Shown here piece by piece: positions 1-63,040 of a DNA stretch of 63,040 bases. The position numbers and the translations under genes were made by a program. The stretch comes from Paramagnetospirillum caucaseum (GTDB taxonomy: Bacteria > Pseudomonadota > Alphaproteobacteria > Rhodospirillales > Magnetospirillaceae), in NCBI RefSeq assembly GCF_000342045.1, contig NZ_AONQ01000024.1, forward strand, positions 1 through 63,040, in the 5' to 3' direction. The notes under the pieces are model-generated. The model searched no databases, was not told the origin of the DNA, and saw only the letters and a list, made by a program, of their open reading frames with translations. Numbering within the stretch: position 1 is the stretch's first letter; every line of letters begins with the position of its first letter.

Positions 1-36
1 GCTCCAGAGTACTGGCGCAACAGGGGGAGATTTAAT

Positions 37-852
37 GTGAAGGATATTCTCGTCCATCTTGATGGTGGTGAGCGTGATTCGGTTCGTCTCGACATGGCCA
101 TCGGTCTGGCGAAGCGTCACGGCGCCGTACTGACGGGGTTATTTGCCCGGATCGACAGTTTTAAGCCCAGTGCCGTGGCGCGTCATGCCAGCGATGTCCT
201 GGTCAAGGTTCGCAACGGGGCTAAAGCGGTCTTTGACGCCGCCGTGAAGGAGGCTGGTATTGCCTCGCGTTGGTGGCAGCTATCGCATGGCGAACCTGGT
301 CATGTCCTGTCTGAGACCATGTTCTGTGCCCGCTACGCTGATCTGGTGGTGATGGGCCAATTCGAATCAAAGACCAAGCAGGTCCCCGAGGATCTTGTCG
401 AACATGTGGTCCTGCATTGTGGTCGGCCGGTGCTGGTGGTGCCCCATTCCGGTTCTTTTCCAACCTTGGGAGAGCATATGGTGGTGGCGTGGAATGCCGA
501 TCGGGAAGCGGTGCGGGCCTTGAATGACGCCAAGCCGCTGATGGTTGCCACCGGGGGGGTGACTGTCTTGTCGCTGCATGCTACCACCGACGAGGGAGGC
601 GCCAGCATGGGCGATGTTCCCCATGTGGACGTCGTCGATCATCTTTCGCGTTGGGGGATCGATGCCCGTTTGGAGCGGATGCCAGTCGATGGCCTTGATA
701 AGATGGATGTTCTTCTGTCCCGGCTGTGCGACCTGGGGGCCGATCTGCTGGTGATGGGGGCTCACTCCCATTCTGCGTTGGTGCCGTGGCATGCGGGTGG
801 TGCGGCCTACATACTGCGCCATATGACCATCCCAACGTTGTTGTCCAACTGA
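37..852 (+). CDS. Tandem-domain universal stress protein (UspA family)
   Basis: The 271-residue product has two Usp-like halves (about 1-140 and 150-271). Each starts with a beta strand plus an Asp- or Asn-containing loop (ILVHLDGG near the start, VVAWNAD near 150) and ends in a nucleotide-loop-like segment, the second being MGAHSHSALVPW followed by HAGGA. Tandem Usp proteins are cytosolic ATP-binding stress proteins of unclear biochemical role. The start is GTG at 37, preceded at six bases by GGGGGAGA; an ATG two bases upstream is out of frame. It lies just upstream of the bcr promoter, and Usp genes are common next to anaerobic aromatic clusters, but a role in the pathway is an inference. 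Confidence 0.85.
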   Translation: MKDILVHLDGGERDSVRLDMAIGLAKRHGAVLTGLFARIDSFKPSAVARHASDVLVKVRNGAKAVFDAAVKEAGIASRWWQLSHGEPGHVLSETMFCARYADLVVMGQFESKTKQVPEDLVEHVVLHCGRPVLVVPHSGSFPTLGEHMVVAWNADREAVRALNDAKPLMVATGGVTVLSLHATTDEGGASMGDVPHVDVVDHLSRWGIDARLERMPVDGLDKMDVLLSRLCDLGADLLVMGAHSHSALVPWHAGGAAYILRHMTIPTLLSN

Positions 853-888
853 CCGAAGAGAGGATGTCGGCGGCTGTCAAAAAGCTGG

Positions 889-940
889 TTGACTCCCGTG
901 ATCAAACAGAATACATACCGACCACCTAGTATGTATTCTG
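889..940 (+). promoter_or_regulatory. Promoter with overlapping operator of the bcr operon
   Basis: A -35-like TTGACT (889-894) is followed after 17 bases by a weak -10-like TACATA (912-917). The -10 lies inside a perfect 12-bp inverted repeat: left arm CAGAATACATAC (907-918), ten-base spacer, right arm GTATGTATTCTG (929-940). This geometry suits a repressor blocking RNA polymerase. The same element recurs inverted at 16108-16134 before the opposing catabolic operon. A TetR-family dimer is the likely ligand, from the TetR gene at 16256; that link is inferred. Confidence 0.65.
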
Positions 941-988
941 CGGACCCGAGGCGATCTCGGGATTCTACTGCCATGAGAGGGGTGAGGA

Positions 989-2149
989 ATGTCAGTCGCC
1001 GATATCGTCAGCCGTTGTGAACGGATGATTGAGGATCTGGATTTCAACTATGCCCGCAAGTGGAAGGCCGCCAAGCCCAGCCGCAAGGTGGTCGGCTTCC
1101 TGCCCGTCTACGCTCCGCTCGAAATGATCCATGCTGCCGGTTGCTTGCCGCTGGGGATCTTCGGCGGCGGCGACCAGATGGAAGTCATCCACGGCGATGC
1201 TTATTACCAGAGCTACATCTGCCGCATTCCGCGCTCGACCATCGAACTGGGGGTGACCAACCGCCTCGACTTCGTCGAAGGCATGATCTTCCCGTTCGTC
1301 TGCGACGTTATCCGCAACCTGTCGGGCATCTGGAAGATGATGTTCCCCAATGTGTGGACCAAGTTCTTTGACACCCCGCAGAATTTCGACGCCTCGCTGG
1401 GCGGCACCTATTACACCCAGGAACTGGTCGAGCTACGCGAGGGCCTGGAGCATCTCACCGGCCGCACGATCAGCGACGACGACATCCGCAACTCGATCCG
1501 GCTCTACAACGAGAACCGCCGCCTGGTGCGCGAGGTCTACGCCTTCCGCGCCAATCAGCCCTGGCTGGCCCCGACCTCAGAGGTCTACCTGCTGATGCGG
1601 GCCGGCCTGATGATGGATGTGGAAGAGCACAACCAGATGCTGCGCGACTACATTACCGCCGCCGCCGCCGAGGATCGGCCCAAGCGCGACAACGTGCGGG
1701 TCGCAATCTTTGGCTCGTTCTGCGAGCAGCCGCCGCTCAACCTGATCAAGTCAATCGAGATGGCTGGCTGCTATGTGGTCGATGACGACTACGCTCTGGT
1801 CAACCGTTTCCTCATGGTCGACGTCCTCACCGAGGGTGATCCACTGAAGGCACTGGCCACCACCTATATTGAAAACTCGGTGGAAACCTCGTGCAAGTAC
1901 GTGCCCGACGGTAAGGTCAAGGGCAAGTTCCATGTGGATGCGGTCAAGGCCTGCGGTGCCGAGGGTGTGATCTACGCCACCCCATCCTTTTGCGACCCCG
2001 CCCTGCTGGACCGTCCAATGGTCTGCCACGCCCTCACCGAAGCAGGCATCCCCTACATCGCCTTCAAATACGCCGAAAATTCGGGCCAGATGCAGCCGAT
2101 CCGCGAGCAAGCTGGCACGTTCGCCGATTCCATCAAGCTGTGGAGCTGA
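989..2149 (+). CDS. bcrC: Benzoyl-CoA reductase, subunit C (class I, ATP-dependent)
   Basis: The 386-residue product matches the BcrC/BadD subunit of the class I reductase (HgdB/2-hydroxyacyl-CoA dehydratase fold). Length and the C-terminal [20 protein letters not shown] run are characteristic. Conserved cysteines appear in [16 protein letters not shown] and PSFCDPAL, and would help ligate a [4Fe-4S] cluster and form the substrate site together with BcrB. The enzyme reduces benzoyl-CoA or an analogue to the cyclic dienoyl-CoA using ferredoxin electrons and ATP. The next gene begins four bases after the stop and is the ATPase subunit BcrA, not BcrB, so the usual C-B-A-D order is broken. Subunit identity is firm; whether the complex functions is not. 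Confidence 0.92.
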
Positions 2150-2153
2150 CATC

Positions 2154-3446
2154 ATGCGTTGTTTCATTGGCATCGATCTGGGCTCCACCACCACCAAAGC
2201 CGTGGTGATGGATGAGAACCTCCAGATCCTGGGACGTGGCATCACCAATTCGCGTTCGAACTACGACACGGCGGCGGCGGTTTCCAAGCAGGAAGCGCTG
2301 ATCGACACCCGTCTGACCCTGTTCCGCCGGGCGCTCGGCTCGGTTCCGGAAGTGTCGGGCAAGGTCGACGACATCCTGTCCGACCTGGAACGCAACTTCC
2401 GTCACGTCCAGTTCCTCGAGCAGCTGGAAGACCTCCAGCAGACCTGCATCGCCAACATCAAGGGGCCGCGCTTCGCCGGCCGCGAGAAGGTGGTGATCGA
2501 GGCCCTGGAAGGCACCTTCTCGCGCCTGCGCGAGAGCTCGGCCGCCCAGTACGCCCCGGGCGTCAAGCGCAAGTCGGACTTCTTCCGCGATCTGGCCGGC
2601 GCCGAGTTCATGAGCCACGGCGAGGCGGTGTGCAAGGAGGCCGGTCTCGGCTTCGACCTGATCCTCAACGTCTATGACAAGTCGATCATCGAAGTGGAAA
2701 ACCGTCCGCCGTCGGGCGACATGGAGGGCAAGTTCGTCCGCGCCCTGGAAAAGGGCACCATGACCGGCGCCTCGATCCTGGCCCCGGTGCAGTCGGCGCT
2801 CGCCATTCCGCTGGAAGAGACCTATGTGGTCGGCACCGGCTATGGCCGCGTCCGCCTGCCCTTCCCCAAGGAGCACATCCGCTCCGAGATCCTGTGCCAC
2901 GGCCTGGGCGCCCATATGATGTACCCGGAAACCCGCACGGTGCTCGACATCGGCGGCCAGGACACCAAGGGCATCCAGGTGGACCCGGTGGGCATCGTCG
3001 AGAACTTCCAGATGAACGACCGTTGCGCCGCGGGCTGCGGCCGTTATCTGGGCTATATCGCCGACGAGATGAACATGGGCCTGCACGAACTCGGGCCGCT
3101 GGCCATGAAGTCCAACAAGCAGGTCCGCATCAACTCCACCTGCACCGTGTTCGCGGGTGCCGAGCTGCGTGACCGTCTGGCTCTGGGCGAAAAGCGTGAG
3201 GACATCCTGGCCGGTCTGCACCGCGCCATCATCCTGCGCGCCATGTCCATCCTGTCGCGTGCCGGCGGCGTCAAGGACCAGTTTACCTTCACTGGTGGCG
3301 TCGCCAAGAACGAGGCGGCGGTGCGCGAGCTGCGCAAGCTGATCAAGGAAAACTACGGCGACGTGACCATCAACATCGATCCGGACTCGATCTACACCGG
3401 CGCTCTCGGCGGGGCCACCTTCGCCGTCCGCGCGGTCGTGAACTGA
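2154..3446 (+). CDS. bcrA: Benzoyl-CoA reductase, ATPase/activator subunit A
   Basis: The 430-residue protein is an ASKHA-fold ATPase. The N-terminal phosphate-binding loop [15 protein letters not shown] and the second phosphate motif [11 protein letters not shown] are present. Cysteines in DRCAAGCGR and NSTCTVFAG correspond to ligands of the [4Fe-4S] cluster bridging the A and D subunits. It couples ATP hydrolysis to electron transfer into the B/C catalytic module. Its Shine-Dalgarno GGAG lies inside the last codons of bcrC, eight bases before the ATG, so translation is likely coupled. In known clusters bcrB separates these genes; here there is no room for it. Confidence 0.93.
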
Positions 3447-3468
3447 TTGGGAGGGGAGGAGACAACCC

Positions 3469-4308
3469 ATGTCTGAACTTATCACTACCGGTGTCGACAT
3501 CGGTTCGGGCTGCATCAAGACCGTCGTGTTCAAGGTCAACGGCGACAAGGTCGAATGGCTGGGCAAGGAAACCGCGCGTATCCGCAACCGCGACCCCTTC
3601 CAGCTGACCAACGAAGCCTATGACCACATGCTGAAGACGGCCGGCGTCAGCCGCTCGGACGTCTCCTATGTGGCCTCCACCGGCGACGCCGAGAATCTCA
3701 GCTTCGCCACCGGCCACTTCTACTCCATGACCACCCATGGTCGTGGCGGCCTGTACCTCAACCCCGAAGCCCGCGCCGTGCTGGATATCGGGGCCCTGAA
3801 CGGCCGCGCCATCCGCATGGACGGCGTCGGCAAGGTGCTGTCCTACAAGATGACCAGCCAGTGCGCCTCGGGCTCGGGCCAGTTCCTCGAGAACATCGCC
3901 CGCTATCTGGGCATCGCCCAGGACGAGATCGGCACCCTGTCCATGAAGGCCGATGACCCCGAGAAGGTGTCGTCCATCTGCGCCGTGCTGGCGGAGACCG
4001 ACGTCATCAACATGGTGTCGCGCGGCATCTCGGCCTCCAACATCCTCAAGGGCATCCATGTGTCCATGGCGGTGCGCCTGGCCAAGCTGCTGAAGTCCAT
4101 CGGCGCCGTCGACGGCATCGTCCAGGTCACCGGCGGTCTGGCGCTCGACGCCGGTCTGGTCGCCGCCCTGAACGAAGCCGCCGAGCAGGAGAAGGTCAAC
4201 CTCAAGGCCGTGTCCCATCCGGACTCGATCTATGCCGGCGCCATCGGCGCCGCACTGTGGGGCGCCTTCCGTCACGAAAAGCTGGCCCGCCTCGGGCAAG
4301 CGGCGTAG
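3469..4308 (+). CDS. bcrD: Benzoyl-CoA reductase, ATPase/activator subunit D
   Basis: This 279-residue protein is the smaller ASKHA ATPase subunit, paralogous to BcrA. The start TGVDIGSGCIKTVVF and the second phosphate motif VLDIGALNG match the BcrD/BadG pattern. Cysteines in SQCASGSGQ and SSICAVLAE fit ligands of the cluster shared with BcrA. It pairs with BcrA to form the electron-activating module. A strong GGGAGGGGAGGA ribosome site precedes the ATG, 22 bases after bcrA. Confidence 0.92.
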   Translation: MSELITTGVDIGSGCIKTVVFKVNGDKVEWLGKETARIRNRDPFQLTNEAYDHMLKTAGVSRSDVSYVASTGDAENLSFATGHFYSMTTHGRGGLYLNPEARAVLDIGALNGRAIRMDGVGKVLSYKMTSQCASGSGQFLENIARYLGIAQDEIGTLSMKADDPEKVSSICAVLAETDVINMVSRGISASNILKGIHVSMAVRLAKLLKSIGAVDGIVQVTGGLALDAGLVAALNEAAEQEKVNLKAVSHPDSIYAGAIGAALWGAFRHEKLARLGQAA

Positions 4309-4318
4309 GAGGCATATC

Positions 4319-5224
4319 ATGAGTAAAGTCACGATCGCCGCATTGACGGCAAAGGACCTTGAGAAGGTTGTCGAGTGTGACCGTCTGATTAGCGGCCGTT
4401 CCCGGCGTGGTTTCTTCGAGAAACGGTTTGGCGCCCAGGAGTCGGCATCCGATGGGTTCATCCAGATCGGGGCGTGGACCCATGGAAAACTGGCCGGGTT
4501 CGCCTCCGCTCATATTCTTGAAGGTGAATTCGGGGGTGGAGAGATTGTCGCCGTCCTCGACGCCCTGGGCGTAGAATCCGATGCCAGACACCAGGGAATC
4601 GGCCTTAAGTTGCTTGAAGACATAGCTTCATTGGCCAAGGCGCACGGTGCCCGGCGAATAATCAGTCAGGCTCACTGGGAACAGCTTGGGCTGGTACGTC
4701 TGTTAGCCGCATCGAAGTTCTCCATCTCGCCTCAGGTGGTGCTGGAGCGCCCCCTTACATCGCTGGAGGCTCGGGAAGATGACGCGACCATCGTTGTCCG
4801 TAGTATGAACGAGGCCGATTTCAATGCCGTGACCGCCATCGACCGCAAGGCTATGGGGCTGGATCGATCAGCCTTCTACAAGCGCAAATTTGCCGAGGTT
4901 CTAGAGCAGTCCGGGGTTCGGGTGTCGATGGTGGCCGAGCAGGATGGAATCGCCGTTGGATTTGTTATGGCGAGGGTGGATTACGGCGAATTCGGTCAAA
5001 CCAGTCCGGCCGCTGTTCTTGACACCATTGGTGTCCGCCCTGGATTTGATGGCCATGGCGTTGGTGCCGCATTAATGGCCCAACTGTTCCAGAATTTGGT
5101 TTCGCTCCGTATCGAGCGTGTCCGAACCGTGGTTCCATGGAATGGGTACGGCCTTCTGTCGTTCCTGGAACGGAACGGCTTTCAGCCTACTGAGGCGCTC
5201 TCCTTCGCCCGAGAGCTCACCTAA
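4319..5224 (+). CDS. Tandem GNAT-family acetyltransferase
   Basis: The 301-residue product carries two GNAT domains (about 1-150 and 155-301). Each has an acetyl-CoA-binding motif A of the R/Q-x-x-G-x-G/A kind: RHQGIGLKLL in the first and FDGHGVGAAL in the second. The ATG at 4319 follows AGGAGG and lies ten bases after bcrD, so this is the last gene of the bcr operon. GNATs in aromatic clusters can acetylate the active-site lysine of acyl-CoA ligases and switch them off; a small-molecule substrate is equally possible. It converges with the Pat-like gene, leaving six bases between the two stops. Substrate unknown. Confidence 0.8.
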   Translation: MSKVTIAALTAKDLEKVVECDRLISGRSRRGFFEKRFGAQESASDGFIQIGAWTHGKLAGFASAHILEGEFGGGEIVAVLDALGVESDARHQGIGLKLLEDIASLAKAHGARRIISQAHWEQLGLVRLLAASKFSISPQVVLERPLTSLEAREDDATIVVRSMNEADFNAVTAIDRKAMGLDRSAFYKRKFAEVLEQSGVRVSMVAEQDGIAVGFVMARVDYGEFGQTSPAAVLDTIGVRPGFDGHGVGAALMAQLFQNLVSLRIERVRTVVPWNGYGLLSFLERNGFQPTEALSFARELT

Positions 5225-5230
5225 AGTCTA

Positions 5231-7822
5231 TCAGTCGCCGAGGACCAGGAGGCATTCCGTCACCTCCGGGTCCTCGCTTGACGTCAAAATGAAACCGCAC
5301 TTTCTCGCCAGCGCCAGCATGGCGGTGTTATCCGACAGAATTTGCGCGCCGATCTCGTGGGTTTTCCGGGTCTGGTGATGGCGGATGATCTTGGTCATCA
5401 AGGTGCTGCCCAGCCCAGTTCCCTTAAGGTCGGAGCGAACCAAAATCGCAAGCTCAGCCTTGCGGTTGTCTGGGTCGGCGACCGTCCGCACAACGCCCAA
5501 GGTTTCCCACCCCTGCCCGGGAACTGGCCGGCTGGCAATGAAGGCCATCTCCCGGTCATAGTCGATCTGGGTCAGCCGGGCGAGTTGGTGGTGGCCAAAT
5601 CTCTGCGGGGTACCGAAGAACCGGTAACGAAGATCTGTTTCATTCATCCGGTTCACGAGATCTGCATGGGCCTGTTCATCCTCGGGGCGAACAGGCCGAA
5701 GCACCACGGCCGAGCCATCACGGAGTGTCGCAGGTTCCTCCAGTTCGGCCGGGTAAGGCAGGATGGAGAAGCTACGGAGATCGGACTGATCCGGAGGGGC
5801 CGTCCGGATTCTCGCATCCACCGCCAGAACGCCGCGATCATCGGCGAACAGCGGATTGATGTCGCAGGCGATGATCTCTGGATTATCGGTCAGCATAGCC
5901 GACACCCTTACCAGGGCGTCGGCTATGGCGTCCAGATCGGCCGCCGGACGGCCGCCTTGGGCCTCCAGGCGCCACGAAACACGGGTCTGCGCGATCAGGC
6001 GCCGCGCCAGGGGGCGATTAAGCGGGGGCAAGGCCAGGGCGTGGTCGCGAATGACCTCCACCGCCCGCCCACCTTCGCCGAATACCAGCACCGGCCCAAA
6101 CAGAGGGTCGCAAGCGATGCCGATCATCAACTGGCGTGCATGGGGCCGCAGCGCCATTTTCTGCACTCCGAAGCCGTCGAAGCGCAGTTCCGGCGAGGTT
6201 GAGGCCACCCGGTGGAAGATGGCCTCGGCGGCGGTCCGAACCGCCTCAGCGTTCTCAAGGTTGAGCGCCACGCCGCCCACATCCCACTTGCGGGGCACAT
6301 CGGGCGAGGAATAGGTCAAGGCGACGGGAAAGCCCATGCGGGTGGCCGCCTGCGCCGCGTCCTCTGGTGTGGCGGCCAGGACGCTCTCCACCGTGGCGAC
6401 GCCGTAGAAGGACAGCAATTCACGGGTTTCCGGGTCGGTGAGGAATCCGTCGGCGCGATCGAGTGCCCGGTCGATGATCGCGCGGGCACTCCGTCTGGCG
6501 GAGTGCAGTTCCAAAATGTCGGACGGCGGCGTTTCCAGCAGCATTTCCTGATTGCGGTGAAAGTCCACTAGATGCCGGAATCCACGGATGGCGTCGCCGA
6601 TCGTCTCGTAATTGGGCAATCCCGCCTCGGCGAACAATGAGCGCGCGGTCATTGATGACTCGCCGCCGAGCCAGCAGGTCAGCAATGCACCTCCGACCCG
6701 CTGGTGAGCGGCCGCGACCGCCCTGGCGCAAGCGCCGCCGTTCGACAATGCGGTGGGGGCATGGATGACCAAGGTCGCGTCCAGGTTCGACGTTTCGACC
6801 AGTTCGGTCAGGGCCGTGCCATAACGATCGGGTTGGGCTGCCGTCTCCAGATTTATCAACCGGGCCGGCTCTCCAGCCCCGATCAGAGCCATTTCGTCCG
6901 CCGCCATCAGGGCGAGATCGGCGCCGTTGCACACGATACCCAGACGCTCGCCCTTCATATGGCGGTTGCGCGCCAAGGTCTCGACCGCCGCGAACAGCTC
7001 ATCCATGTGATCGACCCGCAGCGCGCCAGCTCGGCGGGCAACCGCGTCGAACACCTCGTCCGGCGCGGCGAGGGTCTCCGACAGGAACGCTCCGATCGGG
7101 CGGTTGTTGCCGGCTCGGTTGGCTTTGATCAGCAGCAGCGGCTTGTTGCGCGCCGCCGCACGCGCCGCTGGCACGAAATCCCGACGGTTGGGGATGTCCT
7201 CCACATAGAGCAGGATGGCCCTGGCTGCTTCGTCATTGGCCAAATAGTCAAGGATGTCGCCGAAATCCACGTCTTCGCCGCCGCCCAGACTGATGAAATG
7301 GGAAAAGCCGATGCCACGGGTGTTGGCCCAGTCGAGAATGGTGGAGAACATGGCCCCGGACTGGGACACGAAGGCGATCTGACCCGGCAGGACGGGGACG
7401 TGTCCCAGGCTGGCATTCAGCCGGGCGGATGGAACCATGAGGCCCAGGCTGTCGGGGCCCAGAACGCGTAGCCCGCATGACTTTGAGGCGGCCATGAAGG
7501 TGGTACGGTCGCCAGGAGCTTCCATCATGATTGCTGCTCGGCAGCCGCGTTGCCCAAGCTGCTCGATCAAGGCCGGGGCGTCGCTTCCCGCCGTGCAGAT
7601 CACAGCGAGGTCGGGAGCGACCGGCAGGGAGGCGATATTCGGATAGGCCAGTATCCCGGCCACCGCCCTCCGTCCCGCCGCCACCGGCATCACCGGGCCA
7701 CCGAAGCGCCCGTCCACAAGATTGTGCATCACCGTGGCACCGAGGGAGCCCGGCTGGTCGGAGGCGCCGATCACGGCGATGGTGCGGGGAGCGAGCAGAT
7801 GGGTCAGGTTGGTGATGGACAA
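5231..7822 (-). CDS. Pat-type protein acetyltransferase (pseudo ADP-forming acyl-CoA synthetase fused to GNAT)
   Basis: The 863-residue protein has a CoA-binding Rossmann domain (about 1-130), a succinyl-CoA-ligase-like domain (145-290), an ATP-grasp domain (about 450-690) and a C-terminal GNAT domain (about 700-863, motif near SDLKGTGLGSTLM). True ADP-forming synthetases carry a phosphorylated His in an SHTG-type motif; here the equivalent stretch after KPLLLIKANRAG reads AFLSETLAAP, with no His. That loss is typical of Pat/PatZ regulatory lysine acetyltransferases, which inactivate AMP-forming acyl-CoA ligases. R. palustris Pat acts on benzoate-CoA ligase. The start is TTG at 7822, with AAGGA about eight bases upstream. 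It is the last gene of the ten-gene catabolic operon, 29 bases after the thioesterase gene. Confidence 0.85.
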   Translation of the reverse strand: MSITNLTHLLAPRTIAVIGASDQPGSLGATVMHNLVDGRFGGPVMPVAAGRRAVAGILAYPNIASLPVAPDLAVICTAGSDAPALIEQLGQRGCRAAIMMEAPGDRTTFMAASKSCGLRVLGPDSLGLMVPSARLNASLGHVPVLPGQIAFVSQSGAMFSTILDWANTRGIGFSHFISLGGGEDVDFGDILDYLANDEAARAILLYVEDIPNRRDFVPAARAAARNKPLLLIKANRAGNNRPIGAFLSETLAAPDEVFDAVARRAGALRVDHMDELFAAVETLARNRHMKGERLGIVCNGADLALMAADEMALIGAGEPARLINLETAAQPDRYGTALTELVETSNLDATLVIHAPTALSNGGACARAVAAAHQRVGGALLTCWLGGESSMTARSLFAEAGLPNYETIGDAIRGFRHLVDFHRNQEMLLETPPSDILELHSARRSARAIIDRALDRADGFLTDPETRELLSFYGVATVESVLAATPEDAAQAATRMGFPVALTYSSPDVPRKWDVGGVALNLENAEAVRTAAEAIFHRVASTSPELRFDGFGVQKMALRPHARQLMIGIACDPLFGPVLVFGEGGRAVEVIRDHALALPPLNRPLARRLIAQTRVSWRLEAQGGRPAADLDAIADALVRVSAMLTDNPEIIACDINPLFADDRGVLAVDARIRTAPPDQSDLRSFSILPYPAELEEPATLRDGSAVVLRPVRPEDEQAHADLVNRMNETDLRYRFFGTPQRFGHHQLARLTQIDYDREMAFIASRPVPGQGWETLGVVRTVADPDNRKAELAILVRSDLKGTGLGSTLMTKIIRHHQTRKTHEIGAQILSDNTAMLALARKCGFILTSSEDPEVTECLLVLGD

Positions 7823-7851
7823 ACCCCTATCCTTTCATGGCGAAACCGGGA

Positions 7852-8271
7852 TCATGCGTCGTGATCCATCAACCGCGTCGCCTGAGCTCGAATCTCCGGC
7901 GGGAGAGGACAGGAACGGCGTGTTTCGCGGTCGAAATGGACCGTCGTCAACTCGCAGACTGTGCAAAGGGCCTCGGGCTCGATCCGATAAAGCTCGTGGA
8001 CATAGCGGATGACCTTATCGCGCACCTCCAGAACCCGGGAGCGGACTTCGATGATGTCGCCCGCTAGTAACTCTGCCCTGTAGGTAATGTTTTGCTGCAC
8101 TGCCGCCATGGCGTAACGTCCCCGCAGATAGGAAGGCGTCAGCCCCATGGCCGAGAAGAATGGCCATGTCGCTTCGTCGAACTTGGAGACGTGCCACATG
8201 ACGTTGACATGGCCCATATGGTCGCATTGCCACGGATAGGTGGTCCCTCGATAGGTGATAAGGATGGCCAT
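7852..8271 (-). CDS. Hot-dog fold acyl-CoA thioesterase (4HBT family)
   Basis: The 139-residue protein has the N-terminal QCDHMGHVNV signature of the 4-hydroxybenzoyl-CoA thioesterase family, in which this Asp is catalytic. It would hydrolyse an aromatic, alicyclic or branched acyl-CoA in the cytosol, perhaps freeing CoA when dead-end intermediates build up. It starts four bases after the dch stop and lies between dch and the Pat-like gene in the minus-strand operon. Its substrate cannot be read from the sequence. Confidence 0.85.
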   Translation of the reverse strand: MAILITYRGTTYPWQCDHMGHVNVMWHVSKFDEATWPFFSAMGLTPSYLRGRYAMAAVQQNITYRAELLAGDIIEVRSRVLEVRDKVIRYVHELYRIEPEALCTVCELTTVHFDRETRRSCPLPPEIRAQATRLMDHDA

Positions 8272-8275
8272 TGCT

Positions 8276-9046
8276 CTAGCAATTGCTCCATTCGGGAGGG
8301 CGCTTTTCCTGGAATGCCACGAGTCCTTCCATCATGTCTTTCGTCTTGATGAGATCGACGCCGCACAGCCGCTCGACCTCGTCGAGGCGCAGTGATACCC
8401 GGTGGGCCAAAGCCCCACGAGCCGCCTTGACGGCAAACCGCAACGCGCAGGCGCTCAACGGGGCATAATGTTCGTCGAACCAAGCCAGTGCGGCTGCCTC
8501 CGGGTCTTCAGAAACGCGGTCGACCACTCCCATGCGTAGCGCTTCGTCGGCACCGACGCTGCGGCCGGTGTAAAGCAAGTCTTCCGCCGCCGCGGGGCCG
8601 ATCCGCTCGGGCAGCAGGCAACTGGCGGCGGGGGCGAAGACTCCCAGCTTGATCTCGGGTTGGCCCAGCTTGGCGTCGGGAGAGCACAGAATCATGCTGC
8701 CGGCCAGGGCGACCTCCAGGCCACCACCCAGGCATTGGCCGCGAACCGCCACCAGGATGGGGCAAGGATAGAACAGCATGCGCTTCAGCAGTCCGTGCAG
8801 GACCGCCAGCATGTCGGCCATCTGGTCGGGGAAATGCTCCTCGATGCTGGCGCCGAAGCTGAAATGCGGCCCGGCATGGTCCAGCAGGACGGCGGATAGG
8901 TTCTTGTTGCCCTTCTGCGCAGCCAGGGCGGCGTCCAGGGCCTTGATCATGGCGGCATCGACGATATTGGCCTTGGGCCGATTTAGCCGCAGGCGTAGCA
9001 GCCTGCCGTCGCGGTCAAGCCAAGTCTGCAGGGGGGTATCGGTCAT
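8276..9046 (-). CDS. dch: Cyclohexa-1,5-diene-1-carbonyl-CoA hydratase (crotonase family)
   Basis: The 256-residue crotonase has an oxyanion-hole segment FSFGASIEEH and a second glycine-rich loop GQCLGGGLEVAL. Its position directly downstream of oah (four-base ATGA overlap) and had identifies it as the dienoyl-CoA hydratase, which adds water to the product of benzoyl-CoA reductase to give 6-hydroxycyclohex-1-ene-1-carbonyl-CoA. Assignment among crotonases rests partly on this dch-oah-had neighbourhood. Confidence 0.85.
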   Translation of the reverse strand: MTDTPLQTWLDRDGRLLRLRLNRPKANIVDAAMIKALDAALAAQKGNKNLSAVLLDHAGPHFSFGASIEEHFPDQMADMLAVLHGLLKRMLFYPCPILVAVRGQCLGGGLEVALAGSMILCSPDAKLGQPEIKLGVFAPAASCLLPERIGPAAAEDLLYTGRSVGADEALRMGVVDRVSEDPEAAALAWFDEHYAPLSACALRFAVKAARGALAHRVSLRLDEVERLCGVDLIKTKDMMEGLVAFQEKRPPEWSNC

Positions 9047-10152
9047 GAAATCCTCCCGGGCATCAACGCCTCGATCAGGTCAGGTGTCCAGGGCGCGCCT
9101 ATGGCCTGGGCCTGGCGCAGAGCCACGAAGTTGACCTCGCGGCCGACCTCCTTGTTGCCCACGGCGAAGGCCTTGAATCCGGCATGGGCCTCGGTGGTCA
9201 TGTTGATGGCGGCCCAGGCGCGGTTGCCCTCCTTGCTGCGGTTCCAGGCGTCGAGCTTGGGCTTGCGCAATTCCTCCAAGGTCTTGGTCAGGGCCTCGGG
9301 CGACATATGGAGGAATTTGGAGCACAGCTCCTCAACCTTGGCGTCGAGACGCGACAGGTCGATCTCGCCCTTGGCCACGATCTCCTTGGCCGCCTTGATC
9401 TCCCCACCGGCTTTGGGTTCGCCCAGGATGAATTCGCCGAACTCGTCCACCACTCGGTCAGTGACGACGGACGGGTTGGGGATGAAGCGGCTGTCGACCT
9501 TCAGCGCCGGAACCACCGCACTGATCATGCCCAACCGCCGCGCCTTGTGGGCCGAGATGGGATCGCACAGGATACCGGCGGCCATGGCCTCCTCCGCTCC
9601 GATCATCACCGGCAGGAAGTCGGTGGCACCGCCGACCATGGCGCCGCCATGCTTGGGGCCGGCCTGGCCGAACACCGCTAGATCCTGGGCGACCGATAAA
9701 TCGCACGCTAGGCCCAACTCCTGGCCGCCGCCGCTACGCAGCCCGTTGACCCGGCAGATCACCGGTTTGTCGCAGGCGAGGATGGCCGAGATGGTGTCGT
9801 CGAACAGCCGCATGAACCTGCGGAATTCCTGGGGATTGCCGGCGTAATAGGTGGCGAATTCCATGGCGTCGCCGCCGGTGCAGAAGGCTTTGCTGCCGGC
9901 GCCGGTCAGCACCACCGCTACCACATCGCGGGCCTCGCCGGCGGTTCGGAAGGCTTGCTGCAACGCCTTCAGCATGTCGATGGAATAGCTGTTGAACTGC
10001 CTGGGGTTGTCGATGGTGACCCAGACGTTGAAGAGTCCTTCCGCCGCCGTCGGGTGTTTCTCATAGAGGATGCCTGGGGACGACGGCGCTGGGCAGGCGG
10101 AATGATCCACCAGCTGCGAAGGCGCGGTTTTGGTGACGATATCTTTGATCAT
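9043..10152 (-). CDS. oah: 6-oxocyclohex-1-ene-1-carbonyl-CoA hydrolase (ring-cleaving)
   Basis: The 369-residue protein belongs to the long crotonase subgroup specific for ring opening in the Thauera-type pathway. Recognisable segments are WVTIDNPRQFNSYSIDML near the N-terminus, the oxyanion region FCTGGDAMEFATYY, and VNGLRSGGGQELGLACD. It adds two waters to 6-oxocyclohexenecarbonyl-CoA to yield 3-hydroxypimelyl-CoA. It is longer than ordinary enoyl-CoA hydratases (about 260 residues), with a C-terminal helical extension. It starts two bases after the had stop and overlaps dch by four bases. Confidence 0.92.
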   Translation of the reverse strand: MIKDIVTKTAPSQLVDHSACPAPSSPGILYEKHPTAAEGLFNVWVTIDNPRQFNSYSIDMLKALQQAFRTAGEARDVVAVVLTGAGSKAFCTGGDAMEFATYYAGNPQEFRRFMRLFDDTISAILACDKPVICRVNGLRSGGGQELGLACDLSVAQDLAVFGQAGPKHGGAMVGGATDFLPVMIGAEEAMAAGILCDPISAHKARRLGMISAVVPALKVDSRFIPNPSVVTDRVVDEFGEFILGEPKAGGEIKAAKEIVAKGEIDLSRLDAKVEELCSKFLHMSPEALTKTLEELRKPKLDAWNRSKEGNRAWAAINMTTEAHAGFKAFAVGNKEVGREVNFVALRQAQAIGAPWTPDLIEALMPGRIS

Positions 10153-10154
10153 GA

Positions 10155-11222
10155 TCAGGGAACCAATACGACGCGCCGGGCGATCCGGCGATGATGGACG
10201 GCATCGAACACCTCGTTGATCTGGTCCAGCGGGTGTTCCTCGACGAAGGGCAGAATCTGCACCTTACCCGCCAGGACCATGTCCAGGGTCGGCCCGTAGT
10301 TGGATAGGACGCAGCCCCAGTTGCCCAGGGCGCGGCCGTGCAGCGCCATCAGGTTGGAGAGGCGAATCTCGACCTTGTCCATGGTGAAGCCCACCACCGC
10401 CAGGGTCGATCCCTTGACCATCAGGCCGAAGGCAGTTTCCTGGCCAACCTTGGTGCCCGAGCATTCGAACACGAACCACTCGATGGGGCGCAGGCCCCGT
10501 TCCTTGGCGAAGGCGGCAACGCGCTTCTTCAACTCGCGGCCATCCATCTCGCGGGCATTCAGGATCAGGTCGGCGCCATATTGACCGATCATGTCCAGCT
10601 TGACCGGGTCCACGTCGATGGCGATCACCGTTGCGCCGAAGGCCTTGGCGATCTGGACGCAATAGCCACCGACCCCGCCGACCCCATTGACGATGGCGAG
10701 GTCGCCCGGGCCGATCCCAGACTGGCTTACCGCCTGGAAGGGGGTGGTGACTGCGTCGGCCACCACCGAGACCGAGGCCAAGTTGAGACCGGCCTTGGCC
10801 AAGCGGGCTTCATCCACCGCCAGCAGGCCATGGGTGGGCGTCTTGATGTGGGACGCGAAGCCGCCATGGATGTCGTTGCCGGGCATCTTCTCGTTGATGC
10901 ACAGGGTTCCCTTGCCGCGTTTGCAGGGATCGCACTCGCCGCAATGGAACACCGCCGGCACGATCACCGCCTTGTTCAGCCAGTTTTGCGCCCCGGCTCC
11001 GACGGCAACCACGCGGCCGCTGATTTCGTGGCCTAGCGTCAGCGGAAGGGCATGGTTGGTGCGAACGCCGTCGTAGTAGTAGCCAAGGTCGGTGTGACAG
11101 ACGCCGCAACCGGAGATCTCGATCACCACTTCGCCGGGGCTGGGCGGGAAAGGATCGAACGCCTGCCTCTCCATGGGTTGGCCGACACCCGTCATCACCC
11201 AGCGGTAAGCTTGCTTGGACAT
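10155..11222 (-). CDS. had: 6-hydroxycyclohex-1-ene-1-carbonyl-CoA dehydrogenase (zinc alcohol dehydrogenase family)
   Basis: The 355-residue protein is a medium-chain zinc dehydrogenase: catalytic zinc motif [16 protein letters not shown], structural zinc cluster [15 protein letters not shown], and NAD-binding [13 protein letters not shown]. It oxidises the 6-hydroxy intermediate made by Dch to the 6-oxo compound cleaved by Oah. The open frame extends far upstream, but the ATG at 11222, starting MSKQAYRW, fits the family and lies 11 bases after the preceding gene; the upstream extension merely overlaps that gene. Confidence 0.92.
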
Positions 11223-11233
11223 CAAATGCTCCT

Positions 11234-12091
11234 TCAATCCTTGGGGTAGGTATAGAAACCCTTGCCGGTCTTCTTGCCCCACTCGCCATTTTCGTACATG
11301 TCCTTGAGGATCCGGTTGGGCTTGGCGGCCTCGACCCCGGTTTCCTCGTACTCGTCCTGGCGTGCCAGGTAGGAGACATCGATGCCGGTGGTGTCCAGCA
11401 GGCGCAGCGGCCCCATGGGGTGGCCGAGGCCCTTGGTCACCGCCAGATCGATGTCCTCGGCGCTGGCGTAGCCCTCCTCGTAGAGGCTGACCGCCTCGCG
11501 GGTCAGGGCACGGAAGATCCGGTTGACGATGAAGCCGGGAATTTCCTTGCGCATGACCACCGGGGCCTTGCCGATACGCTTGCAGAAGTCCACCACTGCA
11601 TCGGTCACTTCGTCCGGAACCTTGTGGTGGACCACCACCTCCACCAGTTCCATCACCAGGGCCGGATTGAAGAAATGGATGTTCAGCACCCGGTCCGGGC
11701 GACTGGTGGTTTCGGCCAGCCTTGATCCCCGCATATTCGAGCTGTTGCTGCCGAATATGGTCTTGGCCGGACATAGCCGGTCCAGGGCCTTGAACAACTC
11801 GGCCTTGGGCTCGAACTTCTCGATGATGGCCTCGATCACCAGATCGGCGTCGGCAGCCGCCTCGGCCAGATCGGCGGTGAAGTGAAGATTGGCCAGCGCC
11901 GACGTCTTTTGCGGCTCGCTCAGCCGGCCCTTGGCCACCCGGTCATCCAGATACTGACGAGCGAAGCTTTCCGCCTCGGCCAGGCCTTCGGGACGCGAGT
12001 CGTTTAGGCTGGTCTTGAAGCCGGACAGGGCGCATTGCAGGGCGATCTGGCGCCCCATGGCACCGGCGCCGATGACGGCGATCTTTTTCAT
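11234..12091 (-). CDS. 3-hydroxyacyl-CoA dehydrogenase (3-hydroxybutyryl-CoA dehydrogenase type)
   Basis: The 285-residue protein begins with the NAD-binding motif [15 protein letters not shown]. It has the [15 protein letters not shown] segment with the catalytic His-Glu pair region and [12 protein letters not shown], the usual boundary of the C-terminal dimer domain. It would oxidise 3-hydroxypimelyl-CoA or later beta-oxidation intermediates after ring opening. It sits 11 bases upstream of had and 15 bases after the enoyl-CoA hydratase gene in the operon. Confidence 0.9.
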
Positions 12092-12106
12092 CTGTGATGT
12101 TCCCTT

Positions 12107-12871
12107 TTATGACAGCTTGCGCTCGGCGAATTTGGCGATGCCGTCCTTGCGATCCTTGGCGGCGTAACAGCCGGTGGAGACCTCGATGTCGAAGAGGATG
12201 GAGTGCTCCATGTCCATGGCGTGATCGATGCAGCGCTTGGCCCCCCTAACCGCCACCTGGACATTGGCCTGGACCCGCCTGGCCAGGGCCAGCGCCTCGT
12301 CCGTCAGGCTTTCGTCCGGGACGATGCGGTTGATCAGGCCGAGGTGTTCCGCCCTGGATGCGTCGATGGTGGCGGCGGTGAGGATCAGTTCCTTGGCCCG
12401 CGCCGTCCCGATCAGCTTGGGAAGCTTGCGGCAGCCGCCGGCCGCCGGGATCAATCCCCACTTGACCTCGGGCAGGGCGAAGGTGGAACGCTCGGTCGCC
12501 AGGATCATGTCGCAGGACAACGCCAGCTCGAATCCGCCGGCCAGGCAATGGCCGTTGACGGCGGCGATGGCCGGCTTGGTCTGCTTCTCCAGTTCCTCGT
12601 ACATGGGGAACAGCTCGCCTAGGCGGAAGGTGTAGGCTTCGTCGTCGCTCAGGGTCTGGCGCTCCTTGAGATCGACCCCGACGCAGAACGCCTTTTCGCC
12701 CGCCGCCGCCATGATCACCACGTCGATGGTATCGTCGGCCTCGATGTCTCGGATGGCAGAACGCAAGGCCTGCACCATGGCGCGGTCGATGGCGTTCAGG
12801 GCGTTGGGGCGGTTGAGGGTCAGCACGGCGATTCGGTCGGCGCGCTTTTCCAGCAGGATTTCGGCGGCCAT
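12107..12871 (-). CDS. Enoyl-CoA hydratase/isomerase family protein
   Basis: The 254-residue crotonase has the oxyanion-hole sequence FCVGVDLKER and the glycine-rich GHCLAGGFELAL with a following ALPEVKWGLIPAAGG segment, typical of true hydratases carrying catalytic Glu residues. It likely hydrates an enoyl-CoA during beta-oxidation of the opened ring. ATG at 12871 is preferred over TTG at 12877 because GGAGAG lies six bases before it. The gap to the thiolase stop is two bases. Confidence 0.87.
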   Translation of the reverse strand: MAAEILLEKRADRIAVLTLNRPNALNAIDRAMVQALRSAIRDIEADDTIDVVIMAAAGEKAFCVGVDLKERQTLSDDEAYTFRLGELFPMYEELEKQTKPAIAAVNGHCLAGGFELALSCDMILATERSTFALPEVKWGLIPAAGGCRKLPKLIGTARAKELILTAATIDASRAEHLGLINRIVPDESLTDEALALARRVQANVQVAVRGAKRCIDHAMDMEHSILFDIEVSTGCYAAKDRKDGIAKFAERKLS

Positions 12872-12873
12872 GC

Positions 12874-14067
12874 TCAACTCTCCCGCCGGATGATCATGGC
12901 GGTGGTGACGCCGCCACCACCGCAGATGGAGGCGATCCCCAGTTCCTTGTCCCGCTTGCGCAGGATGTTGTCCAAGGTCACCATGAGGCGGGCGCCGGTG
13001 CTGCCGGTGGGATGGCCCAGCGCGATGGCGCCGCCGAAGGCGTTAACCCGGGCGCGGTCCCAGCCCAACACCCGTTCGTTGGCGATCATCTGGGCGGCGA
13101 AGGCCTCGTTGACCTCGATGAAGTCCATGTCGGGCAGGGTCATCCCCGCCCTCGTCAGGGCCAGGGGGATGGACCAGCCCGGGCCGTCGCCCATGGTGGC
13201 GGGTTCGACCGCGATCTGAGCCGAGGCCACCACCGAGAACAGCGGCGCCTTACCAATAGATTTTGCATGTCCCCGGGTGGTCAGGACCAAGGCGGCGGCG
13301 GCGTCGCCCATACCGCAGGAATTACCGGCGGTGATCGAACCATCCTTCTTGAACACCGGCTTCAGCTTGGCCAGGCGCTCCAGCGAGGTGTCGGGCCGGA
13401 TGGATTCGTCACGCGCCACGACGGTCTCGTCGCGGTCGCGGCTGGCGGCAAGGGTCACCGGCGCGATCTCGCTGTCGAACATTCCCGCCGCCTGGGCCTC
13501 CGCCGCCTTCTTCTGCGAGGCCAGGGCGAAGTCGTCCTGCTCCTGGCGGCCGATGGAATATTTGGCCACCAGATTCTCGGCGGTCATGCCCATGCCGTAG
13601 CCGCACAGGGGGTCGAGGGTGTCGCTCCAACTGTCGGACAGGGTCTTGTCGCCCAGCTTGAAGCCTTCCCAGCGGACGTTCTTCAGCAGATAGGGCATGG
13701 TGCTCATGGATTCCATGCCGCCGGCGACGATGATCTTGGAGCCGCCGCTGGCGAGCTCCAACCCGGCCAGCATCATCGCCTTCATGCCCGACGGGCAGGC
13801 CATGTTGACGGTGAAGACCGGCCGGTCGAGGGCGATGCCGCCGCGCACGGCGGCGGTTCGCGACGGATTGGGGCCGTTGCCCGCCTGCCGGCAATTGGCG
13901 TAGATCGCCTGATCCACCTGTTCGCCGGTGATGCCGGCCCGCTCCAGCGCGGTGCGGATGGCGACGGCGCCCAAGTCGTAGGCGGGGATGTCTTTGAAGC
14001 TGCCGCCGAAGGCTCCCATGGGGGTGCGGACGGCGCTGATGGCGACGATGTCGTTTGCGTTTGCCAT
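12874..14067 (-). CDS. Acetyl-CoA acetyltransferase / 3-ketoacyl-CoA thiolase
   Basis: The 397-residue protein is a biosynthetic/degradative thiolase. It starts ISAVRTPMGAFGG, has the nucleophilic Cys91 in MACPSGMKA (most family members read CASG), the catalytic His in NEAFAA...GGAIALGHPTGSTGAR, and a second Cys in ICGGGG near the C-terminus. It cleaves ketoacyl-CoA with CoA, completing beta-oxidation after Oah. The ATG at 14067 begins MANANDIVA; the frame stays open upstream into the amidohydrolase gene, but that is shadow. Confidence 0.92.
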   Translation of the reverse strand: MANANDIVAISAVRTPMGAFGGSFKDIPAYDLGAVAIRTALERAGITGEQVDQAIYANCRQAGNGPNPSRTAAVRGGIALDRPVFTVNMACPSGMKAMMLAGLELASGGSKIIVAGGMESMSTMPYLLKNVRWEGFKLGDKTLSDSWSDTLDPLCGYGMGMTAENLVAKYSIGRQEQDDFALASQKKAAEAQAAGMFDSEIAPVTLAASRDRDETVVARDESIRPDTSLERLAKLKPVFKKDGSITAGNSCGMGDAAAALVLTTRGHAKSIGKAPLFSVVASAQIAVEPATMGDGPGWSIPLALTRAGMTLPDMDFIEVNEAFAAQMIANERVLGWDRARVNAFGGAIALGHPTGSTGARLMVTLDNILRKRDKELGIASICGGGGVTTAMIIRRES

Positions 14068-14069
14068 GA

Positions 14070-14912
14070 TCAGAGCCCGTAAACGCGGGCGGCGTTGCCG
14101 CGCAGGATCTTGTCGGCCACCTTTTCGGTCAGTCCTAGCTCGTTCCGGATGCTGGCGATGGACTCGGCATGGGTGATGGCCGGGTAGTTTGTGCCGTAGA
14201 TCACCTTGTTCTGGCCCCGGGTCTTCATGAAATGGACCAGGGTGGGTTCCAGGTATTTCGGATTGTGGGCGTCGATGCCGAGATAGACGTTCTCGTGCTT
14301 CCAGGCTAACGAGATCATCTCCTCGGTCCACGGCCAGCCGGTATGGGCGCCGATCAGCTTCAACTCGGGGAAGTCGAGGGCGATGTTGTCGAGGTGGATG
14401 GGGCGGCCGAGTTCGTTGGGCATGTGCTCGGCGGAGTGGCCGACCTGCATGGAGACCGGGATGCCCAGTTCGACGCACTTGGCGTAAAGCGGGTAGTACA
14501 GCCGGTGGTCGAGCGGAATGCCGAAGCCGTAGGTGTGGATGTAGACGCCCTTGAATCCGTAATCCTTCACTGCCCGTTCCACGTTGCGGACACTGTCTAG
14601 TTTCTGCAGGGGATTGAAGCCGCACAGGCCCACCAGCCGGTCGGGGTGGCGACTGACAGCGGCGTGGACCTCTTCCTCGGTGATGTCCCAGACCATGGTC
14701 TTCTTCTGATAAGACATCATGCGGATGGCGGGGATCAGCGCTTTTTCCAGCCCGGCGGCGTCCATCATGGCGACGAAGTCATCCACGGTGACGCCTTTCA
14801 CACGCTCCTCCATCTTCCACCACTTAATCAGCCGGTACATTTCGGGTTGGCCGTACCAGTGCCGCTCGATGGCCTCGGGAGTGAACAAATTGCAGTGGAA
14901 GTCGATGGCCAT
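14070..14912 (-). CDS. Amidohydrolase-2-fold protein with altered metal site
   Basis: The 280-residue protein has the TIM-barrel of the ACMSD-like amidohydrolase family: an early DFHCNLF strand, GAHTGWPW, and YGTNYP near the end. In metal-dependent members the first motif is HxH and the last is (S/T)D(Y/F); here they read H-C-N and T-N-Y, so one His and the final Asp ligand appear replaced. It may use a different metal set or lack hydrolase activity. It lies in the operon between racemase and thiolase, so a role on a pathway acyl-CoA or acid is plausible but unknown. Confidence 0.75.
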   Translation of the reverse strand: MAIDFHCNLFTPEAIERHWYGQPEMYRLIKWWKMEERVKGVTVDDFVAMMDAAGLEKALIPAIRMMSYQKKTMVWDITEEEVHAAVSRHPDRLVGLCGFNPLQKLDSVRNVERAVKDYGFKGVYIHTYGFGIPLDHRLYYPLYAKCVELGIPVSMQVGHSAEHMPNELGRPIHLDNIALDFPELKLIGAHTGWPWTEEMISLAWKHENVYLGIDAHNPKYLEPTLVHFMKTRGQNKVIYGTNYPAITHAESIASIRNELGLTEKVADKILRGNAARVYGL

Positions 14913-14940
14913 GACGGTCCTCTTCGCAGTGTTGAAGGTT

Positions 14941-16077
14941 TTAAGGTTGATCGGCGCCAAAGGCCCCGCCGTGGCGGAAGCTCGCGATTTCCTCGGTGGA
15001 GACGCCCCAGCGGGACAGGGCTTGTTCATCGTGCTGGCCGGCCTGTGGTGGCGGCAGGTCCAGTTCGGCGTGGGTGCGGCTGAACCGAGGCGCAGGGGCG
15101 GCCTGAATGACGCCGTCCAGGGAGCGGAAGGTTTGCCGTGCGGCGTTATGTGGATGCTCCGGGGCTTCGACCAGATCAAGAATGGGGGAAACGCAGGCGT
15201 CGGTTCCTTCGAGCAAGTCCGTCCATTCATCACGGGTTTTCCCCATGAAGGCGTGAGCCAGGATCTGCTTCTGCTCTGGCCATGTTTGAGCGTCCAATTG
15301 GTGGGATGGGTCAAGCTCCACCCCGAGGCGCTCCAGCAGTTGGCGGTAGAATTGCGGCTCGATTGGGCCGACGGCCACATGGCGGCCATCGGCGCAGGCA
15401 TAGGTGTCGTAAAAATGGGCGCCGCCATCCAGGTAGTTTGACTGGCGGGAAAGGCGCCATTTACCTTCGGCGTGGAGGCCGAGGAAGCGGTTCATGGTAA
15501 GTGCGGCGGCATCCAGCATGGCACCGTCCACCACTTGGCCCAGACCGCTGCTTTTTGCCTCCAGAACGGCCGAAACTAAGCCAAAAGCCATCAACATGGC
15601 GCCGCCATAGTCTCCCACCAGATTGAGTGGGGGAACGGGCTTTGCGCTGTTGGTGCCGATGGCTTCCAGGACACCCGTGAGCGAGATGTAATTGATGTCG
15701 TGGCCGGCAGCTTTGGCCAAGGGACCTTCCTGCCCCCAGCCAGTCATTCGGCCGTAAACCAGCCGGGGATTGGCGGTCAGGCAGTGCTCCGGGCCAAGTC
15801 CTAACCGCTCCATCACCCCGGGCCGGAAGCCTTCGAGTAAGATATCGGCTTGTCCGACCAATCGCATAGTCGCCGCGATGCCCGCCGGCTTTTTTAAATC
15901 CAAGGCGACCGAGCGGCGACCTCGATTCAAGATGTCGAAGCTCGATCCCTTTCCTCTGGCATCAGAGCGATCGACACGAATCACATCCGCCCCCAGGTCG
16001 GCCAGCAACATGGCACAGAACGGGGCGGCACCAAGTCCGGCAAGTTCGACAACCTTCAGATCCGCCAAGGGCCCCAT
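14941..16077 (-). CDS. Alpha-methylacyl-CoA racemase (CaiB/BaiF family III)
   Basis: The 378-residue protein has the family III CoA-transferase fold and the racemase-specific residues: His and Asp in [11 protein letters not shown] and [12 protein letters not shown], and Glu in [13 protein letters not shown], matching the AMACR/MCR catalytic set. It would epimerise 2-methyl-branched acyl-CoAs. The frame runs to 16110, but ATG at 16077 ([14 protein letters not shown]) matches family starts and leaves the operator upstream free. It is first in the ten-gene operon. A racemase suggests methyl-branched intermediates, as would arise from a methylbenzoyl-CoA; this is an inference. Confidence 0.85.
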
Positions 16078-16107
16078 AGTGTTTGCAATCCTATCTTCAC
16101 AGCCTCG

Positions 16108-16141
16108 CATACATACTATACAGTCGGTTTGTAAAGGTCAA
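16108..16141 (-). promoter_or_regulatory. Promoter and operator of the ten-gene catabolic operon
   Basis: Read on the minus strand, TTGACC (16136-16141) is 17 bases from TAGTAT (16113-16118). Between and over them lies an element that matches the bcr operator: minus-strand TACAAACCGAC, five bases, then AGTATGTAT, against TACATACCGAC, five bases, AGTATGTAT at 912-936. Only one base in the two arms differs. This implies common control of both catabolic operons, probably by the divergent TetR protein. Confidence 0.65.
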
Positions 16142-16214
16142 CGGCGAGCTTTAACCCTTTTCCGGCGATGGGGTTCCAGGGGGGGCGCTTTCGAATTGAC
16201 CTGGGCGGACATTG

Positions 16215-16239
16215 ATACTAACTGGTCAGACTGTTTTGA
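16215..16239. promoter_or_regulatory. Possible second operator upstream of the TetR gene
   Basis: The sequence ATACTAACTGGTCAGACTG (16215-16233), 23 bases before the TetR start, is an imperfect dyad centred on CTGGTCAG. It partly resembles the two catabolic operators (TAC-A-AC-GGTC pattern) and could serve autoregulation. The similarity is loose, so this is tentative. Confidence 0.3.
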
Positions 16240-16255
16240 CGGCCTATGAAGCACG

Positions 16256-16903
16256 ATGGAACCGCGAGCCATGGATGTGACGACGAAAAAGCCGAACAAG
16301 AAAGAAGAGCAGCGAGCCGCCAGCCTGGAGAATATCCTTGCTTGTGCCTTGAACTTGTTCGTGAAGAATGGCTACCGCGCCACTACCATTGATCATATTG
16401 CGGCTAAGGCGAGGCTGACCAAGGGGGCTGTCTACTTCTACTTTAAGGCCAAGGACGCCATCATGCTTCGCCTCCTGGAGCAGGCTGAAGAGTACGTGGT
16501 AAGTCCTATCGCCAGCCATATCGCCGAGGCTGGGCCGGGGGCAGATGCTAAGCTTGTGAAATTCATTCACAGCCAGTCGATTCTCGGTCTGACGCGGCCT
16601 GAGCATGTGCTGTTGCTCATCTTGGTTTCCATCGAATTCAGCGGTGCCAGCAACGAGATAGAGGACAAGGTGAAGTCCATCTACCGTCGCATGTATACGG
16701 CTATCGAGGGGGTCATCGTCCAAGGTCAATCGGAAGGAGTCTTCCGCACGGATCTCTCTGCCCACGACCTTACCGCCATCGTCATGGCAGGCCATGATGG
16801 TGTGCTGGTTGAGTGGTACCGTCGGCCCAAGGAACTGACAGGCAAGAACCTCGCGAACACCCTTCGGGCAACCCTGTTGCACGGCATCATGAACAGAAGT
16901 TGA
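16256..16903 (+). CDS. TetR/AcrR-family transcriptional regulator
   Basis: The 215-residue protein has an N-terminal TetR helix-turn-helix (TIDHIAAKARLTKGAVYFYF, residues about 40-60) and an alpha-helical ligand-binding C-terminal domain. It is divergent from the ten-gene catabolic operon, which fits a repressor that senses an acyl-CoA intermediate and binds the shared operators at 907-940 and 16108-16134. The start at 16256 is the longest; ATG at 16271 is an alternative and neither has a strong ribosome site. Confidence 0.88.
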   Translation: MEPRAMDVTTKKPNKKEEQRAASLENILACALNLFVKNGYRATTIDHIAAKARLTKGAVYFYFKAKDAIMLRLLEQAEEYVVSPIASHIAEAGPGADAKLVKFIHSQSILGLTRPEHVLLLILVSIEFSGASNEIEDKVKSIYRRMYTAIEGVIVQGQSEGVFRTDLSAHDLTAIVMAGHDGVLVEWYRRPKELTGKNLANTLRATLLHGIMNRS

Positions 16904-17102
16904 GTGACCCGCTGGCAAGAAGGGATGGGACACGTTTGCCGGGAAATATCTATGGGATAGAGCGTGACGCTAGGCTGTTCGGTATTGGGCTGAAGAAAGT
17001 TGCACATCTCCTAGTGTGATGGGTACACGGGCAACTCGATCTTCAGGCACAGCATGGCGTTTGGCCCCATAAAACATGAGGCGAGCGGCCAATGTAAGCA
17101 TA

Positions 17103-17900
17103 ATGAAAGGGACTGTCTTGGGCCACCAGCGTCTCGGCACGCTTCCTCGCACAAAGAAGTGGCAGCGCGTCGTCGAGATGATCGGCGGCGGTGCTGATAT
17201 GCGGGACATTGCCGAGGCTACTTCCGCCGCTGCCGAGCGGGATATGATCGATGCCGGAAAGGATGAAGCGCTCCGGCACGCATTCTGGCTGTTGACCCAG
17301 ATCCCATTGGCCGCGCGCATGGGCGAGCATTTCATTCCGGAACTCCGAATGCTCGGGCTCAAGCTGAGTGATCGGCCATCCCTGGTAGAGATCGTCACCG
17401 CGCTTACCGATGCTGTTGATCGCCATGTCCGAACAGCGGGCGGGCGGACGGATCTGGGCGAGATGGCACAATTGTCGGCGGCGGAAAGTCTTAATGCCGT
17501 CGCCAGTCGTGAGCTCCCTGGGCTGTTCGGGACCTCTTTCGAGGATGTCCGAGGCGCGTTGGCTGGCTTGGGAACACCCGATCAGTTCAGCGTGCTGTCG
17601 CGGGATTTTTTCGCCCGCCTGACCCGACGGCACCTGGGTTACTACCTCAGTCGTGAACTGCCAAACCATGTCGGTGTCGGCAAGCGCTTCCAGACCGCGC
17701 GCGAGCATAAGGAATTCGAGGGAGCACTCGATACCCACACCCGTGAGACGGCCAGAATCGTCAAGAAATTCTCACGGGACTGGTTCTCGAAGAGCAATTA
17801 TGAGGGCGGCATCGACCAGGACAAGGCGGCCCGTTTCGGGCATGTCGCATTCGACAAGATACGCAGGGAACTGCGCAAACGGAGAGATGCTGATGGCTGA
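17103..17900 (+). CDS. Unrecognised protein, first gene of the QueC-like module
   Basis: The 265-residue product (ATG at 17103, MKGTVLGHQRLGTLPRTKKW) is mostly helical and highly charged. No enzyme motif is visible. The C-terminal part has repeated basic-aromatic patches (RDFFARLTRRHLGYYLS, KKFSRDWFSKSNYEGG) and ends RKRRDADG. ATG at 17076 would add nine residues; neither start has a convincing ribosome site. The last codons overlap the start of the QueC-like gene by eight bases, which implies coupled translation and a shared function. In Qat and type IV CBASS systems, QueC-like enzymes act beside a partner protein; whether this is such a partner is unknown. Confidence 0.75.
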   Translation: MKGTVLGHQRLGTLPRTKKWQRVVEMIGGGADMRDIAEATSAAAERDMIDAGKDEALRHAFWLLTQIPLAARMGEHFIPELRMLGLKLSDRPSLVEIVTALTDAVDRHVRTAGGRTDLGEMAQLSAAESLNAVASRELPGLFGTSFEDVRGALAGLGTPDQFSVLSRDFFARLTRRHLGYYLSRELPNHVGVGKRFQTAREHKEFEGALDTHTRETARIVKKFSRDWFSKSNYEGGIDQDKAARFGHVAFDKIRRELRKRRDADG

Positions 17901-19791
17901 GCGGCTGGTCATCTGCGGTGGCGTAACGGGTGTGCCGGGCGCCAGGAACGTTCTGGAAATGGACGTCAATGCGCCGGAGGGCACGCCGCAGAAAGTCAAT
18001 CTCCGGCTCGGAGATCTCTGCGCCCGCATGGTGCAGGATGTTCCGGCCGTGTTGGCGGACTTGCTGGAGGTGGCGTCCTATGTTTATTGCGCCGACCAGT
18101 TCACTCGGCGCGGCCGGGATGGAATGCGGAGTATGGGAGCGGAATGGCGACGCCAGTTCCGCTTCATCATTCCTGTGCGTCGCCCCGACCTCTGGAATCG
18201 TCGGGATGTGATCGAGGCATTATGCGAGACGTTGGGCTTTCTGTCTGAGGATGCCTACGCCCTTGAATTCGTCGAGCATGGTTCACCGGCCACGGGATTG
18301 CAGCCCTACCTTGATCTCGGCCATTCGGCGGATCGTGGGTTTGTTCCCGATGAGGTGATGCTGTTCTCCGGCGGCCTCGATTCCTTTGCCGGGGCGGTGG
18401 ATAGTCTGATTGGCAACGGTCGCAAGGTGGCGTTGGTTAGCCATCGGGGCTCGTCCATGGTGACATCGCGACAATCGGCGCTATTGATTGCCTTGCGTAA
18501 TCGGACTCGGGCCAGTCAGCTTTTTCACGTCTATGTCAGTGTCAATAAAGGTCAGGAAGAGGCCGTCGAGTTCACCCAGCGGACGCGGTCATTTTTGTTC
18601 GCGAGCCTGGGACTGGTGGTGGCGCATCTGTTCGGGCAACGCACGATCCGGTTTTACGAGAATGGTGTCGTCAGCATCAATCTACCACTGGCCGAACATG
18701 TGCTGGGCGCACGGGCCACTCGTACCACCCATCCCCATGTATTGGCCGATTTCACCTCGCTGTTCTCGCTGCTGTTGGGTGAGGCGGTCTTGGTCGAAAA
18801 TCCCTATCTGTGGTTGACCAAGAGCGACGTGGTCGGTGTCATCGCCAAACATGGCTGTGCCGATCTTATTGCCGAGACATTCAGTTGCACACGCGTGCGC
18901 GAGGCGACCAAGCGCAAGCGCCATTGCGGTGTCTGCTCTCAATGTCTCGATCGTCACTTCGGCATCCTGGGGGCGGGCCTCGGTGAATACGAATCGGCCG
19001 AAGCTTATTCCGTCGATCTGTTCAAGGGCGAGCGCAAGCCCGGTACGGACGTGGTGATGGCTGAATCCTATGTGCTGAACGCCATGAAATTGGCAGGCAT
19101 GTCCGAGCAAGGATTCTTCAGCACGTTCGGGCAGGCATTTCGGGTGCTACCATATCTGCCGGGGCCGCCAGACGAGGCGGCGGCGAAGATCTATGATCTG
19201 CTCCGACGTCACGGCCAGACGGTGGCCCGTGTCGTTGATTGGGAATTGGGCAACAACGCCAGTTTGACGCATACGCTGGGCCTGCCGGATACATCGCTGT
19301 TGATGTTGCTGAAATCCACGTCCATGCGATCGATGGAAACGGTGGACCCGGCTGAGGTCGAGCCGCCCGCCTCCGAGCAGGCCGCAGCTGATGTCTCCCG
19401 GCGATCCGCCAACGGACTGTTTTTCGCCGTGGATGAGGAAAAGGAGCGCATTCTTTTCCGTGGTGGTGTCGAACTCGCCGGAGCAGGATTCAAGCTCTTG
19501 CGGGCTCTGGTGGCTGATTTCGCCGCAGATGTGACGGCCGGTCTTCCGCACGAAGAGCATCGCCTGATTAAAAGCGATGCTCTTGCCGAGCGTTTGGGAA
19601 TCGAGGAACCGACGTTGCGCAAGCGAGTCGTGCGGACCCGTAACGCCATCGAGAAGCAGTTCCTGGACAAGCTGGATGTTCAGATTGCCGACGATGCCGT
19701 TATCCAGAACGTCAATTGGCGTGGCTATCGCCTCAATCCCTACCTGCTCCAGATCCAGCCTGGGCAACTCGGTGACATCGGGTCCGACTGA
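17893..19791 (+). CDS. QueC-like PP-loop enzyme with C-terminal winged-helix domain
   Basis: The 632-residue protein has four parts. Residues 1-150 form an N-terminal extension like that of QatC/Cap9-type proteins (VASYVYCADQF, FIIPVRRPDLW). Residues 155-360 are a QueC-like N-type ATP-pyrophosphatase with LFSGGLDS at 157-164 and a four-Cys zinc site (C332, C345, C348, C351 in HCGVCSQCLDR). Residues 360-490 are unassigned. Residues about 505-620 resemble an OmpR-type winged helix (SDALAERLGIEEPTLRKRVV, then VNWRGYRLNP). QueC makes 7-cyano-7-deazaguanine; relatives in defence systems use related chemistry on proteins or nucleic acids. GGAGAG lies six bases before the ATG. The DNA-binding fusion is unusual. 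Confidence 0.8.
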   Translation: MAERLVICGGVTGVPGARNVLEMDVNAPEGTPQKVNLRLGDLCARMVQDVPAVLADLLEVASYVYCADQFTRRGRDGMRSMGAEWRRQFRFIIPVRRPDLWNRRDVIEALCETLGFLSEDAYALEFVEHGSPATGLQPYLDLGHSADRGFVPDEVMLFSGGLDSFAGAVDSLIGNGRKVALVSHRGSSMVTSRQSALLIALRNRTRASQLFHVYVSVNKGQEEAVEFTQRTRSFLFASLGLVVAHLFGQRTIRFYENGVVSINLPLAEHVLGARATRTTHPHVLADFTSLFSLLLGEAVLVENPYLWLTKSDVVGVIAKHGCADLIAETFSCTRVREATKRKRHCGVCSQCLDRHFGILGAGLGEYESAEAYSVDLFKGERKPGTDVVMAESYVLNAMKLAGMSEQGFFSTFGQAFRVLPYLPGPPDEAAAKIYDLLRRHGQTVARVVDWELGNNASLTHTLGLPDTSLLMLLKSTSMRSMETVDPAEVEPPASEQAAADVSRRSANGLFFAVDEEKERILFRGGVELAGAGFKLLRALVADFAADVTAGLPHEEHRLIKSDALAERLGIEEPTLRKRVVRTRNAIEKQFLDKLDVQIADDAVIQNVNWRGYRLNPYLLQIQPGQLGDIGSD

Positions 19792-19892
19792 CCCGATGTC
19801 ACGACTTTCCGGCCCGATGTCACAGCTTTTCCCGCAAAGCCGCAGCAATTCTCGGGCGACAGGCTCGAATATGTCACAACTTTGTTTGTGAC
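19772..19892. repeat. Cluster of GATGTCAC-type repeats after the QueC-like gene
   Basis: A perfect 13-bp inverted repeat, GTGACATCGGGTC (19772-19784) and GACCCGATGTCAC (19790-19802), spans the stop codon. GATGTCAC followed by R-R-CTTT recurs at 19795 and 19816, with ATGTCACAACTTT at 19871. The last copy forms another dyad, GTCACAA/TTGTGAC (19873-19892). ATGTCACAG recurs at the start codon at 19994. There is no T-run, so this is not a typical terminator. Options are binding sites for the winged-helix domain of the gene just upstream, or transposase-binding end repeats of a lost TGTCA-ended element. The rest of 19893-19993 shows nothing clear. Confidence 0.6.
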
Positions 19893-19993
19893 CATCCATA
19901 TCTCTCTCGGCGCGAAACCCTGAAAATCACTGCGAATTCAATCTATTGCTCTCGTTCCGACGCGGTCGGGGGCGCAATTCGTAGTGAGGTGCC

Positions 19994-20257
19994 ATGTCAC
20001 AGATCAAGTCTGACCAGCCCAAGGTGGTGACCGGTGATATCCGGCCGTTGCCGTATTTGACCCAGGAGGACATCGCCACGCGGTGGGCGATCAGCCCACG
20101 CACGCTGGAGCGGTGGCGCTGGCTGGGGATCGGCCCGCGTTACCTCAAGATCCGTGGCCGGGTGCGCTATCGCCAGGAAGACATCGACGCCTATGAGGCG
20201 GAGCAGGTGCGCGAAAGCACCTCGGCCACCGCTCCGGCGGCGGGAGGTGTCAAATGA
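19994..20257 (+). CDS. Helix-turn-helix (AlpA/MerR-like excisionase) protein
   Basis: The 87-residue protein carries a winged-HTH of the excisionase/AlpA type: LTQEDIATRWAISPRTLERW followed by the wing PRYLKIRGRVRYRQEDIDAY. Such proteins act as excisionases or early activators. It opens the phage early block and overlaps the next gene by four bases. ATG at 19994 follows TGAGG. Confidence 0.8.
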   Translation: MSQIKSDQPKVVTGDIRPLPYLTQEDIATRWAISPRTLERWRWLGIGPRYLKIRGRVRYRQEDIDAYEAEQVRESTSATAPAAGGVK

Positions 20258-20553
20258 TCGCCGCCACCGCCATGCCGGTGTTGGGCGAGGGCGCCTTCCT
20301 CGCCTGGCTCGACCGCGCCGCCCCCGGCGAGCGGATCGCCTATCACGAGGGCCATCTCGGCTGCGACCGTGCTTTCCGGATATCGCACCTGCCGGAGCCG
20401 GTGCGGGCCGAGATCAATCGCGTCGCCGTCTGCGCCATGGATCTGGCCGGGCAGGGGCGGGTGGTATTGGCCCAGCGCCGGGTCGGCGAGGACCGGGTGG
20501 CCTATCTCGCTATCAAGGCGACCCCACCGAAAGCCAAAGGAGGCCGGGCATGA
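20254..20553 (+). CDS. Phage early protein of unknown function
   Basis: This 99-residue protein is not recognised by motif. It has an N-terminal FLAWLDRAAPGERIAYHEGH segment and a beta-rich C-terminal half ending in a basic tail (KATPPKAKGGRA). Similar small proteins sit in the early block of rhodospirillale phages, upstream of the nuclease. Four-base overlaps with both neighbours show that it belongs to the same transcript. Confidence 0.65.
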   Translation: MIAATAMPVLGEGAFLAWLDRAAPGERIAYHEGHLGCDRAFRISHLPEPVRAEINRVAVCAMDLAGQGRVVLAQRRVGEDRVAYLAIKATPPKAKGGRA

Positions 20554-21302
20554 CCGCCAATCCGTTCGAGCGCCACGGCCTCGCCCATCTGTCGGCCAGC
20601 CAGCTCAACCTGTACCGCGCCAGCCCGGCCCTGTGGGTGGTGGAATACCTGTTGAAGGTGCGCGGCAGTGTCGGTGTCGCCGCCCATTGCGGCACCTCGG
20701 TGGAGGCGGGCGTTGCCGCCGGTCTGCTCGATCCGGCCATGGCGGTGGAGGATTGCACCGCCATGGCCCAGAAGCGCTACCGCGAGCTGACCCTGCTGTC
20801 GGGCGATGCCAAGCGCGACGATAAGGGCGCCGAAATCCCCGGCATGGTCGGCCATGCCCTGGAGGCGCTCAGGCCCTACGGCGTACCCTCGGCCACCCAG
20901 CAGCGCATCGAGGTGCATCTCGACGGTGTGGCGGTGCCGGTGATCGGCTTCAAGGATTTCAGTTTCGACGCCCACGGCCTTGATGTGGACCTCAAGACCT
21001 CGGCCCGTCTGCCCTCGCAGATGAGCCAGGAGCACCGGGTCCAGGGCGCCATTTACTTCTCGGCCTCGGGCAACCGCGAGCAGCGGTTCTGCTACGCCAC
21101 CAAGGCCAAGTGCACGGTGTACCGGCTGGAGGAGCCGCACGAGGCTTTGGCCCAGGCCCGGCGCATCGCGCTCGCCATGTCGCGGTTGCTGGCGCTCAGC
21201 GCCGATGCCGCAGAGATCGCCGGCCTGCTGGTGCCCGATTACTCGCAATTCCGCTGGTCGGCGGAAACCCGTGCCGCCGGGCGCGACCTCTACGGCATCT
21301 GA
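20550..21302 (+). CDS. PD-(D/E)XK-family phage nuclease (RecB/Cas4-like)
   Basis: The 250-residue protein starts with the LSASQLNLYRASPALWVVEY box seen at the front of RecB-type nuclease domains. It has the catalytic core pattern GFKDFSFDAHGLDVDLKTS, giving the D-(x)n-D-x-K motif, and a later QEHRVQGAIYFSA segment (motif Q). It probably processes DNA ends in phage recombination with the next gene's ssDNA-binding candidate. Its ribosome site AAAGGAGG lies in the previous gene, with an ATGA overlap. Confidence 0.8.
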   Translation: MTANPFERHGLAHLSASQLNLYRASPALWVVEYLLKVRGSVGVAAHCGTSVEAGVAAGLLDPAMAVEDCTAMAQKRYRELTLLSGDAKRDDKGAEIPGMVGHALEALRPYGVPSATQQRIEVHLDGVAVPVIGFKDFSFDAHGLDVDLKTSARLPSQMSQEHRVQGAIYFSASGNREQRFCYATKAKCTVYRLEEPHEALAQARRIALAMSRLLALSADAAEIAGLLVPDYSQFRWSAETRAAGRDLYGI

Positions 21303-21329
21303 TAACGCCAATCGCGAAGGAAACGCATC

Positions 21330-21962
21330 ATGCCTCTTAACATCGGATCGAGCGGCGAGGCCGCCAATTACCTCAAGTTCAACGCCAAGTCGGGCCGGCT
21401 GGCCATCAATGACGCCGAAGGCGACCAGATCGAGATCGCCAACCTGACCGCCATCTTCGATCTGGAGCGTATCGTCACCGGCTGGCTGCGCTTCCGCGAA
21501 GGCCAGGCCCCCGAGCGCCTGCTCGACCATCCCAATGGCGGCAGTGCTCCCCGGCCCGAGGGCGAGGGCTTCAAGCGCGGCTTCGTGCTGCAGGTCTACA
21601 GCCGCAACGCCCTGGGCGGCGTGCGCGAGATGTCGGGCAACAGCCTGCATCTGTGCAATGCCGTCAACGCCCTCTATGCCGATTGGGAAGCGGGCCGGGA
21701 CGAGCATCGCGGTCAGGTGCCGGTGGTGGTGTTGGACTCGGTGCAGCCCATGAAGGACCGCTACGGCACCAATTACCGCCCGGTGTTCCGCATCACCAAA
21801 TGGGTGGAGCGCCCCGCCGATCTGGTCGAGGTGGTGGCGGTGGAATCCAATGTCCAGGCTCCCGGTGCGCGGACATCTGCCCCGTCCGGTGGGCAGAAGC
21901 CGGTGGCACCGCCCAGCCAAAGCCCGCCCCAAGCCGATCCCATGATGTCGTCCGAGTTCTGA
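21330..21962 (+). CDS. Candidate phage ssDNA-binding protein
   Basis: The 210-residue protein has a beta-rich core with evenly spaced aromatic residues (FVLQVYSRN, YRPVFRITKWVERP) and a flexible Pro/Ser/Gln-rich tail from about residue 175, ending MMSSEF. That layout recalls phage single-strand-binding proteins, and the gene lies between a recombination nuclease and a primase-helicase. No specific OB-fold motif can be proven by eye. Confidence 0.5.
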   Translation: MPLNIGSSGEAANYLKFNAKSGRLAINDAEGDQIEIANLTAIFDLERIVTGWLRFREGQAPERLLDHPNGGSAPRPEGEGFKRGFVLQVYSRNALGGVREMSGNSLHLCNAVNALYADWEAGRDEHRGQVPVVVLDSVQPMKDRYGTNYRPVFRITKWVERPADLVEVVAVESNVQAPGARTSAPSGGQKPVAPPSQSPPQADPMMSSEF

Positions 21963-22044
21963 CGGACGCTGCCCCTTGGCCCCGTCGTTCCGGCGGGGTC
22001 CTTGGAGAGCGCCCCCAGCACCTTCCCTGGATCAGCCGTCGATC

Positions 22045-24207
22045 ATGACCAACGTCACCCCTTTGCTTGAACCGGACGCAGCCATCATGCTCCGCCACCT
22101 GGAGCATCTATTCGGCGGCGATCTGGATGGCTGCCAGGACGGGCTGGTCGAAATCGCTTGGACCGACGGTGCCAGCGGTCGCCTTCAGCACGCTAGGCTG
22201 GTCGGCACCGACGATTTGGACGAGGCGGCCGAATTCGCCGCCGCCGCCAACCGCATTCCCGGCCAGAACATCTATGTCGGCGCCGCCCTGCGCCAATCCG
22301 GGACGTCGCCGTTCGGGCGGGCCGATGACAGCGATGTCCTGGCGCTGCCGGCCTTCTATGTGGATCTCGACGATGCCGGCGCCGCCGATGCCGCCAAATC
22401 CCGCTATCGGCATTGCCCGCCCACCGCCGCAGTGGTCACCGGCCGCCATCCCCATTTGCGGGTGCAATTGTGGTGGCGGCACGAATCGCCTGAGCGTGAT
22501 CCAGGTCTCTGCCGCCGTCAGAACCGGGCGCTGGCCCTGGCTTTCGGCGGTGACATCAAGGTGGTCAATCCGTCCCGCGTCATGCGTCTTGCCGGATCGG
22601 TGGCGTGGCCGTCGAAGCCGGGCCGGGTGCTGGAGCGCACCGAGTTGCACACCTTCGCCGATGGCCGGCCGGTGCTGTATCTGCCCGGTCAACTGGCGAA
22701 GGTATTTCCGCCGGTGGAGGTGGTCGAACTTGCCCCGACCCCCGATATCCCCCAATCCGGCCTCGCCATCGGCAATGCCGCCCAGGGCGTCAGCGCCGGC
22801 GGGGTGATGGCGGCGGTGCGGGCCGGTGATCACTGGCACGACAACATGGTTCGCCTCGTTGGCCATTGGATCGCGCGGGGCTGGTCCGATGCCGAAATCA
22901 TCGCCGCCGCCGAATCCCTGACCCTGCCGGGCTGGACCGCCGCTCAGACCCACGTCGAGGTGGCGGCCATGATCGCCGGGGGCCGCGCCAAATGGGCCAT
23001 CCCCAATCCCGATCATGCTCTCGAGGAGGATTTCAGCTCGGGGCCGCCGCTGGAGCCGGGCTTTCTCGACGCCTTCGCGCCCGGCCTGATCCCCCGTCGC
23101 CGCTGGATACTGGGCCGCATGCTGCTGCGCCGGGCGGTGACGGTGATGGTGGCGCCACCCGGCGTCGGCAAATCAACCCTCAGCATCGAGCAGGCGGTCG
23201 CCGTCGCCACCGGCCGCGAGATCACCAATCTCGCCGTCCACGAATCGGCCAGGGTGTGGCTCTACAACAACGAGGATGATCTCGACGAACTCAAGCGCCG
23301 TCTTGCCGCCGTGCTGGAATTCTGGCGCATCCCCTTCGCCGAGATCCGGGGCCGCGTGGCTTTGAACAGCGGCGCCGACCATCCCCTGCTGGTGGCGACG
23401 CGAGACAGCGCCGGCAATGTGGTGCGCCGCCCCGACGTCGATGCCTGCATCGAGCATGTTCGCCGCCATGCCATCGGCGTGCTGGTGGTCGATCCCTTCG
23501 TCGAGACCCATGCCGCCGACGAAAACAGCAATGACCAGATGAAGGCGGTGGCGGCCATGTTCCGCGACATCGCCCAGAAGGGCGATTGCTCCGTGCTGCT
23601 GGTGCATCATACCGCCAAGCCGCCGCAAGGCTCCAGCGACGGCCATGCCGGCAACATGAACACCGCGCGTGGCGCCAGCGCCTTGCCGGGCATCGCCCGC
23701 GTGGTGCAGACCCTGTTCTCCATGAGTCCGTCCGATGCCGAGAAACTCAACGTTCCGGCTGAGAACCGCCATCGCTACATCCGCCTCGACGACGCCAAGG
23801 CCAATCTCGGCCTGATCTCGGCCGATGCCCGCTGGTTCCGGCGCGAAGGCGTCACCATCGCCAATGGCGACGAGGTCGGGGTTCTGGTGCCGGAGGATCT
23901 GGCCGACATCGCCGCCACGATGACCGCCCAGGTGGCCCCCGACGTTCTCGATACCGTACTGGCCGAGATCGGCCGCGCCTGGGACTGCGGCGATCCCTAC
24001 AGCGATGCCCCCCAGGCCCGCGACCGTCATCTGCTCAAGGCGCTGCCGCCCCGGCTCGGTCTGCCGACCGAACTGGTCCGCGCCGCCTATCTCCGGCTGT
24101 GCGATCTGCGCCGGCTCAAGGTCGATGTGGTCGACCGCAATTCCAAGCGCAAGGGCTTGCGGCCGGTATCCGGTGCTGCGGAGGTCCCCAATGACGCAAC
24201 AGATTGA
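22045..24207 (+). CDS. Primase-helicase: AEP/RepB-like primase fused to RepA-type AAA ATPase
   Basis: The 720-residue protein has an N-terminal primase-like region with the acidic FYVDLDDAG motif, a following TGRHPHLRVQLWW and NPSRVMRLAGSVAWP, as in archaeo-eukaryotic-type primases of plasmids and phages. The C-terminal half is a RecA-fold helicase with Walker A APPGVGKST (about residue 370), Walker B-like VLVVDPFVE and LLVHHTAKP. It should initiate and drive phage replication. ATG at 22045 is chosen over an upstream in-frame ATG at 21976, whose extension looks non-coding. The gene ends beside a GCGGAAGT array that may be its target. Confidence 0.85.
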   Translation: MTNVTPLLEPDAAIMLRHLEHLFGGDLDGCQDGLVEIAWTDGASGRLQHARLVGTDDLDEAAEFAAAANRIPGQNIYVGAALRQSGTSPFGRADDSDVLALPAFYVDLDDAGAADAAKSRYRHCPPTAAVVTGRHPHLRVQLWWRHESPERDPGLCRRQNRALALAFGGDIKVVNPSRVMRLAGSVAWPSKPGRVLERTELHTFADGRPVLYLPGQLAKVFPPVEVVELAPTPDIPQSGLAIGNAAQGVSAGGVMAAVRAGDHWHDNMVRLVGHWIARGWSDAEIIAAAESLTLPGWTAAQTHVEVAAMIAGGRAKWAIPNPDHALEEDFSSGPPLEPGFLDAFAPGLIPRRRWILGRMLLRRAVTVMVAPPGVGKSTLSIEQAVAVATGREITNLAVHESARVWLYNNEDDLDELKRRLAAVLEFWRIPFAEIRGRVALNSGADHPLLVATRDSAGNVVRRPDVDACIEHVRRHAIGVLVVDPFVETHAADENSNDQMKAVAAMFRDIAQKGDCSVLLVHHTAKPPQGSSDGHAGNMNTARGASALPGIARVVQTLFSMSPSDAEKLNVPAENRHRYIRLDDAKANLGLISADARWFRREGVTIANGDEVGVLVPEDLADIAATMTAQVAPDVLDTVLAEIGRAWDCGDPYSDAPQARDRHLLKALPPRLGLPTELVRAAYLRLCDLRRLKVDVVDRNSKRKGLRPVSGAAEVPNDATD

Positions 24208-24220
24208 AACCACAGAATTT

Positions 24221-24454
24221 GCGGAAGTTGCGGAAGTCTTGCGGAAGTTCCTTCTCCGCAACCTCCGCGCCGACTGCGGAAGTTTACGGAAGTCCGCGGA
24301 GGTTAACTTCCGCAACCTCCGCAAATCGACAGATCAGAACGGGATAACCAATTGGAAACACAGGGCTTATCCCGCTTGCGGAAGTCCAGTGCGGAAGTCA
24401 CGGAGGTTGACCGCTAACCCATTGATTTTGCATGCGGAGGTTTGCGGCGGAAGT
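24221..24454. repeat. GCGGAAGT repeat array, candidate phage replication origin
   Basis: Seven exact direct copies of GCGGAAGT lie at 24221, 24230, 24241, 24276, 24378, 24391 and 24447, with an exact inverted copy ACTTCCGC at 24306. Related GCGGAGG/CCTCCGC and CGGAAGT forms fill the gaps. The array follows immediately on the primase-helicase gene, a usual place for iterons. An open frame at 24191-24550 crosses it but looks like a by-product of the repeats. 24455-24546 shows nothing clear beyond a GCGC-rich stretch. Confidence 0.65.
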
Positions 24455-24546
24455 TCCTCCCCCCATACCCCCCTCTGCGCGTATGCGCGCGCGAGGATCT
24501 CGCGCCCATCCGCGCCGTCCACACCTCAGACCAGCGGGAGACCGTC

Positions 24547-25101
24547 ATGACCCATCCGGCACGCCCGTCCCATGACCTCGCCTCCGACCCGTGGGCGCCG
24601 TCCAATGCCGTCATCCAGTCCATGGTCGAGGGCCTGGACCTGATCGCGGCCGATATGGAGCGCAAATGGGGCATCGGCCGCTTGCGGCTGCTGGTGTCCG
24701 ACCTGCTGCGGGCCAAGTTCGATGCCCAGCGCGGCAAGCTCGAAGCCGCCATCGCCAGCGGGCGGGAGACCTATGTCCGGGTCCAGGCCGAGGGCATGCG
24801 CAAGGCCTGGGCGGCGCTGGACAAGGCGGCGACCGAAACCGGCGGCCAGCCGCTGTCGCCCCAGGTGTGGGAATGCGTCCTGCCCGAGACCGGCGAGATC
24901 GTCGCCATCGTCCGCACCGAGGCCGAGGCCAGTGCCGTCTGCCGTCACGGCAGAGTGTTCACCCTGGCCGAGATCGCCCGGCTGATCGCCGCGCTGGGTG
25001 ACACCGTGCTGGGCGTCAAGCAGGCCTTTCCCGGCACCGAGATCACCCGCATCGGCCTGGCCACCATCGACTGGAAGGAGGGCGACCCGATCCCATTCTG
25101 A
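24547..25101 (+). CDS. Phage protein of unknown function
   Basis: The 184-residue protein is mainly helical up to about 100 (MVEGLDLIAADMERKW, AKFDAQRGKLEAAIAS), followed by a short mixed domain (CVLPETGEIVAIVRTEAEA) and a C-terminal ITRIGLATIDWKEGDPIPF. No enzyme motif is visible. ATG at 24547 is the first start after the repeat array, in the early operon. Confidence 0.65.
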   Translation: MTHPARPSHDLASDPWAPSNAVIQSMVEGLDLIAADMERKWGIGRLRLLVSDLLRAKFDAQRGKLEAAIASGRETYVRVQAEGMRKAWAALDKAATETGGQPLSPQVWECVLPETGEIVAIVRTEAEASAVCRHGRVFTLAEIARLIAALGDTVLGVKQAFPGTEITRIGLATIDWKEGDPIPF

Positions 25102-25180
25102 GCCGAACGGCGGCGGGTCGTCCCACCAAGAACACCCCGCCGCCGCCCACACCACGACAATCCCATGGAAGGAGATCCTC

Positions 25181-25273
25181 ATGGCAGTCCCGACTCTGCC
25201 CGTTCAGGGCGACATTGCAAGCATTCCGGCGCTACCGGCCTGGGCCGTCGATGCCCAGGGAGGTGCGCGATGA
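25181..25273 (+). CDS. Small 30-residue phage peptide
   Basis: A GGAG ribosome site (25171-25174) is six bases before an ATG that opens a 30-codon frame (MAVPTLPVQGDIASIP start). Its stop overlaps the next start as ATGA. The good ribosome site and coupling argue for translation, possibly mainly to deliver ribosomes to the next gene. Function unknown. Confidence 0.4.
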   Translation: MAVPTLPVQGDIASIPALPAWAVDAQGGAR

Positions 25274-25467
25274 CGTATTTCCCCAAAGGCTTCGGCGGCG
25301 AGCGTCGCGATGCCGAGCGGGTCAAGCGCGACGGCTGGCGGGAAAGCGGTGTCCTGGTCATCGCCGAGGATGACCAGCGCCTCACTTGGCCCGAGCGCGA
25401 ACTGATCCGCCAGCTTGGGCAAAAGCTCTACGGCACCCGTCCGGCCAAGGAGGTTGATCATGGCTGA
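25270..25467 (+). CDS. Small basic phage protein
   Basis: The 65-residue protein (MTYFPKGFGGERRDAERVKR start) is rich in Arg/Lys/Glu in its N-terminal half and has LTWPERELIRQLGQKLYG near the C-terminus. It overlaps the peptide upstream (ATGA) and the next gene by eight bases. No function is recognised. Confidence 0.55.
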   Translation: MTYFPKGFGGERRDAERVKRDGWRESGVLVIAEDDQRLTWPERELIRQLGQKLYGTRPAKEVDHG

Positions 25468-25903
25468 AGCCACGCTGACTCCGGCCGAGGTCGAGGAGCG
25501 TCTCGCCGAAGCCGCCGATATCCTGCGTCGTCTTCCGGAATCCAGGGTGCAGGGCCATGCCAGCGCTTGGCCGCCCTATGTGCGGGAATACTGGGAATCC
25601 TACGGCGTCGCCGAGGTCAAGCTGCGCCGCCCGCCACCCTCGGCTGCCGCCATCACCCGCATGGACGAGGCATTGCCGTGGCTGACCTGGCTTGATCCCA
25701 CCGATGCCAAGATCGTCTGGTTGCGGGCCAATGGCGACCGCTGGAAGGTCATTTGCTGGTCGGTGGGCATGCAGCGTTCCGCCGTCCATCAGCACTGGCT
25801 GTACGGCCTTTGCGTCATCGCCTGGAGGCTGCGGGGGCAAGCGGTGCCCGTCAAACGATCGCGCCAGTTCCTGATCGATCGGATGCAGGCGGTGTCGCGG
25901 TGA
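25460..25903 (+). CDS. DUF6362-like phage protein
   Basis: The 147-residue protein has a central WLDPTDAKIVWLRANGDRW segment followed by KVICWSVGMQRSAVHQHWLY and a WRLRGQAVPVKRSRQF tail. This is the pattern of the DUF6362 family of alphaproteobacterial phages, which looks like an HTH of the sigma-region-4 kind. Such genes usually lie shortly before the packaging genes and might act as late regulators; that role is inferred. AAGGAGG precedes the ATG. Confidence 0.7.
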   Translation: MAEATLTPAEVEERLAEAADILRRLPESRVQGHASAWPPYVREYWESYGVAEVKLRRPPPSAAAITRMDEALPWLTWLDPTDAKIVWLRANGDRWKVICWSVGMQRSAVHQHWLYGLCVIAWRLRGQAVPVKRSRQFLIDRMQAVSR

Positions 25904-25977
25904 CGGTCGGAGCAGGGGCGGTTCACCACCGCTCCTGCTCAATTGCACCAAACAGCGCAAGGTGCTATATATCGCTC

Positions 25978-26328
25978 ATGATTACGTCCGAACAGGTTCG
26001 CGCCGCCAGGGCGCTTCTCCGCATCGAGCAGGATGATCTGGCGCGTCGCGCCCACATCTCCGCCGCCACCATTCGGCGGCTGGAGGCGTTCAATGGCGTT
26101 CAGCGGGTATCTCCCGGCACGGTGAAGGAAGTTCAGCGGGCGCTGGAGGAGGCGGGGGCGGAATTCATCGACGACGGTGTTCGCCGCCGCCCGGCACGGG
26201 ATCGCGCCAGGGCGGATGAACTGTTCGCCGACATCATGGCGATCGCCCGTCACGGCGCGGCCCGCCCGGTGATCAATCCCGGCTTCTCCGAGGCCGACCT
26301 CTACGGCGACGACGGTCTGCCGTCGTGA
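25978..26328 (+). CDS. Antitoxin-like protein: Xre HTH fused to a VapB-type tail
   Basis: The 116-residue protein has an N-terminal Xre helix-turn-helix (VRAARALLRIEQDDLARRAH then ISAATIRRLEAF). Its C-terminal tail (about 75-116) reads ARADELFADIMAIARHG and ends GFSEADLYGDDGLPS, very like the toxin-binding end of VapB antitoxins. It overlaps the PIN-domain toxin gene as GTGA. The Xre-VapB combination is unusual, since VapB proteins normally carry AbrB, RHH or Phd DNA-binding domains. It may repress its own operon. Confidence 0.75.
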   Translation: MITSEQVRAARALLRIEQDDLARRAHISAATIRRLEAFNGVQRVSPGTVKEVQRALEEAGAEFIDDGVRRRPARDRARADELFADIMAIARHGAARPVINPGFSEADLYGDDGLPS

Positions 26329-26729
26329 TCGTTCTCGACACCTCCGCCGTGGTGGCGCTGCTGCGGGGCGAGGACGACGCACCGCACATGGCGCGGGCCA
26401 TCGCCGACGCCGATGGCTGCATCCTGTCGGCGGTCAGCCATCTGGAAGCCGCCATGGTGCTGACCGGCCGGTCGGGAGCCGGCGCCGCCGAGGATCTCGA
26501 CGCCCTGATCGAGCGGGTCGGCATCGAGGTGGTGCCGTTTGATCGCCGCCAGTCCGAGCTTGCCCGCGATGCCTTCCTGCGGTTCGGCAAGGGGCGTCAC
26601 CCCGCCGCCCTCAACTTCGGCGACTGTGCCGCCTACGCCCTTGCGGCCGGGCGTGGGCTGCCGCTGCTGTTCAAGGGCAACGACTTCTCCCAGAGCGATA
26701 TTCAGGCCGTCCTGGTCCCTGATTCCTGA
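26325..26729 (+). CDS. vapC: PIN-domain toxin (VapC family)
   Basis: The 134-residue protein is a VapC-like PIN ribonuclease: MIVLDTSAVVALLRGE with the first Asp, SAVSHLEAAMVL with Glu, NFGDCAAYALA with Asp, and FKGNDFSQSD with the final Asp. It would cleave tRNA or other RNA when freed from its antitoxin. The start is GTG, overlapping the antitoxin stop, so translation is coupled. It is in the same direction as the early phage genes. Confidence 0.88.
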   Translation: MIVLDTSAVVALLRGEDDAPHMARAIADADGCILSAVSHLEAAMVLTGRSGAGAAEDLDALIERVGIEVVPFDRRQSELARDAFLRFGKGRHPAALNFGDCAAYALAAGRGLPLLFKGNDFSQSDIQAVLVPDS

Positions 26730-26975
26730 TTGTCGGAAAGAAACGCCGAGGCGGACACTTTTCGCTGAGACCAAGTGGGGCGGTTTGGGGTAAATATCCA
26801 GTCATGCTTGCGAGAGGCGCGGATGGACGGCGGCGACGCCATCAAGTCAAGCGCCAATCGCAGTCAAGAGAAAGATTGCGGAGGGGCGGCGCGAAATAAA
26901 GCGGGTCCTCCCTGGCTACTGCGCTATGCGGGGGGCAACAGCGCAGAATATCGCTAGCGACAGCCTGAATTTCTG

Positions 26976-27150
26976 GGTTACCACCCGGTTACCAGTTACC
27001 ACCCCATGAGGCGCGCAAGTCCAAGGACGGCGCGCCTTTCGTGTTTCTGGCGGGGTGGTAACCAACCCTGGTAACCGCCCGGTTACCACGCCCCAGGTTA
27101 CCACCTCGCCGGTTACCAGCCGGTAGTTACCACCCACAGCCCGGTTACCA
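26976..27150. repeat. GGTTACCA repeat array upstream of the cytosine methyltransferase
   Basis: GGTTACCA occurs at 26976, 26987, 27081, 27096, 27111 and 27143, with inverted copies TGGTAACC at 27056 and 27069 and variants AGTTACCACC at 26994 and 27125. The final copy ends six bases before the methyltransferase ATG, so a bound protein would cover its ribosome site and promoter. The array may be an operator or a second origin. The stretch 26730-26975 before it holds no convincing gene. Confidence 0.65.
27009..27044 (+). terminator. Putative rho-independent terminator inside the GGTTACCA array
   Basis: AGGCGCGC (27009-27016) and GCGCGCCT (27030-27037) form a perfect eight-bp stem with a 13-base loop, followed by TTTCGTGTTT. 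The T-run is interrupted, so strength is uncertain. It would end the transcript of the HTH-VapB/PIN pair. Confidence 0.45.
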
Positions 27151-27155
27151 TCCCC

Positions 27156-28892
27156 ATGCAGCTTGCTCATTCCGAGCCGGTCCCACCGGCCATCGGCGCG
27201 ATGTCGTGCGCCTTGGCCGCCGAAGGGCTGGTCTATGGCAGCGTATGCAGCGGGATCGAGGCCGCGACGGTGGCTTGGGAGCCGTTGGGTTGGCGGCCCG
27301 CTTTCTTCGCCGAGATCGAACCGTTCCCATCCGCCGTGCTGGCCCACCATTACCCCCATGTTCCCAACCTGGGCGACATGACCGCTATCGACGGTCGGGC
27401 ATGGCGAGGCGAGATCGATGTGCTGGTGGGCGGCACGCCCTGCCAAGCGTTCTCGGTGGCGGGCCTGCGCAAGTCGTTGGACGATTCCCGCGGCAACCTT
27501 GCCCTCAAATTCGTGGAACTCGCCGATGCCATCGATCCAGCTTGGGTTGTTTGGGAAAACGTCCCCGGAGTCCTGTCCACCCGCGACAACGCCTTCGGAT
27601 GTCTTCTGGGCGGACTGGCCGGAGAAGATGGTCCGGTCGTCCCGCCAGGGGGAAAATGGTCGGACGCTGGTGTTGTCGTTGGACCCGCGCGCACAGTCGC
27701 GTGGCGGGTGCTCGACGCCCAATATTTCGGCCTGGCCCAACGCCGCCGCCGTGTGTTCGTTGTCGCAGGTGCTGGAGACCGGGCCGATCCCGTCCAAGTA
27801 CTTCTTGAGCGCGAAGGCGTGCGCCGGGATCATCCGCCGCGCCGAGAAGCGGAACAAGGTGTTGCCCCCACGCTTGATGCTCGCGCTGGCCGAAGCGGCG
27901 AAACGTCATTCGCCACCAGCGGCGGACTGATTGCCGAGGCGTTCGGCGGCAACAACACCTCCGGCCCCATTGATGTCGCCACCGCGCTCAATGCCTGCGC
28001 CTCGGCCAGTGGCCGGATGGATTTCGAGAGCGAGACCTTCGTCGCCACCACCTTGCGGGCACGCGACCTGTCCCGTGGCGTGGACAGCGACTGCACCGAT
28101 ACGCTGATCGCCCACACCCTGCGGGCCAAGTCGAACCTCGCCCATCGGCCCGATATCGACACCCTGGTCACCCATTCCCTACGCGGTGAGGGCTTCGACG
28201 CCTCGGAAGACGGCACCGGACGCGGCACTCCGTTGGTGCCGGTGGCTATCCCGATCCAGGAGGCCGGTGCCCGCACCGGCATCAGCACCACGGACGTGCG
28301 TGCCGGAATCGGTGTCGGCAGTGATGGCGATCCGATGTTCACGTTGCAGGCGGGCAAGCAACACGCCGTGGCGTTCAATCTGCGCGGCCGCGATGGTGGG
28401 GCGCAGGCCGAGATTGATGCCGACAACCTCGCCAGCCTGCGGGCGGCCAGCGGCGGCTCCAGCCGCAGCTATGTCGCCTTCGCCCAGAATCAGCGGGACG
28501 AGGTCCGCCCCCTGACAATTGCGGGCGCTCTGGCCGCTGAGCCGGGGACCAAGCAGCAGACCTATGTGGCGTTCGACTGCAAGGCAGGCACCGGGTTCCA
28601 GACGATCAATGCCGACGGCGTCACCCCGACGCTCCGAGCGATGAATGCCCTAGGCCGCGACAATGGCGGCGGCCAATTGGCGGTCCAGCACGACATGGCT
28701 GTGCGGCGCCTGACGCCACGCGAATGCGAGCGCCTCCAGGGTTTCTCCGACGATTACACCCAGATCCTGTGGCGCAAGAAGGCCGCCGAGGATTGTCCCG
28801 ACGGGCCGCGTTATCGGGCACTGGGCAACTCCATGGCCGTGCCGGTGATGCGCTGGATCGGGCGCCGCATCCAGGCCGCCGGGAGGCGATGA
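27156..28892 (+). CDS. DNA (cytosine-5-)-methyltransferase
   Basis: The 578-residue protein has the C5-methyltransferase motifs in order: I (YGSVCSGIEAATVAW), IV (GGTPCQAFSVAGL with the catalytic Cys), VI (WENVPG), VIII (QRRRRVF), then after a long central target-recognition region (about 230-510), IX (LTPRECERLQGF) and X (RALGNSMAVPVMRWIG). It probably protects phage DNA from restriction. The central region is long and internally repetitive, with several T-L-R/T-L-D steps. The start lies directly after the GGTTACCA array, hinting at autoregulation. It overlaps the next gene by four bases. Confidence 0.92.
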   Translation: MQLAHSEPVPPAIGAMSCALAAEGLVYGSVCSGIEAATVAWEPLGWRPAFFAEIEPFPSAVLAHHYPHVPNLGDMTAIDGRAWRGEIDVLVGGTPCQAFSVAGLRKSLDDSRGNLALKFVELADAIDPAWVVWENVPGVLSTRDNAFGCLLGGLAGEDGPVVPPGGKWSDAGVVVGPARTVAWRVLDAQYFGLAQRRRRVFVVAGAGDRADPVQVLLEREGVRRDHPPRREAEQGVAPTLDARAGRSGETSFATSGGLIAEAFGGNNTSGPIDVATALNACASASGRMDFESETFVATTLRARDLSRGVDSDCTDTLIAHTLRAKSNLAHRPDIDTLVTHSLRGEGFDASEDGTGRGTPLVPVAIPIQEAGARTGISTTDVRAGIGVGSDGDPMFTLQAGKQHAVAFNLRGRDGGAQAEIDADNLASLRAASGGSSRSYVAFAQNQRDEVRPLTIAGALAAEPGTKQQTYVAFDCKAGTGFQTINADGVTPTLRAMNALGRDNGGGQLAVQHDMAVRRLTPRECERLQGFSDDYTQILWRKKAAEDCPDGPRYRALGNSMAVPVMRWIGRRIQAAGRR

Positions 28893-29758
28893 TGCCCCGC
28901 AATCCCTATCGCATGGACGGCCCCGCCCTGGTGTCGTTCTCGGGCGGGCGCACGTCCGGCTACATGCTGCACCAGATCCTGGACGCCCATAACGGCCAGC
29001 TACCCTCCGACGTCCATGTGGTGTTCTTCAATACCGGGCGGGAGTTCGAGCAGACCCTGCGCTTCGTCCACGAATGCTCGGTGCGCTGGCAGGTCGCCAT
29101 CACTTGGCTGGAATACGATCCGGCCGAGCCGTTCGACACCAGCGTGGTGGGCTACAACAGCGCGTCGCGCGATGGCGAGCCCTTCGAGAAGATCATCAAG
29201 GTGCGGGGCTTCCTGCCCAACCCGACCATGCGGCTCTGCACCCATTACCTCAAGGTCAAGCGCGGCATCGCGTTCATGCGCGACATGCTGGGCTACGGGG
29301 AATGGGTCAACGTCGTCGGCCTGCGCCATGACGAACCCCGCCGGGTCGCCCGCCAGAAGGCCATGAATGAAGCTGGCAAGGAACGCTTCGAGACCGTCCT
29401 GCCGCTGGATCAGGCCCGCGTCAGCCGCCAGGACGTCTCGGCCTTCTGGAAGCGCCAGCCCTTCGATCTTGGCCTGCCCGACAACAATGGCAAGACCCCA
29501 CTGGGCAATTGCGACCTCTGCTTCATGAAGGGCGCGGCGACCATCAAGGGGATCATGCGCCTGTTCCCCGAACGGGCCAGATGGTGGATCGACATGGAGC
29601 GCAACGCCCCGGCCCTTGGCACCCTGACCAAGCCGGAGATGGCCCTGTTCCGCGCCGACCGGCCCAGCTACCGCGAATTGCTCAATTTCGTCCGCCGCCA
29701 GCGGGATTTCGAGGGCGGCCCGTCCGATGACTGCCTGCCCTGCGATTGCACGGACTGA
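28889..29758 (+). CDS. PAPS-reductase-like PP-loop protein
   Basis: The 289-residue protein has the PP-loop SFSGGRTSGYML near residue 18 and the adenylyl-transfer PP-ATPase fold of the PAPS reductase/DndC superfamily. Cysteines at RLCTHYLK, GNCDLCFMKG and in the tail CLPCDCTD could hold a metal or Fe-S centre. Such genes are common in phages, where they are linked to DNA or RNA base modification; here the gene sits between two DNA methyltransferase genes. A DndC-type sulphur role is not supported because no other dnd genes are present. Confidence 0.75.
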   Translation: MMPRNPYRMDGPALVSFSGGRTSGYMLHQILDAHNGQLPSDVHVVFFNTGREFEQTLRFVHECSVRWQVAITWLEYDPAEPFDTSVVGYNSASRDGEPFEKIIKVRGFLPNPTMRLCTHYLKVKRGIAFMRDMLGYGEWVNVVGLRHDEPRRVARQKAMNEAGKERFETVLPLDQARVSRQDVSAFWKRQPFDLGLPDNNGKTPLGNCDLCFMKGAATIKGIMRLFPERARWWIDMERNAPALGTLTKPEMALFRADRPSYRELLNFVRRQRDFEGGPSDDCLPCDCTD

Positions 29759-29760
29759 TC

Positions 29761-31029
29761 ATGACTCATCCGCTTCCCGACACGGTCGAGCCTTGGCCCA
29801 TCGACCGGCTGATCCCCTATGGCCGCAATGCGCGGACCCATTCGGATGCCCAAGTCGCCCAGATCGCCGCCAGCATGGTCGAGTTCGGCTGGACCAATCC
29901 GGTGCTAGCCGACAGCAAGGGCAATGTCATCGCCGGGCATGGCCGTCTGGCCGCCGCCAAGTCCCTGGGGCTGGACGCGGTGCCGGTGGTGATCCTTGAC
30001 CATCTGAGCGAGGCCCAGCGCCGCGCCTACATCCTGGCCGACAACAAGCTGGCGCTGAATGCTGGCTGGGACGACGAAACCCTGGCGGCGGAGCTGCACG
30101 CGCTCAACGCCGAGGGCTACGACCTCGATCTGATCGGCTTCTCGGAAGAGGAGTTGGATGCCCTGATGGCCCCCCTCGACGACGAGGGTGACGGCCAGGG
30201 CGATGGAGACGAAGACGAGATCCCGGAACCGCCCGCCGATCCGGTGACGCGGCCCGGTGATCTGTGGATCCTGGGCCGACACCGCCTTCTGTGCGGCGAC
30301 AGCACTGTCGCCACCGACGTGGAGGGCCTGCTGGCCGGGGCCACGCCGCACCTGATGGTCACAGATCCGCCTTACGGGGTGGAATACGATCCCACCTGGC
30401 GCAACGAAGCCGGGGTGTCGTCCTCGGCCCGCACCGGCAAGGTCGCCAACGACGACCGCGCCGACTGGCGGGAAGCCTGGGCGCTGTTCCCCGGCGAGGT
30501 GGCCTATGTCTGGCACGCGGCGATATTCGCCAAGATTGTGGCGGACAGCCTGGAAGCCAACGACTTCAAGATCCGCGCCCAGATCATCTGGTCCAAGAGC
30601 CGCTTCGTCCTGGGACGCGGCGATTACCACTGGCAGCATGAGCCCTGCATTTATGCTGTGCGCAAGAACGGCACCGGCCATTGGCAAGGCGCTCGGGATC
30701 AGGCCACCGTTTGGGCCATCGGCAACAACGGCGATGAGGACGAGGCCACGGTTCACGGCACCCAAAAGCCGGTGGAATGCATGCGTCGCCCGATTCTCAA
30801 CAACAGCGCCGAGGGTGAGGCGGTCTATGAGCCGTTCGCGGGCAGCGGCACCACGGTGGTCGCCGCCGAGACCACCGGGCGGATTTGCTTCGCCATGGAG
30901 CTGAACCCGGCCTATGCCGACGTGATCGTCGGTCGCTGGCAGAAGCTGACCGGGGGCAAGGCCATCCTGGATGGCGATGGCCGCTGCTTCGAGGAAATCG
31001 CCGCCGGGAAGGCGGTCAGCGCCGGGTGA
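29761..31029 (+). CDS. ParB-like domain fused to DNA adenine methyltransferase
   Basis: The 422-residue protein begins with a ParB/sulfiredoxin-type domain (LIPYGRNARTHSDAQVAQI, then VIAGHGRLAAAKSLG, about 10-110). An acidic linker follows, then a beta-class amino-methyltransferase with motif IV DPPYGVEYD and a later motif I FAGSGTTVVAAE. DPPY favours N6-adenine methylation. These fusions are frequent in alphaproteobacterial phages and probably block host restriction or regulate phage DNA. The start is ATG at 29761, two bases after the previous stop. Confidence 0.9.
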   Translation: MTHPLPDTVEPWPIDRLIPYGRNARTHSDAQVAQIAASMVEFGWTNPVLADSKGNVIAGHGRLAAAKSLGLDAVPVVILDHLSEAQRRAYILADNKLALNAGWDDETLAAELHALNAEGYDLDLIGFSEEELDALMAPLDDEGDGQGDGDEDEIPEPPADPVTRPGDLWILGRHRLLCGDSTVATDVEGLLAGATPHLMVTDPPYGVEYDPTWRNEAGVSSSARTGKVANDDRADWREAWALFPGEVAYVWHAAIFAKIVADSLEANDFKIRAQIIWSKSRFVLGRGDYHWQHEPCIYAVRKNGTGHWQGARDQATVWAIGNNGDEDEATVHGTQKPVECMRRPILNNSAEGEAVYEPFAGSGTTVVAAETTGRICFAMELNPAYADVIVGRWQKLTGGKAILDGDGRCFEEIAAGKAVSAG

Positions 31030-31231
31030 TCCGACGTAGGGAATGCTGGTACTTGGCGTCGGTGGGCTTCCAGTCCAGCGGCTTGCAGCCGAGGCGCAGG
31101 TCGCGCTCCCAGAATTCAAGGATCTGCTGGTTGGAATAGCCCTTGCCCCGGAAGTATTCGAAGTCGCTTTGCGACCACTGCGGATGGGCCTTCAGGGCGG
31201 CGGTGGGGCGGACGTTCAACCGGGCCGCCAT
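31016..31231 (-). CDS. Small phage protein of unknown function
   Basis: The 71-residue minus-strand frame begins MAARLNVRPTAALKAHPQWS and contains FEYFRGKGYSNQQILEFWER, a helical pattern. ATG at 31231 is preferred because the upstream 31234-31398 gene stops just before it. It overlaps the methyltransferase 3' end by 14 bases. Function unknown. Confidence 0.6.
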   Translation of the reverse strand: MAARLNVRPTAALKAHPQWSQSDFEYFRGKGYSNQQILEFWERDLRLGCKPLDWKPTDAKYQHSLRRITRR

Positions 31232-31233
31232 GG

Positions 31234-31398
31234 TCACTTCGCCTTCTGGCCGGCGGCGTAGGCCGCTTCCAGGGCTTTCTTGATCTGCCAAACCGCCAGT
31301 TCGTGGAAGTCCAGGCGGTCGCTCTTGCGGGTGTCCAGGGTCTCCAGGTCGAGGATCTGGGTGGCGATCTCGGTCAGGGCTTGGTCTCGGGTCTGCAT
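31234..31398 (-). CDS. DUF6900-like small protein
   Basis: A 54-residue frame starts at ATG 31398 (MQTRDQALTEIATQILDLET) and contains the block TLDTRKSDRLDFHELAVW. That matches the DUF6900 pattern of small phage and plasmid proteins in alphaproteobacteria. The C-terminus, ALEAAYAAGQKAK, is helical. It ends two bases before the next minus-strand start, so the two form an operon opposite to the late genes. Function unknown. Confidence 0.65.
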   Translation of the reverse strand: MQTRDQALTEIATQILDLETLDTRKSDRLDFHELAVWQIKKALEAAYAAGQKAK

Positions 31399-31489
31399 GG
31401 TGTTGGCCTCCGTTTTGGTGAAGCCAGTAACGCTCTGTTTCGGCTGCTTATCAAGCTGGTTAATCGTGCAATTTCAATGCTGTAACGTG

Positions 31490-31702
31490 ATGCGTCAATC
31501 CCGCCGCATGTCCCTGGTCGAGGCTGCCGCCAACGTGGTGATCGGCTACGGCATCGCGGTTGCCACCCAGGTAGTAGTGTTTCCTTTCTTCGGCATCCGC
31601 ATCACCCTGGCCGACGATCTGACCATCGGTCTGGTCTTTGCCGTGGTCTCGATTCTCCGGTCCTACGCTCTGCGGCGACTGTTCGAGGTTTGCCGCCGCT
31701 GA
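31490..31702 (+). CDS. Small two-TM membrane protein (DUF7220-like)
   Basis: The 70-residue protein has two hydrophobic segments (about 12-32, NVVIGYGIAVATQVVVFPFF, and 40-58, TIGLVFAVVSILRSYAL) and a basic C-terminus (RRLFEVCRR). The SYALRRLFE ending is a family hallmark. ATG at 31490 lies in a 91-base divergent intergenic region. Function unknown; a superinfection or membrane role is speculation. Confidence 0.65.
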   Translation: MRQSRRMSLVEAAANVVIGYGIAVATQVVVFPFFGIRITLADDLTIGLVFAVVSILRSYALRRLFEVCRR

Positions 31703-31773
31703 TCTGGCCGACTTGGAATCGAGGCGGCGGGCGGCTACTCTTTCGGGCTACATTTTCCGAGGGGAAGAGCATC

Positions 31774-32043
31774 ATGAGTAAATCCGCCATGTCCAAGGCC
31801 ATCCGCCAAGCCGCCGGTTGCAGCGTCGCCCAGGCCGATGCCGCCGTCGAAGCGGTACTGGCCACCATCGTCGAAGGCGTTAAGACCGAGGGCCGCTTCA
31901 GCCTCATCGGTTTTGGCTCCTTCTCCAAGTCGGAGCGTCCGGCCCGTCAGGGCCGCAATCCGAAAACCGGCGAGGCCATCGACATCGCCGCCTCGACCTC
32001 GATCAAGTTCAGCACCTCGGCGGCACTGAAGAAGTCGCTGTAA
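31774..32043 (+). CDS. HU-family DNA-binding protein
   Basis: The 89-residue protein has the HU/IHF fold: two helices, then the FSLIGFGSFSKSERPARQGRNPKTGEAI region forming the beta arms with the conserved G-F-G-x-F and R-x-G-R-N-P-x-T-G. It bends and compacts DNA and may assist replication or packaging of the phage genome. A ribosome site GGGGAAG precedes the ATG. Confidence 0.88.
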   Translation: MSKSAMSKAIRQAAGCSVAQADAAVEAVLATIVEGVKTEGRFSLIGFGSFSKSERPARQGRNPKTGEAIDIAASTSIKFSTSAALKKSL

Positions 32044-32046
32044 GTC

Positions 32047-32244
32047 ATGGCCGTTGACCCTGAGCATGTGGCCCGCGCCGCGAATGATCTGATGGACCAC
32101 TATGGTCAGGCCGCTCTCGATGTGGCCAAAACGCAAGCTGAACGCGCGTCGAGGGCCGGTGATATGCCGGCCCTCGATCAAGCCCTGATGGTTCTGACCG
32201 AAATCGAGCGCCATCAGGAGATTTCGTCCACACCGGTGACGTAG
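32047..32244 (+). CDS. Small helical phage protein
   Basis: The 65-residue protein (MAVDPEHVARAANDLMDHYG start) is predicted helical and acidic. It begins three bases after the HU gene and overlaps the converging gene by 31 bases. The close spacing supports translation. No function is recognised. Confidence 0.5.
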   Translation: MAVDPEHVARAANDLMDHYGQAALDVAKTQAERASRAGDMPALDQALMVLTEIERHQEISSTPVT

Positions 32245-32411
32245 GCGTCGGCCTTGTTCCAGGACCCTTCGTCCAATTCCCATTCGGTGTCGGCGCTGTT
32301 GAACAGTTTCTCGAATGCTCTCGTCTCGGCCTGCTCGGGTGTTTCGGCCTCGACCTCGACCCTGGTGCTTTCGGTGACGTCGCGGGTGATGATGACGCTG
32401 TAGCGGGGCAT
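32214..32411 (-). CDS. Small beta-rich phage protein
   Basis: The 65-residue protein starts MPRYSVIITRDVTESTRVEV and shows alternating strand-helix patterning (AETPEQAETRAFEKLF, then EWELDEGSWNKADAYV), typical of small ferredoxin-like conserved phage proteins. It starts eleven bases after the DUF3489 gene stop on the same strand. Function unknown. Confidence 0.6.
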   Translation of the reverse strand: MPRYSVIITRDVTESTRVEVEAETPEQAETRAFEKLFNSADTEWELDEGSWNKADAYVTGVDEIS

Positions 32412-32422
32412 GGCCGTTTGCC

Positions 32423-32944
32423 TCAGTCCTGGATTTTGTAAATACGGCCGCGGCCTTCGATCTTCTCGCTGGTGACCTCCAGGCCCAGCTTCTTCTTCAA
32501 AGCTCCGGCGATGGCGCCGCGCACCGTGTGGGGCTGCCAGCCGAATTCGGCGGTGATCTCGGCGATGCTGGTGCCCTCGGGCCGCTTCAGCATTGCGATC
32601 AGGGCCTCCTGCTTGCTGCCCTCGCGCTGGCGGCGGGGAGCGGCCGGAGTCGCGGCTTCCTCGAGCTGGGCGTCGTCGGCGGTCTCGATGCCGAGGGCGG
32701 CATCGGCGGTTGCGGTGGCGCGCAGGGTGAGGGGCGTGCCGTCTTCGCCGACCCGCCAGACGGTGGCGTCGTCCTTGGAGGCGATCTCCTCGATCAGCCC
32801 CTTCTTCAAGAGACTCTTGAGCACGTTGCCGACCGCGCCACCCTTCAGTTTGGCGGTGACCGGGAAGACCAGCCGGTCGTCGCGGGAGCAGGCGGCGGCG
32901 AGAATGGTAGTCTGGGTCTCGGAAAGCTGAATCTGCTGGGTCAT
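32423..32944 (-). CDS. DUF3489 domain protein
   Basis: The 173-residue protein has an N-terminal LSETQTTILAAACSRDDR region with a winged-helix-like LKGGAVGNVLKSLLKKGLIE. The C-terminal DUF3489 block is GSKQEALIAMLKRPEGTSIA then WQPHTVRGAIAGALKKKLG. Both parts look like helix-turn-helix modules, so DNA binding is likely, but no target is known. ATG at 32944 begins MTQQIQLSE and is preceded by GGAGGGAACC. Confidence 0.8.
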   Translation of the reverse strand: MTQQIQLSETQTTILAAACSRDDRLVFPVTAKLKGGAVGNVLKSLLKKGLIEEIASKDDATVWRVGEDGTPLTLRATATADAALGIETADDAQLEEAATPAAPRRQREGSKQEALIAMLKRPEGTSIAEITAEFGWQPHTVRGAIAGALKKKLGLEVTSEKIEGRGRIYKIQD

Positions 32945-33064
32945 GATGGTTCCCTCCGGGGTGCTGGCGCGGGGATGCGCCTGTACCACCCCAAGCCCCG
33001 CCGGGCGGACCCGGTCGGGGCCTGCCCCCGCGAAAGCGGGGGGCGGGGAGGGGGAATTCGCCGA

Positions 33065-33427
33065 TCAACTGGCGTCGGCCAGAATCTCGAAGTGGGTGGC
33101 GAAACCGGTGAGGTAGGGCAGTCCGTGCGGGATGCCGGTTTCTCGCGCCGTGCGGCGGCTGATGGTCCAGGCCATCCAGCGGGCCACCGTCGCGTCGACC
33201 GCCACCATCAGGATCTTGCCGGCGAACAATCCGTTGGCAACGTCGTCGGCGAAGTGGCGCCCAAAGGTGCTGTCGAGGAAATCGCGCACCGCCGTGTCGG
33301 GACAGCCGGTGGCGGTCTGGATCGCGAGCATCGCCATCTTCCAGGCTTCGGCCGGGTCGGCGTGGTCGGCCATGGTGCCGAAGAAGCCCCAATCGGTGTT
33401 GGTGGTGGGCAGGATGGTGTCGGGCAT
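33065..33427 (-). CDS. Phage protein of unknown function
   Basis: The 120-residue protein has a helical core (AWKMAMLAIQTATG, AVRDFLDSTFGRHFADDV) and a C-terminal WMAWTISRRTARETGIPHGL segment. It is the first gene of the leftward accessory operon 33427 to 32214. The AT-rich gap 33428-33528 before the terminase gene probably holds divergent promoters. No function is recognised. Confidence 0.6.
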   Translation of the reverse strand: MPDTILPTTNTDWGFFGTMADHADPAEAWKMAMLAIQTATGCPDTAVRDFLDSTFGRHFADDVANGLFAGKILMVAVDATVARWMAWTISRRTARETGIPHGLPYLTGFATHFEILADAS

Positions 33428-33528
33428 GGTGGTCTCCGTTGTTCGTGGGACCATCAATCGCTCTTACAGCCAAGCACATCAACTCGATAACTAGATGATT
33501 TAATTGCGTATTTCGTAGGCGTTCGATC

Positions 33529-34134
33529 ATGGGCTTATCGGTTCGCGCCTATGCGCGTCATCGCGGGGTGAGCCATGTGGCGGTGATGAAGGCCGTCCGC
33601 GCCGGGCGCATCCCGCAGGAGGTGGATGGCACCATCGACCCGGCCAGGGCCGATGCCGCCTGGGACGCCCAGACCGACCCGGCCAAGCGCCCCGCCACGG
33701 TCAAGGCTCCGCCCGCGGCACCATCCGCACCGGCCATGTCGGTGACCGCGACGGCCCCGGCTCCGCTCCAGCGTGAGGCGGTGACCGCCCCGGCTCCGGC
33801 CGCCGCCGGTGGCGGTAGCTCGTTCGATGGCGGCAAAGCCGCCGGGGCCAATTTCGCCCAGGCGCGGACCATGCACGAGGTGGCCAAGGCGCAGAAGGCC
33901 CGCATCCAGGTGCAGCGCCTCAAGGACGAGGTCATCGACCGCGCCAATGCCCTGGCCATGGTGTTCAAGTTGGCCCGGCAGGAACGTGATTCCTGGGTGA
34001 CTTGGCCGGCGCGGGTCGCCGGTCAGATGGCGGCCGAAATCGGGATCGACCCGCACACCATGCAGACCTTGCTGGAAACCTATGTCCGGGCGCACCTCAA
34101 TGAGCTTGCCGATGTCAAACCGGAGTTTCGCTGA
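33529..34134 (+). CDS. Terminase small subunit (Nu1-like)
   Basis: The 201-residue protein begins with a Nu1/gp1-type winged helix (AYARHRGVSHVAVMKAVRAG, residues 6-25). A Pro/Ala-rich linker follows (50-95), then a helical domain (AKAQKARIQVQRLKDEVIDR, about 117-150) ending TLLETYVRAHLNELADV. It recognises the packaging site and recruits the large subunit, whose gene overlaps its 3' end. This starts the late operon. Confidence 0.85.
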   Translation: MGLSVRAYARHRGVSHVAVMKAVRAGRIPQEVDGTIDPARADAAWDAQTDPAKRPATVKAPPAAPSAPAMSVTATAPAPLQREAVTAPAPAAAGGGSSFDGGKAAGANFAQARTMHEVAKAQKARIQVQRLKDEVIDRANALAMVFKLARQERDSWVTWPARVAGQMAAEIGIDPHTMQTLLETYVRAHLNELADVKPEFR

Positions 34135-36061
34135 GTTCGATGGGGCGGAGCAGATCCTGGCGGCTTGGTGCGACGGGATGCGCCCCGATCCGCGCCTGAC
34201 CGTATCCCAATGGGCCGATCAGCACCGCATGCTGTCGAGCCGCGCCTCGGCGGAACCGGGCCGCTATCGGACGGCCCGCACGCCCTATATGCGCGACATC
34301 ATGGATGCGTTGTCGCCCACCAGCCCGGTGCAGCGGGTGGTGTTCATGAAGGCGGCGCAGGTGGGGGCCACCGAGGCGGGCTGTTGCTTCATCGGCTTCG
34401 TCATCCATCACGCGCCGGGGCCGATGCTCTGCGTCCAGCCCACGGTGGAGATGGCGAAACGGGCGTCCCGCCAGCGCATCGACCCGCTGATCGATGAAAG
34501 CCCGGCCATCCGGGAACGGGTCAAACCGGCCCGGTCGCGCGATGCTGGCAACACCATGCTGTCGAAGGACTTTCCCGGCGGCACCTTGGTGCTGACCGGG
34601 GCCAACAGTGCGGTGGGCCTGCGCTCCATGCCGGCCCGCTACCTGTTTCTGGACGAGGTGGATGCCTATCCGGCCTCGGCCGACGAGGAAGGCGACCCGG
34701 TCGGCTTGGCCGAGGCCCGCTCGTTGACCTTCGCCCACCGGCGGAAAGCGTTCCTGGCCTCGACGCCCACCATCCGAGGGATGTCGCGGATCGAGCGGGA
34801 ATACGAGGCGTCCGACCAGCGCCGCTTCTTCGTGCCGTGCCCCCATTGCGGGACCATGCAGTGGCTGAAATTCGAGCGCCTCAAGTGGGACAAGGGCCAG
34901 CCGGGCAGCGTCCGTTACGTCTGCGAATCCTGCGACCAGGACATCGCCGAGCACCACAAGGGCACCATGCTGGCGGCGGGCGAGTGGCGAGCCACCGCCA
35001 TTGCCAGTGATCCCGGCACCATCGGCTTCCATATCTCGGCGCTGTATTCTCCGCCGGGCTGGCAGTCGTGGCGGGACATCGCCCGGCTATGGGAAGCGGC
35101 CCAGGGCAATGATGACGCGCTGCGGGTGTTCAAGAACACCGTGCTGGGCGAAACCTGGACCGAATCCGGCGAGGCCCCCGATTGGCAGCGGCTCTACGAC
35201 CGCAGGGAAACCTGGAGCAACGGTACGGTCCCGGCGGGCGGGTTGTTCCTCACCGCCGGGGCCGACGTCCAGAAGGACCGGGTCGAGATTGACGTCTGGG
35301 CCTGGGGCCGAAACCTCGAAAGCTGGCTGATCGACCACATCGTCATCGAGGGCGGGCCGGAACATGCCGAAACCTGGACGGCGCTGGAGCGGGTGTTGGG
35401 CCAAACCTGGACCCACGCCAACGGCGCCGCCTTGCGCATTGCCCGCCTCGCCATCGACACCGGTTACGAGGCTTCGGCGGTCTACACCTGGGGCCGCAAA
35501 ATGGGCGTCGCCAGCGTGTCGCCGGTCAAGGGCGTCGAGGGCTTCAACCGCTCCAGCCCGGTGTCGGGGCCCACCTACGTGGACGCCACCGAGGGCGGCA
35601 AGAAGATCCGCCGGGGTGCCCGGCTGTGGATCGTGGCGGTCTCCACCTTCAAGTCGGAGACCTACCGCTTCCTGCGGCTGGAACGTCCTACCGACGAGGA
35701 CCTGGCTTCAGGCGTCCGTTTCCCGGCCGGAACGGTGCATCTGCCATCGTGGGCCGAGTCCGAGTGGTGCAAGCAGTTCGTCGCCGAGCAACTGGTGACG
35801 GTCAAGAACCGCCGCGGCTTCACCAAGCTGGAATGGCAGAAGCTGCGCGAGCGCAACGAAGCCCTGGATTGCCGGGTCTATGCCCGCGCCGCCGCCTGGA
35901 TCGTCGGGGCCGACCGCTGGCCCGAGGCCAAGTGGCGGGATCTGGAAGCGCAACTGGCCATATCCGAGCAGGCCCAAACCGAAGAACCCCAGGCGGGCCA
36001 GATCCGCCGACCCCAGACCCGCCGCTCCCGGCGGGTTTTTCATTCCAGCTATATGGGCTGA
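34100..36061 (+). CDS. Terminase large subunit (GpA family)
   Basis: The roughly 653-residue protein is a lambda GpA-type packaging ATPase/nuclease. It has a Walker A variant MKAAQVGATEAG (near 85), Walker B YLFLDEVD, a zinc-like CPHCGTMQW plus CESCDQD pair, and nuclease acidic positions around AGADVQKDRVEIDVW. It translocates phage DNA into the prohead and cuts it. The start could be ATG at 34100 or 34112; neither has a clear ribosome site, and translation is probably coupled to the small subunit. Confidence 0.92.
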   Translation: MSLPMSNRSFAEFDGAEQILAAWCDGMRPDPRLTVSQWADQHRMLSSRASAEPGRYRTARTPYMRDIMDALSPTSPVQRVVFMKAAQVGATEAGCCFIGFVIHHAPGPMLCVQPTVEMAKRASRQRIDPLIDESPAIRERVKPARSRDAGNTMLSKDFPGGTLVLTGANSAVGLRSMPARYLFLDEVDAYPASADEEGDPVGLAEARSLTFAHRRKAFLASTPTIRGMSRIEREYEASDQRRFFVPCPHCGTMQWLKFERLKWDKGQPGSVRYVCESCDQDIAEHHKGTMLAAGEWRATAIASDPGTIGFHISALYSPPGWQSWRDIARLWEAAQGNDDALRVFKNTVLGETWTESGEAPDWQRLYDRRETWSNGTVPAGGLFLTAGADVQKDRVEIDVWAWGRNLESWLIDHIVIEGGPEHAETWTALERVLGQTWTHANGAALRIARLAIDTGYEASAVYTWGRKMGVASVSPVKGVEGFNRSSPVSGPTYVDATEGGKKIRRGARLWIVAVSTFKSETYRFLRLERPTDEDLASGVRFPAGTVHLPSWAESEWCKQFVAEQLVTVKNRRGFTKLEWQKLRERNEALDCRVYARAAAWIVGADRWPEAKWRDLEAQLAISEQAQTEEPQAGQIRRPQTRRSRRVFHSSYMG

Positions 36062-36066
36062 TCCCG

Positions 36067-36276
36067 ATGACCCTCGACGAGATGAAGGCCGAGCGCGAGC
36101 GCGTGATGGCGCGGCGCAACTCGCTGGTCGCCCGCGTCACCGTGGGCGACCGCACGGTCCAGTACGACCTGACCCAGGCCAATCAGGTGCTGGCCGATCT
36201 CGACCGCCGTATCGCCCTGGCCGAGGGCAAGGGCCGTCGTCGCCGTATCCTGACCGTGGCCAGCAAGGGGCTGTGA
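36067..36276 (+). CDS. Head-tail joining protein (gpW-like)
   Basis: The 69-residue protein starts MTLDEMKAERERVMARRNSL and has VGDRTVQYDLTQANQVLADL, the pattern of lambda gpW-family connectors. It sits in the gpW position between terminase and portal genes. It completes filled heads before tail joining. Confidence 0.78.
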   Translation: MTLDEMKAERERVMARRNSLVARVTVGDRTVQYDLTQANQVLADLDRRIALAEGKGRRRRILTVASKGL

Positions 36277-36278
36277 CC

Positions 36279-37697
36279 ATGTTGTCGGCCCTGCGCCGCA
36301 AGGTGGGCGCCTTTATCGGTGGCTTCGAGGCGGGCATGAGCAACCGCCGTCTCAAGGGCTTCCAGCCCAGCCGCGCCCATCTCAACACTCTGATCGCCGC
36401 TGCCGGGTCTGACATCACGGCACGCGCCCGCCATCTGGTCCGCAACAACGGTTATGCCGCCAACGCCATCGAAAGCTGGGCTGGCAATGTGGTCGGCGCC
36501 GGCATCAAGCCGTCCTCGCTGATCGCCGACGCCACCCTGAAGACCCAGGTGCAGAGGCTGTGGCTGGCCTGGACCGACGAATCCGATGCCGAGGGGCTGA
36601 CCGATTTCTACGGCCAGCAGCGCCGGGCTGCGCGCGAGGTGTTCATCGCCGGTGAGGTGTTCTTCCGCTTCCGCCCGCGTCGGTCCGAGGACGGCCTGTC
36701 GGTGCCGCTGCAATTGCAGATGCTGCCCTCGGAAATGTTGCCGCTGACCCGGAACCAGACCCTGCCCGGCGGCAATGTCATCCGCCAGGGCATCGAGTTC
36801 GATCGCATCGGCCGCCGCGTCGCCTATCACTTCCTGCGCCGCCATCCCGGCGATTGTACCGATCCCGGCATGGCCGGTGAAACAGTACGGGTGCCGGCGT
36901 CCGAGATCATTCATGTGATGGACCCTGTGGATGCCGGGCAATTGCGCGGGGTGTCGCGGTTTGCCCCGGCCATCGTCAAGCTGTTCCTGCTCGACCAGTA
37001 CGACGATGCCGAACTGGACCGCAAGAAGGTGGCGGCCATGTACGCGTTGTTCGTCACCACGCCGAGTCCGGGCGAGCCGTTCGATATCGCCGAGGACGGC
37101 GGCACCGGCGACCGGGTGATGGACGTCCAGCCCGGCCAAGTGGTGATGCTGGAACCGGGCGAGGAAATCCAGACCTCGGCCCCCGCCGATGTGGGCGGCT
37201 CCTACGAGGCGTTCCAATACCGCACCTTGCTGCAGATCGCCGCCGCCTTGGGGGTGCCCTACGCCTACCTGTCCAACGACATGCTGAAGGCCAATTACTC
37301 CAACTCGCGCCTCGCCCTGCTGGAATTCCGCCGCCGCATCGACGCCTGGCAGCATGCCGTCATGGTCTACCAGCTTTGCCGCGCCGTCTGGCAGCGCTGG
37401 ATGGATACCGCCGTAATGGCCGGTGCCCTGGTCCTCAAGGGCTATGAGCCCAACCGGGCCGGTTTCATCGCCTGTTCCTGGCTGCCGCCCAAATGGGACT
37501 GGGTCGATCCGCTCAAGGATGCCCGCGCCGAGATCGAGCAGATCGACGCCGGTCTCAAGAGCCGCACCCAGGCCCTGGCCGAGCGAGGCTTCGACGCCGA
37601 ACAGGTGGATGCCGAAATCGCCGCCGATAAGGCCCGCGAACAGCGGTTGGGGCTGGTTCTCGGTACCACGCCGATGCCGTCCGCACCGACACAATAA
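36279..37697 (+). CDS. Portal protein (lambda gpB family)
   Basis: The 472-residue protein is a lambdoid portal: an N-terminal helical region (ITARARHLVRNNGYAANAIE), the core with FIAGEVFFRFRPRR and LQMLPSEMLPL, and a C-terminal AALGVPYAYLSNDMLKANYS motif. It forms the dodecameric vertex ring for DNA entry. It starts two bases after the gpW-like gene. Confidence 0.92.
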   Translation: MLSALRRKVGAFIGGFEAGMSNRRLKGFQPSRAHLNTLIAAAGSDITARARHLVRNNGYAANAIESWAGNVVGAGIKPSSLIADATLKTQVQRLWLAWTDESDAEGLTDFYGQQRRAAREVFIAGEVFFRFRPRRSEDGLSVPLQLQMLPSEMLPLTRNQTLPGGNVIRQGIEFDRIGRRVAYHFLRRHPGDCTDPGMAGETVRVPASEIIHVMDPVDAGQLRGVSRFAPAIVKLFLLDQYDDAELDRKKVAAMYALFVTTPSPGEPFDIAEDGGTGDRVMDVQPGQVVMLEPGEEIQTSAPADVGGSYEAFQYRTLLQIAAALGVPYAYLSNDMLKANYSNSRLALLEFRRRIDAWQHAVMVYQLCRAVWQRWMDTAVMAGALVLKGYEPNRAGFIACSWLPPKWDWVDPLKDARAEIEQIDAGLKSRTQALAERGFDAEQVDAEIAADKAREQRLGLVLGTTPMPSAPTQ

Positions 37698-37705
37698 GGA
37701 CCGAC

Positions 37706-38914
37706 ATGCACGATCTGCCCCATATCGCGGCCCGTCTGTACGGAACGCCGCTGCTGGTTGCCCGCGCCAAACTGGACGTGATCCTGGGCGCCCTCGGTCC
37801 CCGGCTGGCCGGACAGGCACTGTCCTTTGACGCGGATGCCGCCCCCTCCACCGAAATGGCGGTGACGCCCGACGGCATCGCCATCGTGCCGGTGATCGGC
37901 ACCCTGGTGGCCCGCTCCGGCTATCTCGGCACCGCCAGCGGCCTGACGGCTTATTCCGACATCGCCGATGCCATCGAGGCGGCGGCCACCGATCCCGGCA
38001 TCCGCGCCATCCTGCTGGACGTGGATTCCTCTGGCGGCGAGGTGGGCGGCCTGTTCGATCTGGTCGACCACATCCAGGCCATCCGCGCCCAGTGCGGCAA
38101 GCCGATTTGGGCGATAGCCGACGAAGCCGCCCTGTCGGCGGCCTACGCCATCGCCTGCACTGCCGACCGCCTCTACCTCACCCAGACCGGTGAGGTCGGC
38201 TCGGTCGGTGTGGTCGCCATCCATGTGGACGAATCCGCTGCCGATGCCCAGGCCGGGCGAGCCTGGAGCTTCATCCATGCCGGGGCGGCGAAGGTGGATG
38301 GCAATCCCCATCAGCCGCTGTCGGATTCCGCCCGCGCCACGCTGCAGGCTGACGTTGATGCCCTGTACGGGAAATTCACCGCCCTGGTGGCCGAGCGGCG
38401 GCGGATATCTCCCGACGCCGTGCGGGCCACGGAAGCAGCGGTCTATCGCGGTGACCAAGCGGTCGCCGCCGGTCTGGCTGACAAGGTCGGCACGCTCCGC
38501 GTCGCCCTCGCCGATCTCGGCGCCACCCTGGCGCGCTCCTCCGTCCGTTCCCCCGTTCTGTCCAAACCCAAGGAGACCACCATGTCCGAGCAAACGGGGG
38601 ATGTCCCCGTTCTGGCGGCTGTGCCGTCCGCCGCCGAAGCGACCGCCGAGATCGAGCAGCGTCTGCGCACCGAATATTCCGAGATCAGCGCCATCGCCGC
38701 CCAGGCCGCCCGCCTCGGCGTCACCATCGACGCCGCCGACGCCCTGGCCAAGGGCATCCGCCCCGAGGCGCTGCGCCGCACGGTGCTGGATCAGCTGGCC
38801 GAGCGTTCCGATGCCGCCGATTTGGTGGCAGCTGCCCCGACTGGGGCCACGCCCAAGGCCGAAACCGAAAGCCCCATCGTTCGGCGCGCCCGCGAGGCCG
38901 CCGCCCGCAAGTAA
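37706..38914 (+). CDS. Capsid maturation protease (S49 family, lambda gpC-like)
   Basis: The 402-residue protein has a SppA/ClpP-fold protease domain (about 50-270) with LDVDSSGGEVGG, the nucleophile region EAALSAAYAIAC and VGSVGVVAIHVD. The C-terminal 110 residues form a scaffold-like helical part that can be made separately from an internal start at 38582. The protease matures the prohead and destroys the scaffold. The arrangement copies lambda C/Nu3. Confidence 0.9.
   Translation: MHDLPHIAARLYGTPLLVARAKLDVILGALGPRLAGQALSFDADAAPSTEMAVTPDGIAIVPVIGTLVARSGYLGTASGLTAYSDIADAIEAAATDPGIRAILLDVDSSGGEVGGLFDLVDHIQAIRAQCGKPIWAIADEAALSAAYAIACTADRLYLTQTGEVGSVGVVAIHVDESAADAQAGRAWSFIHAGAAKVDGNPHQPLSDSARATLQADVDALYGKFTALVAERRRISPDAVRATEAAVYRGDQAVAAGLADKVGTLRVALADLGATLARSSVRSPVLSKPKETTMSEQTGDVPVLAAVPSAAEATAEIEQRLRTEYSEISAIAAQAARLGVTIDAADALAKGIRPEALRRTVLDQLAERSDAADLVAAAPTGATPKAETESPIVRRAREAAARK
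38582..38914 (+). CDS. Nested in-frame scaffold protein (Nu3-like)
   Basis: An in-frame ATG at 38582 (MSEQTGDVPVLAAVPSAAEA) is preceded by AAGGAGA six bases upstream, a far better ribosome site than most genes here have. The resulting 110-residue protein is helical and acidic, as scaffolds are (EIEQRLRTEYSEISAIAAQA). In lambda, Nu3 is produced in the same way from within C. The product is inferred, not demonstrated. Confidence 0.7.
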   Translation: MSEQTGDVPVLAAVPSAAEATAEIEQRLRTEYSEISAIAAQAARLGVTIDAADALAKGIRPEALRRTVLDQLAERSDAADLVAAAPTGATPKAETESPIVRRAREAAARK

Positions 38915-38926
38915 GGAGCAATCCCC

Positions 38927-39316
38927 ATGTCCGTGCTGACCATGGCGCCCACCCTGGGCGACCTCCTCAAATTCGAGTGCAATCCCAGCTACTGTCGCGA
39001 GGTGGTGACGCTGAAGGCCGGCACCAATTACCCCCTGGGCGCCGTGCTGGGGCGCATTACCGCTTCTGGCCATTACCGGCTGGCTCCCGCCGCACTGGTG
39101 GCCGGCGACGATGGGGCGGAAATCGCCAGTGCCGTGTTGACCGAAGCCGTTGATGCCAGTGCCGGCGACGCCATCGGCGTGGTGCTGGCACGTGGTCCGG
39201 TGATCTTGTCCCAGCTTGTCCTGACCTTCGACGCCTCCGTCGATCTCCCCGCCGAACGCACCGCCAAGATCACCCAGCTTGCCGCATTGGGCCTCGTCGC
39301 CCGCGCCACGTCCTGA
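38927..39316 (+). CDS. Head decoration protein (gpD-like)
   Basis: The 129-residue protein is a small beta-rich protein of the lambda gpD/HDPD type (NYPLGAVLGRITASGHY, SAGDAIGVVLARGPV). It would trimerise on the expanded capsid at threefold sites and stabilise it. It lies directly before the major capsid gene, as in lambda. Confidence 0.85.
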   Translation: MSVLTMAPTLGDLLKFECNPSYCREVVTLKAGTNYPLGAVLGRITASGHYRLAPAALVAGDDGAEIASAVLTEAVDASAGDAIGVVLARGPVILSQLVLTFDASVDLPAERTAKITQLAALGLVARATS

Positions 39317-39330
39317 CCCCCGAGGAAACC

Positions 39331-40353
39331 ATGGTTGAAATTATCAATCCCTTCGACGCGGGCGGCTATTCGCTGGCCGAAATGACCCAGGCTATCAACA
39401 TCCTGCCCAACCTCTACACCCGGCTCGGCCAGATGGGGCTGTTCCGCTTCGAGGGCGTCACCCAGCGCTCGGTGATCATCGAGCAGGCCGAGGGCGTCCT
39501 CAACCTGCTGCCCACAGTGCCGCTGGGCGGCCCGGCTACCGTCGCCAACCGGGACAACCGCGCCATGCGCGCCTTCTCGCTCCCGTGGATTCCCCATGAC
39601 GACACCATCTTGCCTCAGGATATCCAGGGAGTGCGCGGCTTTGGCAGCGCCGATGCCGCCGATCCCCTGACCACCATCATGGAGCGCAAGCTGACCCGCA
39701 TGCGCTCCAAGCACGCCCAGACCCGCGAGTTCATGGAGGTCAACGCGCTGCGCGGCATCGTCCGCGACGGCGCCGGGTCCACCCTCTACGACTACTTCAG
39801 CGAATTCGGCCTGGCCCGCCAGCAGGTGGATTTTGCCCTGGGAACCGCCACCACCAATGTCCAGGCCAAGGTACGCGACGTATTGCGCAAGGTGGAAACC
39901 GAACTCAAGGGCGAGACCATGTCGTCGGTCACCGCCCTGGTCAGCCCCGATTTCTTCGACAAGCTGATCGGCCACGCCAAGGTCGAGCAGGCCTACCAGT
40001 ACTATACGACCGTGGGCGCCCAGCCGCTCAGGGAAGACGTGCGCCGCCGCTTCCCCTTCGCCGGGCTGGTGTTCGAGGAATACAGCGCCACCGTCACTCT
40101 TTCCACCGGCGGCACCGAGACCCTGATCCCGGCCGGCGAGGGCATCGCCTTCCCGCTCGGCACCATGGACACCTTCGTCACCTACGGCGCCCCCGCCAAT
40201 CTGATCGAGACCGTCAACACCCTGGGCGTGCCCATGTACGCCCGGCAGCTTGCCCGCCAGGACGGCAGCGCCATCGACGTCAAGACCGAGGCGTCCATCC
40301 TGCCGGTCAACAAGCGGCCGCGTCTGGCTGTGCGGTTGTTCTCGGGCAACTGA
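39331..40353 (+). CDS. Major capsid protein (lambda gpE family)
   Basis: The 340-residue protein matches gpE-type HK97-fold capsid proteins in size. It has VTQRSVIIEQAEGVLNLLPT near the N-terminus, LPWIPHDDTILPQDIQGVRG, and a C-terminal QLARQDGSAIDVKTEASILP segment typical of the family. It builds the icosahedral shell. A GAGGAAACC ribosome site precedes ATG 39331. Confidence 0.92.
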   Translation: MVEIINPFDAGGYSLAEMTQAINILPNLYTRLGQMGLFRFEGVTQRSVIIEQAEGVLNLLPTVPLGGPATVANRDNRAMRAFSLPWIPHDDTILPQDIQGVRGFGSADAADPLTTIMERKLTRMRSKHAQTREFMEVNALRGIVRDGAGSTLYDYFSEFGLARQQVDFALGTATTNVQAKVRDVLRKVETELKGETMSSVTALVSPDFFDKLIGHAKVEQAYQYYTTVGAQPLREDVRRRFPFAGLVFEEYSATVTLSTGGTETLIPAGEGIAFPLGTMDTFVTYGAPANLIETVNTLGVPMYARQLARQDGSAIDVKTEASILPVNKRPRLAVRLFSGN

Positions 40354-40355
40354 GC

Positions 40356-40652
40356 GTGACCGCCTTTGCCGACGCCATCGACGACCTGTTCGCCGATCCC
40401 AACCTCGCCGTCACCGTCAGCTACCAGGGCCGGTCCATCCGCGCCCTGGTACGGCGGCCCGACCGCGATATCGAGTTTTCGGACATCACCGTGCAGACCA
40501 GCACGGCGGTGTTCGAGATCCGGCGGCGGGAGGTTGCGGCACCCCAGGCGGGGGATGTGATCGTCCACGATGGCGACAGCTTCGTCGTCCAGGGCGAACC
40601 CCGTCTGGATGCCGAGCGGCTGGTTTGGACAATCGACGTGAGACCGGCATGA
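40356..40652 (+). CDS. Head-tail connector (gpFII-like)
   Basis: The 98-residue beta-rich protein (VTVSYQGRSIRALVRRPD, DVIVHDGDSFVVQGEP) occupies the lambda FII position after the major capsid gene and fits head-tail attachment proteins. The start is GTG at 40356, two bases after the capsid stop. It overlaps the next gene by four bases. Confidence 0.72.
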   Translation: MTAFADAIDDLFADPNLAVTVSYQGRSIRALVRRPDRDIEFSDITVQTSTAVFEIRRREVAAPQAGDVIVHDGDSFVVQGEPRLDAERLVWTIDVRPA

Positions 40653-41284
40653 AACTGGCGGCGGCTATTTCCGGCGATCTGCGCAAGATCATGGCCGAGG
40701 AGGTCAAGGAAGCCGAGGATGCGGTCACCGCCGCCATGCGCCAGGCCGCCGACGGGCTGAAGGCGGATCTTCGCCGCCAGGTCAGCGAAGCGGGCATGGG
40801 CCAGCGCCTCGCCAATACCTGGCGGGCCGAGCTTTATCCCAAGGGGCGCAAAAGCATCAAGGCGGCGGGGTTCGTTTTCACCAGGGCGCCGACCATCATC
40901 CGCGCCTTTGACCAGGGCGCGGTGATCAAATCCAAGCACGGCTTCTGGTTGGCGATTCCAACGCCTGCCGCCGGCACCGGTGCCCGAGGCAAACGCATGA
41001 CGCCGAGCCTGTGGGAACAGATGCACGGCAGCCGGCTGCGCTTCATCTACCGCCGGGGCGCCCCATCGCTGCTGGTGGCCGAGAACATGCGGGTCCGCAC
41101 CGGCAAGCGGGGTGGTTTCGCCAAGGGCAGCGCCTCGGCGCTCCGCTCCGGGCGTGGGATGACCAGCGTGGTGATGTTCATCCTGGTGCCGCAGGTGAGC
41201 TTGAAGAAGCGCCTCGACGTCGACGGCGCTGCCGAGCGGTGGGCTTCGGCGCTGCCGGAGCTGATCGTCAGGAATTGGCGGTGA
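40649..41284 (+). CDS. DUF6441 / tail-completion protein (gpZ-like position)
   Basis: The 211-residue basic protein has a helical N-terminus (DAVTAAMRQAADGLKADLRR) and a beta-rich C-terminus (FIYRRGAPSLLVAENMRVR, MFILVPQVSLKKRLDVDG). It matches DUF6441 and sits where lambda has gpZ. It probably helps tail tip or neck completion. It converges with the minus-strand GNAT toxin nine bases later. Confidence 0.7.
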   Translation: MKLAAAISGDLRKIMAEEVKEAEDAVTAAMRQAADGLKADLRRQVSEAGMGQRLANTWRAELYPKGRKSIKAAGFVFTRAPTIIRAFDQGAVIKSKHGFWLAIPTPAAGTGARGKRMTPSLWEQMHGSRLRFIYRRGAPSLLVAENMRVRTGKRGGFAKGSASALRSGRGMTSVVMFILVPQVSLKKRLDVDGAAERWASALPELIVRNWR

Positions 41285-41293
41285 TCATTCTGA

Positions 41294-41815
41294 TCACTGC
41301 ACCGATTTGGCCGCACCGCCATGGATAGCCATGAACATCCGTCTCTGTGGTCCCCGCAGGGACTGGAACCCGAACGCCGCGTAGAATCCTTGGGCACCAT
41401 CGTCGATGGGGTCAACGACGATCACCGACATGGCGACCGTCTCCGCCGCCACCTTGGTCTTCTTGACGGCATCAGCCAGCAGAACACTGCCCAGACCCTG
41501 ACCAGCAGCGGCCAGATCAACGGCGAGGCGCCCGATCAGAGCCGCCGGAATGGGATGTCGCGGTAGGCGCTTCTCCATTGCTAGCGGCAGGTCAGCGGCG
41601 ACCACCGTCGCGGCGCTGAGGGTGAAGAAGCCGAGGATATGCTCGGGCCGATCCGGCATGACGGCCACGAACACCCGTGCGGTATTCCGCCGGACATCCT
41701 GGCTGGCCTGCTCGTGGATATAGCGGTCGAGGGACACATTGCCGCAGGAGAAAGACGAGCGGTCATGATGGGCATCAAGTGGCTCGATCTGGATCGAATC
41801 GGCAGCGAAACTCAC
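41294..41815 (-). CDS. GNAT-family toxin (TacT-like)
   Basis: The 173-residue protein is a GNAT with the acetyl-CoA loop of the TacT/AtaT type: SSFSCGNVSLDRYIHEQASQ near the N-terminus, LGFFTLSAATVVAADLP, RLAVDLAAAGQGLGSVLLAD, and GFYAAFGFQSL. Such toxins acetylate aminoacyl-tRNA and stop translation. It overlaps the DUF1778 antitoxin gene by four bases and is antisense to the late operon. Confidence 0.88.
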   Translation of the reverse strand: MSFAADSIQIEPLDAHHDRSSFSCGNVSLDRYIHEQASQDVRRNTARVFVAVMPDRPEHILGFFTLSAATVVAADLPLAMEKRLPRHPIPAALIGRLAVDLAAAGQGLGSVLLADAVKKTKVAAETVAMSVIVVDPIDDGAQGFYAAFGFQSLRGPQRRMFMAIHGGAAKSVQ

Positions 41816-42093
41816 CGGCGCACGATCCGAGCATGCTCTTCAAGCGCCTTTTGAAGCTTCTCGTTCGGCTCGGGTGGATTGAGCAGCAGTTCCTGAAAAC
41901 GCTCCCATTCCTCGGCGTCGAGCGAAATGACCTCGTGCTCGCGCACCACCGCATCCGCCTTTTGCAAGGCGACATCGACCACGAAGTCGGTGAGCGTCTT
42001 ATCCGCATAGGCGGCAGCCCGTTCCAGCTTCCGCTTCGATTGCGGGCTGAGGCGAATGCTGATGCGCTCCTGGCGTTGGGCGGTCCTGGGCAT
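41812..42093 (-). CDS. DUF1778 ribbon-helix-helix antitoxin (TacA-like)
   Basis: The 93-residue protein has the RHH DNA-binding start QERISIRLSPQSKRKLERAA, followed by ADKTLTDFVVDVALQKADAV, and a toxin-neutralising C-terminus (LLLNPPEPNEKLQKALEEH). It represses the operon together with the GNAT toxin. A dyad lies 31 bases upstream at 42124-42142. Confidence 0.88.
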   Translation of the reverse strand: MPRTAQRQERISIRLSPQSKRKLERAAAYADKTLTDFVVDVALQKADAVVREHEVISLDAEEWERFQELLLNPPEPNEKLQKALEEHARIVRR

Positions 42094-42123
42094 GGTGGCG
42101 GCTCCAATTGATGCTTCAAATAT

Positions 42124-42142
42124 GTACGCCTTATTGGCGCAC
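42124..42142 (-). promoter_or_regulatory. Candidate operator of the TacAT-like pair
   Basis: GTACGCC (42124-42130) and GGCGCAC (42136-42142) form a seven-bp inverted repeat with one mismatch and a five-base spacer, in the promoter region of the antitoxin gene. RHH antitoxins bind such short dyads. This is inferred from position and symmetry. Confidence 0.4.
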
Positions 42143-42158
42143 GTTTCAAGGATTGCCC

Positions 42159-42587
42159 ATGCCCAGCGTCCGCGAACAGGTCCTTGCCGCCCTGTTGGCG
42201 CGGCTCGAGGCCGTGCCCGATGCCGCGGCCAAACGGGAAGTGCCGCTTCCGGAAACGGTCCCCTCCGGTGGATTGATCATCCTGCGCGACGGTGATCCTG
42301 GCGACCCCGAGGTGATCCTGTCGCCGGTCACCTATCTCTGGGAACACCAGACCGAAATCGAGGTGATCCTCCAGCGCGGCCAGGATGACGACAGCGCCGC
42401 CCTCGAAACCCTGCTGATGGCGGTGGGAAACGCCCTGGCTGGAGACCGCTCCCTCGGCGGTCTGGCCGAATGGCTGGAATGGGGCGCTCCCAAGACTTCC
42501 GGCCTAGCCATCGACGGAGCTGCTGCCCTGCGCGGCGCCACGGTGCCGATCACCATCCATTACGCCAGCGACGATCCGCTGGGCTGA
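42159..42587 (+). CDS. Tail terminator-like protein (gpU position)
   Basis: The 142-residue protein (MPSVREQVLAALLARLEAVP start) has the alternating beta pattern of tail-terminator/minor-tail U proteins (VILSPVTYLWEHQTEIEVIL, then GATVPITIHYASDDPLG). It lies just before the tail tube gene, the gpU place in lambda. Assignment is by size and order. Confidence 0.65.
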   Translation: MPSVREQVLAALLARLEAVPDAAAKREVPLPETVPSGGLIILRDGDPGDPEVILSPVTYLWEHQTEIEVILQRGQDDDSAALETLLMAVGNALAGDRSLGGLAEWLEWGAPKTSGLAIDGAAALRGATVPITIHYASDDPLG

Positions 42588-42613
42588 TTTCCAATCCATC
42601 AAGGATTCTGATC

Positions 42614-43573
42614 ATGGCAAAGACTCGGGCCTATGGCGCCGATTGCATGCTGCTGGCCGCCTTCGAGACGGTTTACGGCACCCTGCCTGCTGACGGTTAT
42701 GGGCGGCTGTCGTTCAAGGAATCCAGCCTGGGGGCCGAGCGACCGCTGGGTTACGACCCGCTGCTGGGCCAGGGTCGCGACGCCCAGGACCCGTTCTACG
42801 AGGCGATCAAGGACGAGGGCGATATCGGCGTGCCGCTGGATGTTAGGGCGCTCGGCTTCTGGCTGAAGGGCCTGTTCGGGGCGCCCGCCACCGCCGATAA
42901 CGGTGACGGGACCTTCGACCATGTCTTCACCTCGGGCGGCACGCTGCCCAGCCTTGCCATCGAGATCGGTCATGCCCAGTTGGCGGTGCTGAAGTTCTTC
43001 CGTCACGGCGGCGCCAAGCTCGACAAGCTGTCCTTCGACATGGCCCGCTCCGGCGCCGCCAATGCCAGCATCGGTGTGATCGCTCAGGGCGAGACCGAAG
43101 CCGCCGCTACCATTGATGCCACCCCGACGACCTTCGCCCTGAAGCGGTTCAGCCAGGGCAGCGGCACCATCCGGGTCGGCGGTGGCCAACTCGCCAACGT
43201 CACCGGCGGCAAGTTGTCCTTTTCCAACAATCTGGAGCGGGTCGAGACCATCCGCGCCGACGGGTTGATCGACGGCGTGGACGAAACCGAAGCCACCGCC
43301 GAAGGTTCGGTGGACATCCGCTTCGGCACCGATACCACCCTGACCTCAGCCATCGCCGCCGAAAGCCCGGTGGCGATGGATTACGGCTTCACCATCCCCG
43401 GTTCGTCCTTCGCGCTGACCTTCCATCTACCCCGCGTGTTCCTGCCCAAGAAGAAGCAGGAGATCAAAGGACCCGGCGGCATCCAGGCCAGCTACGACTG
43501 GCGCGCCGCCCGCGATCCGGTGGCGGGGTATCTGCTCCGCGTCACCCTGGTCAACGACGTGACGGGGTATTGA
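42614..43573 (+). CDS. Major tail tube protein
   Basis: The 319-residue beta-rich protein has the pattern of lambda-V-type tube proteins of siphoviruses, with FEKXXYG-like FETVYGTLPADGYGRLSFKE near the start, a repeated beta-sandwich core (GGKLSFSNNLERVETIRADG) and a C-terminal DYGFTIPGSSFALTFHLPRV. It polymerises on the tape measure. It is followed two bases later by the tail assembly chaperone gene. Confidence 0.85.
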   Translation: MAKTRAYGADCMLLAAFETVYGTLPADGYGRLSFKESSLGAERPLGYDPLLGQGRDAQDPFYEAIKDEGDIGVPLDVRALGFWLKGLFGAPATADNGDGTFDHVFTSGGTLPSLAIEIGHAQLAVLKFFRHGGAKLDKLSFDMARSGAANASIGVIAQGETEAAATIDATPTTFALKRFSQGSGTIRVGGGQLANVTGGKLSFSNNLERVETIRADGLIDGVDETEATAEGSVDIRFGTDTTLTSAIAAESPVAMDYGFTIPGSSFALTFHLPRVFLPKKKQEIKGPGGIQASYDWRAARDPVAGYLLRVTLVNDVTGY

Positions 43574-43575
43574 TC

Positions 43576-44091
43576 ATGATCCGCCTGACTATCCCCAAGG
43601 AACCCTACTGGATCGATCTCCCCCATGGTGTGCGGGTGTTCGTCCGCCCCCTGACCACGGCGGTCTATGAGGCCGCCCGTGCCCGAGGCTGGCGCATGGC
43701 CCGTGCCATCGCCGCCGAGCATGCCGATCTGAAAGCCGCCGGGGCCGATATTACCGGCCTGCCGGACCTATCCGACGAGGACGCCCTGGCCGGACTGTCG
43801 CAGATGCTGTTCGCCCAAGGGCTGGCCCGCTCCGCCATCACCAAATGGGAGGGCGTGCTGGATGAGGCCGACGAGCCTGCGGAGGTCTCAGACACGAGCA
43901 TCGCCGAGTTGATGCAGCTTCCCCGCATGGCCGAGGGCTTCGTCGTCCAGTACACCGAAACCCACGAAGCGGTCATCGCCGAGGGAAACGCCTCCAGGCC
44001 CGCGCCGAATGGCATTTCGGCGGCGGGCCTGACTACTGCCGAGGCTGCGGCGGAAACTGTGACTGCCCCTATGACCGCAACGCCCCCCTGA
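43576..44091 (+). CDS. Tail assembly chaperone G (unshifted product)
   Basis: The 171-residue product begins MIRLTIPKEPYWIDLPHGVR and is mainly helical, as G-type chaperones are. It binds the tape measure protein before tail polymerisation. ATG at 43576 is preferred over an in-frame TTG at 43570. A GGGAAAC heptamer at 43983-43989 permits a -1 shift that makes the longer GT form; after it the zero frame ends in a low-complexity Ala/Thr/Pro tail (TVTAPMTATPP). Confidence 0.85.
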   Translation: MIRLTIPKEPYWIDLPHGVRVFVRPLTTAVYEAARARGWRMARAIAAEHADLKAAGADITGLPDLSDEDALAGLSQMLFAQGLARSAITKWEGVLDEADEPAEVSDTSIAELMQLPRMAEGFVVQYTETHEAVIAEGNASRPAPNGISAAGLTTAEAAAETVTAPMTATPP

Positions 44092-44303
44092 CCGAAGCAG
44101 GCTGGCAAGCCTGGGAACTCCTGACCGGAGCCATCGGCGCCCTCCGCATCAGTCCTCGTGGTGGCATCACCGGCTTCGACCTTCCCGCCCTGCTGATCCA
44201 GGCCCAGACGCTGGGTTACGACCAACCCTTGCTGGCCCGGCTGCTGCCATTCGCTGAGCGGGGAATGGTGGCCGGTTCCGCCAAGGTTCAAACCGAGACC
44301 TGA
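43576..44303 (+). CDS. Tail assembly chaperone GT, made by -1 programmed frameshift
   Basis: Zero-frame codons GAG GGA AAC contain the slippery heptamer G-GGA-AAC (43983-43989), one base different from lambda's GGGAAAG. Six bases later a strong stem-loop begins: AGGCCCGCGCCGAA (43996-44009), a TGGCAT loop, and TTCGGCGGCGGGCCT (44016-44030) with one bulged G. A tandem -1 slip leads to a 104-codon extension ending at 44301-44303 and a 242-residue product. The extension holds a Cys-rich knot (DYCRGCGGNCDCPYD) and ELLTGAIGALRISPRGG, reaching four bases before the tape measure gene. No other gene explains 44092-44303. Confidence 0.82.
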
Positions 44304-44306
44304 CCG

Positions 44307-47297
44307 ATGGCCACCAAATCCGTCTCCATTCGCCTGTCCCTGCAGGATGGCGAAACCGTGCGCCGTACCCTGATCCAACTGGGTAACGACGGCCAGAAGG
44401 CGCTGGCCCGGATCGAGGGAGCGGCGCAACCGGCGTCGAAGTCGCTGCTGGCCATGAATGCCGCCAGCCAGGATATCCAGGGCGGCATGGCGGGGTTTGC
44501 TTCCCGGCTTGGCCCCATCGGCTCGGTGATGATGGCGCTGGGTCCGGCGGGATTGGCGGCGGGCGCGGCTATTGGCTTCTTCGGCAAGGCCATGGTGGAG
44601 TCCACCATCAAGGTGGAAAGCCTGGAGGCCCGGCTGAAGGGGCTGGTCGGCGCCGCCGCCCTGACCGAAACCACCAGCTATCTCTATGCCCAGGCCCAGA
44701 AGACCGGCACCGCCTTGGAGACCGTGGTCGGGGCCTATTCCCGGCTGGCGGCGTTGCAGAAGGCCGGGATCATCACCACCGGCGAAAGCCGCGCCTTGCT
44801 GGAGGGCTTCCAGTCCACCGCCATCGCGCTGGGGGCCTCGTCCGAGCAGTTGGAGCAATCGCTGTTCGGTCTGGCCCAGGGGCTGTCGTCGGGCACGTTG
44901 CGCGCCGAGGAACTCAACCAGATTGTCGAGCCCATGCCGGGGCTGCTGCAGGCTCTCGACCGGGCCGCCGCTCTGCCCTCGGGCGGCTTCCGCCAGATGG
45001 TCACCCAGGGCAAGGTCACGGCGGATTTCTTCCGCGACACCCTGATCAAGGCGCTGCGGGGTTTCGACGAAGCCGCCAAGGAAAGCGCCGATACCGCCGA
45101 GCGGTCGTTTACCCGCATGGCCAATGCCTGGCAGGGCTTCACCAACGCCCCCTGGCTGCGCAAGGTTCTGTCGGGCGGCGCCAATGCCGGGGCGGCGACG
45201 CTGGAATCGCTGACGCCGGGCGAATCCACGGTCAAGTCGCGGCTGGCCGATCTGGACCGCCGCATTGCCGCCCTGGGGGGCGAGCAGGCCCTCGACAAGC
45301 CGTTGCCCGCCGGCACCCATTCCGTGGTGGTGATGGCGGTCAGGGAGGAGAACGAGGAACTGCGCCGCCTGCTGGCCGAACGCCAGGATGTCGCCGCCGA
45401 CCTCGACGAGATCACCCGCAAGCGGGCGGGCATGGAAGCCCAGGCCAAGATGGAGCGCGATCGGGTAAGGGCCGAGCAGCGCGAGCCCAGCTATCTCGAA
45501 AAGCTGACCGACCTCAAATTTGAGGTGGAATGGCAGGAGAAGCTCAACACGGCCCGCGCCGCCGGCAACGCGGTGTTCTCCCGCACCAAGGCCCAATACG
45601 AAGCGGCCAAGGGCTTTCGCCAAATTGAGAAGGAGCTGTTCCAGCAAGGCGGCGTCTATCGCACCCAGCCCAAGGAACAGGAGATCAAGGATCTGCTGGC
45701 CCGTGAGGCCGAGGCCAAGGGGGCGGGAGAGATGTCGGCCCAGGCCCAGGCCGAGGTGCTGGGGCTGAACCTCCAAGCCCGTGGCCAGGAGCGTCTGGCC
45801 GAAGCCGCCCGCACCGGCGGGCAAGCCCAGATCGATGCGGCGCGGGCCGCCAAGGTGCTGGAGTTCGCCTTCAAGAATAACGGCGCGGCGGTGGCCGAAT
45901 ACGATCGGGCGCTGCGCCGCATCGATGCCGCCAAGCTGCTGGAACAGACCAACGGCCTGATCCGCACCATGGGGCAGGAAGCCGCAGCCAATGACCGTCT
46001 CGCCGATTCCGCCAAGGGCTCGGTGGCCGACACCATCCTGGCGGAGCGGACCAATTGGCTGGCCGAACAGGCATCCAAGGGGCTGAGTGATGCCAATGGC
46101 GAACTGGCGGCTTCCTACGCCCTGGTGCAGAAGTCCCGCGCCAACAGCGAGGCCACTCGCGCCGTCGCCGATCTGGAGCGCGAGATCGATGCCCAGGTGC
46201 GTCTGGCCGAGGCGGTGCGCAGTAGTGATCGCAACCGCGTTCGCACAGTCACCATCGACAATGACGTGGCCAAATTCGCCCGCAGCCACAAGCTGGCCGA
46301 GGACGATCCCAAACTCGATGAGTACCGGGCGGCCCGCTCGCGGCAATATGCCGAGGCGGTCAAGGATGAGGCCCGCCAGACTACCCTGGCCTACGACGCC
46401 ACCCTGCGGTTTGCCGAGGAACTGGCCAAGCTCAACGAGCAGCGGGCCAGCGGTGCCTTGTCGGAGGAAGCCTATACCCGCCGCTATCGGGAATTGGAGC
46501 AGGACAAGCTGGCCGCCAGCCGCGACTGGCAGGACGGCGCCATCCGGGCGGTACGGGCCTATGCCGACGAAGCCAGCAATGCCGCGGCTTCGGCAGAGCG
46601 GGCCATGTCCGGGGCGCTGCGGGCCAGCGAGGATGCTTTCGTCAAATGGGCCATGACCGGCAAGCTGGCCGGGCAGGATCTGTTCAACAGTCTGGCCGAG
46701 GAGGCTTTGCGCGCCGCTTGGCGCATGTCGGTGGTAGCGCCGCTGTTCGGCGGAGCCGGTGGCGGCATCTTCGGCGGCATGATCGCCGGGATCGGCAGTT
46801 TCTTTTCCGGGACCGCTTCTGGCGGCGCCAGTTCCGGCGGCGCGGCGCCGGTGCCCGATACCGGTAATTTCGCCATCGCCCATTCCGGCGGCTTGATCGG
46901 TCTCGACCGGCTGGACACTCGTTCGTTCAGCTCCTCGGTCTTCGCCAATGCACCGAAATACCATGGTGGCGGTCTGGTGGCGGGGGAGCGCCCCATCGTT
47001 GCCCGCGTCGGTGAGGGCGTTTTCACGCCCCGGCAGATGGACAATGCCGACCGCATCCTGAATGCCGCCTTGTCGCAGCCGATGGTGGTGGGCGTGGTGG
47101 TCACGGTCAATAATCATGCGTCGGGCACCCAGGCCCGCGCCGAGCAATCCCAGGGGGCGGATGGCCGCATCCATCTCGACATCATCGTTGAGGAGATCGA
47201 GGGCCGCATGAGCCGCCGCATCGGTCGCGGCGAGGGCATGGCCCCGATGCTGGAGCATCGCTATGGGCTGAACCCGGCGGCAGGGACATATCGGTAA
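44307..47297 (+). CDS. Tape measure protein
   Basis: The 996-residue protein sets tail length. The N-terminal third has the tape-measure domain (GLVGAAALTETTSYLYAQAQ, GLAQGLSSGTLRAEELNQIV). A hydrophobic glycine-rich segment at about 60-100 (MMALGPAGLAAGAAIGFFG) and another near 810-850 fit membrane-active portions used during DNA injection. A long coiled-coil middle (KAKMERDR-type charged repeats) lies between. It follows the GT frame by three bases. A 1197-codon open frame on the opposite strand is a shadow. Confidence 0.92.
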   Translation: MATKSVSIRLSLQDGETVRRTLIQLGNDGQKALARIEGAAQPASKSLLAMNAASQDIQGGMAGFASRLGPIGSVMMALGPAGLAAGAAIGFFGKAMVESTIKVESLEARLKGLVGAAALTETTSYLYAQAQKTGTALETVVGAYSRLAALQKAGIITTGESRALLEGFQSTAIALGASSEQLEQSLFGLAQGLSSGTLRAEELNQIVEPMPGLLQALDRAAALPSGGFRQMVTQGKVTADFFRDTLIKALRGFDEAAKESADTAERSFTRMANAWQGFTNAPWLRKVLSGGANAGAATLESLTPGESTVKSRLADLDRRIAALGGEQALDKPLPAGTHSVVVMAVREENEELRRLLAERQDVAADLDEITRKRAGMEAQAKMERDRVRAEQREPSYLEKLTDLKFEVEWQEKLNTARAAGNAVFSRTKAQYEAAKGFRQIEKELFQQGGVYRTQPKEQEIKDLLAREAEAKGAGEMSAQAQAEVLGLNLQARGQERLAEAARTGGQAQIDAARAAKVLEFAFKNNGAAVAEYDRALRRIDAAKLLEQTNGLIRTMGQEAAANDRLADSAKGSVADTILAERTNWLAEQASKGLSDANGELAASYALVQKSRANSEATRAVADLEREIDAQVRLAEAVRSSDRNRVRTVTIDNDVAKFARSHKLAEDDPKLDEYRAARSRQYAEAVKDEARQTTLAYDATLRFAEELAKLNEQRASGALSEEAYTRRYRELEQDKLAASRDWQDGAIRAVRAYADEASNAAASAERAMSGALRASEDAFVKWAMTGKLAGQDLFNSLAEEALRAAWRMSVVAPLFGGAGGGIFGGMIAGIGSFFSGTASGGASSGGAAPVPDTGNFAIAHSGGLIGLDRLDTRSFSSSVFANAPKYHGGGLVAGERPIVARVGEGVFTPRQMDNADRILNAALSQPMVVGVVVTVNNHASGTQARAEQSQGADGRIHLDIIVEEIEGRMSRRIGRGEGMAPMLEHRYGLNPAAGTYR

Positions 47298-47299
47298 GG

Positions 47300-47581
47300 C
47301 TACAAGCCGAGTTCGCTGTGCGAGCCGAGACGCACCAGATCGAGCGTCTCTTCGTCGGAGAGGCGGTAGATCAGGACCAAATCGGGCTTAATATGGCAGT
47401 CGCGGTGATCCTTCCAGTTCCCGGTCAGGGCGTGGTCGTGATGTCGCTCCTCCAGGGGCTCGTCGGCCACCAGCTTCGAGACCACCTCGACAAGGTCGGC
47501 ATCGAGGGCTTCCCGATGTCGCCCCTTCTTTTCACGCTTGTAGTCTCGCTTGAACTGACCGGTGCGGCTAATCGTCCGCAT
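47300..47581 (-). CDS. yafQ: YafQ-family mRNA interferase toxin
   Basis: The 93-residue protein is of the RelE/YafQ fold: RTISRTGQFKRDYKREKKGR at the start, HALTGNWKDHRDCHIKPDL with the catalytic His region, and LVLIYRLSDEETLDLVRLGS with a C-terminal HSELGL. It cuts mRNA on the ribosome. It overlaps the DinJ-like antitoxin gene by 14 bases, antisense to the late operon. Confidence 0.9.
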   Translation of the reverse strand: MRTISRTGQFKRDYKREKKGRHREALDADLVEVVSKLVADEPLEERHHDHALTGNWKDHRDCHIKPDLVLIYRLSDEETLDLVRLGSHSELGL

Positions 47582-47825
47582 TCAGATCCGCCATCAGATC
47601 CTTGACGCTGCCGACCCGTACCACGTCGCCGCGCCGGGCTGCTTCCATCGCGGCGATGGTTTCGGCATTGGGAACCAGCGGCTCGAACGGCAGCCGCTTC
47701 TCGGTGGCAATCCGCACCATCATCATGCGGAAGGCGTCGGACACGGTCAGCCCGATCGACGACAGCACGATTGCGGCTTCCTCCTTCAGGTGCTCGTCGA
47801 TGCGGGCACGGACAACAGTGTTCAT
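47568..47825 (-). CDS. dinJ: DinJ/RelB-family antitoxin
   Basis: The 85-residue protein has the RHH start VVRARIDEHLKEEAAIVLSS followed by IGLTVSDAFRMMMVRIATEK, diagnostic of DinJ. The C-terminal part (MEAARRGDVVRVGSVKDL) neutralises YafQ. ATG at 47825 lies close to a dyad at 47845-47863 that probably serves as operator. Confidence 0.9.
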   Translation of the reverse strand: MNTVVRARIDEHLKEEAAIVLSSIGLTVSDAFRMMMVRIATEKRLPFEPLVPNAETIAAMEAARRGDVVRVGSVKDLMADLNADD

Positions 47826-47844
47826 GGTGGGCACCTCCTGTACT

Positions 47845-47863
47845 TGGGCCACAGTGTAGCCCA
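47845..47863 (-). promoter_or_regulatory. Candidate operator of the dinJ-yafQ pair
   Basis: TGGGC (47845-47849) and GCCCA (47859-47863) flank a nine-base spacer in the promoter region 20 bases before the dinJ start. This dyad could bind the RHH antitoxin. It is short, so confidence is low. Confidence 0.35.
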
Positions 47864-47915
47864 GAGATGAGGTGGCCGTCCACCGGATGCAAGGAGCCTG
47901 TACCCGGAGACCGTC

Positions 47916-48413
47916 ATGACCACCACCATCTCCTGGCCCGCCCGGCTGCCGCTGCCGACCTATGACGGCTATGCCCTGGAACCGGAATCCGCCGTCACCC
48001 GCACCGACATGGAATCCGGCCCAGCCCGGCAGCGGCGGCGGTTCACCCAAACGCCAACCCGTATCCCGGTGCGCTGGCGCATGTCGGCGGTGGATTTCGC
48101 CACCTTTGAGGCGTGGTTCCGCCTGAAGCTGGACGATGGCGCCGACTGGTTCGCCATCTCCCTGCTGGGCGGAAGCGGCATTGTCGCCCACGAAGCCCGT
48201 TTCGTCGGCCAGGGCAACACCCCCTACAAGGCGGTGCCCAGCCGGGGCGGGGCTTGGATCGTCACCTCGGTGTTGGAAGTTCGTGAGCGCCCCATGCTCG
48301 ACGCGGGGGCGTTGGACATCCTGCTGGCCGAGGACGTGGTCGTTCTCTTTGCCAACATCCAGACCCTCCATTCCACCCTGCATGTCGGCTTGCCCGTCAG
48401 CATTCGCTGGTGA
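47916..48413 (+). CDS. Minor tail protein (gpM position)
   Basis: The 165-residue beta-rich protein (MTTTISWPARLPLPTYDGYA start) contains FTQTPTRIPVRWRMSAVDFA followed by TFEAWFRLKL, a pattern of phage minor tail proteins next to the tape measure gene. It likely forms part of the tail tip. The toxin-antitoxin pair intervenes between it and the tape measure gene. Confidence 0.7.
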   Translation: MTTTISWPARLPLPTYDGYALEPESAVTRTDMESGPARQRRRFTQTPTRIPVRWRMSAVDFATFEAWFRLKLDDGADWFAISLLGGSGIVAHEARFVGQGNTPYKAVPSRGGAWIVTSVLEVRERPMLDAGALDILLAEDVVVLFANIQTLHSTLHVGLPVSIRW

Positions 48414-48419
48414 CCATCC

Positions 48420-49289
48420 ATGACTCTGCAAACCGATCTCGCTGCTGCCGTCGCCAAGGTGACCGCGGACAGCACCCTGCTGCACAAGGTGGTGCATGGC
48501 CCCGCCAGCGGGACCGAGTGTCAGGTCGTCACCGAAGGTGGGCCGGTCAAGACGGTGGCCAAGGCCATCGCCGATATCGACACCCGGCTTCAGTCCGGTC
48601 TGGAAACCCTGGATCAGAAGGTTGCCGCGGCGGCGGCCAGCGCGACGATTGCTGTTCAAAGCGCCGATGCGGTGGAGACGAGCGAGGCAGCTATCGCGGC
48701 AAATGCCCAGGCCGCGCGCCTGTCGGAAACGCATGCCGCCGCCAGCGCATCATCCGCGTCCGGCAATGCCGCTGCGGCCAATGCCAGCGCGGTCGCGGCG
48801 CAGGCATCCCGGCAAGCCTCGGAAAACGCTGCCGCCCAGGCGGAACAGTCCAGGACCGCATCAGTGGCGGCGAAAGCCGTCACCACGCAGGCAGCAATCG
48901 ATGCGGCCGCCTCGGCATCGGCGGCCGATGCCTCCGCCATAGCGGCTAATACCAGCGAAGTCGCCGCCCAGGCGAGCGCGGAGGCGGCGGCCCTGTCGGA
49001 ACAGCAGGCGGCGACCTCCTCGGCCTTGGCGGTCCATGCCGAGGCCAGCGCCACCGCGTCGGCCGCCCAGGCCCGTGCATCGGAAACCGCCTCTGCCGGT
49101 TCCGCCACGGCAGCAGCCCAGGCCGAAACCGACGGCGCCTTCTGGGCCGGACAAGCCGAGAGCTTCGCCGTGGCCGCCGAAGCGGCGGCAACCATCGTCG
49201 CCGATGCCACCGGGCTTGATCTGCAAACCCTGATCGTTTCCGCCCGCAGGGGCTCGGACTACCGGACGCTCGGCATCGAGTTGTTCTGA
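48420..49289 (+). CDS. Alanine-rich coiled-coil tail fibre stem protein
   Basis: The 289-residue protein is over a third alanine from residue 65 to 250, with S/A/Q/E heptad-like repeats (ASASSASGNAAAANASAVAA) predicted to form a long triple coiled coil. A short N-terminal globular part (KVVHGPASGTECQVVTEGG) and the C-terminal VSARRGSDYRTLGIELF frame the stalk. It probably links fibre tips to the baseplate. Codon repetitiveness produces long frames in other phases that are not genes. Confidence 0.75.
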   Translation: MTLQTDLAAAVAKVTADSTLLHKVVHGPASGTECQVVTEGGPVKTVAKAIADIDTRLQSGLETLDQKVAAAAASATIAVQSADAVETSEAAIAANAQAARLSETHAAASASSASGNAAAANASAVAAQASRQASENAAAQAEQSRTASVAAKAVTTQAAIDAAASASAADASAIAANTSEVAAQASAEAAALSEQQAATSSALAVHAEASATASAAQARASETASAGSATAAAQAETDGAFWAGQAESFAVAAEAAATIVADATGLDLQTLIVSARRGSDYRTLGIELF

Positions 49290-49300
49290 AGGGAAGCCCC

Positions 49301-49711
49301 ATGACCACCCTTGCCCATTACCTGACGCTCAAATCCGCCCAGGACAACGCCTTCGCCACCATCTCGGCCAAACTCGACGATCCCAACCTGCGGATGGACG
49401 ATTTCGCCCTGATGGTGAAGGCCATCGAACTGATCGAGACCGTCCAGGACACCGATTCCTACGACGCCCTGCTGCGCAAGGTGGCGGCCAAGGCCGCCGG
49501 GCTCTACGCCCCGGACTTAAGCGGCGAGGACATCCTCATGCTGACCCGGGCTTCCAGGCTGGGCGACATCCCCCATGGCGGGGAAGAGCGGTGGATGCTG
49601 CTCAATCGCGATGACCGGAACATGGATGTCACCGGCGCCGTGATGGTCGGCGAGCGCACCCTGGAATCGTTCGGCGATTGCGTCCTCGAAACCTTCTACG
49701 CGGAGACCTGA
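49301..49711 (+). CDS. Tail fibre-associated phage protein
   Basis: The 136-residue protein (MTTLAHYLTLKSAQDNAFAT start) has a helical N-terminal half and a C-terminal domain with GGEERWMLLNRDDRNMDVTG and VLETFYAET. It lies between the coiled-coil stem and the next fibre gene. No specific function is recognised. Confidence 0.6.
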   Translation: MTTLAHYLTLKSAQDNAFATISAKLDDPNLRMDDFALMVKAIELIETVQDTDSYDALLRKVAAKAAGLYAPDLSGEDILMLTRASRLGDIPHGGEERWMLLNRDDRNMDVTGAVMVGERTLESFGDCVLETFYAET

Positions 49712-49715
49712 TCCC

Positions 49716-50282
49716 ATGCCCCTGACCATCCCCCCGATCCCCAACGCTGCTCCCTTCGTGGCGTTCTCCGACAATGTCGGCATCTTCAGCAATTCCAAGG
49801 CCCGCGAAATCCCGGCCCGGCTCAATGCCATTGCCCAGGCGCTGAAGGATCACATCAACACGCTCTGGCTGGGCACGGCCACCAGCTTCATCAACGGCAC
49901 GGTGATCGCCGGTCTCAACGCCGCCCTTGCCAAGATCGAGACCTTCTCCAACGGGATCGAAACCCGCATCAACAATCAGATGGCCGAGTTCCAGGTCAAT
50001 CTCGCCAATTACCTCGGAACCAATGCCGGGTATTCGGTCAGTGCCGCCAATGCTGCCCTGTTCACGGGGGGCATCGTCGCGGGTGACGTCGTCTACGACG
50101 TTGCGGGAAGAGCGGCTTCCATCCGCCAGGGGCCGCGTCTGATCAACGGCATCACCTACAACGACGACGGAACCATGGCGGGCTATGCCGAGAAGCTGAC
50201 CCTCGGCGGCATCACCTATACCCGCGCCTACAGCTTCACCTATACGCCCGACGGGCAGATCGCCGCCATCACGGAGGTTTGA
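49716..50282 (+). CDS. Tail fibre trimerising protein
   Basis: The 188-residue protein starts MPLTIPPIPNAAPFVAFSDN. It has a helical segment (ARLNAIAQALKDHINTLWLG) and a C-terminal beta repeat region (GRAASIRQGPRLINGITYND, TYTRAYSFTYTPDGQIAAIT) that resembles phage fibre or needle repeats. It probably contributes to a host-binding fibre with its neighbours. Assignment is by context. Confidence 0.55.
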   Translation: MPLTIPPIPNAAPFVAFSDNVGIFSNSKAREIPARLNAIAQALKDHINTLWLGTATSFINGTVIAGLNAALAKIETFSNGIETRINNQMAEFQVNLANYLGTNAGYSVSAANAALFTGGIVAGDVVYDVAGRAASIRQGPRLINGITYNDDGTMAGYAEKLTLGGITYTRAYSFTYTPDGQIAAITEV

Positions 50283-50284
50283 CG

Positions 50285-51628
50285 ATGGATATCCTGACAT
50301 TCAACGCGCTGAAACAGTACCAGCGCCGTATTGACAGCGATCTGCTCGATCCCTGGAAGCGCCCGGCCTTCGCCGTGGTCACCATGAGCAGTTCGGCGCC
50401 CTGGGGCACGGTGGTCTACAACCACTATCTCCAGGAGCTTTGCCGCCAGCACTACAATGACAGCGGCTACATGCAGGGCAGCACCAGCAGCCTGGGCACC
50501 GAATTCTTCAACAACTGGTATTCCTACGGCCAGACGAACTCGAACATCTCGTCGACCGACACCTCCTATGGCGACGGCACGGCGCGGTGCGGGCATCTCG
50601 GCCATATCGCCCTTGGCATCGGCCCCGACGGCTCGATGATCGGCCGCCCCAGCCCCTATGCCGGCACGGCACTCCGCAATGTCGGTGTCTGGGTCAACAA
50701 CAAGACCAACAAGAACCTCGCCCTGTTCATGGAGAATCAGTATGCGGGCGTGGCGCCCCGCGCCATCGCCCCCGGCCGCCTGACCGGCACCGAGGGTTGG
50801 CATCTGGCCTGGACCAACACCAAGTTCTACGCCCAGAACAATTTCGGGACGTACAACAAGTACGGGATGATTGGCTACAACGAGAAGACCGGCACGCTGG
50901 TCATCAATGAGAACAAGAACGGCGGCACCTCCATGCGGCTGCACGTCTATTCCAACGTCCCGCCGTTCGACATTTCCGCCAGCAACCGCCGCGCCTGGTT
51001 CAACAATCTCGATGAGACCAAGCACATCTTCTACGACTGGACGGCCAATTCGGCCGGGTATGCCGAGAGCCTCTATCGCGGCATCGTCATTCCCTGCGAT
51101 GACGGCAAGATCATCATCGTGCGGATGGAGCCCAGCAATTACTGCATGCTGGACCGGTTCACGCCGAACGGCGCCGGAGGCTACACCAAGGAAGCCACCC
51201 ACACCCTGAGCACGACCACCACCTACGGCATGGAATCCGCCGACCGCAACGGCATCCGCTTCCAGATCTCCAACGACGGCAAATACGTCATCTGCTACCA
51301 GCCCTATTACTACTATGGGGCCGGGGCCGAGGTATTCCTGATCCGGGTGGCGGACGGGAAGTACGCCTTTCTACAATACCAGGATTCCAGCTATGGCCGG
51401 TCGTTCGCGCCCATCCGCGACAGCGACTTCATGATCTCCTACAGCCCGAATTCCGACAGCGGTTACGGCATCTACATGTCGCACATCGACACCCGGACGG
51501 TGTTTCAGGCCATCGCCGACAAGGGCGACATGAGTTCCAAGGTGCCGGGCTTCAACGTCTACATCTTCGACAGCGCCTATCACTCGACCAACTACCCCTA
51601 CATCGTCCCGATCATCGGAGGCATCTGA
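50285..51628 (+). CDS. Candidate receptor-binding tail fibre tip protein
   Basis: The 447-residue protein is rich in Tyr, Asn, Gly and Ser and appears all-beta from residue 30 on (NNWYSYGQTNSNISSTDTSY, ICYQPYYYYGAGAEVFLIRV). It has regularly spaced blade-like segments recalling a beta-propeller. It is the largest non-J fibre gene and is followed by a small chaperone-like gene, the usual order for an adhesin and its assembly helper. No homologous domain can be named with certainty. Confidence 0.6.
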   Translation: MDILTFNALKQYQRRIDSDLLDPWKRPAFAVVTMSSSAPWGTVVYNHYLQELCRQHYNDSGYMQGSTSSLGTEFFNNWYSYGQTNSNISSTDTSYGDGTARCGHLGHIALGIGPDGSMIGRPSPYAGTALRNVGVWVNNKTNKNLALFMENQYAGVAPRAIAPGRLTGTEGWHLAWTNTKFYAQNNFGTYNKYGMIGYNEKTGTLVINENKNGGTSMRLHVYSNVPPFDISASNRRAWFNNLDETKHIFYDWTANSAGYAESLYRGIVIPCDDGKIIIVRMEPSNYCMLDRFTPNGAGGYTKEATHTLSTTTTYGMESADRNGIRFQISNDGKYVICYQPYYYYGAGAEVFLIRVADGKYAFLQYQDSSYGRSFAPIRDSDFMISYSPNSDSGYGIYMSHIDTRTVFQAIADKGDMSSKVPGFNVYIFDSAYHSTNYPYIVPIIGGI

Positions 51629-51630
51629 TC

Positions 51631-52068
51631 ATGGCCGGCAAAATCAGCTTCCCCCACGGCAATGACTGGGGCGTCATCGGCCCCGAGGGCGACCACGATC
51701 TGCCGGTGGAGTCGACCCTGGGTCACCGCTTCCAACTCGTCGATGGCGAGGTTGTCGACCGCTACGACGGCGCCACCGACGACGAGGTCCGCGAGATTGA
51801 TGCCGCGCGCGTCGTCGAGCGGCAGGCCGAGGAACTCCAGGCGGCCAGAACCGCCCTGGTTCGCCGGGTCAAGGCCGAAGCGGCGCAGCGCATCGCCAAT
51901 CTCGACTGGAAGGTCGAACGCGCCCGTGAACGGGACGTCCTAAACGGCTCCAAGACCCTCCAGGAGGTCTATGCCGAGCGCGAGGTCATTCGGCTGGCGA
52001 GCAACCAGGCCGAAGCCGCAATCGCCAAACTCGCCTCCCAGGAAGAGATCCAGTCCTTCTCCTGGTAG
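51631..52068 (+). CDS. Putative tail fibre assembly/chaperone protein
   Basis: The 145-residue protein has a short N-terminal beta part (FPHGNDWGVIGPEGDHDLPV) and a long charged helical C-terminus (ELQAARTALVRRVKAEAAQR, then REVIRLASNQAEAAIAKLAS). That layout is like gpTfa-type fibre assembly proteins, and it lies right after the fibre tip gene. The role is inferred. Confidence 0.55.
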   Translation: MAGKISFPHGNDWGVIGPEGDHDLPVESTLGHRFQLVDGEVVDRYDGATDDEVREIDAARVVERQAEELQAARTALVRRVKAEAAQRIANLDWKVERARERDVLNGSKTLQEVYAEREVIRLASNQAEAAIAKLASQEEIQSFSW

Positions 52069-52097
52069 CCGCCTCCCCCGATTCGGAATAACTCGCC

Positions 52098-52430
52098 ATG
52101 ACAGAACAATCCCCGGACATCTGGGCGGGCGTCGCCACCCAGTATGTGGGCGCGTGGGGGCAAGCCGCCCCCATGGTCCAGATCGCCGCCATCGCCGCCA
52201 CGGTGGTCATCATCGCCATCGTCGCCTGGGCATGGTCGCGGAAGCAGGGGGCGCCGGATCCATCCGGTGTTCCCATCGAGGCCTTCGCCCATGTGGTGGA
52301 GGAGCAGGCCCGCCAGACCGAGGCGCTGCGCTCGGCGGTCGAGGGCCTGTCCGAGATCGTTCACCAGATCCGCCTGCTGCTGGAGGCCCGCACCTTGTGT
52401 CCCTATGGCGAGGAGCGGCGCGATGCCTGA
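52098..52430 (+). CDS. Single-TM phage protein
   Basis: The 110-residue protein has one hydrophobic segment (about 25-46, MVQIAAIAATVVIIAIVAWA) followed by a polar helical domain (EEQARQTEALRSAVEGLSEI). It could be a spanin-like or tail-associated membrane protein; topology is N-out or N-in uncertain. It overlaps the gpL-like gene by eight bases. Confidence 0.6.
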   Translation: MTEQSPDIWAGVATQYVGAWGQAAPMVQIAAIAATVVIIAIVAWAWSRKQGAPDPSGVPIEAFAHVVEEQARQTEALRSAVEGLSEIVHQIRLLLEARTLCPYGEERRDA

Positions 52431-52947
52431 TCCGGCGTTGTCGCAGGCGCTGAAGGAGGCGTTTGCTTCAGCCCCGGCCGGAACGGTGATTCTCGATACG
52501 TTGGAGATCTGGCATCCGACCTTTGACGAGCCGATCCGGGTGGTGCGGGATCATGCCGACCTCACCGCCCGGCTGGAGGCCGGTGCTCCCCGTGACGGCG
52601 GCAAGCGGGTGACCTTCGCAGCACTTGCCTTCGAGTTCTCGCCGCCGCCGGTGGATACCGCTCCGGTGCCGGAAATCACCGTCACCCTCGACAATGTGGG
52701 CAGCGACATCACCAACGCCCTGGAAGGGGCCGCCGTCAGCCAGCAGGTGATCGAGATCACCTGGCGGCCCTATCTCTCCACCGATCTCAACGGCCCCCAT
52801 ATGGACCCGCCCATCACCATGACCCTGACCGAGGTCGAGGCCGACACCATGAGGGTGACGGGGCGCGCCCGCATGCTGGATGCGGGGAACAAGTCGTTTC
52901 CGTCCATCACCTATACCGCCCGGCGCTTTCCCGGTCTGGCGCGGTAA
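52423..52947 (+). CDS. Minor tail protein (DUF1833, gpL-like)
   Basis: The 174-residue protein has the DUF1833 pattern ILDTLEIWHPTFDEPIRVVR near the start and FEFSPPPVDTAPVPEITVTL with VSQQVIEITWRPYLSTDLNG. It corresponds in position to lambda gpL, which binds a [4Fe-4S] cluster at the tail tip in lambda; no Cys is present here, so no cluster. It converges with a minus-strand PIN toxin six bases later. Confidence 0.8.
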   Translation: MPDPALSQALKEAFASAPAGTVILDTLEIWHPTFDEPIRVVRDHADLTARLEAGAPRDGGKRVTFAALAFEFSPPPVDTAPVPEITVTLDNVGSDITNALEGAAVSQQVIEITWRPYLSTDLNGPHMDPPITMTLTEVEADTMRVTGRARMLDAGNKSFPSITYTARRFPGLAR

Positions 52948-52953
52948 CGGGGA

Positions 52954-53367
52954 TCAGGTTTCCCAGGGATTGAGGATATCGACGCCAGCCGCCGCGAAGT
53001 CGGCGACGTTGCGGGTCACTACGGTAAGCCGGTGCTTCAGGGCGGTGGCGGCGATCAGGCTGTCGATGGCCGGCAGCGGCTGCTTGATCCGGGCGGTCAG
53101 GCGGCCCCATTCGTCGGCGACGGCGGCATCGACCGGCAGCACGCGGCTCTCGAACCAGTCGGGTAATTCGATCTCCAGCCAGGCGATGATCCGGCCACGC
53201 CGTCGCCCGTCGGGTAGCTTCTCAGCGCCCCGGCGGATTTCCCCCAGGGTCAGAGCGCTGAGGAACAGCGCCTCCTGCGGCACCGTCTCGAACCACTCCA
53301 CCACCTGCGGGGCCGGGACGGGCCGGATCAGCTCGGACAGGGCGCAGGTATCGACCAGATAGCTCAC
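52954..53367 (-). CDS. vapC: VapC-family PIN toxin
   Basis: The 137-residue protein carries the PIN acidic set: SYLVDTCALSEL (Asp), LSALTLGEIRRG (Glu), LPAIDSLIAATA (Asp) and VTRNVADF (Asp). It is an RNase toxin neutralised by the Phd-type antitoxin upstream, whose gene overlaps by four bases. The pair is antisense inside the late operon between L and K. Confidence 0.9.
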   Translation of the reverse strand: MSYLVDTCALSELIRPVPAPQVVEWFETVPQEALFLSALTLGEIRRGAEKLPDGRRRGRIIAWLEIELPDWFESRVLPVDAAVADEWGRLTARIKQPLPAIDSLIAATALKHRLTVVTRNVADFAAAGVDILNPWET

Positions 53368-53612
53368 AACTCGATGTCCCGTGACGGCGAGCGGTCGCGC
53401 TCGACGTCGAGATCGACGCCGGACAGCGGCGACGCCCGCAGGAATTCCACCAGCGAGGGCTTACGCCCCTTCAGCCGTTCGTACTCGTCCTGGGACATCA
53501 CCACCGCCGTGGTACGGCCCCGAACGGTGATCGCCTGCGGACCCTCGGCCGCGGCGCTGCGCAGCAGCTCGCTGAACCGGGCCTTGGCGTCCTGAACCTG
53601 CCACGCGTGCAT
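53364..53612 (-). CDS. Phd/YefM-family antitoxin
   Basis: The 82-residue protein begins MHAWQVQDAKARFSELLRSA and has QAITVRGRTTAVVMSQDEYE, the Phd/YefM fold signature. The C-terminal tail (SLVEFLRASPLSG) binds the toxin. The frame is open to 53699, but ATG at 53612 gives the family start; GGAGAC is eight bases upstream. Confidence 0.9.
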   Translation of the reverse strand: MHAWQVQDAKARFSELLRSAAAEGPQAITVRGRTTAVVMSQDEYERLKGRKPSLVEFLRASPLSGVDLDVERDRSPSRDIEL

Positions 53613-53653
53613 GGGTGTCTCCTGACCATTCTGACCAGATGAGGATAGCGACA

Positions 53654-54091
53654 ATGACCCGCGAATGCCAGTCGCCGGTTGGTGGCCCCCATTGGGCAAT
53701 CGCCTTGATCGGCCTGCCGTGGTCCGTCCACGGCAGTGGGCCGGACTCGTTCAATTGCTGGGAATTCGTCCGCATGGTGCAGGCCGAGCATTTCGGCCGC
53801 CTGCTGCCCGAGATCGGCAATCCCGAAGACATGCTGGTCATGGGCCGAACCTTCCGCGACCACCCCGAGCGTCGGCGCTGGGCCAAGGTTGACCCGCCAG
53901 CGGAGGGCGATTGCGTGCTGTTGCGCCGGTCTCGCCATCCCATCCATGTGGGCGTCTGGCTCGATGTGGATGGCGGCGGCGTCCTGCATTGCGCCGAGGG
54001 CGCCGGAGTGGTGTTCCAGCGTTCGGACGCGCTCGCGCTCAACGGCTGGGCCATCGAAGGCTTCTACCGGTTCATCGGAAACTCGGCATGA
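53654..54091 (+). CDS. Tail assembly protein K (NlpC/P60 peptidase)
   Basis: The 145-residue protein has the NlpC/P60 nucleophile motif FNCWEFVRMVQAEHF and the His motif SRHPIHVGVWLDVDG, with a following HCAEGAGV. In lambda gpK acts as tail-tip peptidase. It precedes the J-like gene and overlaps it by four bases. ATG at 53654 is preferred; an upstream in-frame ATG at 53615 lacks family similarity and lies within the antitoxin promoter. Confidence 0.85.
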   Translation: MTRECQSPVGGPHWAIALIGLPWSVHGSGPDSFNCWEFVRMVQAEHFGRLLPEIGNPEDMLVMGRTFRDHPERRRWAKVDPPAEGDCVLLRRSRHPIHVGVWLDVDGGGVLHCAEGAGVVFQRSDALALNGWAIEGFYRFIGNSA

Positions 54092-56415
54092 CCGCCTCCA
54101 TCGTCATCGTCACCAATCCGTTCGAACCGGTGGCCAGCCGCTCGGTTCACGCGGTGGAATCCGGCATCACGCTGGGCGGCCTGTTGCAGGCTTGCGGCAT
54201 TGCCGAGGATTGCTGGTCCGACGGGCCGGAAATCCTGATCGGCGGCATGACGGTGCCGGTCGGCATTTATGCCGTCCGGGCCATCGTGGACGGCGAGGTC
54301 GCCACCGTGATTCGCTGGCCCCAGGGCGGCGGGGGCGGTGGTGGGGGCGGCAAGAACCCCATGCGGATCGTGCTGACCATCGCGGTGATGGTGGCCGCCA
54401 TCTATCTGGGCCCCATGGCGGCGGTGGCCATGGGCTATACCGCCGCTGGCAGTGCCGCCGCCATGGCCACCGCCGGCATCGCCCTGGCCGGCTCGATGCT
54501 GATCAACACGGTGATCCCGGCCCCTAAGCCCTCCATGCCGTCGCTCAACTGGGGCGGCAGCGGCAGCGCGCCGGCCCCCAGTCCGACCTATTCAATCCAG
54601 GCTCAGGGCAACCAGGGCCGATTGGGCCAGCCGATCCCGGTGATCTATGGCCGCCACCTGATCTATCCCGACCTCGCCTCCGAGCCCTACCAGGATTACG
54701 TCGGCGGCGAGCAGTACCTCTATCAGCTCCACGTCATTGGCCAGGGCGAGTATGCGGTCGAGCAGATCCGCGTCGAGGACACCCCCATCTCTTCCTTCGA
54801 GGAGGTCCAGACCGAAACTGTTTCTCCCGGCAGCCGGGTCACCCTGTTTGAACCGGACGTGGTCACCGCCGCCGAGATTGCCGGCCAGGAACTGGTGGCC
54901 CCCAATCTGGTGGCCTCCGGCGACGACGGATATATCGGCCCGTTCACCGCCAATCCGGTCGACACCTCGGCCGGGGCGCTGGGCATCGACGTGGTCATGC
55001 CGCGTGGCCTCTACTATGCCAATGACGGCGGCAGCCTCGATAGCCGCACCGTCCAGTGGCAGGTCGAGGCGCGCGCCATCGATGCCGAGGGTGGAGCCAT
55101 TGGCGGCTGGGCGGTTCTGGCGCAGCCGTCGCATACCGCCGCCACCAACAGCACCATCCGTCTGTCCTTCCGCTATTCGGTCAGTCCGGGCCGTTACGAG
55201 GTCCGCCTCAAGCGTCTCGACACCAAGGACACCGCCGAACGTACCGGTCATGAAATCCGCTGGGGCGCTCTGCGCGCCTATTTGACCGGCCAACCCGATT
55301 TCGGCGCCGTCACCCTGCTGGCGGTCAAGATGCGGGCCACCGACAATCTGTCGCAGCGCTCCTCGCGCATGATCAACGTCATCGCCACCCGCAAGCTGCC
55401 GGTGTGGTCGGCGGCGGGCGGTTGGTCGGCGCCGCAGCCGACCCGGTCCATCGCCTGGGCCTTCGCCGATGCCTGTAAGGCGGACTATGGCGCCAAGCTG
55501 GCCGATAGCCGCATCGACCTCAAGACGCTGGCCATCCTGGATGCCGTTTGGACCGCGCGTGGCGATTTCTTCGACGCGGTGTTCGACACCAGCATGACGG
55601 TGTGGGAAGCGCTGACCCGTATCGCCCGCTGTGGCCGGGCCGTGCCCATCCAGCAGGGCGGCATCGTCCGCATCATCCGCGATGCACCCCAGACCATGCC
55701 GGTGGCCATGTTCGGGCCGCGCAATATCGTCAAGGGCTCGTTCAAGATCAAGTACGTCATGCCCGGCGACGACACCGCCGACGCCGTGACGGTGGAGTAT
55801 TTCTCGTCGCGCACCTGGAAGCCCGACGAGACCACAGCCAAGCTGGCGGACAGTGCTGGCGACAATCCCGCCAAGGTCAATTTGTTCGGCTGCACCGCCA
55901 AGGACCATGCCCAGCGGGAGGGTCTCTACATCGCCGCCAACAACCGCTATCGCCGCCGCATGGTCACCTTCCGCACCGAGCTGGAGGGCATGATCCCCAC
56001 CTATGGCGATCTGGTCGCCATCACTCACGACATGCCCCGCTGGGGCCAGGGCGGCGAGGTGATCGATTGGCAGGCTGAATCCGCCAAGCCGCCCTGGACT
56101 GGGGCGGTTCTGGTGCTGTCCGAACCGCTGACCTGGACCGAGGGCGCCAGCCATTATCTGGCGCTGCGCCGCCGCGACGGCAGCCTTGCCGGGCCGTTCC
56201 GGGTCGAGCCGGTGGCCGATGCGCCCACCCTGGTGCGTCTCGCCGAGTCGCTGACCGTCACGCCTTATACCGGCGGCTCGGAGGAGCGGACGTATTTCAG
56301 CTTCGGCCCCGGCCAGGCTTGGGCGCAGACCGCCCGCATCCTCGCCATCCGCCCCCGCGCCGAGCAGGTGGAGATTACCGCCGTCGCCGAGGATGCGCGG
56401 GTGCATGTGAATTAG
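54088..56415 (+). CDS. Tail tip protein J with N-terminal gpI-like part
   Basis: The 775-residue protein combines what in lambda are gpI and gpJ. Residues 1-160 have a ubiquitin-like region (ITLGGLLQACGIAED, GGMTVPVGIYAV), a nine-glycine run and hydrophobic helices (IVLTIAVMVAAIYLG, GIALAGSMLINTV), as in gpI. From about 165 the J core follows (GRLGQPIPVIYGRHLIYPDL; RTVQWQVEARAID; TVWEALTRIARCGRAVPIQQ). Lambda J is about 1130 residues; here the variable C-terminal part is short, so host-range specificity may lie in the separate fibre genes. A terminator follows. Confidence 0.85.
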   Translation: MTASIVIVTNPFEPVASRSVHAVESGITLGGLLQACGIAEDCWSDGPEILIGGMTVPVGIYAVRAIVDGEVATVIRWPQGGGGGGGGGKNPMRIVLTIAVMVAAIYLGPMAAVAMGYTAAGSAAAMATAGIALAGSMLINTVIPAPKPSMPSLNWGGSGSAPAPSPTYSIQAQGNQGRLGQPIPVIYGRHLIYPDLASEPYQDYVGGEQYLYQLHVIGQGEYAVEQIRVEDTPISSFEEVQTETVSPGSRVTLFEPDVVTAAEIAGQELVAPNLVASGDDGYIGPFTANPVDTSAGALGIDVVMPRGLYYANDGGSLDSRTVQWQVEARAIDAEGGAIGGWAVLAQPSHTAATNSTIRLSFRYSVSPGRYEVRLKRLDTKDTAERTGHEIRWGALRAYLTGQPDFGAVTLLAVKMRATDNLSQRSSRMINVIATRKLPVWSAAGGWSAPQPTRSIAWAFADACKADYGAKLADSRIDLKTLAILDAVWTARGDFFDAVFDTSMTVWEALTRIARCGRAVPIQQGGIVRIIRDAPQTMPVAMFGPRNIVKGSFKIKYVMPGDDTADAVTVEYFSSRTWKPDETTAKLADSAGDNPAKVNLFGCTAKDHAQREGLYIAANNRYRRRMVTFRTELEGMIPTYGDLVAITHDMPRWGQGGEVIDWQAESAKPPWTGAVLVLSEPLTWTEGASHYLALRRRDGSLAGPFRVEPVADAPTLVRLAESLTVTPYTGGSEERTYFSFGPGQAWAQTARILAIRPRAEQVEITAVAEDARVHVN

Positions 56416-56441
56416 CCGCTTTCGATATCACCGTTCCCACC

Positions 56442-56464
56442 AGCCGCCTTCGGGCGGCTTTTTC
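56442..56464 (+). terminator. Rho-independent terminator after J
   Basis: AGCCGCC (56442-56448), a TTCG tetraloop and GGCGGCT (56453-56459) form a perfect hairpin followed by TTTTT. It would end most late transcripts between the tail and lysis genes, with read-through or a separate promoter serving the latter. Confidence 0.85.
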
Positions 56465-56478
56465 ATTGGAGGTTCCCC

Positions 56479-56916
56479 ATGACCAAGGACGCTGTCGTGC
56501 CGCGTGGCATTCGCCTCAACAACCCCGGCAACATCAAGGAATCCCCCGGCGACAAGACCCAGTGGCAGGGCGAGCGCGCCACCGATGACGATCCGGTGTT
56601 CGAGGAATTCGTCAGTCCTGAAGCGGGCATTCGGGCGCTGGCCCGCATTCTGCTCGGCTATCAACGCCGCTATGGCCTCAACACCGTGACGGGGATCATC
56701 ACCCGCTGGGCGCCGGGCTGCGAGAACGACACCGGCTCCTATATCGCCCATGTCGCCTCCCGCCTCGGTGTCACGCCCGATCAGGCTATCGACCTGACCA
56801 AGGCCGACACCATGGTGGGGTTGGTTGAAGCCATCATCCGCCATGAAAACGGCCAGCAGCCCTATGCCCGTGAGGTGATCATGGTCGGAATCGCTATGGG
56901 GCTGGGGAGCGCCTGA
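56479..56916 (+). CDS. Candidate endolysin (NPGNI-type structural/lytic protein)
   Basis: The 145-residue protein starts MTKDAVVPRGIRLNNPGNIK. The RGIRLNNPGNI motif is typical of a family of phage virion or lysozyme-like proteins (P5-like). It also has RALARILLGYQRRYG and ITRWAPGCENDTGSYIAHVA, which fits a lysozyme-like fold. It sits next to the holin, supporting a lytic role. Strong GGAGG precedes the ATG. The catalytic residue is not proven. Confidence 0.72.
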   Translation: MTKDAVVPRGIRLNNPGNIKESPGDKTQWQGERATDDDPVFEEFVSPEAGIRALARILLGYQRRYGLNTVTGIITRWAPGCENDTGSYIAHVASRLGVTPDQAIDLTKADTMVGLVEAIIRHENGQQPYAREVIMVGIAMGLGSA

Positions 56917-56918
56917 CC

Positions 56919-57518
56919 ATGAACCTGCTCGATCTCCTCGGCGATGCCGCCGCCATCGCCGCCAATCCCATCGCGGGGCTGGCCAAGGTGGCGCTGGACG
57001 TGGCGCCGGACATCGCCAGCCTGTTCGGCGACGATGCCGAGAAGGCCGTCGGCAAACTGGCCGACACCGTCCGCACCATCACCGGCACCGATGATCCCGA
57101 CAAGGCCCGCGAGGCGCTGGCCGATCCCAATCTGGTGTTTCAGCTTCGCTCCCAGGCGCAAGGATTCGCCCATGCCGAACGCATGCAGCAGATGGCCGGG
57201 GCCATCACCACGCTGACCGCGACCCTGGCCGACCGTCAGAACGCCCGTGCCAGGGACAGCGAGTTCACCAAAGCAGGCAGGAGCAACACTCGCGCCAACG
57301 TCCTGCTGGTGACCGCTGGACTCGGCATTGTCGGGGGTATCGGCTTCATGGTGTTCGGCCATGTCGACGGCAACACCGCCGTCGGTGGCTGCATCATCTC
57401 GGTGGTGACCCTGCTGGCCGGCAAGTTCGCCACCGCCTTCGACTTCGAATTCGGCGGATCGGCGGATTCGGAGCAGACCCGCACCTTGCTGGCGCAGGCG
57501 CCACCCATTGGCAAGTAG
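56919..57518 (+). CDS. 3TM-type holin family protein
   Basis: The 199-residue protein has an N-terminal amphipathic stretch (LLGDAAAIAANPIAGLAKVA) and two clear C-terminal membrane segments (about 127-147, ANVLLVTAGLGIVGGIGFMV, and 155-172, GGCIISVVTLLAGKFATAF), typical of the Holin_3TM family. It would permeabilise the inner membrane for the endolysin encoded just upstream. It is the last gene of the late block. Confidence 0.82.
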   Translation: MNLLDLLGDAAAIAANPIAGLAKVALDVAPDIASLFGDDAEKAVGKLADTVRTITGTDDPDKAREALADPNLVFQLRSQAQGFAHAERMQQMAGAITTLTATLADRQNARARDSEFTKAGRSNTRANVLLVTAGLGIVGGIGFMVFGHVDGNTAVGGCIISVVTLLAGKFATAFDFEFGGSADSEQTRTLLAQAPPIGK

Positions 57519-57543
57519 CACAATCCACTTTTTGCACGACATG

Positions 57544-57580
57544 GCCGACCGGGGGAGCAATCCCCCGGTCGGCTCTTTTT
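57544..57580 (+). terminator. Strong rho-independent terminator after the lysis genes
   Basis: GCCGACCGGGGGA (57544-57556), a GCAA loop and TCCCCCGGTCGGC (57561-57573) form a perfect 13-bp stem, followed by TCTTTTT. It marks the end of the phage late transcript. From 57581 to 57724 nothing coding is seen. Confidence 0.92.
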
Positions 57581-57724
57581 GTGTTTCTAGCCTGCGTATG
57601 TGGCAGACTGCTGATGGGCTCTGAACGGGGTCGCCGCCATTCCCACCGCCACCATTGATCCATCCCCCGCGATGGCGTCTCCGGTGGTCCCCGCGCTTTC
57701 GGGTCCGGGTCCCCGTCGAGGCCC

Positions 57725-58627
57725 TTATCGCCCCATGGTTCTGGCGTCGCTGCCGACCGCATCGAGAATGCCGCGCATCTCAACCGCCATTTCAGCATGG
57801 TGGCGGTCGATATAGTCGGCCACCGCCTCATTGCGGAACAGCTTGGCTACATACCCCTTGGTCACCACCAGACTGAGCATGATGTCGCCCAGGCTGTCCT
57901 CGACCGAGCGATAGTCGCGCCGCAGGCGCTCCATCTCGTGTTCCATGCGGGCGATATCGGTCGCCGACATGCCCTCCACCTTCTTGGGTCTTGCCGGATC
58001 GATCAGGTGCTCAGGCCGGGTCGCGGCCAGCAGAACCTTGGCATAGGAGAGGGTGAAGCGGTTGGCCGAGATCATCATTTCCACTGCATCGATCTGGCGC
58101 AGCGGCTTCATCCGTCGCAGGATCGGAAAGATCGCCGGAACCACCATGCGATCCTTCAGCATGTCGACCACCTCGGGAGCGATGCCGACCAGCATGTACT
58201 GCCGCTCTTGAATCCGCTTCACATCCACCGCCAGTCCTTCGGCGATGGCCTTGGCCGACACTCCCTTCTCGATGGCCTGCAACAGCATCCGGTGTTCCTG
58301 GATCGCCGTCATCCGGGCGATCCGTCGGTTATAGGTGAAACCCTCGTCATCGGTGGAAACCAGGCATCGTGCTTCGGTTGCTCCGATCTCCCGCAGGGCC
58401 GCCAGGCGGAGATGGCCGTCCAGCAGGATGTAGGGGCCGGATCGCTCCTTCGCCTTCTCGGGGTGGACAGCCAAGGGTTCGACCAACCCCACTTGGCGGA
58501 TGGAAGCCAGGATGGTGCGGAATTTCGGGGTCTTGAGAACTTCCTTTCCCACCACCTTGGTCGGCAGGATGCGCTCCAGCGGCAGTGTGATGGTTTTCGC
58601 CTCGAAGCCGAGCCGGATACCGGTCAT
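57725..58627 (-). CDS. ParB/RepB-like protein 2 (RepB C-terminal type)
   Basis: The 300-residue protein has an N-terminal ParB-like fold (ITLPLERILPTKVVGKEV; YILLDGHLRLAALREIGA, where canonical ParB has GERR) and a helix-turn-helix region (EKGVSAKAIAEGLAVDVKRI). The C-terminal helical part (MEHEMERLRRDYRSVEDSLG) resembles the RepB C-terminal domain. No parA is nearby, so a standard partition role is unlikely. It overlaps the first ParB-like gene by four bases in a three-gene operon led by a serine recombinase. Confidence 0.8.
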   Translation of the reverse strand: MTGIRLGFEAKTITLPLERILPTKVVGKEVLKTPKFRTILASIRQVGLVEPLAVHPEKAKERSGPYILLDGHLRLAALREIGATEARCLVSTDDEGFTYNRRIARMTAIQEHRMLLQAIEKGVSAKAIAEGLAVDVKRIQERQYMLVGIAPEVVDMLKDRMVVPAIFPILRRMKPLRQIDAVEMMISANRFTLSYAKVLLAATRPEHLIDPARPKKVEGMSATDIARMEHEMERLRRDYRSVEDSLGDIMLSLVVTKGYVAKLFRNEAVADYIDRHHAEMAVEMRGILDAVGSDARTMGR

Positions 58628-59514
58628 GGCGTCTCTCCCTTCAGGCGATCCGCCAGCGGCTTGGGCAGATCGAGCAGCCCCTCCGCCCGCAACAGGGTGC
58701 GGAAATGCTCGTCGGCAAACAGGCGGCGCAGCGCCGAGGTCAGCAGGATCAGCCGTTGCTCGCCGATGTCGGCCTTGCGGATCAGCATCTGCTGGCGGTG
58801 AACCTCTTCCTGGTAGACCTGGGCAAGCCGCCGAGGTGAAGGAGGCTGGTCCTTGCCCGGAAATTTGTGGCCATAGGCCTTCCCAATCAGCTTGCGGCGC
58901 TCGATCAGGCGCCGCACCTTGAGCAATTGCGGTCCTTTCAGGGTTCCATCCTGGTAGGCGTCCATCAGGCTGTGCTGCATGGCGGAATCGTCGCTGTGAG
59001 CGATCTGGCTGGCCAGATAGATGGGCATCCAGCCCCGTTCCACCGCGGCGATCAGCCGCTCCTCGCCTTCGCGCAGAAGGATCAGGATTTCCGAGATATA
59101 GGACGGATCGAGACCGGTCTTGGCGCCGATCTCGGGGGAACTGTAGCCGCGATCCTCCAGGATGCGGATGGCGGTCAGCAGGTCCCGGTTGGTATGCTTG
59201 CGCCGCGCCATGTTCTCGATCAGGCCGCGCAGATAGGCGTCGGCCTCGGTGGTATTCTCGATCAGGGCGGGAATGGTCTTCTCCCCCAGCGCCATGACTG
59301 CTTCCAGACGCCCCTGGCCGCACACCAGGTCGTATCTTGGCCCATCCTGATCTCGGCCGCATTCCCTGACCGTGATAGGTCGCTTGAGGCCGACCGAGGC
59401 GATGCTGTCGATCATGGCGGCGAACATCTCGCGATTCCGGCTGCGGGGATTGGCGATGCGGATACGCTCCACCGGGATCAGGTGGATGGCTTCGTCGCCT
59501 TTCCCGCCGTCCAT
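58624..59514 (-). CDS. ParB-like protein 1
   Basis: The 296-residue protein has a ParB N-terminal domain (IHLIPVERIRIANPRSRN; LVCGQGRLEAVMALGE) with GQGR where canonical CTP-binding ParB has GERR. An HTH follows (SSPEIGAKTGLDPSYISEIL). The middle and C-terminal region is Arg/Lys-rich. It overlaps both neighbours (recombinase stop TGATG and the next ATGA), which implies co-translation. Confidence 0.8.
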   Translation of the reverse strand: MDGGKGDEAIHLIPVERIRIANPRSRNREMFAAMIDSIASVGLKRPITVRECGRDQDGPRYDLVCGQGRLEAVMALGEKTIPALIENTTEADAYLRGLIENMARRKHTNRDLLTAIRILEDRGYSSPEIGAKTGLDPSYISEILILLREGEERLIAAVERGWMPIYLASQIAHSDDSAMQHSLMDAYQDGTLKGPQLLKVRRLIERRKLIGKAYGHKFPGKDQPPSPRRLAQVYQEEVHRQQMLIRKADIGEQRLILLTSALRRLFADEHFRTLLRAEGLLDLPKPLADRLKGETP

Positions 59515-61124
59515 CACGCCACCTCGCGCAAGGGGACGCGGCGGGCGAGATCGAACAGGCGTTCCAGTGCGGTGAAGCGGTAGGCGTCGAGGCCGATGCC
59601 GTTGTCCTCGGCCAGACGCAGCCGCGCCACCGTCATGTCGATGGCAGGCAATAGGTAATAGTCCAGGATGTCGCGGTTGCCGGGCGCCATCCGCACCGCC
59701 ACCGTGATGTCGGGCAGTAGGCCGGTCTCCAGCCGGATGGTCCAACGATGCGCCCCAGCCTTGGTGGACTCGCAGCGGGAAATGACCAACGAAACGGTGA
59801 ATTCGTCATTGATCACCACCATGCCGCTTTCCAACTCGCGCCGCACCGAGCCGCCCAGGTCTCGGATACGGCGTAGCGTGTCCTCCACCACGGTGGGGAA
59901 CATCCGGCGCAGGTGGCGGTTGTCCTCGATATAGGCGTAATCGCGGCCGGGGTCATAGCCGACCAGGGCATAGGCCCGCAGCAGACTGCCGAAGCGGTGG
60001 CGGATCGCCCCGCTGGAGGGACCGGCAGCCGCCTCGTCGATGACGATGGCGGACAGGGCTCCGTGCCGGGCATGGAGTGCCTTGAGATGGTCCAGGATCT
60101 CCTCATCGGAAAACCACCGTGACCGCTCGACGATGATCGTCTGGGCCGCCCGGTAGTCCTGGATATCGACGATGGGAGTGAAGACGCCTTCGGCCCGGAT
60201 CCACTCTTCTGGCGGGTTTCTAACCCGCTGAGCCTTCAGCTTGAAGGAGCGGCGGTTGAAGACATTGTTGCCGATATACTTCTCATTGGTCAGAACCTGA
60301 TGCACGACTGATGCCCGCCAGGGGCGCCCGAGGTCGGTCATAATCCCGTCTGCGTTTAACAGGGCGGCGATCTCACCCTCGCGGCGGCCTTCGGTCACGA
60401 ACAGACGGTAGATGCGCCGCACGGTTTCGATCTCGGTCTCGGGGCCGGGTTTGAGGATCACCCGGTCGGTCTGCAGGCATTTGTGCTGTCCTCTTTCCAG
60501 AACGCCAAGCTCGGCTCCGGTCTGGTCGATCCGCATCCGGCGCAGGCCATAGCCCGCCGGGCCGCCCTGGCGATAGCCCATCCGGATCAGACGACACTGC
60601 CCGGCGAACACCTTGACCGACAGGTCGCGGCTGTAGTCCCCCGCCTGACTTCGCCTCATCATCTTAAGCAGGGAGGATTGCATGCTGCCGTCATTGACGA
60701 ACTGCTCGGCGCAGTACTCAACCCGAATGCCGGCCTTCTTGCACAGGTATTCGTAGTAGGCGCTCTCGTCGGTGTCCTGGAAGCGACCGAAGCGGCTGAC
60801 GTCGTAGACCAGCAGCATCTCGAAATCGGCGCGACCCTGGGTCGCATCGGCGATCAGCCTTTGCAGCGCCTCGCGCCTATCCAGTTGCAGCCCGCTTATT
60901 CCTTCGTCGGCGTAGGTGCGGACAATCTCCAGTCCGTGGCGTTCGGCGTAATGGGCGATGGCATCGGCCTGGTTCTCGGTGGAATACTGCTGATGCTCGG
61001 TGGACATGCGCAGATACTGGGCCGCTCGCAAGGGGCCATCCCGGCTACCGGATTTGCCGCCATTATTGCTTCTTCTTGCCGCCACAGATGCCCCCTGGCT
61101 TTTATTGGCCCCGCCTGTGGCCAT
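59514..61124 (-). CDS. Large serine recombinase with unusual C-terminal domain
   Basis: The 536-residue protein has a serine resolvase catalytic domain (RAAQYLRMSTEHQQYS with the nucleophile Ser; LLVYDVSRFGRFQDTDESAY) and a recombinase domain (GYRQGGPAGYGLRRMRID, GRPWRASVVHQVLTNEKYIG). No CxxC zinc ribbon follows, unlike typical large serine integrases. Instead there is a roughly 230-residue region (FSDEEILDHLKALHARHGAL; MVVINDEFTVSLVISRCEST) of unknown fold. It could integrate or excise its own island or invert DNA. It leads an operon with two ParB-like genes. Confidence 0.85.
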   Translation of the reverse strand: MATGGANKSQGASVAARRSNNGGKSGSRDGPLRAAQYLRMSTEHQQYSTENQADAIAHYAERHGLEIVRTYADEGISGLQLDRREALQRLIADATQGRADFEMLLVYDVSRFGRFQDTDESAYYEYLCKKAGIRVEYCAEQFVNDGSMQSSLLKMMRRSQAGDYSRDLSVKVFAGQCRLIRMGYRQGGPAGYGLRRMRIDQTGAELGVLERGQHKCLQTDRVILKPGPETEIETVRRIYRLFVTEGRREGEIAALLNADGIMTDLGRPWRASVVHQVLTNEKYIGNNVFNRRSFKLKAQRVRNPPEEWIRAEGVFTPIVDIQDYRAAQTIIVERSRWFSDEEILDHLKALHARHGALSAIVIDEAAAGPSSGAIRHRFGSLLRAYALVGYDPGRDYAYIEDNRHLRRMFPTVVEDTLRRIRDLGGSVRRELESGMVVINDEFTVSLVISRCESTKAGAHRWTIRLETGLLPDITVAVRMAPGNRDILDYYLLPAIDMTVARLRLAEDNGIGLDAYRFTALERLFDLARRVPLREVA

Positions 61125-61158
61125 GCTTTCCGCTTCATTCTATGGATGGAGCGAATTC

Positions 61159-61431
61159 ATGTCCCGGTCGATAAAGGGAACTAAAGTTCCCTTCGCGGCA
61201 CTTGACAGTGCCGAATCTCCTGATCTCGCCGCCGCTATCGCGGATGCATTGCGCACTGAACTGGGCAGTCGCTCCGTTGCCAAGACGGTGGCGCGCTGGA
61301 CCGGCGTCAGTGACCGGGCCGTCAAGAAATGGCTGACTGGAAAGGTTGTTCCGAATGGCGAGCATCTCGTGGTTTTGATGCGGCATTCTGATTTAGTTTG
61401 GGCTGTGGTACGAAAAGCGGCTGGCAGGTGA
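61159..61431 (+). CDS. Small helix-turn-helix regulator
   Basis: The 90-residue protein has an Xre-like HTH in its middle (RSVAKTVARWTGVSDRAVKK, then WLTGKVVPNGEHLVVLMRHS). It is divergent from the serine recombinase, only 34 bases apart, and probably controls that promoter. GGAG is seven bases before the ATG at 61159. It converges with the integrase gene. Confidence 0.75.
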   Translation: MSRSIKGTKVPFAALDSAESPDLAAAIADALRTELGSRSVAKTVARWTGVSDRAVKKWLTGKVVPNGEHLVVLMRHSDLVWAVVRKAAGR

Positions 61432-61450
61432 GAATAAATCCCCTGCCAGC
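61420..61450. terminator. Candidate bidirectional terminator between HTH and integrase genes
   Basis: GCTGGCAGG (61420-61428) and CCTGCCAGC (61442-61450) form a perfect nine-bp dyad spanning the stop of the HTH gene, between two converging genes. There is no T-run, so termination is only suggested by position. Confidence 0.4.
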
Positions 61451-61469
61451 GATACGTGGCTATGGACTG

Positions 61470-62660
61470 TCAAGCCGCCGCCGCATTATCGGTTTCCGGT
61501 TTCGCCACCCCAAGCGCCAGCGCGATGCCCGAAGATATTTGATCCGCCGCCGCTCGCACCGGATCGGCGGCGAGATGGGCGTAGCGAGCCGTGGTCTGCA
61601 CCTGGGTGTGGCCCAGCAATTTGCCGATCATCGGCAGGCTCTGGCCGGCGGCAACCGCCGTCGAGGCGAAGGAATGGCGGAGGTCATGGATGCGGACATC
61701 CTTGATGCCGGCGCGGTTCCGCAGCCGCTGCCAGAAGGGTTGGAGGTCGGTGAGTCGGCCCCCATCCTTGTTTCCGGTGATGACCCAGGGATTGCCGTCG
61801 AGCTTCGGGATGACCACCAATATGTTGAGGGCGGCCTTGCCGAGATGGACGATCTTGGCACCGGTCTTGGAATCGGGGAGGCGCAGGGCAGGGGCGTCGG
61901 CATCGACATAGGCCCATTTCAGCGTCATGATTTCCCCCAGCCGACAGCCGGTGAGCATCAGCAGCCGTATTGCCGCGATGGCCGAGGGCAATTCGACGTT
62001 TTCGGTTTCCATCTCGACCAGCACCTCGCCGACCCGCTTGATCTCGGCGACGCTCAGGAAGCGCTCGCGTTTTTCCTCGGGGTATTTGCGGATGTGCCGC
62101 CGCGGATTGCTGCCGTCGGCGCGCAGGCCCCACATTTCGGCCAGATTGAACATCTTGGAGATGACCTCCAGGCACCGATTGGCCTGATAGGGGATGTGGC
62201 GGAGGCTATGATGAAATTTGGCGATGTCGGCTCGCGTCACTTCCTCGACCCGCAGCCGCCCCAGCGCCGGAAGTATAAATCGCGTGAGGTTGCGACGATA
62301 TTCCTTAGCCGTGCTGGCCTTGATCCTGATTGATACATGCTCCTTGTCGAATCGCTCCGACAACTCCTTGACCGTGATTGCGTCACGGCGAGCCTTCCGA
62401 TCCCCCGCCGGATCGCCTCCATTGCGCGCCGCCGCCAGTGCGGTGATGGCCATCGTGCGGGCCTGCTCGGCGGTCAGAATGCCGTGGGGCCCAATGGTCA
62501 TCTTGCGAGACCGGGTTCCAACACGGTACAGAATGAGGTAACTTTTCTTGCCGCTGGGCAGCACACGCAGCCCATATCCTGGGATTTCGCTGTCCCAGAT
62601 CGTATATTCCGCGTCGGCGACAGCGGCGCTTTCGACCACCCGTTTCGTCAATTTGCTCAT
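61470..62660 (-). CDS. int: Tyrosine-type site-specific integrase
   Basis: The 396-residue protein is a phage/P4-type integrase. It has an N-terminal arm-binding DUF4102-like domain (LTKRVVESAAVADAEYTIWD; GLRVLPSGKKSYLILYR), a SAM-like core-binding domain (about 95-190), and the catalytic set Arg (TGCRLGEIMTL), His-x-x-Arg (HDLRHSFAS), His (LGHTQVQTT) and Tyr (ARYAHL). It would recombine the nearby tRNA-derived att site. ATG at 62660 is preferred to GTG at 62669. The gene reads away from the right att copy at 62864. Confidence 0.92.
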   Translation of the reverse strand: MSKLTKRVVESAAVADAEYTIWDSEIPGYGLRVLPSGKKSYLILYRVGTRSRKMTIGPHGILTAEQARTMAITALAAARNGGDPAGDRKARRDAITVKELSERFDKEHVSIRIKASTAKEYRRNLTRFILPALGRLRVEEVTRADIAKFHHSLRHIPYQANRCLEVISKMFNLAEMWGLRADGSNPRRHIRKYPEEKRERFLSVAEIKRVGEVLVEMETENVELPSAIAAIRLLMLTGCRLGEIMTLKWAYVDADAPALRLPDSKTGAKIVHLGKAALNILVVIPKLDGNPWVITGNKDGGRLTDLQPFWQRLRNRAGIKDVRIHDLRHSFASTAVAAGQSLPMIGKLLGHTQVQTTARYAHLAADPVRAAADQISSGIALALGVAKPETDNAAAA

Positions 62661-62684
62661 CGGCTTCACCCTGCGATTAGATCT

Positions 62685-62720
62685 GCTACCTGATAAGCAT
62701 TTTGCCCACTCCCAGGTAGC
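62685..62720. repeat. Inverted repeat in the int-att interval
   Basis: GCTACCTG (62685-62692) and CAGGTAGC (62713-62720) form a perfect eight-bp dyad just upstream of int. It could be an operator or an integrase arm-type site. The remaining stretch to 62863 has no gene and no other clear signal. Confidence 0.4.
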
Positions 62721-62863
62721 ACAGTGGCAGCAGGAGGGGGCAAGTGGCTGCGAATCAGGTCGAAGTCGAGCGTGCCGATGGTGCCGAGCGTAGTCAACTA
62801 ACTAGCAGAAAATACAAAGAAAAATGAGCTGTGGCGTAGTGGCGCGCAAAGTAATGAAGACGA

Positions 62864-62909
<46 letters not shown>

Positions 62910-62912
62910 ATT

Positions 62913-62944
62913 AGCCCGTAACTTCAATAAGTTACGGGCTTTTT
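62913..62944 (+). terminator. Rho-independent terminator after the tRNA fragment
   Basis: AGCCCGTAACTT (62913-62924), loop CAAT and AAGTTACGGGCT (62929-62940) form a perfect 12-bp stem followed by TTTTT. It is likely the original terminator of the host tRNA gene, showing that chromosomal sequence resumes here. From 62945 to 63040 no gene or other signal is evident. Confidence 0.88.
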
Positions 62945-63040
62945 GATTCTTGGGTCGCGATGGCCGAGAAGTCATGTCAACGCCACGTCAACAAATCCCA
63001 GGGCGGGCGTTGGCGCGGCGTGTCGTAACCGTCTTCTGAC

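Follow-up and report, generated by a model that had tools for sequence, protein, structure and literature searches.

A QatB-QatC-like gene pair with a winged helix as a candidate regulator of prophage early genes in Paramagnetospirillum caucaseum

The closest described relatives of the gene pair considered here are QatB and QatC of the qatABCD system, for which structures are available (PDB 9y01 and 9y02; PMC13279940). According to the accessible part of that paper, QatB carries Gly2 within an MGTS motif and changing Gly2 abolishes defence; the QatC reaction was not reconstituted and the effector step of QatBC was left open. Type IV CBASS likewise combines a QueC-family enzyme (Cap9) with a partner that has an N-terminal glycine (the CD-NTase). 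The available portion of PMC13329287 reports that only 34 % of the QatC cluster has qatA nearby, which leaves room for systems of other kinds. OmpR-type regulators, to which the C-terminus of the large protein of our pair is related, bind 11-nt direct repeats, and the core of the Escherichia coli PHO box is CTGTCAT (PMC4415409, in the part available).

The DNA analysed (the window) comprised 63,040 nt of contig NZ_AONQ01000024.1 from P. caucaseum. Two overlapping genes on the + strand had been recognized there in an initial annotation, and both were recovered, but the start of the small gene was placed at a TTG codon at 17118 rather than at 17103. This was based on the N-termini of homologues, which begin MGHxRLGxLP, and on the codons of a relative with 97 % identity (L011), which has GAG at the position of 17103 and keeps the TTG of 17118 with an AAAGGG-type sequence immediately before it. 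Features of the locus are listed in Table 1.

Table 1. Features of the gene pair and of the gap that follows it (window coordinates)
Feature	Position	Strand	Basis or remark
Ribosome-binding-like AAAGGGA, 5 nt before TTG 17118	17106..17112	+	Sequence
Small gene, predicted QatB-like protein, 260 aa, TTG start, N-terminus MGHQRLGTLPRTKKW	17118..17900	+	
Large gene, QatC-like enzyme fused to winged helix, 632 aa	17893..19791	+	PADLOC QatC 3e-56, PDB QatC 1e-34, structure model
Match to complete QatC including N- and C-terminal extensions	17896..19311	+	
PP-loop SGGLDS	18367..18384	+	Translation; alignment
TRTTHP, QatC-type substrate-site threonines	18718..18735	+	Alignments
Zinc site C...CGxCxxC	18886..18945	+	Translation and alignment
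OmpR/PhoB-type winged helix	19414..19743	+	
Operator-like TGTCAC, inside 3' end of large gene	19772..19777	-	
Operator-like site 1, TGTCACGA	19797..19804	+	
Operator-like site 2, TGTCACAG, 21 bp after site 1	19818..19825	+	
Operator-like site 3, TGTCACAA, 54 bp after site 2	19872..19879	+	
-10-like CATATC, 25 bp after start of site 3	19897..19902	+	Not among sigma-70 consensus scan hits
HTH_17 protein, first gene of presumed early operon	19994..20257	+	Pfam HTH_17 7.5e-9
Fifth TGTCAC, overlapping HTH_17 gene start	19995		

The two proteins of the pair

The large protein contained a Pfam QueC domain and scored 207.7 bits against the NCBIfam QatC model, below the equivalog cut-off of 280. In the predicted model, residues 4-475 corresponded to QatC, with both its N- and C-terminal extensions. 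The QatC active-site signature (SGGxDS, RxR, ExG, T.THP, P(x)4TK and four Cys) was present; across alignments of 20 and 29 sequences its first Thr was sometimes Ser and the Pro of P(x)4TK was nearly invariant, and all positions of SGGLDS except position 4 were invariant in the alignment of 20 proteins. The C-terminus was identified as a winged helix of the OmpR/PhoB type. No receiver domain was matched in Pfam, residues 4-475 being taken up by QatC, and the protein thus differs from OmpR/PhoB regulators in having a QatC enzyme in place of the receiver. Alignments and model therefore bore out the QatC-like N-terminal extension, PP-loop, four-Cys zinc site and OmpR-like winged helix of the initial annotation.

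A QueC domain with intact PP-loop and zinc site could also belong to a base-making or nucleic-acid-modifying QueC enzyme, but such an activity is very hard to credit for this protein. TRTTHP occupies the substrate-recognition site at which QueC has Tyr/Asp (alignment to QatC; PMC13279940, available part), a true QueC is encoded elsewhere in the same genome on contig C8, and expressed QatC could not replace QueC (PMC13329287, available part).

The small protein had no convincing match in Pfam, PADLOC, NCBIfam or PHROGs, and no Pfam match up to an E value of 1. Its predicted model matched the QatB fold; by this prediction the small protein, in which the initial annotation had recognized no domain, is not an orphan. 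Profile-profile comparison of the small family with QatB gave a weak link, and Foldseek on the small model gave nothing with an E value of 0.001 or lower, QatB being absent among the 50 matches listed. The pair thus resembles QatB-QatC in the full-length enzyme with its extensions, PP-loop, TRTTHP and zinc site (PMC13279940, available part), and in a predicted QatB-like helical partner whose gene directly precedes that of the enzyme and which has a glycine at the N-terminus and, in most cases, a Pro at a later position. It differs in that the small proteins lack the MGTS motif, having MGH instead, and the long disordered tail of QatB (30-90 aa), the first helix of the model beginning at residue 13 after a short tail. 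The match of the partner model to QatB and the long QatC type of the enzyme distinguish the pair from type IV CBASS.

Every one of the 60 non-redundant small proteins whose N-terminus could be seen had Gly2, followed by His in 58, Thr in one and Asn in one. This count covers the 66 non-redundant gene pieces in the loci obtained with the large family (see below), minus six in which the N-terminus is missing, five because the contig begins within the gene and one because it is the second part of a disrupted gene. The codon preceding Gly was ATG, GTG or TTG in all 59 cases in which it lay within the contig; L052, among the 60, is cut directly before the glycine. Small-protein alignments A4 and A6 included only proteins with the start motif, and the small-family locus scan searched for it, so the invariant N-terminus in these sets is partly a matter of choice; the count of 60 is less affected by this bias. 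The constancy of Gly2 among the 60 proteins agrees with the earlier proposal that this N-terminus is a likely acceptor of a modification, its role being assigned by analogy with QatB and the CD-NTase. Purifying selection was strong on both genes (dN/dS 0.02 and 0.084, against L011).

The C-terminal part of the large protein was swapped among relatives. Among 112 unique tails, 65 grouped with the winged-helix type of the window, 41 formed a second type, four were of the Trans_reg_C type (two were tested, with Pfam 1e-9 and 3.6e-8) and one had no assigned type; in the remaining one the winged helix was replaced by a DpnII-MboI-type nuclease (1.2e-9; L012:8780-10642, Leptospira noguchii plasmid). 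Four tails of the second type were tested and gave no Pfam match over the cut-off beyond QueC. A second large class of pairs (L091, L097, L100, L028, L030 and others) had a C-terminal domain of ~200 aa and no YGTCACA in those flanks that were read, and the DNA upstream of the pair in L091-L093 reads by eye as the end of a LexA/MarR-like protein.

Conservation of the pair and its place in the prophage

The large family was used to scan viral contigs, which yielded 79 loci, and the small gene was present upstream in 65 of the 66 loci with at least 900 nt of upstream sequence (neither set de-duplicated). The exception, L113, had no small gene, and a QatD gene adjoins its large gene. The small-family scan gave 80 loci, of which 71 were new, and all 71 contained the large gene; the loci of these two scans and of the ATPase-based set described below were drawn from partly overlapping contigs. 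When locus flanks of 1.5-8 kb were searched by tblastn, matches to the five QatA query proteins were confined to L006 and L007 and those to the four QatD query proteins to L006, L007 and L113; the pair is present at none of these three loci. The pair is thus a conserved, Qat-related two-gene module of mobile DNA that recurs without qatA or qatD in the loci examined, as the initial annotation had anticipated.

Matches to the large protein were found in 10 of 99 whole genomes, its own included, although some of these represented Qat proper. The small family was found in five of 385 genomes of the class and three of 398 of the phylum, the own genome included. Among annotated phage records the small protein had no match and only two weak QatC-type matches were obtained, both in Listeria phages.

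The pair had been described as part of a defence island beside a prophage, but it lies inside the prophage. Downstream of it in the window follow the HTH_17 gene, further early genes, terminase, head protease, tape measure and tail fibre genes, whilst a ParB-like gene, a serine recombinase and a tyrosine integrase are located at the far end. Within the prophage the pair comes first among the modules, immediately before the presumed early genes; the label 'early operon' derives from the genes present in the window and in its relatives, judged by eye and by domain searches. The HTH_17 protein reads as excisionase-like, and an HTH_17 gene was the next gene in 56 of 78 pair loci, a count that depends on heuristic gene calls and includes some loci too short to reveal the neighbour. 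The serine recombinase and tyrosine integrase genes are adjacent at the right end (window:59514-62669), beside what looks by eye like the 3' part of a tRNA. No exact direct repeats of at least 12 nt that could mark the prophage ends were found between 16250-17118 and 56900-63040.

The same place was occupied by other modules in related phages. L197 shares 92 % DNA identity with the phage of the window over 3,990 bp downstream; at the position of the pair and gap it showed no blastn similarity, and a CI-like repressor gene and a 229-aa-type gene were found instead. Further loci for comparison were fetched with a downstream ATPase gene of the pair phage L042, tentatively read as Sak4, and the best 80 of 594 relatives were kept, so this set leans towards pair phages. 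Within it, 36 of the 38 loci with at least 4.5 kb upstream carried one recognizable module: the pair in six, a phrog_37634-type module (395 + 312 aa, or a single protein of 724-747 aa) in 20, a 229-aa-type protein, alone or accompanied by a CI-like repressor, in eight, and a 451 + 316 module in two. One locus had a sigma-like gene only and one nothing nameable. A second module beside the pair was found in none of 105 pair loci (redundant). The 229-aa-type and 312-aa-type proteins have a C-terminal domain in common, and profile comparison between the winged helix of the pair and the 229-aa-type protein was not significant. Proteins of the phrog_37634 type (L143:6744-8832 and L152:5417-7588) are either long single proteins or are accompanied by a protein of 312 aa.

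Repressor genes also differed in frequency. Peptidase_S24 was found in none of 24 pair contigs of at least 25 kb versus four of 12 relatives, and HTH_3 above the cut-off in three of 24 versus nine of 12, absences that are suggestive only because the contigs are fragments. The 24 contigs comprised 17 with the winged helix and seven with the second tail type, and all three HTH_3 cases were among the 17. None of the seven S24 matches of the own genome lies on the contig of the window.

These distributions bear on whether the pair is a minimal QatBC antiphage defence that shields the lysogen from other phages, with the winged helix adjusting expression or targeting phage DNA. QatBC alone protects against some phages (PMC13279940, available part), a SoFic-type defence gene lies divergently beside the pair in L171 (4368-5543), genes of its sequence cluster being found beside the pair in seven loci, and one relative has the DpnII-MboI nuclease instead of the winged helix. 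However, the pair was never found together with another module of that place, CI-like ones included, in the loci examined, and CI-type repressors were mostly missing from pair contigs; we regard stand-alone defence as rather unlikely.

Operator-like repeats before the early genes

Five of the 11 TGTCAC copies in the window lie within ~230 bp around the gap between the large gene and the HTH_17 gene. Gap analyses were restricted to pair loci with HTH_17 as neighbour. In 60 such loci YGTCACA occurred before HTH_17 at a mean of 2.27 per 250 bp, compared with a background of 0.09, and was present twice or more in 82 % of them; the corresponding means were 0.00 in 20 loci of the 395 class and 0.07 in 14 of the CI class, none of which had two. 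Typical site positions in 46 non-redundant gaps were -76, -54 and 0. The last site lay exactly 25 bp before YATAW in 27 of these gaps (at most three in 200 shuffles), and an exact 7-mer repeat at 53-55 bp was found in 34 of 45 gaps versus 6.4 % of 900 control windows. Where the motif was changed (TGTCAGA in L070, TTGTCAG in L098, TGTCACG in L102 and L104, TGTAACGC in L106), spacings of ~21/53/74 were kept; no repeat of 21/53/74 spacing was detected in the L025 gap. For 13 pairs that lack the winged helix, no YGTCACA was present in the flanks; these pairs occupy other places in their phages, and in one case the downstream flank is truncated.

The TGTCA core and the spacings of 22, 54 and 76, which are approximately multiples of 11, fit binding by a protein of the OmpR type (PMC4415409, available part). 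The array and its position before prophage early genes, together with the winged helix on QatC and the lack of a QatA or QatD gene, set the pair apart from qatABCD. The array also speaks against stand-alone defence, since the repeats precede the early genes rather than the pair, and its class-specific, operator-like nature makes regulation of early genes better supported than that alternative. Autoregulation had been suggested in the initial annotation; autoregulation through the same motif before the small gene was considered and rejected, the repeats not lying before the pair.

The repeats might instead be bound by another phage protein, either HTH_17 or a replication protein with the repeats acting as iterons, and the pair would then be unrelated cargo. 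They directly precede HTH_17 and the early genes, and their spacing of ~22 bp is similar to that of iterons. Nevertheless, this explanation appears improbable. In 112 comparisons across classes between HTH_17 proteins at least 70 % alike, the motif was present in 24 of 24 pair loci and in none of 16 others; proteins up to 91 % alike occurred with and without it, strictly according to module, and HTH_17 was consequently rejected as the binder. In addition, the distance of 25 bp from the last site to the -10-like box was often kept, and two other module classes carried repeats of their own at ~11, 22 and 33 bp.

A TTTTT run was present in 26 of 45 gaps, so that in many phages the pair may form a separate transcription unit; no terminator was reported by the scan in the gap of the window. 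The gap after the large gene in L011 (from 9903) has one extra ~21-bp repeat compared with the array of the window.

A possible role in phage regulation

The pair is probably a regulator of the early operon of a temperate phage, built on a QatB-QatC core. This reading is supported by comparison, namely by the predicted folds, the pairing, the position, the exclusion of other modules and the association of the repeats with the winged-helix version; from these we infer DNA binding by the winged helix, the sign of regulation, complex formation, and a modification with its trigger. By our own definition of a temperate-phage control module, the pair has the expected place before the early operon, does not share this place and has class-specific repeats.

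In the proposed mechanism, the small QatB-like protein would dock on the QatC part, as in the known QatBC, and offer the glycine at its N-terminus (MGH...) to the site that uses ATP. The winged helix would bind the direct repeats YGTCACAA in the gap before the early genes, with the last of them over the presumed early promoter at its -35 position, and an enzymatic event or the state of the complex would decide whether it switches the early operon. The module would in this way stand in for the CI-type repressor module in these phages. Activation appears somewhat more likely than repression, because the candidate site over the -35 element resembles that of gp6 of phage GIL01, a phage activator (PMC6182141, available part), and because a default-off switch would suit pair phages lacking a CI-type repressor. 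GIL01 gp6 is a LexA-type protein unrelated to QatC, and a repressor at the -35 site would look the same as an activator.

The pair may control lysis or lysogeny. A more specific version, in which the glycine at the partner's N-terminus undergoes QatC-like catalysis that sets the winged helix, so that the early operon is switched on or off with no need of CI, is a possibility that we put forward tentatively. Were this switch real, QatBC would be a signalling core of general use, with a transcription factor, a DpnII-type nuclease or some other domain serving as its C-terminal output; the phage switch would be of a new kind, with an antiviral protein-modification core serving viruses too. The pair offers a QatBC core with a readable output, a DNA-binding domain with apparent DNA sites, and a readout at the early promoter would make the trigger, substrate and product of the enzyme directly testable. 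No paper on such a QatBC-winged-helix module was found in a literature search that mostly covered neither subscription papers nor preprints, and the available parts of PMC13329287 and PMC13279940 do not describe one.

Elsewhere in the prophage, a PAPS-reductase-like gene is followed by a gene for a ParB-DNA methyltransferase fusion (window:28724-31029).
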